Assembly (NCBI GenBank): GCA_903833275.1
Contig: CAILEP010000035.1
Span: forward strand, 1-41,601
Source of the DNA: an uncultured Bdellovibrionales bacterium
GTDB lineage: Bacteria; Bdellovibrionota; Bdellovibrionia; Bdellovibrionales; UBA1609
Direction: 5' to 3'
Length of the DNA stretch: 41,601 nucleotides
This document shows, piece after piece, positions 1 through 41,601 of the stretch. The translations under genes and the position numbers were made by a program. Below the pieces are notes generated by a model that was given only the letters and a program-made list of their open reading frames with translations, made no database searches and was not told the origin of the DNA. Position 1 is the stretch's first letter; each line of letters opens with the position of its first letter.

Positions 1-154
1 GCATGGGCGCTTCCTTTCTTAGTTTTGGATGTCAGATACCCAAAATCTTATGAAAGATTTGTTGCTCATGCCTCTTTGTTTTTTAACTCACCGCATTCCA
101 CCATCAACCGTGAAGAACCAGAACATTTTAACAGCTCTTTTAGGAGGAATACCT

Positions 155-364
155 ATGTACAATCTATTGCTAAAACTAATGCTAATTTCTGCAATGATTC
201 AGTTCGGAATCACAGCTACTGACCTCGTCAAACTTGGTTCGAAAGGAACACGCGATAAGGTGGAACGAGCTTCACGTGATGTTCTAAAGATGACTTGGAA
301 GCCAATTTCGGTGTTTCCAGAAGAGGCCCAGCGAATAAAAGAACATTATCAAAAACCTGAATAG
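155..364 (+). CDS. Small hydrophobic hypothetical protein
   Basis: The frame stays open upstream to position 29. The ATG at 155 is chosen because a strong ribosome binding site, AGGAGG, lies at 142-147 with good spacing. The product is 69 residues: a hydrophobic N-terminal segment of about 20 residues (signal peptide or membrane anchor), then a basic, charged, probably helical tail. A factor-independent terminator follows directly, which supports a short monocistronic unit. No family is recognised. It lies at the left edge of an integrase-bearing island and could be an island-borne small membrane protein, but nothing in it proves a toxin role. Confidence 0.5.
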   Translation: MYNLLLKLMLISAMIQFGITATDLVKLGSKGTRDKVERASRDVLKMTWKPISVFPEEAQRIKEHYQKPE

Positions 365-385
365 TGCATCCGAAATGGTGTTTTG

Positions 386-424
386 AAGCCCACTTGGCAT
401 TTTTTGGCAGGTGGGCTTTAATTT
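386..424 (+). terminator. Rho-independent terminator after the small protein
   Basis: AAGCCCAC at 386-393 pairs with GTGGGCTT at 411-418, with further pairing potential inside the loop, and a T-rich run follows. It sits 22 bases after the stop codon of the small protein at 155-364. Confidence 0.6.
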
Positions 425-479
425 TGAAGGTTATAGAATTCTGACTTCAAAAACGCATATTCTGTGTTCGGAACGATGG

Positions 480-563
480 ATGGCGGATGAAAAACGTACC
501 TGTCTTTTAATTGGCGCCGGTTTTTCTTTGGCAGCAGGTCTTCCACTTAGAACTTGTGAATAA
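480..563 (+). pseudogene. Remnant of a SIR2-like NAD-binding domain protein
   Basis: From the ATG at 480 the frame reads 27 codons and stops at 561-563. Residues 8-22 (CLLIGAGFSLAAGLP) match the first NAD-binding glycine loop of the SIR2 fold (GAGxSxxxGxP), which in SIR2-domain proteins lies close to the N-terminus and is followed by some 200 more residues. Here the rest is missing: the match ends near 545 and the following sequence continues in another frame with unrelated content. Full-length SIR2-domain proteins of this kind are common NADases in anti-phage systems. Beside a toxin-antitoxin pair and an integrase, this is best read as a decayed defence gene. A tiny functional peptide cannot be excluded but is unlikely. 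Confidence 0.5.
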
Positions 564-840
564 GAACGCAAAACGCAAGGTCCGGGTACCGGATATTATA
601 GAGCAAGCCGCCCGGAAATTAGATCAGTCGGACATTCTAAAAATTCAAGAAAGTGTCTATACTGCAGACGACAAAGTTGATATCGCTTGGCAGCAGTATA
701 ACAATATGAACTCTGCGAATCCCGTGACCAGGGAGCAGTTTTTAAATATTATGCTCGCCGGGTACAGTCACCAGGGTCGCCGCCGCGCCAATGACAGGCA
801 GCTTAATTTGCGCGAGAATGAGGGTGTAAAGCATGAATAA
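556..840 (+). CDS. Hypothetical charged protein, possibly a gene fragment
   Basis: This frame is open from a TTG at 511. The part before about 556 overlaps the SIR2 remnant in another frame, so the GTG at 556 is the likelier start, giving 94 residues. The product is basic at its N-terminus (KNAKRKVRVP) and again near its C-terminus (GRRRAND), with a helical middle. No family is recognised. The ribosome binding site is weak. It may be the surviving 3' part of a gene joined to the SIR2 remnant by deletion, or an independent small island gene. Confidence in translation is low. Confidence 0.35.
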   Translation: MNKNAKRKVRVPDIIEQAARKLDQSDILKIQESVYTADDKVDIAWQQYNNMNSANPVTREQFLNIMLAGYSHQGRRRANDRQLNLRENEGVKHE

Positions 841-882
841 TCGTATAATCAAATATAGACCCACACAGCCTTCAAGTTTATT

Positions 883-900
883 ATTGTATTTTAATACAAT
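883..900 (+). promoter_or_regulatory. Palindromic operator upstream of the toxin-antitoxin pair
   Basis: ATTGTATT, two bases, AATACAAT: perfect 8-base arms. It ends 15 bases before the toxin start and lies in AT-rich promoter-like sequence (TATGATAGG at 902-910). Toxin-antitoxin operons are usually repressed by their own antitoxin or complex, and the second gene here carries a winged-helix-like domain, so autoregulation at this site is inferred. Confidence 0.45.
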
Positions 901-915
901 TATGATAGGATATCT

Positions 916-1233
916 ATGAAGGCAGAGTTAGTATTTCGCCAAAAGAAGACCCTGCCTTTAAAATTTGGTGGTTCGATAACGGTCTATGCCGACTGTTACA
1001 AAATCGCCGACCCGAAGATCGGTTTCGACAAGGCGTATAGTTTTAGCTGGATTGCATTTGATCCCCTAAACACGAAACGCCGAGTTCTAATGGATCAGCA
1101 TCGAGGCCGACCTTGCCATCTTCATGTTGAAGACCGCGAGGTCGAGATTGAATTACCTGGCTCTTTGGAAGAAGCCGAAGAACTCTTTCAAGGCGAAGTA
1201 ACAAAGTATTTTGGTGAAGCGGAGGAATCTTGA
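916..1233 (+). CDS. TumE-like toxin (DUF6516 family)
   Basis: A 105-residue acidic protein whose pattern resembles the TumE/DUF6516 family of toxins: a compact alpha/beta protein with a central HRGRPCHLHVED segment (about residues 62-73) and an acidic helical tail. The HxxxPxHxH arrangement could be a metal or catalytic site; that part is inference. It starts 15 bases after the palindrome at 883-900. Its stop overlaps the start of the next gene (TTGA at 1230-1233), so the two are translationally coupled. Toxin first, DNA-binding antitoxin second, is the usual order for this type. Assignment is from memory of the family pattern, not from a search. Confidence 0.6.
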   Translation: MKAELVFRQKKTLPLKFGGSITVYADCYKIADPKIGFDKAYSFSWIAFDPLNTKRRVLMDQHRGRPCHLHVEDREVEIELPGSLEEAEELFQGEVTKYFGEAEES

Positions 1234-1622
1234 AAACCTTTACACTAAAACTTGAGAAAGTCTCTCTTAAGGGAATGTTCGCCGATTTGAAGCGGGCTGC
1301 TAAAACCGGTGTGCCCAACATTATTGATGATGAAATGGCTTGCGGCTCGGTTGATGCAATGATGGAAGCCGTCTCGCGTTCTAAGCTTGAAGCCTTTGCG
1401 GCGATTGTTGAGCACAAACCCAAAAGCATCAAAGAGTTAGCAGAGCTCTTGAAGAAAGACCTCGGCAATGTTTCACGCGACGTAAAGGGTTTAGAGTTGA
1501 TTGGACTCGTGGAACTGAAAAAAGATAAACGCGATGACCCACGTGCCGTGCGCCCCATCGCAAAGTATGAACTGATTGCATTTGATTTTACACCGGCGCG
1601 TAAGGCTAAAGCTGGTATCTGA
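1230..1622 (+). CDS. TumA-like HTH antitoxin / transcriptional regulator
   Basis: Starts with TTG at 1230, preceded by GGAGG at 1221-1225, and overlaps the toxin stop by four bases. The 130-residue product has an alpha-helical N-terminal part and, from about residue 65, a MarR/ArsR-like winged helix (helices around KSIKELAELL and NVSRDVKGLELIGLV, then a beta wing). This is the layout of the HVO_A0114-type DNA-binding proteins that pair with DUF6516 toxins. It probably neutralises the toxin and represses the operon at the palindrome upstream. A basic tail (ARKAKAGI) ends the protein. Confidence 0.6.
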   Translation: MKTFTLKLEKVSLKGMFADLKRAAKTGVPNIIDDEMACGSVDAMMEAVSRSKLEAFAAIVEHKPKSIKELAELLKKDLGNVSRDVKGLELIGLVELKKDKRDDPRAVRPIAKYELIAFDFTPARKAKAGI

Positions 1623-1684
1623 TTTTAAAATTAATCTGACGTAGGCGGAAGAACCCCACGTCGCTCTCGAAAAAGGAGATCGAC

Positions 1685-1918
1685 ATGGGCGCAAACGCTG
1701 CCTACAAAATTGTTAACTCCGAACCGTCGGAGCTGCTCTTTGAAAACCAAATAGTGCCCGAATATATCACGACGAACCGCGCAGCTCAGTTGCTCGGGAT
1801 ATCTGAAAACGCTTTACGCATCAAAGTGTGTCGCGGTCAAATCACCGCCCACAAGTTTGGTCGAAGCCTAAGATTTCGATTAACTGAAATCGCAAATCTC
1901 TTCACTAAAAAGGAGTAG
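1685..1918 (+). CDS. Excisionase-like helix-turn-helix protein
   Basis: 77 residues with AAGGAG at 1673-1678 as ribosome binding site. From about residue 28 it reads as a MerR/excisionase-type HTH (HTH_17): YITTNRAAQLLGISENALR, then an R-GQ--AHKFGRSLRFR wing, ending in LFTKKE. Proteins of this type bind DNA beside recombination sites and steer integrases toward excision. The integrase gene starts three bases after its stop, so the two form one unit. It could instead be a repressor of the integrase. Confidence 0.7.
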   Translation: MGANAAYKIVNSEPSELLFENQIVPEYITTNRAAQLLGISENALRIKVCRGQITAHKFGRSLRFRLTEIANLFTKKE

Positions 1919-1920
1919 AT

Positions 1921-3018
1921 ATGGCGATTTTAAAAAAGACTGTGAACGGCAAAGTCGTGTACGAAGTATTCGTTAAAGGAAGAGATAATACGGGTAAACA
2001 AGTTGGTTTACGCCGCCGAAGCATTGCCAACGAGCGTGACGCGAAGAGAATAGAATTTGAACTACTGACTGAGCTTCACGGCTTTAAGTCAAAAGTCACT
2101 TGGCGTAAATGGGCGGAGCATTTTCTTGAGAGATATAGAATCGAGTATCGAAACTCGACCTATTTGAACTACAAGTTCAATCTTGATAAATGGGTCAGCC
2201 CCGAGTGGAACAACCGCTTCATCGACGATATTGCCCCAAGCGATGTTCATAAAATAATTTATGAGCACATCACGGGCGTGTCGAGCTATACAAAACGCGG
2301 GATTATTAAAATAATCAAACGCGTTTTTAATATGGCGATTGAAGAAGGTATTCTGACTAGAAACCCCGCTGTAGGCATTCGCGTGAAATGCCCTGATGCA
2401 AATCAATTGGTGCTCAATAAAAATGAAATTGATGTTCTTTTGCGAGAAGCCAAAGCCGTCAAACATCGTTTTTATAACCACTGGGCCTTTGCGATTTTAA
2501 CAGGGATGCGCTCAGGCGAACTGCATTGCTTACGTTGGACCGACGTTGACCTCGTCACAGGCTTCATCAATATTTCAAAAGCCTGGACCAGATATAACGG
2601 CGAAGGCCCAACGAAGACGGCGAAAAACCGCGTTTACCCAATCTCAAAAGAATGTCGAAGGTTCTTGCAAGAACTGAAACTTCAAACTGCCAACACCGAA
2701 TTTGTCTTGCCCCGCCTGTGGGAGTGGGACCAAGGCCGCCAGGGCCAAGTTTTAAAAGATTTTTGTAAAGGCATCGACATTACACCAGTGACCTTTCATG
2801 ACCTGCGAGCCACTTTTATTACGCAAATGCTCAATAACGGTGTGCCGCTCTCTAAAGTTATGGCAATTGTCGGCCATACCTCGCTCAAGACCACGCAGGG
2901 CTACTTAAGGCTGTGCGGTAAAGATGTCGAAGGTGCCACCGAAGGGCTCAATGTAACGATTCCGGAAGACGTCAGTGCCGAGGGAAAAGTCTATGAGTTC
3001 AAGAAAAAGCAGCCATGA
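1921..3018 (+). CDS. Tyrosine recombinase / phage-type integrase
   Basis: 365 residues, start supported by AGGAG at 1910-1914. An N-terminal arm-type region (about 1-55) is followed by a SAM-like core-binding domain (about 58-150) and the catalytic domain. The catalytic set is present: R197 in TGMRSGE, K232 or K235 in the beta hairpin, H293 and R296 in FHDLRATF, H319 in VGHTSLKTT and nucleophile Y328 in GYLR. The enzyme therefore looks intact. It cuts and rejoins DNA through a 3'-phosphotyrosine bond and would integrate or excise the island. The attachment sites are not evident; no tRNA gene adjoins it. Confidence 0.92.
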   Translation: MAILKKTVNGKVVYEVFVKGRDNTGKQVGLRRRSIANERDAKRIEFELLTELHGFKSKVTWRKWAEHFLERYRIEYRNSTYLNYKFNLDKWVSPEWNNRFIDDIAPSDVHKIIYEHITGVSSYTKRGIIKIIKRVFNMAIEEGILTRNPAVGIRVKCPDANQLVLNKNEIDVLLREAKAVKHRFYNHWAFAILTGMRSGELHCLRWTDVDLVTGFINISKAWTRYNGEGPTKTAKNRVYPISKECRRFLQELKLQTANTEFVLPRLWEWDQGRQGQVLKDFCKGIDITPVTFHDLRATFITQMLNNGVPLSKVMAIVGHTSLKTTQGYLRLCGKDVEGATEGLNVTIPEDVSAEGKVYEFKKKQP

Positions 3019-3033
3019 TTTTATTGAATGGGA

Positions 3034-3107
3034 GGTAACCACTGGTAACCTTTGGTGCTATAAACGTTATGAAAACGATGGGTTAGCGAAAAAGTAACTC
3101 ACCCATC
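3034..3107 (+). other. Repeat and hairpin region after the integrase
   Basis: Two copies of the self-complementary heptamer GGTAACC occur at 3034-3040 and 3044-3050, exactly 10 bases (one helical turn) apart. Further on, GATGGGT at 3077-3083 can pair with ACCCATC at 3101-3107 across a 17-base loop, without a clear T-run. The first could be a recombinase or excisionase site and the second a weak terminator. Both are suggestions from position only. Confidence 0.25.
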
Positions 3108-3161
3108 CATTTATTTAACCAAAGTGAGCGCTCGAAATGGGGCGTCGGCCATCAACGGCAT

Positions 3162-3563
3162 CTACCCAAAACAAAGCGTATAGCAAATAACCAGGCAGAG
3201 AGCGACGTGGTAAAACATTGTCATGCCGGCGCCGGCTTCGCGAGCTCGAGTGGCCGTGTCGAGATGGGTGATCCCCCAGAAACTTAAAATTCGGGCGATA
3301 ACTAAAAGTGTACCCAAAAGCAGTATTGCCAAATGCGGGGCGCGGATCAATTCAGCCAAGGTCAGTAGAATAAGGGCCAGCGGGGTTTGCTCGGTAAAAT
3401 TGCCATGCGCGCGAATGGCCCGAATGAGCGGCGCGTGGCCGCCATCGGTGCCAACAATTTTAAATTTTACCCGATTGAGCACGACTCTGACAGTGAGAAA
3501 TACTCCAAAGAGCCCAAAAAATACCGCAAAAGCGGCCGACGTAAGTGGAGGGGTAAAAGGCAT
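3162..3563 (-). CDS. MAPEG family membrane protein
   Basis: 133 residues, ATG at 3563 with AAGGAG seven bases upstream. Four hydrophobic segments are seen (about residues 8-28, 58-78, 79-97 and 112-132). The conserved MAPEG signature is present between the first two: RAIRAHGNFTEQTPLALIL, with the glutamate and asparagine typical of the family. MAPEG proteins are inner-membrane trimers of the microsomal glutathione-transferase type; bacterial members are mostly uncharacterised, and glutathione-dependent detoxification is only a family-level suggestion. It is divergent from the outer-membrane protein gene that follows. Confidence 0.85.
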   Translation of the reverse strand: MPFTPPLTSAAFAVFFGLFGVFLTVRVVLNRVKFKIVGTDGGHAPLIRAIRAHGNFTEQTPLALILLTLAELIRAPHLAILLLGTLLVIARILSFWGITHLDTATRAREAGAGMTMFYHVALCLVICYTLCFG

Positions 3564-3620
3564 GGTGATGCTCCTTCATTAGGTGTTTAAAATATTGTCA
3601 GCGATTTTATGCCAGAATGC

Positions 3621-3640
3621 CAGCCACAAGAATGTGGCTG
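3621..3640 (+). promoter_or_regulatory. Perfect 8-bp hairpin ahead of the barrel gene
   Basis: CAGCCACA, loop AGAA, TGTGGCTG. It lies 77 bases before the chosen start of the outer-membrane protein gene and has no T-run, so it is not a terminator. It could be an mRNA leader structure or an operator in the shared region with the divergent MAPEG gene. Confidence 0.3.
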
Positions 3641-3716
3641 CTGCTCTGATATTCCAATTGCCAAAGGTTCAACAACCCCGGTAGCATTCTGTCTATGCGA
3701 GGGGAGTGGCCTTGAT

Positions 3717-4880
3717 ATGATCTTTAAATTTTGGATGGCAATTTCATCGTTAGTTTTGGCTATGGCTTGTCTATCTTCAAATGCCCTCGCGCAAAGCCAA
3801 GAGCCCGTTTTGCCCCTACCGGCCTATGCGCCGTCGGATATTGAGGCGACCCCGGTCACCAGCCTGCACGGTGGGTTGTACCTTTGGTATTATCGCCCTC
3901 AGCAGTCTTGGGTCGATGAAGACTTTAGCGTTTATTACACCTACCTGACAGTCGATACGACCTATGAAGATTTCGGTGTGCGCCTCGAGGGCCGGTTTCG
4001 CGATACTTACTTTGCTGATTACTACGCGAGCAATGTTTGGTTTCAAGAAGCCTACGGTTATTATCGACAGCCGAATTACATCGTAAAAGTTGGCAAAACT
4101 TATTCGCGTTTTGGGCGCTTTTGGGATGGTTCAATTTACGGCAACGTTTTGTCTTTCGACGGATTGAAATTAAGCCCCGATAGTGGCTTTTCTTTCGAAG
4201 GCCAATTTGCTGACTATAGAAACATCAGCACAAATTATGTTTTTCAATATTTTATTCAAGATGGGTCGACCAACAATTCGCTCGACGGTCTTCACAGCGG
4301 CACCACCACTAGCTATAGCGGTATAACCGGACGAGACACCCTGACGATCAGCGGGGGCCGTCGGCGCAACGAAATCATCGCGCGCGTCGAGCCGACTATC
4401 AAGTTTGTCGATAGCGAATTTACAATTGGCGCAAATTATATGTATTTACTGGCGGATCTAACGACGCTGCCGCCGCCGCCTAATGCTCCAAATATTAACC
4501 CGGGCCGGTTCAATGTTCATCGCTATGCTTTCGATCTTTCGTATAAACGCGGCCCGTTTTCGATATTCTATGAATATGACCACCAACACGGTCGGACGGT
4601 TATCGATTACCCAAATGTCGGCGAGCCTTCGTCCAATATTAAGTACTATTGGGCCGGCATCAATTACAAAACCGGCAAATGGACGTTCTACTACAACTAT
4701 AGCGAAGGCCTTTATCAGCCACAGAATCTGCACAATATTACGCAAGTGCCTGGGTTTGTGTATCAGTTCAGAAAATACATTCAGCTGATTTTTGAATACG
4801 GCTACATGTACCGCACGCAAACCGGCGGCTTCTATGGCAATGACAACAGCCTGAATTTTATTTTAAAGGCCAACATCTAA
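3717..4880 (+). CDS. Outer-membrane beta-barrel protein (porin-like)
   Basis: The frame is open from 3609, but the ATG at 3717 is chosen: a GAGGGGAG ribosome binding site lies upstream and the protein then starts with a standard signal peptide (MIFKFWMAISSLVLAMACLS, cleavage after ALA about residue 25). The mature part of about 360 residues is rich in alternating aromatic and polar residues (LYLWYY, FSVYYTYLTVDTTYEDFGV) and ends with a strand closing in ILKANI, as expected for a barrel of roughly 14-18 strands. A proline-rich loop (LPPPPNAPNINP) lies near residue 270. No substrate can be named. It resembles poorly characterised porin-like proteins common in deltaproteobacteria-like genomes. 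Confidence 0.75.
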   Translation: MIFKFWMAISSLVLAMACLSSNALAQSQEPVLPLPAYAPSDIEATPVTSLHGGLYLWYYRPQQSWVDEDFSVYYTYLTVDTTYEDFGVRLEGRFRDTYFADYYASNVWFQEAYGYYRQPNYIVKVGKTYSRFGRFWDGSIYGNVLSFDGLKLSPDSGFSFEGQFADYRNISTNYVFQYFIQDGSTNNSLDGLHSGTTTSYSGITGRDTLTISGGRRRNEIIARVEPTIKFVDSEFTIGANYMYLLADLTTLPPPPNAPNINPGRFNVHRYAFDLSYKRGPFSIFYEYDHQHGRTVIDYPNVGEPSSNIKYYWAGINYKTGKWTFYYNYSEGLYQPQNLHNITQVPGFVYQFRKYIQLIFEYGYMYRTQTGGFYGNDNSLNFILKANI

Positions 4881-4913
4881 AAGGTACGCCGTAACTTTTT
4901 TCCACTTCGGACA

Positions 4914-7900
4914 TTAATTCGAAATAACCTGCAGTATATCGTCAGCATAAAGGGTCAGCGCCTTGCGATTGATGCCGGCGATTTCGAAGAGCTCAGTTCG
5001 CGAACGGGGCTGGCTCTCGCAAATGGCAATAAGGGCTTTGTCGGTCATAATTCGAAAAGCCGGTAGGTTCTTTCTTTTGGCCTGGCTGAGGCGCCATTGG
5101 CGTAGAGAATCAAAAGTCTTGCTCGAATACTCTGCGGGGGCATTTGACTGCTTTCGGCGCCGAGCCGCTTTCTTGTTCGCACGTTTGGGTTTTTTCAGGC
5201 GACTGGCGAGCGATCTCGGCGCGCGAGGGGCTGAAATAATCTCGAGTTTCTCAATGTCGCGCTCAGAAATCTGATCAATGTTGGTGGCGAGCGAAAGTTT
5301 TCGATAGGTGATATTCTTGCCACCCTTTTCAAATGTAGCCTCTTGAGTTTCAAGATAGCCGCATTGCTCGAGTAGCGTGACAAGCTTTTCAAAATCGTTA
5401 CGTTCGACTGAGATCTTTGAATCAAGCAATTGCTGAAAGAGCCGACCGGCAGCGAGAGACCCATCTTGATCGAGGGCTCTTAGCATTTGCATTGCAATGT
5501 TCTGCTCGTCTTGGTCAAGGCCGCGCTTTTGCATCAGCGATTCGACTTGAGTTGGATTACAAACATCGCATAGCCCGCAAGGTTTGCCAGAATCGTTTTG
5601 ATCACCAAAGTGCGATACTAGGTAGACCATGCGGCACTTGCCCGAGGTGGTAAAATTCGCAATCTGCTTAAGCTGCTTTCGCTTTTGTTCGCGTTGCAAT
5701 TGGTAGGTAGCGGGCCACGAGGCCTGGCCTAGAGTCATATTCTCTTCGGGGTCGATAGCAACCCCGCGATGAACCCAGAGTTGTTCGAGGGCGCGATCAA
5801 AAGTTTCGTGATCCATTTGTCGACGTAGTTTTTTCTGCACGTAATCTTTGCCGACCTGTTGCACATCGAGTTGGTCAAAAATGGACTGAAGCTTTGCTTC
5901 ATCGGGGTAATTCATGTCGAAGAAGTACTCGTGGGTTTTTTGATCGGCAAACGACTGAAGCAAATAGGCCTGGCTCGGCAAACCGTCTCGGCCGGCGCGC
6001 CCAATTTCTTGGTAATACCCTTCGACGCTGCCTGGTAAGGCGGCATGAATGACAGTGCGAATATTGGGCTTGTCGATACCCATTCCGAATGCGACTGTGG
6101 CGACAATGACGTCGAGTTCGTCAGCCAAAAATTTAGTTTGAACTTTGTCGCGTGCAGCCGGGCTCATGCCGGCATGGTAAGACCCAGCTCGCAACGAACT
6201 ATCGAGCACCTCAGTTAAAGCCTCGGCTTTTTTTCTGGTCGGAGCATATACAATCGCGGGCAAACGGTTTTGTCGTTTTAAAATTGACAACACCGCATCG
6301 GCACGATCACCGGGCGAGAGCTCGGCGACTTCAATGGCGATATTGGTACGGCGAAAACCTTGAATGACCCGCGTTTCAGATTTTAGATTCAATTGTTTGC
6401 AAATATCATCTTGCACGGCGGGCGTTGCCGTTGCGGTCAATGCAATAACCGGCGCCGGGCGCAGCTCTTTGAGGCGCTCGCCGAGAATGCGATAGTCGGG
6501 CCTGAAGTCATGGCCCCATTGAGAAATACAATGCGCTTCATCGATCGCAATTAGAGTCGGTGGGCGTCGGCCTAAAAATTCAACAAAGCCCGGTACTGAC
6601 AATCTTTCAGGAGCAATAAATAAAAAATCGAGTTCATCGGCCAAATATCGCTGGCAGACGGCTCGCGAGTCTTCGCGGCTTCGCCCCGAGTGAATGCGTT
6701 CAGCCGCAAAGCCCAATGACTTAAGTTTTACGACTTGGTCTTCGATCAGGGCCAATAGCGGGCTGACGACAAGGGTTGTCCCGCCGCGAGCCACCCCGGG
6801 TACTTGATAGCAAATAGATTTGCCTGCACCGGTCGGCATTACGAGCAGCACGTCTTTGCCTTCGGTCACTTGCGCACACACGTTCTCTTGGCTCGGTCGA
6901 AAAGCCGCGTGACCAAAACGATCTTTTAAAAGTTGACCAAGCTGAGCGACCGAAGTCTGTGCACGGGGAGTTCTTGAGGGCCCAGGGCTACCACCAGCTT
7001 GCCCAAAATTGGGCGAGGCCCCGTTGGCTGGCCCCGCGGTCTGCATGGAGGCACCGTAGGGCGCCCGCGGCGATTGCGCGATTTCAGAAATACGAGCCGA
7101 CACTTCGGTTTCAAGCTCGGTCATAAAATCTTCAAGTGTATTTTTGTTGTCTTGGATCTCGCCCAGCTTTTTCTCCCAGCGAGCGGTGAGCTCGGGGCTT
7201 TTGACGCTTTCGTGCACAGTCGCGATGACTTTGTAACCAAGGGCCGTGGCGATCAGTGATTTTTCTTTTCGCTCGATATATTTTCGAGTCAGCAAAGTCT
7301 CGATAATATTCGCGCGCGTGGCCGGAGTCCCAAGGCCCGAGCCGCGCATTAGGTCTGCGAGCTCGCGATCTTCAAGGTTTCGACCGGCGGTCTCCATACC
7401 AGTCAAAAGTGTCGCATCAGTCAGATGCGGCGGGGGTTCTGTGTTTTTTTGAACTGGCTTAAGATTCACTACTTCCACCGAAACACCGGGCGCGAGCCCG
7501 CTCGGCAGATCGGGGTCTTGTGAGCTGGCTCTTGTTTTGAGATCCAAAGCCTTCCAGCCGATATTCTCAACAACAGTGCCTTGGGTTTTGAATAGATCGA
7601 GTTCGCCAAGTTCGGTAATAATTGTCGTCACTCGTGTTACATAATCATGCTGCCAGGCCATCAAAAGACGTCGGCAAATAAGGTCGTAAACTTTTCGTTC
7701 GTCTGGGCTCAAATGGGTGCGCGAAGCTTCAGTTTTAGTCGGGATTATCGCATGGTGATCTGACACCTTTTCGTCGTCGACAAAGCGACTGCCGAGCGGC
7801 GCAAGGCCCGTGGTCTCAGCGAGTTGGGCATCATAAGGCCCGCGAATATTTTTTACGATTTCAGGTAAAGTCTCAGCCACCGATTGAGATAAGTGGCGAC

Positions 7901-8888
7901 TGTCGGTTCGCGGGTAGCTGATCACTTTGTGGCGTTCGTAGAGATTTTGCGCGAGAGCTAGTGTTTGCGCGGCCGAGAACCCAAAAAGCCGATTGCAATG
8001 TCTTTGCAGCTCGGTGAGATCGTAAAGAAAAGGAGCTGCCTGTTTAACTGTTTTGCCGTCAAGTGAAAGAATTTTAGCGGTCTCTTTCTGCATGCGCGCA
8101 ATCAGCTCGTCTACTTTGGCCAAATCTGGCGGCAGTCGTTTTTCTTTGGCGGTTATGGGGTTTGCCGTTTCATTTTTTTCGCCGATATAGCCACCTTCAA
8201 ATGGCCCGGTGGTGGATTGAAATTTGGCTTCGATAACGTAATAGTTTTCGGGGACGAAATTTTGAATCTTAAGGTCGCGATCGACCACCATCGCGAGCGT
8301 CGGGGTTTGCACGCGCCCGACAAAAAGTTGGTCTTGAGTTGTAATGGCGTAGGCCCGCGAAAGGTTCATGCCGTAAAGCCAATCGGCGCGGCTGCGCGCG
8401 CGGGCCGCATCGGCCAACGAGTCATAGGCCGCCGACGGTTTCAAAGCGCGTAGACCGGCTTTGATCGCGTCTGGGGTCAACGATGATATCCACAAGCGCT
8501 TTACGGGTTTTTTGCATTTCGCCAATTCGTAGATATAGCGAAAGATAAGTTCACCTTCACGACCCGCATCTGTTGCGCAGATCACTTCGCTGCAATCGGC
8601 GAGAATTTTTCGAACAATTTCAAATTGCGGTTTGGTTTTTTCGACGGCGACCAAGGGCCACTTGGTCGGCAGCATCGGAAGATGGTTGAAGCTCCAGCTC
8701 TTCCAAACCGAATTTATCTGATGAGGCTCGGGGAGTGTGACCAAATGCCCAATGGCCCACGTTACGGTGTAACCATTGCCGCGAAAACAGCCCTCACCCT
8801 GTTGATTTGCGCCTACTGAGCGCGCAATGTCTCGGGCCACCGACGGCTTTTCAGCGACGATAACTATATTTTCAATCTCGGTTTGAAT
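4914..8888 (-). CDS. topB-recQ: DNA topoisomerase III - RecQ helicase fusion protein
   Basis: One frame encodes a full type IA topoisomerase III joined to a RecQ helicase. Counting from the GTG at 8840, TOPRIM has DAGREGE at 91-97 and the catalytic tyrosine is Y309 (ISYPRTDSR). A Gly/Pro/Ala-rich linker lies at about 590-630. RecQ follows with Walker A PTGAGKS at 669-675, DEAH at 767-770, a four-cysteine zinc site (CRMVYL...CGLCDVC) and a C-terminal HRDC domain. The start is odd: the GTG at 8840 would remove the first TOPRIM strand, yet codons upstream continue as IVIVAEKPSVAR, the expected topB N-terminus, back to a stop at 8898-8900. No ATG, GTG or TTG lies there; AUU at 8888, six bases after AAGGG, is the best start (1324 residues). 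The fusion would unite strand separation and single-strand passage, as RecQ and Top3 do as partners in recombination-intermediate dissolution. Confidence 0.93.
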   Translation of the reverse strand: MQTEIENIVIVAEKPSVARDIARSVGANQQGEGCFRGNGYTVTWAIGHLVTLPEPHQINSVWKSWSFNHLPMLPTKWPLVAVEKTKPQFEIVRKILADCSEVICATDAGREGELIFRYIYELAKCKKPVKRLWISSLTPDAIKAGLRALKPSAAYDSLADAARARSRADWLYGMNLSRAYAITTQDQLFVGRVQTPTLAMVVDRDLKIQNFVPENYYVIEAKFQSTTGPFEGGYIGEKNETANPITAKEKRLPPDLAKVDELIARMQKETAKILSLDGKTVKQAAPFLYDLTELQRHCNRLFGFSAAQTLALAQNLYERHKVISYPRTDSRHLSQSVAETLPEIVKNIRGPYDAQLAETTGLAPLGSRFVDDEKVSDHHAIIPTKTEASRTHLSPDERKVYDLICRRLLMAWQHDYVTRVTTIITELGELDLFKTQGTVVENIGWKALDLKTRASSQDPDLPSGLAPGVSVEVVNLKPVQKNTEPPPHLTDATLLTGMETAGRNLEDRELADLMRGSGLGTPATRANIIETLLTRKYIERKEKSLIATALGYKVIATVHESVKSPELTARWEKKLGEIQDNKNTLEDFMTELETEVSARISEIAQSPRAPYGASMQTAGPANGASPNFGQAGGSPGPSRTPRAQTSVAQLGQLLKDRFGHAAFRPSQENVCAQVTEGKDVLLVMPTGAGKSICYQVPGVARGGTTLVVSPLLALIEDQVVKLKSLGFAAERIHSGRSREDSRAVCQRYLADELDFLFIAPERLSVPGFVEFLGRRPPTLIAIDEAHCISQWGHDFRPDYRILGERLKELRPAPVIALTATATPAVQDDICKQLNLKSETRVIQGFRRTNIAIEVAELSPGDRADAVLSILKRQNRLPAIVYAPTRKKAEALTEVLDSSLRAGSYHAGMSPAARDKVQTKFLADELDVIVATVAFGMGIDKPNIRTVIHAALPGSVEGYYQEIGRAGRDGLPSQAYLLQSFADQKTHEYFFDMNYPDEAKLQSIFDQLDVQQVGKDYVQKKLRRQMDHETFDRALEQLWVHRGVAIDPEENMTLGQASWPATYQLQREQKRKQLKQIANFTTSGKCRMVYLVSHFGDQNDSGKPCGLCDVCNPTQVESLMQKRGLDQDEQNIAMQMLRALDQDGSLAAGRLFQQLLDSKISVERNDFEKLVTLLEQCGYLETQEATFEKGGKNITYRKLSLATNIDQISERDIEKLEIISAPRAPRSLASRLKKPKRANKKAARRRKQSNAPAEYSSKTFDSLRQWRLSQAKRKNLPAFRIMTDKALIAICESQPRSRTELFEIAGINRKALTLYADDILQVISN

Positions 8889-8963
8889 TTCGATCCCTTA
8901 CCCCTGTGTCTGCACTCAATTTTTAGCATCGCGGGGGCCGCCATGTCATCACCAGGCTTTGTT

Positions 8964-9168
8964 AAAAAGAAAAAAGCCTCGCGGGGGGACGCGAGGCTTT
9001 TAGGGGGGTAACTGCGACCTTAGGGGGGTAAGGTTTGTTGCAATCACTTACCTAACACTAGAGCAATTCGGGGGCCCGCCAGGGGGCTTTAAATTTGTTT
9101 TGAAAGGTGACTTTGCTAGGAGTGCCAAAACGCGGCTGCCTAAATGTTGGCACCTGTCATTTTTGTTT
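8964..9168 (-). ncRNA. Putative structured small RNA, copy 1
   Basis: About 205 bases align with 17686-17888. Read on the minus strand, the element has an outer inverted repeat GTGCCAA/TTGGCAC (9122-9128 with 9148-9154), a conserved stretch TTGCTCTAGTG-TAG, a hairpin ACCTTA-CCCCCC-TAAGGT (9017-9034) and a terminator hairpin with loop UCCCCC followed by a T-rich run. In copy 2 the outer pair of the C-loop hairpin changes from A-T to T-A while staying paired, a compensatory change that supports RNA structure. C-rich loops in bacterial small RNAs often bind G-rich ribosome binding sites; that role is inferred. No clear promoter is seen. A repeated untranscribed element is the alternative. Confidence 0.5.
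8972..9001 (-). terminator. Strong terminator of element copy 1 (possibly bidirectional)
   Basis: AAAAGCCTCGCG at 8972-8983 pairs with CGCGAGGCTTTT at 8990-9001 around a 6-base loop. On the minus strand the stem is followed by TTTTTTCTTTTT, an excellent U-tract. A short T-run on the other side could also serve plus-strand transcripts. Confidence 0.75.
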
Positions 9169-9231
9169 ACGATTCTATCTGGGTGCCCGCTTAGCCCGGC
9201 GGGGCACTGGTCGCGCCTTACCCAAGACGGG

Positions 9232-9248
9232 CGTCTCAATTTGAGACG
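9232..9248. promoter_or_regulatory. GTCTCA-N3-TGAGAC palindrome, site 1
   Basis: CGTCTCA, ATT, TGAGACG: perfect 7-base arms. It lies 30 bases beyond the stop of the outer-membrane protein gene and about 65 bases upstream (minus strand) of the structured element copy 1. The same motif occurs at 17907-17923 and 31664-31678. Confidence 0.45.
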
Positions 9249-9277
9249 ACGCGGTGGGTGCTGCGAATTTGACGAAG

Positions 9278-10858
9278 CTAGGGGCTCTTGCGCCAGGTGA
9301 CTCGAAAGAAAACCTTAGAGGTGAGCGGGTTGCCGCCGTAGGAGTCCTTAAACTCAACTGGCAGATAATCTTGGGTTTCGGCCGCGCCGAAATAGACGTT
9401 CATTTCTTTTCGCTCGATAATTTTGCGTTCATAACCCAAGGTGAGGGCTTTAACCCATCTCGCACCGGTAGAGCCATCTGTAAGTTGAATCTCGAGTTGC
9501 TGGGGCGTTCGTTGCAACACTTCAACTCGCCCGAAAAAATTGTTCTTACCGAGTTGGTAAACGAACTCTTCTAAATAACTATTGAGAGTCATCGCCTCTT
9601 CGCGATTTCGAATTTGGCCCCAAATAGTGGAGGTGTCCAGTTGCCCACTACGTATCATATGACTTGTGGTCAACCAACTCGAATAGGCCATTTCGTGCTG
9701 CAAAGGCTGCGGGCCAATGCCTCGGTCGAGTGCAGATACTTTTGCCGCTGACGCCCCAACTGTGAAATGACTATTCAAAATTTGGTTCACTCGAACGCCA
9801 TAAGAATCGGGGTTGTGCATGTCTAAATTGACTTCAGAGGGGCTCGGCTCGTGACCGCTAAATGTTGAAGCTTCGATCGTCGTTTTCTCGCCGATCTGAA
9901 GTTTTGCGCCGACGACCGTAGAGGTTATGTGAAACACATCTTGTAAGTGGTGGGCCAGTGGCGCGTCTGAGTTGCCTTGGGCCGAGGCCCGATGCATAAA
10001 AGCCGTTGGGCCGGCTGTTGCTTCTCCGCGTGGAGCAAAAAAGAAAGTCAATTTGTGCTGTCCATTTTGACCAAGTGACAAAATATCATAGAAGGTCAGG
10101 CCCATGATGGGTGAGCTGTGCGGATGTTGTGCGTCGACGTAGGGCACTCCGCTCTTGTTGGTTTCGCCAGTTTGCAAAAGCTCGGGTGTGCCAGAGGTGG
10201 GCACTGTCCATTTATCGATGGTGCCCATCCAAGACAGACCCACTTCGTTCGCGTCAGAGGTCTTTTTGTTCACCATCAGCATCCACATGTTGGGGCCTGA
10301 AAAAGCGTCGCGCCCCCGCGGCCCTTGCTCGGTGGTGTAAACCATAAACTGATTATAGTGAAACATCGTTGTCAGCGAATGGTCAGCCTGGCCCGGCATG
10401 CACATCCCCATGTTGGGGTCCCAGACTTGATTGGGTGGGCACTCATTTGGCATGCACATGCCGCCCATTGACGGGTCGGGATGCTGGTTGGGTGGGCAGG
10501 TTTCATTTGAAACAGTTCGATCGAAATTCAGCTCTGATTTTTTGACGTCCCAGTTCGCTATAGCAACGGACTTAAATTCGCTATCTGAATGTGCATCTGA
10601 AAATTCAACGAGTTTAGAATCACTCGCGCTGGCCTTAAACTTCAAGCGATTTGGCCCATTCGCGGCTTCATTGGCGGTGTAGAAATTATTTTTGCAGGCA
10701 GCGATTACGAACGACTTAGAATTCTTCTGTCCGTTTGAACCCAAAATGTTTAAATCGATTTGCTTTCCGATTTCACTTTTTTGACACAGATCTTCTGCTT
10801 GGGTGGTGATCGCGATTAGCAGCCCGAAAACAAAGATAGAAAGACTCGATAGTTTCAT
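9278..10858 (-). CDS. Outer-membrane protein with Cys/Met-rich repeats, possibly metal-related
   Basis: 526 residues with a signal peptide (cleavage near TQA-ED, residue 21). Residues 22-115 form an unrecognised domain. Two tandem motifs follow at about 119-155: CPPNQHPDPSMGGMCMP and CPPNQVWDPNMGMCMP, rich in Cys, Met and Pro, as in periplasmic copper-binding segments. The C-terminal 370 residues look like a beta barrel, with blocks (LLQTGETNKSGVPYVDAQHP, APRGEATAGPTAFMHRASA, HHLQDVFHIT, FSGHEPSP) that I recall from uncharacterised outer-membrane proteins found beside copper-resistance genes. A role in copper or other metal handling is inferred; no metal gene adjoins it here. It is transcribed alone, with a palindrome in its leader or promoter. 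Confidence 0.65.
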   Translation of the reverse strand: MKLSSLSIFVFGLLIAITTQAEDLCQKSEIGKQIDLNILGSNGQKNSKSFVIAACKNNFYTANEAANGPNRLKFKASASDSKLVEFSDAHSDSEFKSVAIANWDVKKSELNFDRTVSNETCPPNQHPDPSMGGMCMPNECPPNQVWDPNMGMCMPGQADHSLTTMFHYNQFMVYTTEQGPRGRDAFSGPNMWMLMVNKKTSDANEVGLSWMGTIDKWTVPTSGTPELLQTGETNKSGVPYVDAQHPHSSPIMGLTFYDILSLGQNGQHKLTFFFAPRGEATAGPTAFMHRASAQGNSDAPLAHHLQDVFHITSTVVGAKLQIGEKTTIEASTFSGHEPSPSEVNLDMHNPDSYGVRVNQILNSHFTVGASAAKVSALDRGIGPQPLQHEMAYSSWLTTSHMIRSGQLDTSTIWGQIRNREEAMTLNSYLEEFVYQLGKNNFFGRVEVLQRTPQQLEIQLTDGSTGARWVKALTLGYERKIIERKEMNVYFGAAETQDYLPVEFKDSYGGNPLTSKVFFRVTWRKSP

Positions 10859-11197
10859 TCAAAAATCCCTTTGGTCTAATGAGTTCGTGTACTTGAATTT
10901 AGCTACTAAATTTATCATATTCAAGAGACCCAAAATTGAAATTCTGTTGAGTCGTGTAAAAAGTATAGGAGTGTTAACGCAATGGTCAGTTTCGTTAGCC
11001 AGAATTGCAAATTGGGGCACGCTTGATCGATTTTGAGAACACGGCTTTCGATCTGCGATATCTGACTCGGTTACCTGACAATTTGTCCCGAAATTAGTTG
11101 CCGCGTCGCCTGGCGATAACTGAATTGCTGGCGGCGATAGCTTAGAGTGGCATACCTATTGCTCCTCTCTAAAGTGTATCCAAACGAGGAGGCATTT
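10859..11197. other. Divergent intergenic region
   Basis: About 340 bases between two divergent genes. It holds the palindrome at 10896-10912 on the side of the outer-membrane protein gene and a GAGGAGG ribosome binding site at 11186-11192 for the host-attachment gene. No coding frame or RNA gene is supported. Confidence 0.5.
10896..10912. promoter_or_regulatory. Palindromic operator candidate before the Cys/Met-rich outer-membrane protein
   Basis: AATTTAG, CTA, CTAAATT: perfect 7-base arms, 38 bases upstream of the start codon at 10858. Flanking TTGAAT and ATTCAA (10893-10898 and 10919-10924) add a wider dyad. This position fits a repressor or activator site; the cognate regulator is not in the window. 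Confidence 0.35.
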
Positions 11198-11692
11198 ATG
11201 TACGGGCATTGGTTTTTAGTGGCGAGCCAAAGGTCAGCAAAGATTTTTTCTGAAATCCCCGATCTGAGAAAGCTTGGTTTGGTGCAGTTGATCGAGAATC
11301 CGTTGGGCCACGAGAAAAGAACGGCGTTGATTCGTAAGCAGGCCGGCAGGGGTGTGCGATCAGCAGGCCGAGGCCAATCTGTTCACTATTCGGATGCCGG
11401 AAATCACGACCCTCAAGTCGACGCCTCCCAACAGTTCGCTAAAGAAGTTTCGAGATTTCTCGAGGCAGCTAGACAAGAAAAGAAATTTCTAACATTAACA
11501 GTCGTCGCCGAACCGCACTTCTTAGGGATGTTGCGAGCGAGCATGGGTTCCGAGCTTAATAAAGTCGTTGTTAGATGGCTAAATAAAGATTTACAAAAAA
11601 CTCCGCAAACGCGTTTAAGCGAATATCTATTGGCCAAAAATAAAGAAGCGGGTGACACCGCCGCCGAGTTCAGTGTTCGATTTATGTATTAG
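11198..11692 (+). CDS. Host attachment family protein (PF10116-like)
   Basis: The ATG at 11198 is chosen because GAGGAGG lies six bases before it; the frame is open from 11147 without support. The 164-residue product begins MYGHWFLVASQRSAKIF, the typical opening of the family named 'protein required for attachment to host cells' (W-x-x-V-A-x-x-x-A-x-x-F), and continues with LIENPLGHEK, a basic glycine-rich middle, FAKEVSRFLEAA and the conserved LTVVAEPHFLGMLRAS block. No signal peptide or membrane segment is present, so it is probably cytoplasmic. The family name stems from a plant-associated bacterium; the fold suggests an eRF1/pelota-like relation, and the true role is unsettled. It faces the receiver gene tail to tail. 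Confidence 0.8.
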   Translation: MYGHWFLVASQRSAKIFSEIPDLRKLGLVQLIENPLGHEKRTALIRKQAGRGVRSAGRGQSVHYSDAGNHDPQVDASQQFAKEVSRFLEAARQEKKFLTLTVVAEPHFLGMLRASMGSELNKVVVRWLNKDLQKTPQTRLSEYLLAKNKEAGDTAAEFSVRFMY

Positions 11693-11731
11693 GCCGATCG
11701 TTGTAATTGCGCTTTTGTATTGCGGCCGGGG

Positions 11732-12262
11732 CTATTTTTTTAATGAAATTCGTGGTTTGATTTGCTTTTCAATTTTAAGAAACGTTTCTAGTTTTTCTTG
11801 ATACGAACCTGTCAATGTGCCGTCAATTGAAACATCTGGAGCCACGGTTTTGGCGAGGTCGTAAATAAGACTTTCAAGGCGAGGCAATAAGAGGGCATTT
11901 CGGATTCGATTAAGAAGTACGGGCGCCTTGAACGGTTTGCTCACGTAATCAAAGAGGCCAGTTTCGATCGCGTTGATAACCTCCGGGTCTGAGCCATTGC
12001 TGGTCAAAAGGATGATCGGGATCTCGGGATGATTTTGGGTGATGTATTCGATAAGGGCGAGGCCGCTCATTTCTGGCATTCGATAGTCGGTGACAACGCA
12101 ATCGATTTTTTTACTCTTGATCAATTCAAGAGCCGCCGTGGCTCGGTCGGTCGTCAACACTGAACTGAAATCGTCTTCGATTGTCTCTTTGATAAGCTCA
12201 AGCAGATCAACGTCGTCATCGACAAGCAATATTGTGGCTTCGAAGGGCTGAGTGTTGTTCAT
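11732..12262 (-). CDS. Response regulator receiver protein
   Basis: The ATG at 12262 (176 residues, MNNTQPFEATILLVDDD) is preferred; a TTG at 12298 in the same frame is the alternative. Residues 9-125 are a CheY-like receiver: acidic pocket VDDD, phospho-acceptor aspartate in VVTDYRMP, threonine in LLTSN and lysine in YVSKPFKAP. The remaining 50 residues are a helical tail without a known output domain, so it probably acts through protein contacts, as single-domain receivers do. It follows cheB on the same strand with a 65-base gap (29 bases if the TTG is used), so the two are likely co-transcribed. Confidence 0.85.
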   Translation of the reverse strand: MNNTQPFEATILLVDDDVDLLELIKETIEDDFSSVLTTDRATAALELIKSKKIDCVVTDYRMPEMSGLALIEYITQNHPEIPIILLTSNGSDPEVINAIETGLFDYVSKPFKAPVLLNRIRNALLLPRLESLIYDLAKTVAPDVSIDGTLTGSYQEKLETFLKIEKQIKPRISLKK

Positions 12263-12327
12263 TAATGTATTAAACCCTAAGTTCGTGGTTAGAATCAAGT
12301 TTTCTTAGACCTGACCTGTTTTAGGTT

Positions 12328-13383
12328 TTACTTTTTCGTGCCGTGAGAAAGATTGGCGATAATTTTGTCTGGGCTGGCGCTCCAAAAGAGAGCACCAAGT
12401 TCGGCAGCGGCGCGGGGCATGCCATAAACAACACAAGATTCTTTTGATTGTCCGATTGTGAGTGCGCCGCCCTGTTTGAGTTTGAGCATCTCTTGCGCCC
12501 CGTCGTGCCCCATGCCAGTCAGCATGATTGCCACTGATTTGTTCGAGAGGCCGATTTTTTGAATCGAATCGAAAAGTGCTGCGACGGAAGGTTTGAAGCG
12601 GGTCTCTTTTGAGTCTGTTCGAGTCGTCGCAAAAAGATTAGGCCCGCGAATTTCGATGATCATGTCAAGAGACCCGGCGGCGATATAAGCGTGATTGTTA
12701 TGCAGCTGCACGGGGCCCTTAACTTCAATCGTCGGGCGTTGAGTCTGAGCTTGAATTCGACTGGCGAACACTGAAGTGTACTGTTCTGGCATGTGTTGAG
12801 CGACGACTATAGGTGGGCAATTGCGTGGCAAGCCGCCGATTATATCGCGAACAATTTCTGTGCCCCCGGTTGATGAGCCGACGGCAATAAGGTTGTACGC
12901 ATTGAGGTCGATTGAATGGCTGGCTTCAATTACGGGCTCGACCGCTCTTAAAGAGGGGTCCGCTTTTCGAAAGAAGGCTGTGATGATATCGGTGATTTCG
13001 GTGGTGAAGCGGGCTAAGTCTGAGCCTTGAGGCTTTCGGATGTAAGACGTCGCGCCGAGCGAAATGGCTTCAAATACAAAATTGCGGTCGTGAAGTGAGT
13101 AATCGGTTACCAATATACAGCGAGCGCCTGTGCTTCGCGAATACTCGCGAAAATTTGAAAGTTTAAGAAAATCTAAACCCGTTCCGCCTTCGAGCTTCAT
13201 GTCGAGAGAAATAAGATTCGGGCGCAACTGGTCGACCATCTTTGCGGCTTTTTCGGCCGAGCCGACGGTGGCCACTATTTCGACGTTGGGTATTCTTGAG
13301 AAAACTTTATTTAAGATAACCTGAACGGGCATCGAATCTTCGACTATCATAATTCGAGTCTTTTGATTCTTTTCTGTGGTCAC
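12328..13383 (-). CDS. cheB: CheB, protein-glutamate methylesterase
   Basis: 351 residues with a GTG start at 13383. A receiver domain (8-125) has the phospho-acceptor D61 in SLDMKLEGG and lysine in IRKPQG. A linker leads to the methylesterase domain (about 160-350), whose catalytic triad is visible: S171 in VGSSTGG, H197 in AQHMPE and D294 in GMGHDG. It removes methyl groups from chemoreceptor glutamates to adapt the chemotaxis response and is switched on by phosphorylation from CheA. No receptor, CheA, CheW or CheR gene is in the window; its only partner here is the downstream receiver protein, so this could be an alternative chemosensory output rather than the main cluster. Confidence 0.93.
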   Translation of the reverse strand: MTTEKNQKTRIMIVEDSMPVQVILNKVFSRIPNVEIVATVGSAEKAAKMVDQLRPNLISLDMKLEGGTGLDFLKLSNFREYSRSTGARCILVTDYSLHDRNFVFEAISLGATSYIRKPQGSDLARFTTEITDIITAFFRKADPSLRAVEPVIEASHSIDLNAYNLIAVGSSTGGTEIVRDIIGGLPRNCPPIVVAQHMPEQYTSVFASRIQAQTQRPTIEVKGPVQLHNNHAYIAAGSLDMIIEIRGPNLFATTRTDSKETRFKPSVAALFDSIQKIGLSNKSVAIMLTGMGHDGAQEMLKLKQGGALTIGQSKESCVVYGMPRAAAELGALFWSASPDKIIANLSHGTKK

Positions 13384-13554
13384 ATCGATCTCGCGTTTTT
13401 AATCGGCGTAAATTTTTAAATCGTAATGTTTGCTATAGTTTAATCGACTTTCTGATTGCGAATCATTAACTAAATATGAGCGATAATGCGCGTTGCTTGT
13501 AATGACTGGCCTTTGGGTTAGTGCGAAGGTCGACGAATTAATTCGGCCTTAATA

Positions 13555-15150
13555 TTACGTGTGATACATGCGGTCTTCAAACGCGGCGAGTGCTGCTTTT
13601 GCGCCTTCGCCCATGGCGATTATGATTTGCTTATAAGGGGTTGTGGTCACGTCGCCAGCCGCATAGATCCCTTTTGCTGAAGTATGGCCTTTGCCATCAA
13701 CCACAACTTCGCCAAACTTGGTGAGCTCGACGACGTTTTTCAAGAAGTGACTATTTGGCACGAGGCCAATTTGAATAAAGACACCATCGAGTACAAGCTT
13801 CTTCGTTTGTTCACTTTGGCGATCAAGATATTCGACAGCTTGAACTTTTTGGCCATCGCCGACGATTCTGTCAGTACGGGCGTTGGTGATAATCGACACA
13901 TTTGAAAGTGATTTGAGTTTATCTACTAAGATCTTATCGGCCTTCAACTGCTCGTTATATTCAACGAGTACAACTTCGCCGACGATACCAGCTAGGTCAA
14001 TTGCCGCTTCGACACCCGAATTGCCGCCACCGACAACCGCAATCTTTTTGCCCTTATAGAACGGGCCGTCGCAGTGCGGGCAGAAGGCGACCCCGCGCCC
14101 GAGATATTCTTTTTCGCCCGGCACGCCAAGCTCGCGCCATTTGGCACCGGTCGCGACGATAATTGAGTCGGCGGTTAAAAATTCTCCGCTTTCAAGTTCG
14201 ATCTTGTGAGCTTTCACGGCAATTTTCTGTGGGTCGTCGCTCGTGCCTTTTTCGATCAGCTTTACTTTTCGATTCTCAAAAACGTGAATGGGGTAACTGG
14301 CGACGTGTTCGTTGAGTTGTGCCGCCAGCTGAGGGCCTTCAGTGTATTTTACCGAAATGAGATTTTCAATCCCCTTGGTGTCTTGCACTTGACCACCAAA
14401 TTTTTCGGCGAGCATCGCCGTTTTCAATCCTTTGCGGACACTATAGATGGCGGCGGATGCGCCAGCGGGGCCTCCGCCTAAGACGACAACATCGAACTGG
14501 CCTAGGTTGGCATCAACCAAGGCGGATTCACCTGAGCTCACTCCAAAGGTCACTTCGAGTTTTGAGATAAGATCGAGCAAGGTAATACGCCCTGAGTGAA
14601 TCATCTTATTATTGACCGCAATACTGGGTACGCCCTGAATGCCGAGCGCGGCAATCTCTTCTGGGGTGTAGCCACCATCAATCATCTCGTGCCGAAAATT
14701 GCCGTGCAGTAAAGCCATCTGATTAAGGGCTTGCACCACGTCGGGGCAGTTTTCGCAGGTCAGAGAGATATAAGTTTTAATATCGATGGGCCCCTTGATT
14801 CGTTTAATTCTTTTTATCAACTGCGCATCTGGCATTTTGCCTTTGCCGTCAGCATTTAAGATAGCCAAAACCAAAGAGCTGAATTCGTGGCCGCCGGGTA
14901 TACCTTTGAAAGTAATTCCGGTGGCGGCACCTTTATAATTAATATGAAACTGCGGCATCAGTGACTGCCGGCCATCAGCGCGCGCGCCTATGTGCGCATT
15001 GATTTTTGGGCTAGTGGACGCCACGTCACTGAGAAGTTCAATCAATTGCGATTGATCTTCGTGCGAGGTGGGTTCGTAAACGAGCTCCACCAGATTTTCA
15101 AGCGGAGCAAACACTGTCTTTAATTGTTCTTTTAATTCAGAGTCTAACAT
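13555..15150 (-). CDS. ahpF: Alkyl hydroperoxide reductase subunit F
   Basis: 531 residues, close to the usual AhpF length of about 520. The N-terminal tandem thioredoxin-like module (1-200) carries the disulfide C132-x-x-C135 (TCENCP). The FAD loop GGGPAG is at 225-230, the active-site pair C357-x-x-C360 in AFCPHCDG and the NAD(P)H loop GGGNSG at 374-379. The enzyme passes electrons from NADH through FAD and two disulfides to AhpC. It lies 73 bases downstream of ahpC on the same strand, with a hairpin between them, so it is probably expressed at a lower level from the ahpC promoter. Confidence 0.96.
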
Positions 15151-15183
15151 TAGGCACCTCTAGATTGTGGGCCACATATTCGC

Positions 15184-15203
15184 CGCTGGCTTTGCGGCCA
15201 GCG
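15184..15203 (-). promoter_or_regulatory. Hairpin between ahpC and ahpF
   Basis: CGCTGGC at 15184-15190 pairs with GCCAGCG at 15197-15203 around a 6-base loop. No T-run follows on the minus strand, so it is more likely an mRNA-stabilising or partly attenuating stem that gives more AhpC than AhpF. Confidence 0.4.
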
Positions 15204-15223
15204 ACGCAAACAAAAAGCTTTCG

Positions 15224-15790
15224 TTAGATTTTGCCGACGAGATTTAAACCAGGCTTCAGGGTCTTTTCGCCTGGGCGCCATTTTGCCGGGCAGACTTCGC
15301 CAGGGTGGCTCGCCACAAAGAGAGCGGCTTGAGTTTTTCTGACCAGCTCGTCAGCGTTGCGACCAACAGCATTGTCTTGAACTTCAGCCATTTTAATTTT
15401 GCCATCTGGGTCTACTAAGAATGTGCCGCGGTAAGCGAGACCTTCTTCTTCAATGTAAACTCCGAAAGCGCGCGACAAGTAGCCAGTGGGGTCAGCGAGC
15501 ATTGGGTATTTTATTTTTTTAATAGTTTCAGAAGCATCGTGCCAAGCTTTGTGTACGAAATGGGTATCGGTGCTCACTGAATAGACTTCGACTCCCATTT
15601 CTTTAAGCGCGCTATACTTATCGGCCAAATCGCCCAGTTCGGTGGGGCAGACAAAGGTGAAGTCGGCTGGGTAAAAGAAAAAGATCGACCATTTGCCTTT
15701 TAGGTCAGCATTGGTAACCGTTTTAAAAGCGTCACCGTGGTAAGCCTGCACCTTGAAGTCGGGCACTTTGGTGTTGATGAGTGTATTCAT
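15224..15790 (-). CDS. ahpC: Alkyl hydroperoxide reductase AhpC (2-Cys peroxiredoxin)
   Basis: 188 residues, the normal length for AhpC. The peroxidatic cysteine is C48 in FTFVCPTEL and the resolving cysteine is C167 in GEVCPAKW, so it is a typical 2-Cys peroxiredoxin that reduces hydrogen peroxide and organic peroxides. An AAGGAG ribosome binding site lies just before the ATG at 15790. Divergent oxyR starts 183 bases away and an OxyR-like half-site pair lies between them, so peroxide induction is expected. Confidence 0.97.
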   Translation of the reverse strand: MNTLINTKVPDFKVQAYHGDAFKTVTNADLKGKWSIFFFYPADFTFVCPTELGDLADKYSALKEMGVEVYSVSTDTHFVHKAWHDASETIKKIKYPMLADPTGYLSRAFGVYIEEEGLAYRGTFLVDPDGKIKMAEVQDNAVGRNADELVRKTQAALFVASHPGEVCPAKWRPGEKTLKPGLNLVGKI

Positions 15791-15896
15791 AAAATTCTCC
15801 TTTTGGTTAATAAATGAGCTTAAAGCCCACGGGTTATATATTGTTATATTACGGCCAAAACGCGTATATGGTAAAATCGATAAAATAATTGATTTG

Positions 15897-15911
15897 ATAG
15901 AGAAACTCTAT
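15897..15911. promoter_or_regulatory. OxyR-type binding motif between ahpC and oxyR
   Basis: ATAG, seven bases, CTAT is an exact match to one half of the classical OxyR site (ATAG-N7-CTAT-N7-ATAG-N7-CTAT). The next unit at 15919-15922 reads ATAC, three of four matches; the outer units are poor. The location between divergent ahpC and oxyR is what the regulation model predicts. Confidence 0.5.
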
Positions 15912-15973
15912 ATAATGAATACCACTGAAAGCTTGGCTAGGGCAGGCTTTGCCAGACGATAGAGGGGGCAGGA

Positions 15974-16945
15974 GTGGTCTCAAAATTGAACTTTTCATTG
16001 ACGCAGCTCGAGTATGTGATGGCCGTGCATAAGTATGGGCACTTTGCCAGGGCGGCCGAGTCTTGCAATGTGACCCAGCCGACCTTGAGCATGCAAATTC
16101 AGAAACTCGAAGAGGACCTCGGGACTGTCCTTTTTGATCGGTCGAAAAAACCTATTTTATTGACTGAGGCGGGCGCAAAATTAGTCGCGCAGTTTCAGAA
16201 TGTCCTTTTTGAGGCAAAAAAAATCGACGGAATTATTCAGTCAAGTCAGGCGACCACGTTGAAGGGGATACTCAACATGGGCGTGATACCGACGATTGCT
16301 CCGTATATTCTACCAAAACTATTGCCGGTGCTTGAAAAACGCTTTCCGCAAATAGAGCTGCAAATCTCTGAAATGCAAACTCACCGAATTGTTGAGGCGC
16401 TCGAAAATGATGAATTGGATGTGGGCCTTTTAGCGACCCCCCTAAAGCTAGCCCAGATATTTGAGCTCCCGCTGTTTTACGAGCCCTTTTTTGTACTCTG
16501 TAAGAAAGGCCACGAGTTGGCGCACCATAAAAAAATCAAATACGCCGAACTTAAATATGGCGACATTTGGCTGCTGACCGAAGGGCACTGTTTGCGCAAT
16601 CAAATTCTCGATGTTTGTTCGGCTCGCCCAGATAAGCTGTCAAAGGCTGGTCGGCAAAAATATAAATTTGAAAGTGGCAGCCTTGAGACATTGAAGCTTT
16701 TGGTTGATTCTTATGGTGGTTATACTTTGCTGCCAATGCTGGCGACCGACTCGATCGGTGTAAATACCCAGCTTTTGCAATTTGAGAGGCCAATACCCGC
16801 GCGTGAGGTGGGCTTGGTGTATCGCCGAAAGCATCATAAGTCTGAACTTATCGAGTCGCTCGGGGACGCCATTCTCGCATCTATACCTGATGAGTTAAGA
16901 AAGATCCGTCAAAAAGATTTGGATGTATTGTCGGTTGAGGCTTGA
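15974..16945 (+). CDS. oxyR: OxyR, peroxide-sensing LysR-type regulator
   Basis: 323 residues with a GTG start at 15974 behind a G-rich ribosome binding site. An N-terminal LysR winged helix (10-68: FARAAESCNVTQPTLSMQIQ) precedes the regulatory domain. The two redox cysteines of OxyR are present nine residues apart, C206 and C215, in TEGHCLRNQILDVC, matching C199/C208 of the Escherichia coli protein. Oxidation to a disulfide should turn it into an activator. It is divergent from ahpC and ahpF, the expected targets. Its last 37 bases overlap the 3' end of the opposing epimerase-like gene. Confidence 0.93.
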   Translation: MVSKLNFSLTQLEYVMAVHKYGHFARAAESCNVTQPTLSMQIQKLEEDLGTVLFDRSKKPILLTEAGAKLVAQFQNVLFEAKKIDGIIQSSQATTLKGILNMGVIPTIAPYILPKLLPVLEKRFPQIELQISEMQTHRIVEALENDELDVGLLATPLKLAQIFELPLFYEPFFVLCKKGHELAHHKKIKYAELKYGDIWLLTEGHCLRNQILDVCSARPDKLSKAGRQKYKFESGSLETLKLLVDSYGGYTLLPMLATDSIGVNTQLLQFERPIPAREVGLVYRRKHHKSELIESLGDAILASIPDELRKIRQKDLDVLSVEA

Positions 16946-17652
16946 GCCGCCAAAAAATTAATATCACGACTTTCTAAAAAGGTTTTGGGGGCGCCGGCTT
17001 TTGCAGCGTAAATCATCGCCCGCCCCACCAATTCTGTCGAGGTGACCATGTTTGGCGCGATCAATTTAACCAACGGGTAAAGTGGGCTCAAGAAAACGTA
17101 TACATATTTGTACCAAGAGACTTTCGAGGTTTCGCCATTGGCTGGTTGGATGTAGCCCGGCCGAAACATATATTTGGCTTTAAACGGTAATTTTAAAATG
17201 TCGTTTTCAGTTTTGCCCTTTACCCGGGCCCACATAGTGCGGCCACTCTCGGTGCTATCGGTGCCAGTGCCCGAAACGTAGATAAAAGTCATTTTTGAAT
17301 TGGGTTTGGCCAAGGCATGTGCGACGGCGAGAGTGAGATCATAGGTGACAATTCGGTATTGTTCTTCGCTCAGGCCGGCTGAGGTAATGCCTAGGCAAAA
17401 GAAACAAGCATCGTAGTCAGACAAGGCCTCAGCGTGAGGTGACAGATCATTTAGGTCTGAAGTTATAACCTCGTAGACCTTCTGCTTCGGCCCCTCAAGG
17501 TAGGGGGTGAGAAAAGAGCTTTTGCCGAACTTAGATTCTTTGATAGAGGCTCGACCGACAAGCAAGATGCTTTCAACGTCTGTGCTAAGAACGCACTCGC
17601 GTAAAACGCCTTGGCCGACCATTCCGCTGGCACCGAACAATATGATTTTCAT
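16909..17652 (-). CDS. NAD(P)-binding Rossmann protein, epimerase/HTATIP2-like
   Basis: The second ATG, at 17652, is preferred (247 residues, MKIILFGASGMVGQG); an ATG at 17664 is the alternative. The dinucleotide loop GASGMVGQG lies at residues 7-15. The order of motifs (FFCLGITSAG, YVSGTGTD, then RPGYIQP) resembles atypical short-chain dehydrogenases of the HTATIP2/YwnB type rather than sugar epimerases. The usual YxxxK pair is not obvious; ARVKGKTE sits in that place. It may be a redox or regulatory protein; the substrate is unknown. It overlaps oxyR tail to tail by 37 bases. Confidence 0.75.
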   Translation of the reverse strand: MKIILFGASGMVGQGVLRECVLSTDVESILLVGRASIKESKFGKSSFLTPYLEGPKQKVYEVITSDLNDLSPHAEALSDYDACFFCLGITSAGLSEEQYRIVTYDLTLAVAHALAKPNSKMTFIYVSGTGTDSTESGRTMWARVKGKTENDILKLPFKAKYMFRPGYIQPANGETSKVSWYKYVYVFLSPLYPLVKLIAPNMVTSTELVGRAMIYAAKAGAPKTFLESRDINFLAAQASTDNTSKSF

Positions 17653-17685
17653 TAGATTGAGCATAGCGACTTTTTAGCAATAGAC

Positions 17686-17888
17686 AAAAAGAAAAAAGCC
17701 TCGCGGGGGGACGCGAGGCTTTCTTGGGGGAGGGTAATTGCTCCTTAGGGGGGTAAGGATTGTGCAACCACTTGACTATCACTAGAGCAAATTGCGGGCC
17801 TGCCCAGAGCTCTTTAATTTCAGGTGGCTGACAAATTTACCAATAGTGCCAATTCTGGGCGCCCAAACTGGCGCCAGCTGTCACTTTC
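17686..17888 (-). ncRNA. Putative structured small RNA, copy 2
   Basis: Homologous to 8964-9168 over its whole length. The minus-strand order is the same: outer block (GGCGCC-type palindromes at 17858-17875 replacing the copy-1 inverted repeat), TTGCTCTAGTG-TAG, hairpin TCCTTA-CCCCCC-TAAGGA (17742-17759) and a terminator with loop UCCCCC. The first base pair of the C-loop hairpin is T-A here and A-T in copy 1. It lies between the MFS gene and the epimerase-like gene, so it could also be the 3' UTR of the biosynthetic operon, released or read separately. Confidence 0.5.
17695..17722 (-). terminator. Terminator of element copy 2, end of the biosynthetic operon
   Basis: AAAGCCTCGCG at 17695-17705 pairs with CGCGAGGCTTT at 17712-17722; on the minus strand it is followed by TTTTTTCTTTTT. 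It would stop transcripts of the element and any read-through from the MFS gene. Confidence 0.75.
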
Positions 17889-17894
17889 AATTGG

Positions 17895-19004
17895 TCACGC
17901 TTTAGTTTGTCTCAAAATGAGACAGTGTGAGTTGAGAGCGTTGTTGTTAAGTTTGAGCTTCGCGAGCGCTTGTTGATTCGTACGAGGGGTCGCAAGAAAT
18001 GTCCCTAATAGCATACAGCCGAAACCGATTGAGCCGCTTAGGTATATCATATTGCCGTATTCGCGGCACAGAAATACTGTTGCAAAAGAGCCTACGCCAA
18101 CCATGACTTCTTTCGGAAACAGGTAGCCTTCGTCATTAGCAAGTTTGTCATATCGGCTAAGGGCACATTCGCCCAGAGTCAAAAGTACAATCCACAAAAT
18201 GGCCGAGGGCAACGATTCAACTGATAAAATCTCAGGTAATGCGAGTAAGCCCATAGCAGAGAGAGCGAAAAGCAGAGTCCAGCGATAGTTTATTGAGGCG
18301 ACAAACTTCAAGATGCGATGTTGAAAAAAAATAACCCCAAGGCTGTTGAGCACGATCATCGACCCAAACCAAAACGGAAGATTTCCGGATTTGTGCAAAA
18401 GATATTGCGGCAAAATTGTGAAAACGCCTGTTAGTTTAATTCCAGTGGCGATGCCGATGAGGGCCCAGCCGATGAGGGGTAAGGCCTTCAAGGGTTTTTG
18501 CTTCTTCTCTAAATTTTCGATCGCTTTAAATGATGTTAGGCTATCCCAATCTATTTTGAATGAGAAATAGGCCGTTGCCAAAAGCGCAAGAGCCGAAATT
18601 GCAAGCAGCATATTTTTATTTTCAATAAACATTAATAGTAGCCCCGAGATCAGACTGCCCACGTTAAGCGAAACTTTATTGTCGGCTGCGCCTTTCAGTG
18701 ACTGCGCATTGACGAATTTGCAAATATATCCTGAAACAGCGACGCTCAATGCGAATAGCCCAACCGTCAGGATATTGATCGAAACGAACATCCCCATCAA
18801 AGCGAGGACACCAATAACCAGCGATGTTCGCATTCCGACAGAAGTGCCAAAGTAGAGAAAGACCGGCGCGGCAAGCAGCAGTGCGCGATAGCCTACTGCA
18901 AGCGTTAGGTGAGTTTGGGTGTCGGTCCAAATATTGACCTTTGCAAGTAGTAAGAAGAGCACCGTCGCTGTTAAACATCGAATTAGGACCATTGGGTTGT
19001 TCAT
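17895..19004 (-). CDS. Membrane transporter, MFS-like, probable exporter
   Basis: Starts at the ATG of an ATGA overlap with the ATP-grasp stop (19001-19004); an ATG six bases upstream is the alternative. The 369-residue product is very hydrophobic, with about 10-12 membrane segments and a basic central loop (ENLEKKQKPLKAL, about residue 165-177) between two halves, as in the major facilitator superfamily. Specific MFS motifs are weak, so the family call is tentative. Coupling to an oxygenase and an ATP-grasp ligase suggests that it exports their product and may give self-protection. The palindrome at 17907-17923 lies inside its last codons. Confidence 0.7.
   Translation of the reverse strand: MNNPMVLIRCLTATVLFLLLAKVNIWTDTQTHLTLAVGYRALLLAAPVFLYFGTSVGMRTSLVIGVLALMGMFVSINILTVGLFALSVAVSGYICKFVNAQSLKGAADNKVSLNVGSLISGLLLMFIENKNMLLAISALALLATAYFSFKIDWDSLTSFKAIENLEKKQKPLKALPLIGWALIGIATGIKLTGVFTILPQYLLHKSGNLPFWFGSMIVLNSLGVIFFQHRILKFVASINYRWTLLFALSAMGLLALPEILSVESLPSAILWIVLLTLGECALSRYDKLANDEGYLFPKEVMVGVGSFATVFLCREYGNMIYLSGSIGFGCMLLGTFLATPRTNQQALAKLKLNNNALNSHCLILRQTKA
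17907..17923. promoter_or_regulatory. GTCTCA-N3-TGAGAC palindrome, site 2
   Basis: TGTCTCA, AAA, TGAGACA: perfect 7-base arms, inside the 3' end of the transporter gene and 19 bases upstream (minus strand) of structured element copy 2. It shares motif and relative position with the site at 9232-9248. Confidence 0.45.
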
Positions 19005-20254
19005 GGGCAAACCTCGATATTTTTAAGAACAATCTCATTAGCCAGTGCGAGGTTGTTTTTGAGTGTAAGGGCATCCTTGTGGCGAAGTGCAACGTAAGCT
19101 AAAAAGTCCGCATTGTCCCGGGCATCGCGGCGCACGATTGAATTGACCTGTTTTAGAATTGAAAAGCGAAAGTTTTCGCTTCCGAAAATTTCAGTAAATT
19201 GATCGCGGATGGCGATTTCGTCGATATGTGCGATCGTTCCGTCAATTGAGCTGATGACTCCTCGTACTCCAGAAAAGAAGACTCTTTTGAGTGCGGAGGC
19301 AGTTGGCTTTTTGCCGGCACACACTTCGAGCCACGTGGCCCAAGGGTTGAAGTTTTCGAACGACCAGGCCGCAAGGTCCCATATCCACATGCCCGCGGGT
19401 CTTCGATTAGGTTCAACGCTCGCTAGACGGCTGTCGGTAAGATTAAAAAATTCGTGATGAAAGGCACCACCGCGTGAACCAAGATTTGTTAGTAGAGGGC
19501 GAAGTGTGTTTTGCATTGTAAGCTCTAGGGCCTCGTCTAGAGGGGCTGGCACAATGTGTTGATATTCTGCTCGGTAAGCACCCTCTGTCGTGTATTTCTC
19601 TGTGACCCAATACGACCCGTTGACCCCATCAAAGCTAAACTCGTTGCCTGAGCTCAGGTATTCTTCGCATATGACACCATTTTTTAAATAGGGCGCATTC
19701 TCTTCAAGCCAAAGCAGCAGGTCGTTTCGGCTAGAAATTTTCATGCAACCACGACTGTTGCCTTCTGAAGCGGGCTTGATGAAAAATGTCCCGGTTCTTT
19801 CAAAGAAGGCTAAAAGCTCGTCGGCGTCATGTATTTTTTTAAAAAATGGCTTTCGATAAACAGATGGGTCCATCGGAATTTTCGCCTCGAGTTCTCGAAA
19901 GAGGTGTTTGTCGAGCATAGCCTTTGCGGTTCGATCGTCGTCACCAAACAGCCCAAAGGCCTTAGCTGTGTGTGCGGCGCCTATCACGCCCTTGTCTGAA
20001 AAGGGTAAGCAGCCAATCAGATTTAGGTTTTCGCTCTTGAGATAAACACGAAGGGGCCCTTCTAAGTCTGATCTTTCGGGCTGCGCGTCGAAGCAGAAAC
20101 GAGTTACGCTCAAGTCTTGTTTGTCTACGTGTTCCTTTATTAGGAGAATCTCGGCGCCAAATTTTTCAAGCGCCATGTTTTTAATTTTTTCGACATCATA
20201 GATTCGAGAATTATTGTAGCCAAAAACGGCGATAACATTAGTCATTTTTTTCAT
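19001..20254 (-). CDS. ATP-grasp ligase (amino-acid ligase type)
   Basis: 417 residues. An N-terminal pre-ATP-grasp domain (1-110) is followed by the ATP-grasp fold: K160 in FFIKPASEGNSRG for phosphate binding, the adenine-side acidic strand ICEEYLSSGNEFSFDG (195-210) and metal ligands E268 (FHHEFF) and N283 (SVEPNRRPAG). This pattern matches the carboxylate-amine ligases that make dipeptides or amino-acid conjugates through acyl phosphates (BacD/CarnS-like). The substrate cannot be read from sequence. It lies 21 bases after the oxygenase gene and overlaps the transporter start by ATGA, so the three are one operon. Confidence 0.85.
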   Translation of the reverse strand: MKKMTNVIAVFGYNNSRIYDVEKIKNMALEKFGAEILLIKEHVDKQDLSVTRFCFDAQPERSDLEGPLRVYLKSENLNLIGCLPFSDKGVIGAAHTAKAFGLFGDDDRTAKAMLDKHLFRELEAKIPMDPSVYRKPFFKKIHDADELLAFFERTGTFFIKPASEGNSRGCMKISSRNDLLLWLEENAPYLKNGVICEEYLSSGNEFSFDGVNGSYWVTEKYTTEGAYRAEYQHIVPAPLDEALELTMQNTLRPLLTNLGSRGGAFHHEFFNLTDSRLASVEPNRRPAGMWIWDLAAWSFENFNPWATWLEVCAGKKPTASALKRVFFSGVRGVISSIDGTIAHIDEIAIRDQFTEIFGSENFRFSILKQVNSIVRRDARDNADFLAYVALRHKDALTLKNNLALANEIVLKNIEVCP

Positions 20255-20275
20255 AGTTCACCATCTGTAGAATTA

Positions 20276-21232
20276 TTATTTAATACCTTTGCTACGGAAA
20301 AGAATTCGCGACGACTCGCCTTCATAGAGCATGACTGGGTTGAGTTGTGAGCGGCCGTGCAGAATTTTAAAGTTCGCTAAAAAAGCCACGGTGCCAGTGG
20401 AAGGGTTTGAGGCCAGGGGTTTTAATGTTTTGAGCCCGACACGCATCTTTTCGATTATTGCCGTGACGGCAGGGTCTTCCGATCTCATGCGTGGGCCAAC
20501 AGTGTTGTCGATTCGAAAATCGAGGCGGATCGCCAAACCTTCGACATCATCCCGACGCAAGATTGGCTTCTTCACCTGAATGCCTTGGCCCTCAACATTG
20601 GTGCCCGAGAAAAAGGTGGCTTCAGAAGAGGCGAGTTGGCCCAATTCTTCGTCAGTCAGACAACTGACGACATCTTTTAAAAGCCAAAACCATGTTGGTG
20701 TCCGACTTATGTCTTTGCAAACAGTGAGGCTCATTATGTTGATGTCGCGATCTTCATATAGATCGTCGCTATGTGGGCGAATAATGCCAAGGCCTTTGCC
20801 CCAGTCAACGGCCCCGCCAGCTTGTTCTTTTGGAAATAGTTCTTTGTGCTCCTCATAAGGGTACTTGATATCGATGAGGCCAACGATCTGGGCCATGACC
20901 TCATGTACGAGCAGCGCCAGGTTTTTATCGGGTTGGCTAAACATATATTCGAGTAGTACGGCTGCAATACGTTTTTCGGCTTGACCAATATTGCGCAAGG
21001 TTTCTAGGTGCGAAGGCTTGATAAATTCGAGGATGAGTGACTGAAGCGAGTAAAAACCGATTTGAGAGTTAAAATTCTCGTGACTATGCGCCCACCACGA
21101 ATCGATCTTCGCGCCCAGATAAGACATGTCGAGGCGCTCGACCGTCTCTTTGTTGAATTCGGTACGTAATATACCGCCAATTATTTCGTGGTGGTTCATC
21201 GCGCGGGCGTCGTTCCAAAGTTCGTTTCTCAT
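20276..21232 (-). CDS. Fe(II)/2-oxoglutarate-dependent oxygenase (clavaminate-synthase-like)
   Basis: The ATG at 21232 has AAGGAG six bases upstream; the frame is open to 21289 without support. The 318-residue product has the iron-binding facial triad H154-x-D156 (RPHSDD) and H292 (ILHGRSQ), and the arginine near residue 309 (ESSRILFRS) that binds 2-oxoglutarate. The RPHSDD-YEDRDINIMSL context and spacing recall the amino-acid hydroxylases AsnO/VioC and clavaminate synthase in the TauD superfamily. It would hydroxylate or desaturate a free amino acid or its derivative. It is the first gene of the three-gene unit, and its product would be handed to the ATP-grasp ligase. Confidence 0.85.
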   Translation of the reverse strand: MRNELWNDARAMNHHEIIGGILRTEFNKETVERLDMSYLGAKIDSWWAHSHENFNSQIGFYSLQSLILEFIKPSHLETLRNIGQAEKRIAAVLLEYMFSQPDKNLALLVHEVMAQIVGLIDIKYPYEEHKELFPKEQAGGAVDWGKGLGIIRPHSDDLYEDRDINIMSLTVCKDISRTPTWFWLLKDVVSCLTDEELGQLASSEATFFSGTNVEGQGIQVKKPILRRDDVEGLAIRLDFRIDNTVGPRMRSEDPAVTAIIEKMRVGLKTLKPLASNPSTGTVAFLANFKILHGRSQLNPVMLYEGESSRILFRSKGIK

Positions 21233-21488
21233 TGCAGTCTCCTTTTTGTTAAATTGCAAAAGTCGTCGGTTGGGTTTAATTGCAAGCAAGGAGCCAGCGC
21301 TTGGACTCTATAAATCGCCTTCAAATCAAAAAGAACGAGGGCTGAGCTAAGAATTGTCGCTAAATATTCCGGTTTTGGAGACTCAGTCTTAGAATTGAGA
21401 ATTCTGAATTAGCCTGATCTCAGCATTTGTTTGGGCCTTTGCTTAATCGGTATTGACGAAAGAAACATCCAGAAAAGATGATTAAGAG

Positions 21489-22748
21489 ATGGCAGCCCAC
21501 AGTCTATTTTTTCAAATTAAAAAATATTTTCGCCGCTTTTGGCTCAGCGCCTTTTGTGGAGTGTTAGCGGGCACCTCTTCTTCGGTGTTTTTATTTATGC
21601 TGACGTGGTCGAAAGTTACGCGCGAGAGCCATCCGCAGATTATATGGGGTCTGCCGATTATCGGGCTTTTAATTGGCTGGGTTTATTTCAAATTTGGCCA
21701 CACCACCGGGCGCGGTAATAATCTTATTATTGACGAAATTCACGACCCCAAAAATGTTGTGCCGGTTCGCATGGCGCCGTTTATTTTGTTCGGGACTTTT
21801 TTGACCAATCTATTTGGCGGGTCGGCGGGGCGTGAAGGTGCGGCTGTTCAAATGGCGGCTTCACTATCGGACCAGTTGAGCCATGTTTTTAAAATCGATA
21901 GCGCCGAACGAAAGATGTTACTGGTCGCGAGTGCAGGCGCGGGCTTTGGTTCGGCGATTAGCACCCCGCTCGCGGGTGTTATTTTCGGTATGGAGATGAT
22001 TGGCATCGGTCGTTTGCGATTCGTGGCTTGGTTCGAATGCCTGGTGGCTTCATTCGTCGCTTTTTATGTAACTCGCTTCTTGGGTGCTCCGCACGCGCTA
22101 TTTCCGAAATTTGATGTGCCTGATTTTGACACGAAAACGCTCGCTTGTATTATTGTCGCCGGCATTTTTTTTGGATTGGCGAGTCGAGTCTTTGTTCACC
22201 TCACCCATCTCGTTGAACGCGCCAACGCTCGATTTATTAAATACCCGCCGCTTATGCCATTTGTGGCTGGTATCATAATCGTATTTTTGTACTGGCTTGA
22301 TGGTACTTATCGTTATTCAGGGTTGGGTCTTCAAGTGATTCAGGGGGCGTTGAGTGACCCGGCCTCATTGCGAGACCCCGCGCTCAAAGCCTTTTTTACC
22401 GCGCTGACGGTGGGTTCAGGGTTTAAGGGTGGTGAGTTTATTCCGCTCGTATATATTGGCACCACACTCGGCAGCGCGCTTGCGACTTTGTTGCCAATAT
22501 CGTTTAAGCTTCTCGCCGCTGTTGGCTTTGCTGCTGTTTTTGGTGCGGCAGCCAACACTCCGATTGCCTGCACGATAATGGCAATGGAAATTTTTGGTGC
22601 TTCTATTGGTATTTATGCTTTTGTTGGCTGCATTGTCGCGTATCTATGTTCAGGCCATAGAGGCATTTACAAAACGCAAAGAGTTGACGGAAAGAAAAGT
22701 GATCGCCTTAAATTTCGATTACCGATTGGGCCGCGAAAACTCAGGTGA
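21489..22748 (+). CDS. ClC family anion channel/antiporter, possibly fluoride type
   Basis: 419 residues, about 10-12 membrane helices. The gating glutamate is E116 in GGSAGREGAAVQM, where classic ClC proteins have GREGP. The N-terminal GSGIP selectivity motif is absent; GRGNNLIIDEIHDP stands in that place. The later signatures ISTPLAGVIFGMEM, GGEFIPL and ANTPIACTIMAMEIF are intact. A GREG followed by a non-proline together with loss of GSGIP is characteristic of the fluoride-exporting branch (EriC-F/CLC-F), so fluoride efflux is a reasonable guess. No fluoride riboswitch was seen upstream. Its 3' end overlaps the opposing symporter gene by 30 bases. Confidence 0.88.
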   Translation: MAAHSLFFQIKKYFRRFWLSAFCGVLAGTSSSVFLFMLTWSKVTRESHPQIIWGLPIIGLLIGWVYFKFGHTTGRGNNLIIDEIHDPKNVVPVRMAPFILFGTFLTNLFGGSAGREGAAVQMAASLSDQLSHVFKIDSAERKMLLVASAGAGFGSAISTPLAGVIFGMEMIGIGRLRFVAWFECLVASFVAFYVTRFLGAPHALFPKFDVPDFDTKTLACIIVAGIFFGLASRVFVHLTHLVERANARFIKYPPLMPFVAGIIIVFLYWLDGTYRYSGLGLQVIQGALSDPASLRDPALKAFFTALTVGSGFKGGEFIPLVYIGTTLGSALATLLPISFKLLAAVGFAAVFGAAANTPIACTIMAMEIFGASIGIYAFVGCIVAYLCSGHRGIYKTQRVDGKKSDRLKFRLPIGPRKLR

Positions 22749-23963
22749 GAGCTTTTCGCCCTCCCAACGAGAGACCACGGTCGTCGCCACGCAATTGCCT
22801 AGTAGATTGACCGACGTTCGGGCCATATCCATAAAGGCATCGACACCTAAAATCAAAACTAAAGCTTCAAGTGGCAGGCCAAAGGCAGTCAGTGTGGCCG
22901 ATAGAACGACAAATGAGGCTCGCGGCACGGCGGCCACGCCCTTTGTTGTGAGCATTAACGTCAACATCATGGCGACTTGGGTTTGAATGGGCAGATCAAT
23001 GCGTGCGGCCTGTGCAATAAAGACCGAAGCCATCGCCAAGTAGAGTGTAGAGCCATCAAGGTTGAAGCTGTAGCCAAGTGGTAAGACAAAACTCGCAATT
23101 CGATTCGGTACGCCCATTTTTTCTAAAGACTCAAGTGCGCTTGGGTAGGCTGATTCGCTCGAGGTGGTTGCAAACGCCAGTGTGAGGCTTGGGCGCAACT
23201 CACGAAAAAACGCCACGACATTAACGCGGGCCCAGGCCAGCGCGGGCACCAGCACGATAACGACGAAAAACACCAGTGCGATATAAAGCGAACCCACAAG
23301 TTTTATCATGGGGATTATGGTCGACCAGCCGTGTTCGGCAATGGACCCTGCCATGGCGGCGCCAACCCCGATAGGCGCGAGGCGCATGACGATATCGGTA
23401 AAGCGAAACATGACATGGGTGAGGCTTTCGCAGAACTGTAAAACGGGGCGCCCGCGCTCGCCCGCAAGCAAAAGAGCGACTCCGAAAATGATCGAGAAAA
23501 GAACGATTTGAAGGACATCGCCCTTGGCGACGGCGTCGACAAAATTGGTCGGCATAAGGTGTTCAATAAACCCAGCGAAGGTAATTTTGGTGGCGGCGGC
23601 TGGGGCCGTTATATCGACGACGGGTGCCACGGCTTTGGCAATAGTGAACCCTTCGCCTGGGTGCAAAATATTAACGAAGAAAAGCCCGATTATCAGCGCG
23701 AATGTCGTTGCGATTTCAAACCATATGATGGCACGAAGACCAAGCCGACCAAGACTACTAGCCGAACCAGCCGACGAAATGCCGCAAACAATAGAAGAAA
23801 ATATAAGAGGCGCAATAATGCATTTGATGCCATTAAGAAAAATAGTTCTTAATGGTTTGATGGCTAAACCGATTTCGGGCCAGAGGGCGCCGATAGCAAA
23901 GCCGAGAACGAGGGCAATCAAAACGGCGCTGGTGAGCGAGATCTTATTTAATATTTTTTTCAT
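22719..23963 (-). CDS. Dicarboxylate/amino acid:cation symporter (SDF family)
   Basis: 414 residues. Family signatures are all present: the serine-rich re-entrant loop (TTSSESAYPSALESL), LPLGYSFNLDGSTLY, the NMDGT-like substrate region, LTTKGVAAVPRASFVVL and the helix DAFMDMARTSVNLLGN that contributes the aspartate, arginine and asparagine of the binding site. It couples uptake of glutamate, aspartate or C4-dicarboxylates to sodium or protons in the inner membrane; the precise substrate is open. It starts 12 bases after the PilZ gene stop, so it is the last gene of that operon. Confidence 0.93.
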   Translation of the reverse strand: MKKILNKISLTSAVLIALVLGFAIGALWPEIGLAIKPLRTIFLNGIKCIIAPLIFSSIVCGISSAGSASSLGRLGLRAIIWFEIATTFALIIGLFFVNILHPGEGFTIAKAVAPVVDITAPAAATKITFAGFIEHLMPTNFVDAVAKGDVLQIVLFSIIFGVALLLAGERGRPVLQFCESLTHVMFRFTDIVMRLAPIGVGAAMAGSIAEHGWSTIIPMIKLVGSLYIALVFFVVIVLVPALAWARVNVVAFFRELRPSLTLAFATTSSESAYPSALESLEKMGVPNRIASFVLPLGYSFNLDGSTLYLAMASVFIAQAARIDLPIQTQVAMMLTLMLTTKGVAAVPRASFVVLSATLTAFGLPLEALVLILGVDAFMDMARTSVNLLGNCVATTVVSRWEGEKLSPEFSRPNR

Positions 23964-23975
23964 GTAACAGAGAAA

Positions 23976-24689
23976 CTAGATGGTTTTCTCGGCGTTGACA
24001 AGCGTACGTAGCGCCCGACGATCGTGTCGCGAAAGATCTTCAAAACGAATGCCAAAGCCAACGGGTTGGCCAGCCTTCGAGGTGGCCTTTCGAACCAGGC
24101 GGGCGGTGCAGCGCACGTCAAGGTGCCCTTCGAGTTTCATTCGCATTTGCATGCGGTCGCCGACATTTAAATTCGAGGCTTCGCTACAGCGAACGAAAAC
24201 GCCACTTTCGGAGAGGTCAAGAGTGGTGGCGGCGACTCTTTCGCCAATCCAGGGCATGAGCACGATCTGTTTTTCGATCGGAAGGCGAGCAGGGGTCTTC
24301 CACCACTGCATTTTTTTGTCGATGATGACCGCCGCTGTTCTTCGCTCGAGTAAAATAGCCGAAAAACCCATAAAGAGTGCGGTCGCAAGCCACGCCTCGA
24401 GACCTGTAAAATTTAGCTCGACATAGCCGACCCAAAGATTATTGAGCGCCACACTTATTGCTGCAATGGGGGCCAGTGCCAGTAGTGATTTTGATGCCAT
24501 TTGGGCGGCGGCACTAGCCGCCAAAAGAAGGGCCATCATGATGACATTGAGATGGGTTAAATATTTAAAGCTTCGAAAAATTTGAGAGATCGGAAGCTCG
24601 TAGTCGATGGCGACCTGTATCGGCAAACTCGCCGCCACTAGCAATAGTATGATCGAGTACATTAGAAGTGGCCAGGGGCGCTGTTTCAT
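23976..24689 (-). CDS. Membrane protein with C-terminal PilZ domain
   Basis: The start is set at the ATG of an ATGA overlap with the transglycosylase gene (24686-24689), giving 237 residues. The first 115 residues hold four hydrophobic segments. The PilZ domain follows (about 128-235): the first c-di-GMP motif reads K131-TPA-R135 where RxxxR is usual, and the second is DLSESG (158-163), matching (D/N)xSxxG. The conservative K for R may weaken c-di-GMP binding. Membrane-bound PilZ proteins transmit c-di-GMP signals to envelope processes; here the partners may be the co-transcribed transglycosylase and symporter, which is inference. Confidence 0.8.
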   Translation of the reverse strand: MKQRPWPLLMYSIILLLVAASLPIQVAIDYELPISQIFRSFKYLTHLNVIMMALLLAASAAAQMASKSLLALAPIAAISVALNNLWVGYVELNFTGLEAWLATALFMGFSAILLERRTAAVIIDKKMQWWKTPARLPIEKQIVLMPWIGERVAATTLDLSESGVFVRCSEASNLNVGDRMQMRMKLEGHLDVRCTARLVRKATSKAGQPVGFGIRFEDLSRHDRRALRTLVNAEKTI

Positions 24690-25693
24690 TCTTGGCCCCC
24701 AGAGAAGTGGTAACAATAACTGGTGACGCGATTGACGTAACGAAAGGCCTCGCGAAGATTGCTTTGGGCCAACCAATCTTCGTCGGCGTCAACGATGTCT
24801 TTTTTAACTCGCGCTGCGCCCGAGTTGTAGCTCGCTAAGATTACAGATTTTAGATCTGTTACATTGTGCTCGGCTAATATTTTTTGAGCTGAATCATCTG
24901 CCCAGTAGTCATTTAAAAACTGTAAATAGATTGCGCCGCCTTCGATCGAGCGAGCCGGGCTCAGGCGCCAATCGCGTTTGTGGTAGTTCTTTAGTTTTGG
25001 ATTGTAGATTTCAATTTGCGACTTAGCGAGAGGGGTAATTTGAGTTAACCCCAATGCACTCGCCCAGGTTTCAGCCGTTGGGTTGAATCCTGATTCCTGA
25101 GCAATAAGGCCTGCGAGTAGGTTTGGATTGAGCCCGTAGCGTTCAGAATAGGCCTTAATAAGCGTCACATATTCAGCTTTGGGCTCAAAAGGGGCCGTGG
25201 TTATGATTTCAAAAGGGGCGAACATATCGCAAACGGGCGGCAAATACTTTGCATTCGTGTAGGCCTCATCACTACTTGCGCGATAGTAAAATGAGATATC
25301 GTGATTTCGAGTCGGGTTAAGGCGAAGTGAGTAATAGGTGTAGTGGAGGGTGTTGTGGTCAATCGCATTGGCTTGAATATCGCGCATGAAGGCGTGGGTG
25401 ACGTCTCGACCGTTGTATTGAACGCGCAGATCGAGCGGCTTCGAGCGATCGAGGCCGGTGATTTTGCTAAAATCGACCTCAAGGTCGGCCGGTTGGTGCA
25501 GCACTTGTCTTTTTGGCGAAAAGCTTACGGGCCCGGCGTCGGTGCTCGCCAGGTTTCGGGCCTGGCCCTGAGTGTTGAGGTTTGAACTTAAGCCATCTCC
25601 ACTGCCAAACTCAATTGAACCAAACGGCGAATGCGGGCCCGCGCACGCGGAGAGGGCGAGTGACATCAGAATAAAAACTAGGCGAGCTGACAT
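24686..25693 (-). CDS. Lipoprotein SLT-type lytic transglycosylase
   Basis: The ATG at 25693 is chosen (335 residues, GAGAGG upstream); a TTG at 25705 is the alternative. A signal peptide ends in the lipobox LSAC with lipidated C17. The N-terminal 150 residues are a beta-rich domain. The C-terminal SLT domain (from about 175) has catalytic glutamate E200 in IAQESGFNP, then ALGLTQITP, and the SYNSGAARV motif near the end. It cleaves peptidoglycan glycan strands to 1,6-anhydro products, anchored to the outer or inner membrane by its lipid. It overlaps the PilZ gene by ATGA, so it may be linked to c-di-GMP control. Confidence 0.9.
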   Translation of the reverse strand: MSARLVFILMSLALSACAGPHSPFGSIEFGSGDGLSSNLNTQGQARNLASTDAGPVSFSPKRQVLHQPADLEVDFSKITGLDRSKPLDLRVQYNGRDVTHAFMRDIQANAIDHNTLHYTYYSLRLNPTRNHDISFYYRASSDEAYTNAKYLPPVCDMFAPFEIITTAPFEPKAEYVTLIKAYSERYGLNPNLLAGLIAQESGFNPTAETWASALGLTQITPLAKSQIEIYNPKLKNYHKRDWRLSPARSIEGGAIYLQFLNDYWADDSAQKILAEHNVTDLKSVILASYNSGAARVKKDIVDADEDWLAQSNLREAFRYVNRVTSYCYHFSGGQE

Positions 25694-25767
25694 TTTGCCT
25701 CTCAATTTATTTCAACCTAAAGACTCAGTGGTGCACAAGAGATCGTGGTGACGTGCTGCTCGAGCGC

Positions 25768-26907
25768 TTAATTGCCGTATGAAGCGGGAGTGTAGTTGAC
25801 GCCAATAGTGGCGCCAGATGGCGGTATATAAAGTGCGCCGGTGAATAAGATGCTATTGCTGGCCGTATCGTAAGACCAGCCGCCATTATTAAGCGGGTTT
25901 GTACCTGCGTTGGGTACAGTCGTGCCGTTGACGGTGACGACAATTGTGCTCGCCACAGGCACCGAGGCCAGAACAAATTTTGTTGATAAGGTCAAAATGC
26001 TAGCGGCAATTTGTTGCAACTGCGTTGCATAGTCGCCGCAAATACTGGCTTTGACCCCTTGTACGACGGGGGCAAGGCCGGTGTTAACAGAGTCGACCAT
26101 ATCCAGATAGCGTTGGCCAATAATTGAAGAGCTGGCCAGTGCTTTATGGCTGGCAAGGCAAGTTGCATCCATAACGGTAATTGCTGAAACGTTGTAGCTT
26201 CGGTTGGTTGGCGTCGACATTGTGAAGGTATCAAGATAGTTGACATAAGAAGCCACGGTGTCGAGCGTGCTGGCTGTATAATTGTGGTCTGTGACGCCAC
26301 CTCTAAAAATCCAGCTATTCTCGGGGCGATTGGCGCCGCTGAAATCATCTTCATCTGACAATATGATAACGGCCATAAAGTCGCCAGTGCGTAAAAAACC
26401 AGGATTCAAAGGGCTCGCCAAGGCGTCGCGCATGCTTGAAAAAATTCGTTCGTCGCCAGAGCCTTGATCACCCTGCATCGCATTTGTAATAAACGTATTC
26501 ACCAAGTTGGTGGTCAGCGGGTTAATCATAAACACGCCAGTATGAGAAGTGAGATTTGTGCCATCGCGAAATTTGGCAAGCGTCGGGTTGTTTGAAAAGT
26601 TCACTTCAGACTTGTAGGCATCTGAGGTTGTGACCGCTAACTGAAAATTAAAACCCTTGGTTTGAAACTCATTGATAAAGCTTGTGAAGTTCGCTGTCAT
26701 GCTTTGTTGTAGAGGCTGCATAGAGCCTGAATTGTCGACCACCCAGAGAATATCCATTTGAGGGTTAATGGTTTGCCCAGCTGATTGTTGAAAGGTCTGA
26801 CCCTGTGGTAGCAATGTAAATGAGCCACCTTTAGAACCGCATCCAATAGACGCTGACGCAAGTGCGGCAACAGCAATAGCAGACAGTTTAAGATTGAGGC
26901 TTTTCAT
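25768..26907 (-). CDS. Lipoprotein with von Willebrand factor A domain
   Basis: The frame is open to 27021, but the ATG at 26907 has GGGAGC upstream and begins a lipoprotein signal peptide ending SIGC (C23). The 379-residue product has a vWA domain from about residue 52, with the metal-site motif DNSGS at 58-62 and a matching DEDD later (LSDEDDFSG). The last 70 residues form a separate beta-rich unit (TIVVTVNGTTVPN...). Such proteins bind other proteins or ligands through the metal site at the cell surface or in the periplasm. Whether it belongs with the downstream transglycosylase (74-base gap) is likely but not certain. Confidence 0.82.
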   Translation of the reverse strand: MKSLNLKLSAIAVAALASASIGCGSKGGSFTLLPQGQTFQQSAGQTINPQMDILWVVDNSGSMQPLQQSMTANFTSFINEFQTKGFNFQLAVTTSDAYKSEVNFSNNPTLAKFRDGTNLTSHTGVFMINPLTTNLVNTFITNAMQGDQGSGDERIFSSMRDALASPLNPGFLRTGDFMAVIILSDEDDFSGANRPENSWIFRGGVTDHNYTASTLDTVASYVNYLDTFTMSTPTNRSYNVSAITVMDATCLASHKALASSSIIGQRYLDMVDSVNTGLAPVVQGVKASICGDYATQLQQIAASILTLSTKFVLASVPVASTIVVTVNGTTVPNAGTNPLNNGGWSYDTASNSILFTGALYIPPSGATIGVNYTPASYGN

Positions 26908-27230
26908 ATAATGCTCCCTATGTGCACCACATAATTGTGATGACACCAAAATACGGCAGATCGAATCGTTTCCGAATTTTGATTTAAAGGTCAGCGTTTT
27001 GTAGGAGCATACATACAGCAAACGTCCTGGACTTAAGTCCTTATCGGTTTATGACATCAAACATTAAATTTGGTCTAGGTTGTGTAAGCCGCGCATATCA
27101 TTTCAGAAATGTGACATTCTCTTATTGAGACCACCAACTCGCTAATTTTACTGTTTATTTTTCGGTCGGATTTATCGATATTATCGAAAGTGTAAAACAA
27201 TTCGACAAAAAAGCCGACATTACCTAGACC
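26908..27230. other. Intergenic region upstream of the vWA lipoprotein
   Basis: About 320 bases with no supported gene. It is AT-rich and carries a direct repeat TTATCGA at 27172-27178 and 27181-27187 and a G-rich ribosome binding site near 26915 on the minus strand. The promoter of the vWA-SLT-PilZ-symporter unit should be here, and the transcript of the J-domain gene would run into it. Confidence 0.4.
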
Positions 27231-28043
27231 TCAGTCTGGGCTCAGTGCCGATTTACAGGTTTTCATAAACTGCGCGAAACGGGCGCGGTAAATGAGAAGC
27301 TGTTGTGCGGCTGCCGCTAACGCGTGGTTTGGTGGCCTCGGGCCCGAACTGGCGAGGTCGCTCAGTGCCAGTAAAAAATCTCGTTCTGAGACAAGTGGCA
27401 TTTTTTGGCTGAAAATTTCAAGCGCCGTTTTCAGATTGAGTTCATCAGGCGAAGTCGAAAGCGCCCAGGCCGCCCAATCGAGAGTTGTCGTGAAGTTGAG
27501 GTCGCCGGGGTTGTCTCTATTTTTGTCGGTATTTTTGTCTGTAGCTGGCGATTCATTTTTTGAATTGGGCTGTTGATTTTGCGCAGCTTGATTGGGGTGG
27601 GCTTCAGCATCGGCCTTTTCAAATTCAGGCGCCGACCATTGCCGCCAGGCCTTTGACTCTGATTTTGAACGCGGCGACTGAGTTGAGAGGCCAGCGTAAG
27701 GGTTGCGACTGTTGTAACGGGTTCGAGATTCGACGTCGCTCAAGATAGCATAAGCCTCATTAATGTTTTGCAGCAAATCGTGCGAAAAGTGAGGGTTGCG
27801 GTCGGGGTGATATTTCATCGCCAGGCGACGATAGCTTTTTTTTAATTCTTCAACCGAGCTCATTCTCGAAACATCAAGGCGTCGGTAAAGGTCGTTGGAT
27901 TGAACATCTTCGTTCGATTCAGCGGCGGCTTGCTTGCCGTTGATATCGGCAAGGGCGCAAAGCGGCATCATCGTCGATAAGATTGACAGTAATAGGCCTA
28001 TTCTAATAACCCTGAGGGCTCGAGAGATAACCATTAAACGCAT
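27231..28043 (-). CDS. J-domain protein with an N-terminal signal peptide
   Basis: 270 residues. Residues 1-32 look like a Sec signal peptide: basic start, hydrophobic core (IRIGLLLSILSTMMPLCALA) and cleavage after ALA. A J domain follows at about 50-112 with the essential HPD at 79-81 (MKYHPDRN) and helices typical of DnaJ. The middle is low-complexity, rich in Asn, Lys, Asp and Gln (about 125-180). The last 90 residues are a helical unit of unknown type. J domains stimulate DnaK-family ATPases, which are cytoplasmic, so export is puzzling. If the N-terminus instead stays as a membrane anchor, the J domain could face either side. Confidence 0.78.
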   Translation of the reverse strand: MRLMVISRALRVIRIGLLLSILSTMMPLCALADINGKQAAAESNEDVQSNDLYRRLDVSRMSSVEELKKSYRRLAMKYHPDRNPHFSHDLLQNINEAYAILSDVESRTRYNSRNPYAGLSTQSPRSKSESKAWRQWSAPEFEKADAEAHPNQAAQNQQPNSKNESPATDKNTDKNRDNPGDLNFTTTLDWAAWALSTSPDELNLKTALEIFSQKMPLVSERDFLLALSDLASSGPRPPNHALAAAAQQLLIYRARFAQFMKTCKSALSPD

Positions 28044-28216
28044 GCCAGTAGTCAGTGCAATCGCGGTGCCGTCGTGTTGCGATAGCGACCCTTTAGTGCG
28101 AGTTAAGAGACACGCCTGATACAGGCTCTGCGGACCAAGGTCGTGTTTTGAGCACGAAAATTAAAGGACAGATGCTCGCAAATTTAAAACTGAAATGCTT
28201 GTGCTAGCATTTAGCA

Positions 28217-29473
28217 ATGATTGAAATTTGGATGTTTTATATTCGTAGACTCACTTTTCGCTTAACCCTTCGCTTAACGTTTCGCTTAACGTTTCTCGCC
28301 GCGTTTTTAACTTCGACAGCCGTGTGGGCCGAAGCTTATGTGACCCCGACCGAAAAGGTGGCGGATGCGGCCTGGCCGAAGCTTGCCGATGATCTCGGTT
28401 TTAGGGGTATGGATTTGGCGATCACGCGCCAATTGAAAAAATTCAATAAAGCTGATCTGCAGGGCACGATTCGATTTGGGTCAGATGTGTACTCGCTCGC
28501 ATCGGTAAAAGACTCTCTGGTTCGTTTTCAACAGCTAATTACGAACTTCAAAAAATGTACGAAATTGAGTAAGCGCTCAGATGCCTGTGGCGACAATTTA
28601 ACAGCGCAGATTAAAAAATATTTCAATCTCTACCGGCCGCACCTCGAGCCCGCTGACCCGCGATTTGGTGAGGCCAAGGCGACGTTTTTTACAGGCTACT
28701 ACACTCCGCTTTTGACGGTTTCAAAAACTCTAACGCCCGAGTTTTCACACGCGATCTATGCGACTCCTGTTGACAAAAAATTGCGGCATGCGAGCCGCGA
28801 CGAAATTGATTTTAAAGGGGCACTCAATAATCAGGGGGCCGAGCTCTATTACGCCAATGATCTTTTTGATCTTTACCTCATGCACGTTGAGGGGGGCAGC
28901 CATCTTCTTGTTAAAAACGGCAAGGGCACCGATTCGCAATACATTTCATACGATTCTGAAAACGGCCTGAAGTTTCAATTTATTGAAAAATTCATGATGG
29001 CCAAGGGGTGGATTAAAGAGCCCACGATAAAAGCGCAGCGAGAATTTTTCAAAGCGCACCCCGAGTTGCAAGAAGAAGGCTATTCGACCTGCCCCTCTTA
29101 CGTGTTCTATAAACTATCGCCAACGCCTCCGTTGGGCAGTGGTGACGTGCCGCTCACTGACAATCGTTCGATAGCAACGGACACCGCGCACTATCGCTTT
29201 AAGGGCACCCTTAGTTTCGTTTCGACAGCGCGCCCCGAAGAGACCTCTAAAGGCCGGCATAGCCAAGATAAAATTCAAGACGCCCCGAGCGCTGAAGTTA
29301 AATTCAAAGATTATTCGCGTTTCTATTTAGACCAAGACACCGGAGGGGCCATTCGTGGCAAGGCTCGAGTCGATTTGTATTTCGGCGAGGGCGCTTATGC
29401 GGAGTACGCGGCGTCGAATGAAATTCAGCGCGGCGACCTCTATTTTCTAATGTTAAAACAGAAGGCCCATTAA
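28217..29473 (+). CDS. mltA: MltA-type membrane-bound lytic murein transglycosylase
   Basis: 418 residues from the ATG at 28217; an ATG at 28232 is an alternative, and neither has a clear ribosome binding site. A long basic-hydrophobic signal peptide ends near VWA-EA and has no lipobox, unlike E. coli MltA. The MltA domain has FTGYYTPLL, YYANDLFDLYLMHVEGG (IQGSG-like loop changed to VEGG) and the 3D domain YLDQDTGGAIRGKARVDLYFG with the catalytic aspartate equivalent at D374. It cleaves glycan strands of peptidoglycan. The signal peptide contains 12-base tandem repeats. Its 3' end overlaps the opposing GNAT gene by 21 bases. Confidence 0.92.
   Translation: MIEIWMFYIRRLTFRLTLRLTFRLTFLAAFLTSTAVWAEAYVTPTEKVADAAWPKLADDLGFRGMDLAITRQLKKFNKADLQGTIRFGSDVYSLASVKDSLVRFQQLITNFKKCTKLSKRSDACGDNLTAQIKKYFNLYRPHLEPADPRFGEAKATFFTGYYTPLLTVSKTLTPEFSHAIYATPVDKKLRHASRDEIDFKGALNNQGAELYYANDLFDLYLMHVEGGSHLLVKNGKGTDSQYISYDSENGLKFQFIEKFMMAKGWIKEPTIKAQREFFKAHPELQEEGYSTCPSYVFYKLSPTPPLGSGDVPLTDNRSIATDTAHYRFKGTLSFVSTARPEETSKGRHSQDKIQDAPSAEVKFKDYSRFYLDQDTGGAIRGKARVDLYFGEGAYAEYAASNEIQRGDLYFLMLKQKAH
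28257..28292 (+). repeat. 12-bp tandem repeat in the MltA signal peptide
   Basis: Three units in a row: TTCGCTTAACCC (28257-28268), then TTCGCTTAACGT twice (28269-28292), and a decayed fourth. It encodes FRLTLRLTFRLTF. Because the unit is a multiple of three, copy number can change without a frameshift, altering signal peptide length. Confidence 0.8.
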
Positions 29474-29992
29474 AAGCAGCGGTTTGTCGGCGTAAAATCG
29501 CTCCGCCACGATCTCGAATTTATTTTTTAAGTAAAAGTTAACATTTCGAGCGCCAGGCGCTGTTACGATATGCACTCCGTGGATCTTCATTTTTTTTAAC
29601 TCGATAAGATATTCTTGTAAAAGAAATGTGCCGACCCCGTGATCACGAAAATCGGGGTGAGTGTTAATGTGAAAGTGGGCTGGGTATTTAGTGAAATAGT
29701 CAGCAAACAGCACAAAGCTTTTGATATTTGATTTGATTGCGTCTTGCGAATTGGCGCTGTCGTGACAACCGGTCAGGTATCCCATTGTTCTCTTTGAAGT
29801 CAGGTCACAGGCGAAGAAGAGTTCGTCGCGGCAGTTCTCGATGTAAAACGAGGTCCATTTGCTCCAGAAGGTCTCTTGTTGATCGCTGGGGGCGGATTGT
29901 ATAGCTGCGGAGGCCGAGAGAAAAAAAATCTCTTTCATATCCTCAAGGCGGCGCGTACGAAGCTCGGTATTTTCTAGGATCTCAAGGTACAT
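29453..29992 (-). CDS. GNAT family N-acetyltransferase
   Basis: 179 residues. The acetyl-CoA loop (motif A, R/Q-x-x-G-x-G/A) is RDHGVG at 116-121 in INTHPDFRDHGVGTFLLQEYL, followed by the typical helix, and N-x-x-F-Y-L-K-N-K-F near residue 150 is the conserved C-terminal part. It transfers acetyl groups to an amine; the substrate is unknown. Its ATG lies inside the deacetylase gene end (11-base overlap), so the two are coupled, which hints at an acetylated amino sugar or surface polymer as a shared theme, by inference only. Confidence 0.85.
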   Translation of the reverse strand: MYLEILENTELRTRRLEDMKEIFFLSASAAIQSAPSDQQETFWSKWTSFYIENCRDELFFACDLTSKRTMGYLTGCHDSANSQDAIKSNIKSFVLFADYFTKYPAHFHINTHPDFRDHGVGTFLLQEYLIELKKMKIHGVHIVTAPGARNVNFYLKNKFEIVAERFYADKPLLLMGLLF

Positions 29993-31121
29993 TGGTCGTA
30001 ACCGCCTGCACGGGCACGGTATCTAAGGGGCGCATGAGTAGGGGCTTGTAGCCAGCGTTGCGTAGGGCTTCAAGCAAAAATGGCAACATCACAACCGTCT
30101 GCGGTTGGGTCTCATGCATCAAGATCACTCCGCGACCCTCGCGATTGACTTCTTTCAGGGCATTACGAAAAAGCTTTACCGGGTCGGGGATCTTCCAGTC
30201 GAGGGTGTCGATGTTCCAGGTGAATTCGGTGCGCCCGCCTTGAGTTAGATAAGCGCGTAAATCTTTTGTCGAGGCGCCGTACGGAAATCTAAAAAATGAG
30301 ACGTTGATGTGAAGAACATTGGCCACAAGGTTGAACGCATCATCGATTTCTTTGACCCCGGCGTTAAAAGAAAGTTTCGGCATATTGGGGTGAGACCAAC
30401 TGTGTGTTCCGATGACGTTGCCCTCTTTATACTCTTCGACAATAGTTTGGGGGCTTTCGAGAACGCGCTGACCGACGGAGAAGAAATTGGCATGTACGTT
30501 TTGCGATTTCAATATTTGAACAATGAGCGGCCCAAAAACCGGGTGAGGGCCATCGTCAAAAGTGAGATTGACCAGACAGCGTGGGAAGTAGCTGCCTGAG
30601 ATATAGCCGCCTTTTGAAGTATTAACTGACTTTACCTGTTCGGGGCCAAAGGTGGGGCTGACTTGATCAGAGCACTTATTGAGAAGCTCGTGCTCAATCT
30701 CGGCGTGGGCCGAATTTAGGGCCATTCGTTTCAGCTCGAAAAAATCAGAGATTCGTTGAAAAAGTGCTTCTTGACATGGGGCTATAGCCGCCGAGTCTTC
30801 GCTGTTAATCTCTTCGAAAAATGCAATAAGATCAATTGGCCGTAGCTTTTCGAGAGCAGCGCAACGTTCGGGTTGCGTGAAGCGACCTGAGAACAGTTCG
30901 CCTTTTAATTCTTTAATTTTGGCATCACTGATGTGTTTTTCATTTTGGCTTGGAGCACTGGTAGCGGTCAGCACTACAGCCTGTGTCGTTTCTTCAGCTG
31001 TTTGAGCTGAAGATTTAGAAGAGCACGCACCAAGAGTCAGCGTGAGGGTCAAAAAAATCCAGGCAGCCGAAGGCTTTTGGTTGAATGCTAAATTGCCGCG
31101 ACGAGTGCATATTGGGGCCAC
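29982..31121 (-). CDS. Lipoprotein polysaccharide deacetylase (NodB domain)
   Basis: 379 residues from a GTG at 31121 with AAGGAG six bases upstream. The signal peptide ends in the lipobox LGAC (C33). Residues 34-180 are a helical, cysteine-containing spacer without a known domain. The NodB domain follows with motif 1 LTFDDGPHP (D189, D190), motif 2 THSWSHP (H240, H244) and motif 3 RFPYG (278-282), so the metal site and general base are intact. It removes acetyl groups from N-acetylglucosamine polymers, possibly peptidoglycan or a secreted glycan. In predatory bacteria, deacetylases mark prey peptidoglycan; whether this is such an enzyme is not shown. Confidence 0.92.
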   Translation of the reverse strand: MAPICTRRGNLAFNQKPSAAWIFLTLTLTLGACSSKSSAQTAEETTQAVVLTATSAPSQNEKHISDAKIKELKGELFSGRFTQPERCAALEKLRPIDLIAFFEEINSEDSAAIAPCQEALFQRISDFFELKRMALNSAHAEIEHELLNKCSDQVSPTFGPEQVKSVNTSKGGYISGSYFPRCLVNLTFDDGPHPVFGPLIVQILKSQNVHANFFSVGQRVLESPQTIVEEYKEGNVIGTHSWSHPNMPKLSFNAGVKEIDDAFNLVANVLHINVSFFRFPYGASTKDLRAYLTQGGRTEFTWNIDTLDWKIPDPVKLFRNALKEVNREGRGVILMHETQPQTVVMLPFLLEALRNAGYKPLLMRPLDTVPVQAVTTNVP

Positions 31122-31240
31122 GAAAGTCTCCTTAAGAATCAGCTTGTTTTTAGCAGGTTTAATGGCGCTTGGTTGGGTTTTTAGAAATACCTGATGGGTT
31201 TTGAAAAAAGTAATCGCCGAACTGTCTAAAGATTAGACGA

Positions 31241-31654
31241 TTACGTATTTACAGCACCTTTGCCTCGAGCCAAAATGTCTCTCGGGAAGGCCGATAGCAT
31301 TCCGACAAAAGCAGCGAGGGTCGCGTGAAGGGTAGAGTCTGTATGGCCAGAGATGACGGTAAAGAGCATACCTGAAAGCCCGCAAATTTCGAACAAGGCA
31401 AGCTGGATGATCAATAGAACTATCGGCGACCCACGCAATTTCGGCCACAGTTTTGAGGCCGCGGGCACAGCGAAACCCGCAAGTAGAAAAAATGCGCTGA
31501 TCGAAAACGTTATATTTTGAAGGGTGGTGAGCTGTGCGGTTATTTCTTTTGGGATAATCTGCGAAGCCGCATACCAGGCTAGCAAAAGATAAACGAGCAG
31601 CGAAACTAGGGCCGCGAACCAAATCAATATTTTAATCTTATGAGATTGATTCAT
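31241..31654 (-). CDS. Small four-helix membrane protein, unknown
   Basis: 137 residues with four hydrophobic stretches (about 9-31, 46-68, 77-97 and 105-123) and a short basic C-terminus (RDILARGKGAVNT). A GCGAGG ribosome binding site precedes the ATG, and a GTCTCA-N3-TGAGAC palindrome ends nine bases upstream of the start codon. The family is not recognised. The deacetylase gene lies 120 bases downstream on the same strand and may be co-transcribed. Confidence 0.75.
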   Translation of the reverse strand: MNQSHKIKILIWFAALVSLLVYLLLAWYAASQIIPKEITAQLTTLQNITFSISAFFLLAGFAVPAASKLWPKLRGSPIVLLIIQLALFEICGLSGMLFTVISGHTDSTLHATLAAFVGMLSAFPRDILARGKGAVNT

Positions 31655-31663
31655 GGGCCTCGC

Positions 31664-31678
31664 GTCTCACAATGAGAC
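31664..31678. promoter_or_regulatory. GTCTCA-N3-TGAGAC palindrome, site 3
   Basis: GTCTCA, CAA, TGAGAC, between the divergent four-helix membrane protein and spoVG genes, touching the ribosome binding site region of the former. It could act as a DNA operator or fold as a hairpin in the mRNA leader. Confidence 0.45.
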
Positions 31679-31778
31679 AAAACCGACAAATATTTAGAAA
31701 CCAGACTAAAGACCCGGTAATATATTTACATTATCAACTAAAGGGACGCAATGAAGTACGCAACAAGGAGCCCATCTT

Positions 31779-32093
31779 ATGAAAATCACGGAAGTTAATG
31801 TCTTCCCAGTCAATGAAGACCGCCTTAAAGCCTATGTCACCATCACCATTGATGGAGTGTTTGTCGTTCGCGACTTGAAGGTCATTCGCGGCAACAATGG
31901 TCTATTTGTGGCGATGCCCTCGAAAAAACGTAAGGACGGGCAATTTAAAGATATCGCCCACCCGCTCAATCAAGAAACTCGCGAAGAAATCGAAAAGGCC
32001 GTGTTTGATGCCTATGAAAACGCGGCGAAATCGATGGGTGATAGCCTGTCTTCGCTGAAGCCGAGCACCAGCAGCAGCGACGAAGGCTATTAG
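31779..32093 (+). CDS. spoVG: SpoVG family RNA/DNA-binding protein
   Basis: 104 residues, with an AAGGAG ribosome binding site ten bases before the ATG. It reads MKITEVNVFPVNEDRLKAYV, DGVFVVRDLKVIRG-NGLFVAMPSKK, and KDIAHPLNQETREEIEKAV, the full SpoVG signature. A serine-rich acidic tail (about 90-104) is added. SpoVG proteins bind nucleic acids, including RNA, and act as global post-transcriptional regulators. The gene is convergent with the protease gene, with only five bases between their stops. Confidence 0.95.
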   Translation: MKITEVNVFPVNEDRLKAYVTITIDGVFVVRDLKVIRGNNGLFVAMPSKKRKDGQFKDIAHPLNQETREEIEKAVFDAYENAAKSMGDSLSSLKPSTSSSDEGY

Positions 32094-32098
32094 CCGAG

Positions 32099-33577
32099 TT
32101 ACTTTTCTTGAGCGCTTAAATACAAGAGCACCGCATAGCCATTGCGCAAAACGCGCACCGAATTAATCTGGTCTTTTTTTAAGTTTCGCAAGACATCAGT
32201 GTCGTTCGTAACTTCGACGCGGTTGACGTCGAGAATGACATCGCCCACGGCCAGATGGCCTTTGGCCGCTTGCGAATCAAATTCAACTTCTACAACCACT
32301 GGGTAGTTTTTCTTCAGTTGTGGCAAACCGAATTCATGCGCAATTTCGGCCGAATAATTGGTAACTGAAAAGCCAAGATTGAATGGTGCTTTCTGGCCGC
32401 GATAGACTTTTTTCTTAGCTTGCACCTGTTTACGATCTTCAGGGTTTTCTTGCATGGTGACTTGGGCTTTTCGCGTTTTGCCCTCTCTGATAAATTCAAT
32501 GGCGAACGATTTGCCAACATCGGCGTCAGCAATTAGTCGGCGAAACGCTTCGGAGTTGTCGACCTCTTTGCCGTTAAACTTTGTAACAAAATCATATTCG
32601 CGTAAGCCGGCCTTCTGCGCAGGGCTACCGTCCATTACGCTCACAATGAGTGCGCCGTTTAATCGGGTGAGGCCCATTTCTTGAGCGGCCTGCGGGTTAA
32701 TCGGATAGGGGTACATATTGACCCCTAGGTAGCCGCGGCGAACAACCCCGTCTTTTTCAAGAAGCGCGATAATCGTTTTTGCCTCATCGATCGGGATCGC
32801 AAAGCCGATACCCTGAGAGTTCGCCGCGATCGCCGAATTCACACCGATGACTTCGGCTTTGGTATTAACGAGCGGCCCGCCTGAGTTGCCAGGGTTAATG
32901 CTCGCATCGGTCTGAAGAAACGGAAAGCGATTGAGGTCGTCAATTTCGCGGCCGATGGCTGAAATAATCCCTTTTGAGGTGGTGTGCCCAAGCCCGAGCG
33001 GGTTACCAAAAGCGGCGACCCAGTCGCCCACTTGCATGTCGCGGCTGTTGCCAAGTCGAGCGAACGGCAGAGCTCTTTTTGCATCGATCTTGATCAAGGC
33101 CAAATCACTACGCTGATCGCGGCCGACGACTTCGGCCGTGAAGAGAGAGTGATCTTTTTCAGAGAGCTGTACTTTAATGACGTCAGCGCCTTCGACCACA
33201 TGATTGTTGGTTAAGATCAGGCCATCAGCGCGAATAATAAAACCAGTGCCGAGCGATTGTTCGGGGCCACGTTGCTGCGGCGCTTGGCCAAAGAAGTCTT
33301 GAAACATATCGAAGAAAGGGTCTTGGCCTGGGTTCGGTGCGCGGCGCTGGCGCTGCTGTGGGTGGGGCAGGCGAGAAGAGCTGATATTGACCACTGTCGG
33401 GTTTATCAATTTGGCCAACTCGACAAAAAGGTTTTCAGGCAGTGGTGAGCCGAGATTCATTTTCGGGGCACTTTCGGCATCCGCTGATTTTATTCGTGAA
33501 GTGAAAGTGAAGGTGATGACGGCTGTTGCGATGATGAGCGCAAAAGCCGCAAAGAGTATGCGTTTTTTACTGTTCAT
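32099..33577 (-). CDS. DegP/HtrA-type periplasmic serine protease
   Basis: 492 residues; GGAGG lies before the ATG. An N-terminal signal peptide or anchor (7-27) leads to a Pro/Gln-rich segment and the trypsin-like domain with triad H126 (TNNHVVEG), D158 (RSDLALIKI) and S232 (NPGNSGGPL). Two PDZ domains follow (about 300-385 and 400-490). This is the DegP/DegQ layout, used in envelope protein quality control. The DUF1844 gene lies 31 bases upstream on the same strand, suggesting one unit. Confidence 0.94.
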   Translation of the reverse strand: MNSKKRILFAAFALIIATAVITFTFTSRIKSADAESAPKMNLGSPLPENLFVELAKLINPTVVNISSSRLPHPQQRQRRAPNPGQDPFFDMFQDFFGQAPQQRGPEQSLGTGFIIRADGLILTNNHVVEGADVIKVQLSEKDHSLFTAEVVGRDQRSDLALIKIDAKRALPFARLGNSRDMQVGDWVAAFGNPLGLGHTTSKGIISAIGREIDDLNRFPFLQTDASINPGNSGGPLVNTKAEVIGVNSAIAANSQGIGFAIPIDEAKTIIALLEKDGVVRRGYLGVNMYPYPINPQAAQEMGLTRLNGALIVSVMDGSPAQKAGLREYDFVTKFNGKEVDNSEAFRRLIADADVGKSFAIEFIREGKTRKAQVTMQENPEDRKQVQAKKKVYRGQKAPFNLGFSVTNYSAEIAHEFGLPQLKKNYPVVVEVEFDSQAAKGHLAVGDVILDVNRVEVTNDTDVLRNLKKDQINSVRVLRNGYAVLLYLSAQEK

Positions 33578-33608
33578 TTTTGGCCTCCGTTGGCGGTGCT
33601 TTTAATTT

Positions 33609-33878
33609 TTATTTAGCCTGTACAAACTTTAGTTGCAAATCTTGAACGATCGCATCGAGATAGGTTTGTTCGCTGGGTGTTAAGTTGTTTTTGGTTTTGC
33701 CTTTGAGTAAAACAAGCAAGTCGATGCTGTATTGTGCGAGATCCAAGTTTTTTTCAAATTTGTCGGTTTGCGGATTTTTTTCGAGTCCAAGACTAACAAC
33801 AGCCGAAGTCGCAATTGAGATAACCAATGTTGAAAAGCTGGCCTCGAGTTTATTTGGGCTCGGTTCGTGAACAGTCAT
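33609..33878 (-). CDS. DUF1844 family protein
   Basis: 89 residues, GAGGTG upstream of the ATG. It has the DUF1844 pattern: FSTLVISIATSAVVSLGL near the N-terminus, then NLDLAQYSIDLLVLLKGKTKNNLT and an EQTYLDAIVQDLQLKFV end. The family is small, helical and of unknown function. It precedes the protease gene in the same direction, and AT-rich sequence with a 10-base palindrome ACCGATCGGT (33934-33943) lies upstream. Confidence 0.88.
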   Translation of the reverse strand: MTVHEPSPNKLEASFSTLVISIATSAVVSLGLEKNPQTDKFEKNLDLAQYSIDLLVLLKGKTKNNLTPSEQTYLDAIVQDLQLKFVQAK

Positions 33879-33963
33879 TTAAACACCTCAATGAAATAAA
33901 AAATAAACATCCTCTGAAAAATAAATTTACATCACCGATCGGTCAACAAGAACTTAGATGGGT

Positions 33964-34806
33964 CTAAACCGGGTAGTATCCAATGAGTTGGCGCACTCGA
34001 GTTGCAATTGGCGGGTGGGTGGCGACCAGGCGTGTCCAGCGCATTTCGCGCAGTGGGCTAACAATAAAAATGTGGGCCGATGACAACGGGGAGTGAAAGG
34101 GGCGTGTATCGGCATAGCTGCCGAGCTTCCAAATGGCGGTCGCTAGATGTTTAGGGTCGCCGAGCAGCTGCGTTGCCAGGTGGTCGGCTGCCAAATAAAA
34201 CGAAGGTCTTACCGAAACGCGTAAAATCATGCCGATAAGGGGCGACAAGAGCCGGGTAAATATTTGGGTGACTGGGGATTGGCGGTTCTTTTTTTCTACA
34301 ATCAAAACCCGCACACAAAAATCGAGCGATTCAGAAATTAAGAAACAAAAAGAGGCCATAAAGCTACCGACGGCGAAGGCCAAGGTGTTTAAATTGCGAA
34401 TGCTGGCGATTTGGTAGGCGATAACCGCCTCAAGTTCTGCGTGCGTAAGTTTTTTGATAACCCCTTCGGTCAGTATCAAAACACCATTGCCAATATTGCG
34501 GCCAAGCGCTCCGGCTTGCGGGGCTGTGTCGTTCAGAACGACTAAGCTCGGTACCGCGATTCGAGCTTTGACGCTCAAGCGTCGAACCATTTCATTGAGG
34601 CCGTAAGGGTCTTGACCTTCGACCAGGTGCCCGCCGAAACGTTTGAGTATTCGACGATCTTCGTAGAAATATATAAATGAATTTGTGGCCAAAACCACAA
34701 TGAGCGCGAGAAGCAGGCCATCGCGACCGCCCCAGCGATGGCCTAAGACGATAAGCGTTATAGAGAAAAGCGTGAGAAAACTCCACGCGCGAACGATTTG
34801 ATTCAT
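33964..34806 (-). CDS. HtpX-like M48 pseudoprotease
   Basis: 280 residues with HtpX-type topology: two N-terminal hydrophobic segments (8-22, 29-48), the loop PSLVVLNDTAPQAGALGRN, TEGVIKKLTHAELEAVIA, and two later hydrophobic segments near 140-200. The zinc motif HExxH is replaced by Y131-Q-I-A-S135 in the otherwise well-kept block LEAVIAYQIASIRNLNTL, and the third-ligand segment (E-x-x-A-D in HtpX) reads LAADHLA. All zinc ligands therefore look lost while the scaffold, including a final THPP-IATRVRQL block, is kept. A non-enzymatic role, such as binding misfolded membrane proteins, is inferred. Confidence 0.8.
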   Translation of the reverse strand: MNQIVRAWSFLTLFSITLIVLGHRWGGRDGLLLALIVVLATNSFIYFYEDRRILKRFGGHLVEGQDPYGLNEMVRRLSVKARIAVPSLVVLNDTAPQAGALGRNIGNGVLILTEGVIKKLTHAELEAVIAYQIASIRNLNTLAFAVGSFMASFCFLISESLDFCVRVLIVEKKNRQSPVTQIFTRLLSPLIGMILRVSVRPSFYLAADHLATQLLGDPKHLATAIWKLGSYADTRPFHSPLSSAHIFIVSPLREMRWTRLVATHPPIATRVRQLIGYYPV

Positions 34807-34907
34807 TGGTAACCATCATAGCTAATAATTTTTTTGAGCAAAAGAGAAGAATGGCACTTGCGTACTTGCGTTAAAAATCAAAAAATATGTGAACACCCGG
34901 GGGAATT

Positions 34908-35897
34908 ATGAATTTAGACATTATGGCGCTCAACGAGGCCATTAAATTAGAGAGTCAGTTCGTCGATCGTGCCATGAAAGAGATTAGCAAAGTGGTGGTC
35001 GGCCAAAAAGAAATGATCGAAGCCATATTTATGGGTTTGTTAACTGGTGGCCACGTTCTGCTTGAAGGGGTGCCGGGGTTGGCAAAGACGCTGACCATAG
35101 CTTCGGTGGCTCGTTCCATCAGCCTGGGGTTTCAGCGTGTGCAGTTTACGCCTGACCTTTTGCCGACCGATTTAATCGGGACCATGATCTATGACACCAA
35201 GACCGGCGAGTTTCGCACAAAACGTGGCCCGATCTTTACCAACATTGTTCTGGCCGACGAAATCAATCGCGCGCCGGCGAAAGTTCAGTCTGCGCTTCTT
35301 GAGGCGATGGCCGAGAAACAAGTGACGATAGGTGAGACCACGCACAAACTTGAAGTGCCCTTTCTGGTGCTCGCGACACAAAACCCGCTTGAGCAAGAGG
35401 GCACCTACCCGCTGCCCGAAGCCCAGATGGATCGGTTTATGTTCAAGGTCATGGTCACCTATCCAAAAAAGTCAGAAGAAATGGAAATTTTAAATCGGAT
35501 GGCGACCGATAAGCAGCCGCAAATTCAACCGATGATTTCAAAAGAAGAGCTTTTGAAGGCACGTGATCGCGTCGACATGATTTACATGGACGACAAATTG
35601 AAAACCTACATCGTTGACATCGTAATGGCGACCCGAGAGCCAACAGAGCACGGTCTGGCTTCAATGGCCAATTTGATTCAGGTGGGAGGCTCGCCAAGAG
35701 CGACGATTTCGCTCACTCGCGCTTCAAAAGCCCAGGCGTTTTTGCGCGGCCGCGGTTATGTCACGGCCGACGACATCAAAGCGATTGCCTATCACGTTTT
35801 ACGCCACCGTATTATTTTAACTTATGAAGCCGAAGCCGAGAACATAACAACAGAAGACGTAGTCAAAGAGGTTCTCAATCATATCGATGTGCCATAA
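34908..35897 (+). CDS. MoxR family AAA+ ATPase
   Basis: 329 residues. Walker A is GVPGLAKT (54-61) and Walker B ends in D117-E118 (VLADEINRAP), followed by the sensor QNP motif (ATQNPLEQEGTYPLPEAQMDRF) diagnostic of MoxR. The C-terminal lid spans about 200-329. MoxR ATPases work as chaperones that load or activate vWA-domain proteins; four vWA/DUF58-type genes follow directly. First gene of the Bat operon; a G-rich ribosome binding site precedes the ATG. Confidence 0.96.
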   Translation: MNLDIMALNEAIKLESQFVDRAMKEISKVVVGQKEMIEAIFMGLLTGGHVLLEGVPGLAKTLTIASVARSISLGFQRVQFTPDLLPTDLIGTMIYDTKTGEFRTKRGPIFTNIVLADEINRAPAKVQSALLEAMAEKQVTIGETTHKLEVPFLVLATQNPLEQEGTYPLPEAQMDRFMFKVMVTYPKKSEEMEILNRMATDKQPQIQPMISKEELLKARDRVDMIYMDDKLKTYIVDIVMATREPTEHGLASMANLIQVGGSPRATISLTRASKAQAFLRGRGYVTADDIKAIAYHVLRHRIILTYEAEAENITTEDVVKEVLNHIDVP

Positions 35898-35902
35898 AAA
35901 AT

Positions 35903-36778
35903 ATGAGTTTACCGCCTGAGATTTTAAAAAAAGTAAAATTGCTCGAGCTTTCGACCCGGAAGCTCGTCAATAATATTTTTGCAGGGGAGTATCACTCGGC
36001 CTTTAAGGGTCAAGGTATGACCTTCTCCGAGTTTCGCGAATACACTCCTGGTGACGATGTTCGTTCGATCTCTTGGCCGCTCACGGCACGTATCGGCAAG
36101 CCCTTTATTAAGAAGTACGACGAAGAGCGTGAGCTTTCGCTTATGCTTGTTGTTGATGTCAGTGGCTCTGGTAGTTTCGGCACCGGCGAATATTTCAAAG
36201 GCGAAGTTATTGCTCATCTTGCGGCTTTGATCAGTTTCGCTGCGGCAAAAAATAACGACGCTGTCGGGTTGATTTTGTTCTCAGATCAAATTGAACATTT
36301 CGTGCCGCCGAAAAAAGGTCGCGGTCATGTCTATCGGATTTTGCGCGATCTTTATTTTTTCAAACCTCGCGGTCAAGGCACTAAAGTACAATTGGCCCTT
36401 GAATATTTGCAGGGCGTGCTAAAAAAACGTTCAACGGTTTTTCTTTTCAGCGATTTTTTCGACAAAGGATACGATCGTGCACTACGACAGATCGGCCGTA
36501 AGCACGATTTGATCGCTTGTGTGGTGCAAGACAAGGCTGAATCAGAACTGCCGGATATGGGCTTAGTCGATCTTGAAGATGGTGAAACCGGCGAAACCAT
36601 CACGGTCGACACCTCGTCGAAATTATTTCGCGCTGAATACAAAGCTCAGATGCGGCGCCTGCGCGACGATCGCGATCAGGCCTTGAAGCGAGCGCAGGTT
36701 GATCGCATCGAAGTGGACACCTCAAAGGATTTTGTTGACCCGCTCATTGGCTTTTTTCGCCGTCGGAATAAGAAATGA
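35903..36778 (+). CDS. DUF58 protein with vWA-like fold
   Basis: 291 residues starting five bases after moxR. The DUF58 signature is clear: GQGMTFSEFREYTPGDDVRSISWPLTAR then KKYDEERELSLMLVVDVSGS, with a metal-site-like DVSGS at 85-89. The last 60 residues include HDLIACVVQDKAE and a basic helical tail. DUF58 proteins partner with MoxR. The stop overlaps the next start by ATGA. Confidence 0.94.
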   Translation: MSLPPEILKKVKLLELSTRKLVNNIFAGEYHSAFKGQGMTFSEFREYTPGDDVRSISWPLTARIGKPFIKKYDEERELSLMLVVDVSGSGSFGTGEYFKGEVIAHLAALISFAAAKNNDAVGLILFSDQIEHFVPPKKGRGHVYRILRDLYFFKPRGQGTKVQLALEYLQGVLKKRSTVFLFSDFFDKGYDRALRQIGRKHDLIACVVQDKAESELPDMGLVDLEDGETGETITVDTSSKLFRAEYKAQMRRLRDDRDQALKRAQVDRIEVDTSKDFVDPLIGFFRRRNKK

Positions 36779-37764
36779 AGTCAGCGGCAAAAGTTTCAAC
36801 CCAGATCCCGCTCAACGCGCCTGCCAAGACCACGGCGGGCAAAGACGCACAAAAGCCGATGGCGCAATGTCAACTTGAGCGAGCGCCGCAGGCCAAGGGC
36901 CCGCAGAACGTCGGCGAGCATTTGCTGCTGAGTTGCCAAGGCGAACTTGGCCAGGCTCTGCAGAAAGAGGCTCAGGTAAAGGCGCCCGAAGGTGGCGACT
37001 ACTCGCTTGTGATATTACAAGTTTTAGAGACCACTCCGCAAAATTTCAAGGCGGTGGTGACAAGCTATCGAGTCGGTCAGCACCAAGCAGAGTCCTTTGA
37101 AATTACTGATCGCAAAGTGAGTTTTTTGACTTCGGCGCAGAATTTCACAGTTGAGACAGTGATTGACCCGAAAGATCAGCAACAGGGGCAACCCCCTAAA
37201 CCCTATGCCTCGGTAGGCCCGTTTTTGATTTCTTACCCTCTCTGGTTTTGGTTAACGATTGCCGGTGCTTTTTTGGTTATTTCAGCCGTCATCGGCTTGG
37301 TTTGGTATCGGCGCCGTCGTCGGCTGAGACTTCAGGCTGAACTTGAGAAGCACATGACAATGCTTTCGCCATTTAGTCAGTTCAGTAAAGATGCGCGCTT
37401 GAGTGTGAAACGGATGAATGGTTTGAAAACCGATGTTGAAGCGGTCGAGCTTGTGAAGAAGCTCGATGAAGATTTTCGTCTCTACTTAATTCGAGAGCTT
37501 AAAGTGCCGGCGCTGCAAGTGGCGAATAGCGAAGTCTTGCGCGAGATCAAGCGGCGCCATCGTGGGCTCTATGAAGATTTTCAAGGCGATCTACGTCGGC
37601 TATTGTTCGAATTTGAAAAAGCCCGACAGGGTCAGGTCGTTGTTAAGCTCAAAGACTGCGAAGAGCTTTTGTATCTTTCGCGTCAAGTGGCCGAGCGAAT
37701 TTTTGCCGGGCACTCGGTGAGAGCAGGGGCTTCGAGTGGTGCAGGGCGGAGAGTCTCAAGATGA
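36775..37764 (+). CDS. Single-pass membrane protein of the Bat operon (unassigned)
   Basis: 329 residues, fixed at both ends by ATGA overlaps with its neighbours. An N-terminal domain of about 145 residues, with cysteines near 29 and 50, is followed by one membrane span (about 152-178) and RYRRRRR-like basic residues, so the C-terminal half should face the cytoplasm and the N-terminal half the periplasm. The C-terminal half is helical, like the DUF4381-type proteins found at this place in Bat operons, but I cannot confirm that. It has no signal peptide. It probably tethers or regulates BatA/BatB. Confidence 0.8.
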   Translation: MKSAAKVSTQIPLNAPAKTTAGKDAQKPMAQCQLERAPQAKGPQNVGEHLLLSCQGELGQALQKEAQVKAPEGGDYSLVILQVLETTPQNFKAVVTSYRVGQHQAESFEITDRKVSFLTSAQNFTVETVIDPKDQQQGQPPKPYASVGPFLISYPLWFWLTIAGAFLVISAVIGLVWYRRRRRLRLQAELEKHMTMLSPFSQFSKDARLSVKRMNGLKTDVEAVELVKKLDEDFRLYLIRELKVPALQVANSEVLREIKRRHRGLYEDFQGDLRRLLFEFEKARQGQVVVKLKDCEELLYLSRQVAERIFAGHSVRAGASSGAGRRVSR

Positions 37765-38768
37765 CCGAATGGCATTCGTTGTGGGCCTTTCTATTTATTC
37801 CGTTGGTTGTGGTGGCGGCCTTTTATCGCTTGCTGAATCGCAAGGGTTTAATTTCTTCGTTGCGCTTTAGCGTGCTCGAGAATTTGCGCCACGTGAACCG
37901 GGGCGCTCGGGCGCGGCTGAGCGAATTGCCGCTGTTAATTAAAGGCCTGGCCATCGTGCTGGCGATCTTGGCAATGGCGCGCCCTCAAGAGGCCAACACC
38001 AAAATTAAACGTAACATAGAAGGTATCGACATCATGGTGGTGCTCGATATTTCAGATTCGATGCTCATAGAAGATATGAAACCTGAAAATCGTATTGAAT
38101 CATCGAAGAAATTTATTGGTGAGTTTATTCAGGGCCGTTCTTCTGACCGCATTGGGCTTGTCATTTTTTCGGGCGAATCTTACACGCGAGTGCCGCTGAC
38201 TCTCGATTACCCGCTTTTGCTTGAGAACTTAAAAAAGGTCACGATCTCGCGTAACATAAAAATGGGTACAGCTATTGGGGTCGCCTTGGCTAACGCCGTG
38301 TCGAGATTGAAAGATTCAACAGCTCGTTCGCGCATCATTGTCTTTATGACGGACGGCGAGAATAACAGCGGCACCATCGACCCCGAAACCGCACTCGAGA
38401 TCGCTAAGGGCTATGGTATCAAAATCTATTCGGTTGGTATGGGGCGCGATGGCGAATCGATGCTACCGGTTTATATGACCGACGCCAGTGGGCACACCGT
38501 GAAACAATACCGACCTATTCACAGCGACATCAACGTACCCTTGTTGCAGAAATTTGCCGAGCGCACCGGTGGGCATTTTTGGCGCGCCACCGAAGGCACT
38601 CAGCTCAAAGATGTCTTTAAAGAAATCGACGAACTCGAGAAAACTAAAATATCAACAGACAAATTCACGCGCTACTCTGAGCTCTATCAACCATACTTGC
38701 GCTGGGCGATGATTTTCTATCTAATTTCGATTTTATTGAGCCGCACGTTATTACGGAGAAAACCATGA
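37761..38768 (+). CDS. batA: BatA, membrane-anchored vWA protein
   Basis: 335 residues with hydrophobic segments at about 7-22, 58-74 and 312-328, and a vWA domain between the second and third. The metal-site motif is DISDS (96-100) in MVVLDISDSMLIEDMKPENR, followed by the DRIGLVIFSG and TDGENNSG blocks. It is the standard Bat layout: short N-terminal anchor, periplasm- or cytoplasm-facing vWA domain, C-terminal anchor. Bat proteins are tied to aerotolerance and stress resistance in Bacteroides and Leptospira. ATGA overlaps join it to both neighbours. Confidence 0.93.
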   Translation: MTEWHSLWAFLFIPLVVVAAFYRLLNRKGLISSLRFSVLENLRHVNRGARARLSELPLLIKGLAIVLAILAMARPQEANTKIKRNIEGIDIMVVLDISDSMLIEDMKPENRIESSKKFIGEFIQGRSSDRIGLVIFSGESYTRVPLTLDYPLLLENLKKVTISRNIKMGTAIGVALANAVSRLKDSTARSRIIVFMTDGENNSGTIDPETALEIAKGYGIKIYSVGMGRDGESMLPVYMTDASGHTVKQYRPIHSDINVPLLQKFAERTGGHFWRATEGTQLKDVFKEIDELEKTKISTDKFTRYSELYQPYLRWAMIFYLISILLSRTLLRRKP

Positions 38769-39835
38769 GCGATTTTCGCTTTGAATCTCCACATGCCATT
38801 CAATTATTGTGGCTCTTGCCGGTGTTCTTTTTTCTAAATCGAATGTGGGCCAAGCGGGTGAAAGAGCAATTGGCGCAATCATTGGGCGCCAAGCTTCACC
38901 CGTTTTTGACGGCCTCGCTGGCTGACACAAAACGCCGTTGGAAGGAGCGCCTCGAATTGCTTGTCTTAGTTCTCTTTGTGATCTGTTACGCGCGCCCCCA
39001 GTCGGGTGAGGGCCATCAGACCGTGAAGAATGAAGGCATCGAAATTATGTTTTTGTTCGACGTTTCAAACTCGATGATGGCTGAAGATGTGAAGCCAAGT
39101 CGAATGCAATTCGCGAAAAATGAAATTGGCCATTTTATTGAAATTTCAAGCGGTGATCGCATGGGTCTGCTCGCTTTTGCAGGGTCAGCGGCACTGCTAT
39201 CGCCGATGACCACTGATCAAGAAGCCATTAAAATGTATGTCGAGTCGTTATCGCCCGACAGTGTGAGTACGCAGGGTACAAATTTCGCAAAAGCTCTACG
39301 CGAAGCTCACGACGCGTTTAGTCGCGGTGGCCTTGGTGAGCAAGAGGGGGCGCACGTCACCCGCGCCATCGTTATCGTTTCGGATGGTGAAGACAATGAG
39401 CCAGGCGCCAACGAAGAGGCCGAGTCGCTTGCCAAAGAGGGCATTCATATTTTTGGCCTTGCGGTTGGCACCGAAGAGGGGGCGGCAATCCCGATGCGTG
39501 ACGATCAGAATCAGGTGCGCGGCTACAAGCGCGAAAAAAATGGCCAAGTGATTATGTCTAAAACCAACGGCGCCCCATTAAAAGAACTGGCGCGCCTCGG
39601 GAATGGCTCATTCTATCATGCTTCATACGAATTCGATGCCGTGAAAGCGATTCGAGGCGACATCGAAAAACTGCAGAAGTCGCAGTTTGAAAATGGCGAA
39701 GTGCGCTCTTACAATGAGAGATTTCAACCGCTGCTGGTTCTCGCCGTACTTCTGGCCCTGATCGAAATAATTTTGGGCGAGAGAAGGGCTGTCGGACGTA
39801 TTTGGCGAGGTCGTTTTGAGGTGCAGCATGATTAA
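38765..39835 (+). CDS. batB: BatB, membrane-anchored vWA protein
   Basis: 356 residues, paralogous to BatA: hydrophobic segments at about 12-26, 63-78 and 322-340 and a vWA domain with DVSNS (99-103) and SDGEDNEPG. The block SAALLSPMTTDQEAIKMYVE and GTNFAKALREA fit BatB. It likely forms a complex with BatA and BatC. It overlaps batA by ATGA and batC by eight bases. Confidence 0.93.
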   Translation: MSDFRFESPHAIQLLWLLPVFFFLNRMWAKRVKEQLAQSLGAKLHPFLTASLADTKRRWKERLELLVLVLFVICYARPQSGEGHQTVKNEGIEIMFLFDVSNSMMAEDVKPSRMQFAKNEIGHFIEISSGDRMGLLAFAGSAALLSPMTTDQEAIKMYVESLSPDSVSTQGTNFAKALREAHDAFSRGGLGEQEGAHVTRAIVIVSDGEDNEPGANEEAESLAKEGIHIFGLAVGTEEGAAIPMRDDQNQVRGYKREKNGQVIMSKTNGAPLKELARLGNGSFYHASYEFDAVKAIRGDIEKLQKSQFENGEVRSYNERFQPLLVLAVLLALIEIILGERRAVGRIWRGRFEVQHD

Positions 39836-40523
39836 TCTACTTGGGGCCTTAGGTCTTTTTCTTTTCGCGCTCGGTGTTCAGGCGACACCGCTTAAGGCGA
39901 TTGAGAAGAATCGCGAGGCGATCAAGGCGCTCGAGAAAGAAAATCCAACCGCAGCGGAAGCCGCTTTGTTGGCTGCACTTGGCGAGGACCCTTTTAACCC
40001 GCTTATTCATTTAAACCTGGGGTTGATTTTTGAGGCGCAAGAAAAGTATGACAAAGCGCTGAAAGAAGAAGAGTCGGTTTTGCGTATCGAAAACACAACC
40101 CCTGAAGTGCAATTTTATGCCCATTTTAACGCCGGCAATGCCGCGGCAAAAAAAGAAGAGGTGGGTCTAGCTCTCAAGCACTTTCAGGCGGCCCTTGATT
40201 TGATGCCTGATTCGAAAGAAACCAAAACGAACATTGAGTTGCTCATAAAGAATGGGCAGGGCAAGGGTAAGGGCGATAAAGGCGGCGGTAAAGGCAAAGA
40301 TGACGATAAAGACAAAAAGCCAGATGATAAAGGCGATAAGCCTGACCCTCAAAAAGATGATATTGTGAATGGTCGCAAGCAGAAGCCAAAATTTAATAGC
40401 GACAGCTTGACGAAAGAAGATGTGCGTAAAATATTAGATGAGATAAAGTCTCAAGAACAACACATTCGGGCTTTAGATTATGCAAACAAAAATAAAGACG
40501 CTCCGCCGGCCAAAGATTGGTAA
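39828..40523 (+). CDS. batC: BatC, tetratricopeptide-repeat protein
   Basis: The ATG at 39828 (GAGGTG upstream) is preferred over the ATG at 39816; 231 residues. A signal-like N-terminus (INLLGALGLFLFALGVQATP) leads to about three TPR units (25-140: NPLIHLNLGLIFEAQEKYDKAL and similar). Then comes a highly charged Gly/Lys/Asp segment (about 145-185) and a conserved end that finishes PPAKDW, typical of BatC. It probably scaffolds BatA and BatB in the periplasm. Confidence 0.92.
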   Translation: MINLLGALGLFLFALGVQATPLKAIEKNREAIKALEKENPTAAEAALLAALGEDPFNPLIHLNLGLIFEAQEKYDKALKEEESVLRIENTTPEVQFYAHFNAGNAAAKKEEVGLALKHFQAALDLMPDSKETKTNIELLIKNGQGKGKGDKGGGKGKDDDKDKKPDDKGDKPDPQKDDIVNGRKQKPKFNSDSLTKEDVRKILDEIKSQEQHIRALDYANKNKDAPPAKDW

Positions 40524-40528
40524 AAAAA

Positions 40529-41601
40529 TTGATTAAGTTGGTTAGTAAGTTATTTTTTTTGATTTTTGTGACAAATATGTTTGTCGGCTCATCACTATTG
40601 TTTGCCGGTGATCAAGTGACGGTGACTGCGACAGTTGATCGCAATCAAATGCGGCCCGGCGACACATTTACCTACTCGATCAGTATTACGTCTGAAGGTT
40701 CAGTGAGTGTTGAGCAGCCGCAACTTCCGGATGTTTCGGCGTTTGATTTAATTAATTCTTGGTCGGGCAGCGAAATGCGGGGGGTCTTCACCAACGGCCA
40801 AGTTCAGACCCAGCGCTCGCAGACCTATAATTATCAATTCGTCGCCAATCGCGAAGGTCAGTTTACCATCGGCGCGGCGCAAGTTCAGGCTGGCGGTCAA
40901 ACACTTAATACCAATCCGATCACCATAACCGTAAATGCGGCGGCAGCCCAGGGGCCGACACAAGGTTCGAACCCGGGGCAGCAACGCCGAAGAGCGCTAC
41001 CGCAAGCGCCGCAAGACCAACAAGGGCAACCCGAAGACGATGATGAAGATATGTTCACCCAACTTTTGCAGCGTCGCATGCGTCAGTTCGGCGGAGGCGC
41101 GCGGCCGACACCCGGCTTAGCCAGAGGCAACCCCGACGATGTGTTTTTTGTCAGAGCTGAGGCTGATAAGCGCAAGATGTATGCGGGCGAACAGGTCACC
41201 GTGGGCTTTTATCTTGTGACCCGCGGTCAGATTATGGATATCGACACCTTAAAATATCCAGATCTCAAAGGGTTTTGGAAAGAAGATATCGAAATTGCCA
41301 CTCGTCTCAATTTTCAGCCTGAAGTTATAAATGGGATCGCTTACCAGCGGGCGCTCTTGGCGAGCTACGCGCTTTTTCCGATTTCACCTGGTAAGTCGCA
41401 GATCGATTCTTACCGCGCCAAGTGCAAAGTAATGGTGGCCAATCAGCTCGGTATGCCCTCGAGCGCCGAAGTGGTAAAAGAGAGTGAAGCGATACCAATT
41501 GAAGTTTTGCCTTTGCCCGAAGCCAATAAGCCTGCCAATTTTTCAGGCGGCGTCGGCGAATTTACAGTCTCAGGGCAGATCGACAATCCACATGTCAAAG
41601 C
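40529..41601 (+). CDS. batD: BatD, N-terminal part (runs off the window)
   Basis: The frame begins with TTG at 40529 (a TTG at 40538 and an ATG at 40577 are alternatives) and remains open to the last base, so at least 357 residues are visible. A signal peptide (LFFLIFVTNMFVGSSLLFA-GD) precedes two beta-sandwich units: QVTVTATVDRNQMRPGDTF to about residue 130, then, after a Gln/Pro-rich stretch, FFVRAEADKRKMYAGEQVTVGFYL. This is the BatD ('oxygen tolerance') pattern, an exported protein with a membrane anchor near its C-terminus, not visible here. It starts five bases after batC. Confidence 0.9.
   Translation, partial: MIKLVSKLFFLIFVTNMFVGSSLLFAGDQVTVTATVDRNQMRPGDTFTYSISITSEGSVSVEQPQLPDVSAFDLINSWSGSEMRGVFTNGQVQTQRSQTYNYQFVANREGQFTIGAAQVQAGGQTLNTNPITITVNAAAAQGPTQGSNPGQQRRRALPQAPQDQQGQPEDDDEDMFTQLLQRRMRQFGGGARPTPGLARGNPDDVFFVRAEADKRKMYAGEQVTVGFYLVTRGQIMDIDTLKYPDLKGFWKEDIEIATRLNFQPEVINGIAYQRALLASYALFPISPGKSQIDSYRAKCKVMVANQLGMPSSAEVVKESEAIPIEVLPLPEANKPANFSGGVGEFTVSGQIDNPHVK

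Follow-up and report, generated by a model that had tools for sequence, protein, structure and literature searches.

In bacilysin biosynthesis, BacABC turn prephenate into anticapsin. The modified amino acid is then capped by an L-amino-acid ligase, BacD, and the pathway has its own dedicated exporter, BacE (PMC3684760). The Hil operon of Pantoea and Pseudomonas (HilA-HilE) encodes dioxygenases together with a PF13535 ligase and an MFS transporter; by analogy with bacilysin, these have been proposed to produce a dipeptide antibiotic and carry it out of the cell (PMC3684760). The tabtoxin cluster likewise encodes a clavaminate-synthase-like enzyme (TblC), a D-Ala-D-Ala-ligase-like protein (TblF) and a multidrug-type transporter (TblR) (PMC3927611). 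Here we analyze a three-gene locus within a 41,601-nucleotide stretch of DNA from an uncultured Bdellovibrionales bacterium (CAILEP010000035.1, positions 1–41,601, hereafter the window), whose genes encode a predicted oxygenase (OXY), a predicted ATP-grasp ligase (LIG) and a probable membrane transporter (TR), all on the minus strand.

Operon Organization

The predicted Fe(II)/2-oxoglutarate (2OG) oxygenase gene OXY (20276–21232, minus strand, 318 aa) opens with an ATG at 21232, preceded by AAGGAG, and its stop codon ends at 20276. After an intergenic gap of 21 bp (20255–20275, minus strand), LIG (19001–20254, minus strand, 417 aa) begins with an ATG at 20254, and its TGA stop codon overlaps the start of TR (17895–19004, minus strand, 369 aa) in an ATGA junction (19001–19004, minus strand). 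The ATG of TR is at 19004, with a TTG at 19010 as an alternative start. The coordinates, strand, gap and overlap were all confirmed. Approximately 170 bp past the TR stop codon and ahead of the next minus-strand gene lies an intrinsic terminator (17692–17725, minus strand), in which a 14-pair stem is followed by a T run. Of the 13 terminator-like sites detected (shuffled sequences lead one to expect 5.1 ± 2.6), the hairpin at 17725–17692 was the strongest, in agreement with the strong terminator that had been placed at the end of the operon. Searching Rfam gave a sub-threshold match at this terminator only, and no riboswitch or other RNA element. Upstream of OXY, a ClC channel gene (21489–22748) points divergently. 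Given the tight junctions, the downstream terminator and the divergent upstream gene, we conclude that OXY, LIG and TR form one isolated transcription unit.

Two other regions of the window deserve mention. The gene at 4914–8840 (minus strand) encodes a 1308-aa Topo III-RecQ-like fusion, in which one chain contains both a type IA topoisomerase (Toprim and Topoisom_bac domains) and a RecQ-type helicase with DEAD, Helicase_C, RecQ zinc-binding and HRDC domains. At 13555–16945, peroxide-defense genes recognized by eye as AhpC- and AhpF-like adjoin a divergent gene for a LysR-domain regulator that, also by eye, is probably OxyR.

Distribution and Co-occurrence

When 369 genomes of the phylum were searched with profiles, OXY, LIG and TR each matched the same four genomes and no others: the window genome, G052, G285 (locus L015) and G271. 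These come from four families; the cassette is intact in three of them, and OXY is deleted in G271. Among 99 near relatives searched with one protein at a time, each protein matched the window genome and G052, with LIG alone giving additional weak, partial matches to other ATP-grasp proteins. G052 belongs to another family of the same order as the window genome, and its OXY, LIG and TR genes are arranged as in the window. When 84,980 species genomes were scanned on the basis of the OXY alignment, with two short peptide patterns only so that the yield is a lower bound, the complete set was found at L015 and at L016, the latter a gammaproteobacterial metagenome-assembled genome with OXY, LIG and TR intact. 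Gene order and strand are identical in L014, L015 and L016, with gaps of 5–18 bp between OXY and LIG. Identity to the window proteins (OXY/LIG/TR) drops in parallel for all three across the copies, from 63/54/58% in G052 through 56/53/50% to 36/36/32% in L016. Flanking genes differ in every copy, and no orthologous neighbors are common to them.

The same genes in the same order in distant genomes place this grouping far beyond chance. Because the neighbors differ in all copies and identity falls in parallel, the pattern is that of a self-sufficient cassette that has moved as a unit. The expectation that the three genes travel together, which a neighborhood survey could have overturned, was thus upheld both by the shared set of four among 369 genomes and by the distant copies, and we regard the carriage of this sparse but conserved three-gene pathway by a few unrelated bacteria as real. 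The GC content of the cassette equals that of its surroundings, and we therefore rejected recent acquisition as judged by base composition. A phage or defense origin was also rejected, with no PADLOC match and no PHROG match (apart from one at chance level, 0.069), and a tblastn search of PLSDB gave no match that would indicate plasmid carriage. A further OXY homolog occurs at L025:8263-8838 (G401), in a genome of the same taxonomic order as L016, and is cut by the contig end, beyond which any partners would lie.

A Predicted, Remotely Clavaminate-Synthase-Like Oxygenase

The iron ligands of OXY, H154-S-D156 and H292, are followed by R294 and R309, the last of which probably binds 2OG. H154, D156, H292, R294 and R309 are invariant in five homologs, two of them from Gammaproteobacteria (36–39% identity), so the intact HxD...H iron ligands of the original prediction stand. 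Sequence searches with OXY returned no Pfam or PDB match, no PHROG match and no meaningful NCBIfam match, and neither phmmer nor hmmsearch found anything between OXY and clavaminate-synthase-like relatives. TauD-family proteins were sought in the genome by HMM search, and none was found.

In a profile-profile comparison, the six-member OXY profile was aligned by hhalign with a clavaminate-synthase-family profile built from clavaminate synthase 1 (CAS; in agreement over its full length with PDB 1drt), AsnO, KDO1 and 6daw, giving a score of 43.5 (P 2.4e-5), compared with a maximum of 22 for 200 column shuffles, 16–17 for reversed profiles and 15–18 for the LIG or TR profiles. In this alignment, H154-S-D156 of OXY (HSDD) lies over H-T-E of CAS, and LHGR lies over HGR (H292-G-R on H-G-R). 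The double-stranded beta-helix fold expected of this group was sought in an AlphaFold2 model from a three-row alignment, which had a pLDDT of 47.5; structural comparison of this low-confidence model gave Fe/2OG enzymes or annotated relatives in 49 of the 50 best rows (Z ∼5), including CsiD, KDO1, OrfP, AsnO, CAS and VioC. We conclude that OXY is a predicted member of the clavaminate-synthase-like Fe(II)/2OG group, and a remote one, since single-sequence and HMM searches find nothing. The earlier description of OXY as AsnO/VioC-like is supported at the family level by the hhalign score (43.5 against at most 22) and by the structural rows. Known clavaminate-synthase-like members mostly oxidize free amino acids.

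A Predicted Amino-Acid Ligase and a Probable Transporter

All four LIG members match ATP-grasp_4, weakly, with the window protein below the Pfam cut-off, and all four tested give weak matches to D-Ala ligase C-terminal models; one matches the L-amino-acid-ligase C-terminal domain. Against solved structures, the best match of the LIG profile was the L-amino-acid ligase BL00235 (3vot, E 9e-9), closely followed by 4dim, annotated as a phosphoribosylglycinamide synthetase (1.2e-8), and then by VanA, Ddl and BacD (BacD at E 7e-5). Residues E268, E281, N283 and R285 are conserved in the four intact cassettes. From alignment with 3vot and knowledge of the ATP-grasp fold, Glu281, in the conserved motif VEPNRRPAG, appears to be equivalent to the second Glu that binds Mg in ATP-grasp enzymes, and E268, E281 and N283 are the probable Mg ligands. 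LIG falls far below every NCBIfam cut-off, that of the BacD model included. A housekeeping ligase (Ddl-, PurK- or CarB-like) was rejected on these scores and on the absence of LIG from 365 of the 369 phylum genomes; assignment to such an enzyme, which would have spoken against the original prediction, was thus not supported, and BL00235 is the best profile match. By homology, then, LIG is a predicted carboxylate-amine ligase of the L-amino-acid-ligase type, and dipeptide formation would be its likeliest chemistry.

Strong hydrophobicity and numerous predicted membrane helices characterize TR, for which no Pfam or NCBIfam family was found. An hhalign comparison with five E. coli MFS proteins, a small reference profile, did not rise above shuffles. 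The AlphaFold2 model (three-row alignment) had a pLDDT of 53.6. With this low-confidence model, the top Foldseek rows were nearly all MFS proteins (probability up to 1, E 8e-3), led by the exporters VMAT and NorA and with importers also listed; structural Z scores were 8–9, within the range usual for helical bundles, with the first ranks taken by two talin bundles that are unrelated. As a working guess, we treat TR as a polytopic, MFS-like protein and, from the predicted fold, a probable exporter. Besides TR, no self-resistance gene could be recognized.

Variant Loci

Two loci depart from the three-gene arrangement. In G271 (L020:3220-5705), OXY is reduced to about residues 3–37 and 284–318, and LIG and TR are full length, with Glu281 of LIG changed to Val. 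The OXY deletion and the Glu281Val substitution apparently fit decay of one unit; they come from a single genome locus and so could be assembly error. Directly beyond this cassette, L020:6035-9245 encodes another MFS transporter and a protein of 652 aa that begins with an ATP-grasp domain and whose C-terminal part, by eye, resembles an acetyltransferase; the two may constitute a second ligase-exporter pathway.

In the gammaproteobacterium G656 (L027:6590-8594), an OXY homolog with 39% identity and all catalytic residues kept forms an overlapping operon together with AzlC and AzlD (identified at E 4e-19 and 2e-6, respectively). OXY and AzlC overlap by one base and AzlC and AzlD by four, and no ligase or TR follows AzlD. 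In Bacillus subtilis, asparagine, histidine and 4-azaleucine are among the amino acids that AzlCD exports (PMC10882977). This pairing, the one instance found, is the best hint that the substrate of OXY is a free amino acid and that what OXY makes from it is destined for export. Given the partnership with AzlCD and no ligase, OXY may act before ligation, or without it, on a small amino acid.

Proposed Pathway and Alternatives

The operon structure, the co-occurrence and the families to which OXY and LIG belong, with their catalytic residues intact, were established here by computation; beyond these, we infer a free amino-acid substrate, an order of steps, a dipeptide product, a direction of export and a biological role. 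The reading that we favor, and consider somewhat better than an even bet, is a horizontally spread, three-step cassette in which OXY oxidizes an amino acid, LIG caps it as a dipeptide and TR exports it. OXY, with Fe(II), O2 and 2-oxoglutarate, would yield a hydroxylated, desaturated or otherwise oxidized free amino acid. LIG would then use ATP to couple this amino acid to a second one, giving a dipeptide or pseudodipeptide, which TR would carry out of the cell. Outside, the product's most likely role would be that of an antimetabolite, a signal being the less likely alternative. With a single modifying enzyme in the operon, we expect a simple oxidized amino acid, capped as a dipeptide.

Gene order does not fix reaction order, and L-amino-acid ligases often take plain amino acids, so ligation might come first, with LIG forming a dipeptide or amide and OXY oxidizing the conjugate before export. 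We consider this order unlikely, however, in view of the G656 homolog, which sits beside an amino-acid exporter with no ligase, and of the OXY relatives AsnO, VioC and KDO1, all of which act on free amino acids.

The joined substrates might also be something other than two alpha-amino acids: OXY could yield an oxidized organic acid, like the Fe/2OG enzyme of E-64 biosynthesis, or LIG could couple an acid and an amine such as a polyamine, with an amide exported. ATP-grasp_4 enzymes are diverse in substrate, and in the E-64 pathway an ATP-grasp enzyme acts on epoxysuccinate alongside the Fe/2OG oxygenase (PMC12568646). LIG, however, is nearest to amino-acid and D-Ala ligases and the AzlCD pairing indicates amino acids, which makes a product of this kind improbable. 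Salvage or detoxification, in which TR imports a compound that OXY and LIG modify for use or inactivation, draws on the direction of TR being only predicted, with no sequence family behind it, but is very unlikely, as exporters (VMAT, NorA) lead the Foldseek list of the weak TR model (importers being listed too), ligation at the cost of ATP is unusual in catabolism, and AzlCD, the partner in G656, is an exporter family.

The proposed pathway consists of three genes, without NRPS or PKS. Two of the three proteins match no profile library searched, and cluster finders built on known families would probably miss such a pathway. The cassette is small enough to be expressed whole in E. coli, so its product could be found directly. 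OXY supplies candidate amino-acid hydroxylases of a new family, and the loci provide a natural example of an oxygenase swapping its partner, from a ligase plus carrier to AzlCD. More tentatively, and with somewhat less than even confidence, we suggest that this is the smallest complete NRPS-independent pathway to an exported oxidized dipeptide, that it is built on a 2OG oxygenase branch and a transporter family that are both uncatalogued, and that it makes an undescribed antimetabolite or signal common to Bdellovibrio-like bacteria, which are likely predatory, and to Gammaproteobacteria with small genomes.

Comparison With Known Systems

At the level of the single enzyme, OXY shares with CAS1, AsnO, VioC and KDO1 a remote profile homology, aligned iron ligands and a C-terminal HGR...R motif, whereas it has HxD where they have HxE, and identity to them is below 20%. 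At the pathway level, bacilysin resembles the predicted pathway in ligase capping and a dedicated exporter, and the LIG profile matches BacD (7e-5), but that match is remote and LIG scores far below the NCBIfam BacD cut-off. Tabtoxin likewise unites an enzyme of the clavaminate-synthase-like type with a Ddl-like ligase and an exporter, whereas its cluster contains many more genes (the beta-lactam synthase gene tblS, tabA/B/D and others), none of which is present in this operon.

For the Hil operon, the same scheme of hydroxylation, ligation and export was proposed, with Fe/2OG amino-acid hydroxylation, an ATP-grasp ligase (HilD, PF13535) and an MFS transporter (HilE). Hil differs in its PF13640 (HilA) and PF10014 (HilB) dioxygenases, dehydrogenase, regulator and binding protein, whereas the cassette has only three genes, its one oxygenase belongs to a different lineage, and neither OXY nor TR matches a Pfam family. 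Tandem dioxygenases of the HilA/HilB type were not encountered, OXY being outside all Pfam families and no second oxygenase being present in the operon. This combination of protein families is in none of the libraries searched, and the oxygenase lineage and the transporter are themselves uncatalogued; the kind of pathway is already known. The original claim that no named system has exactly this set thus holds for the exact families but not for the logic, which Hil and tabtoxin already display.
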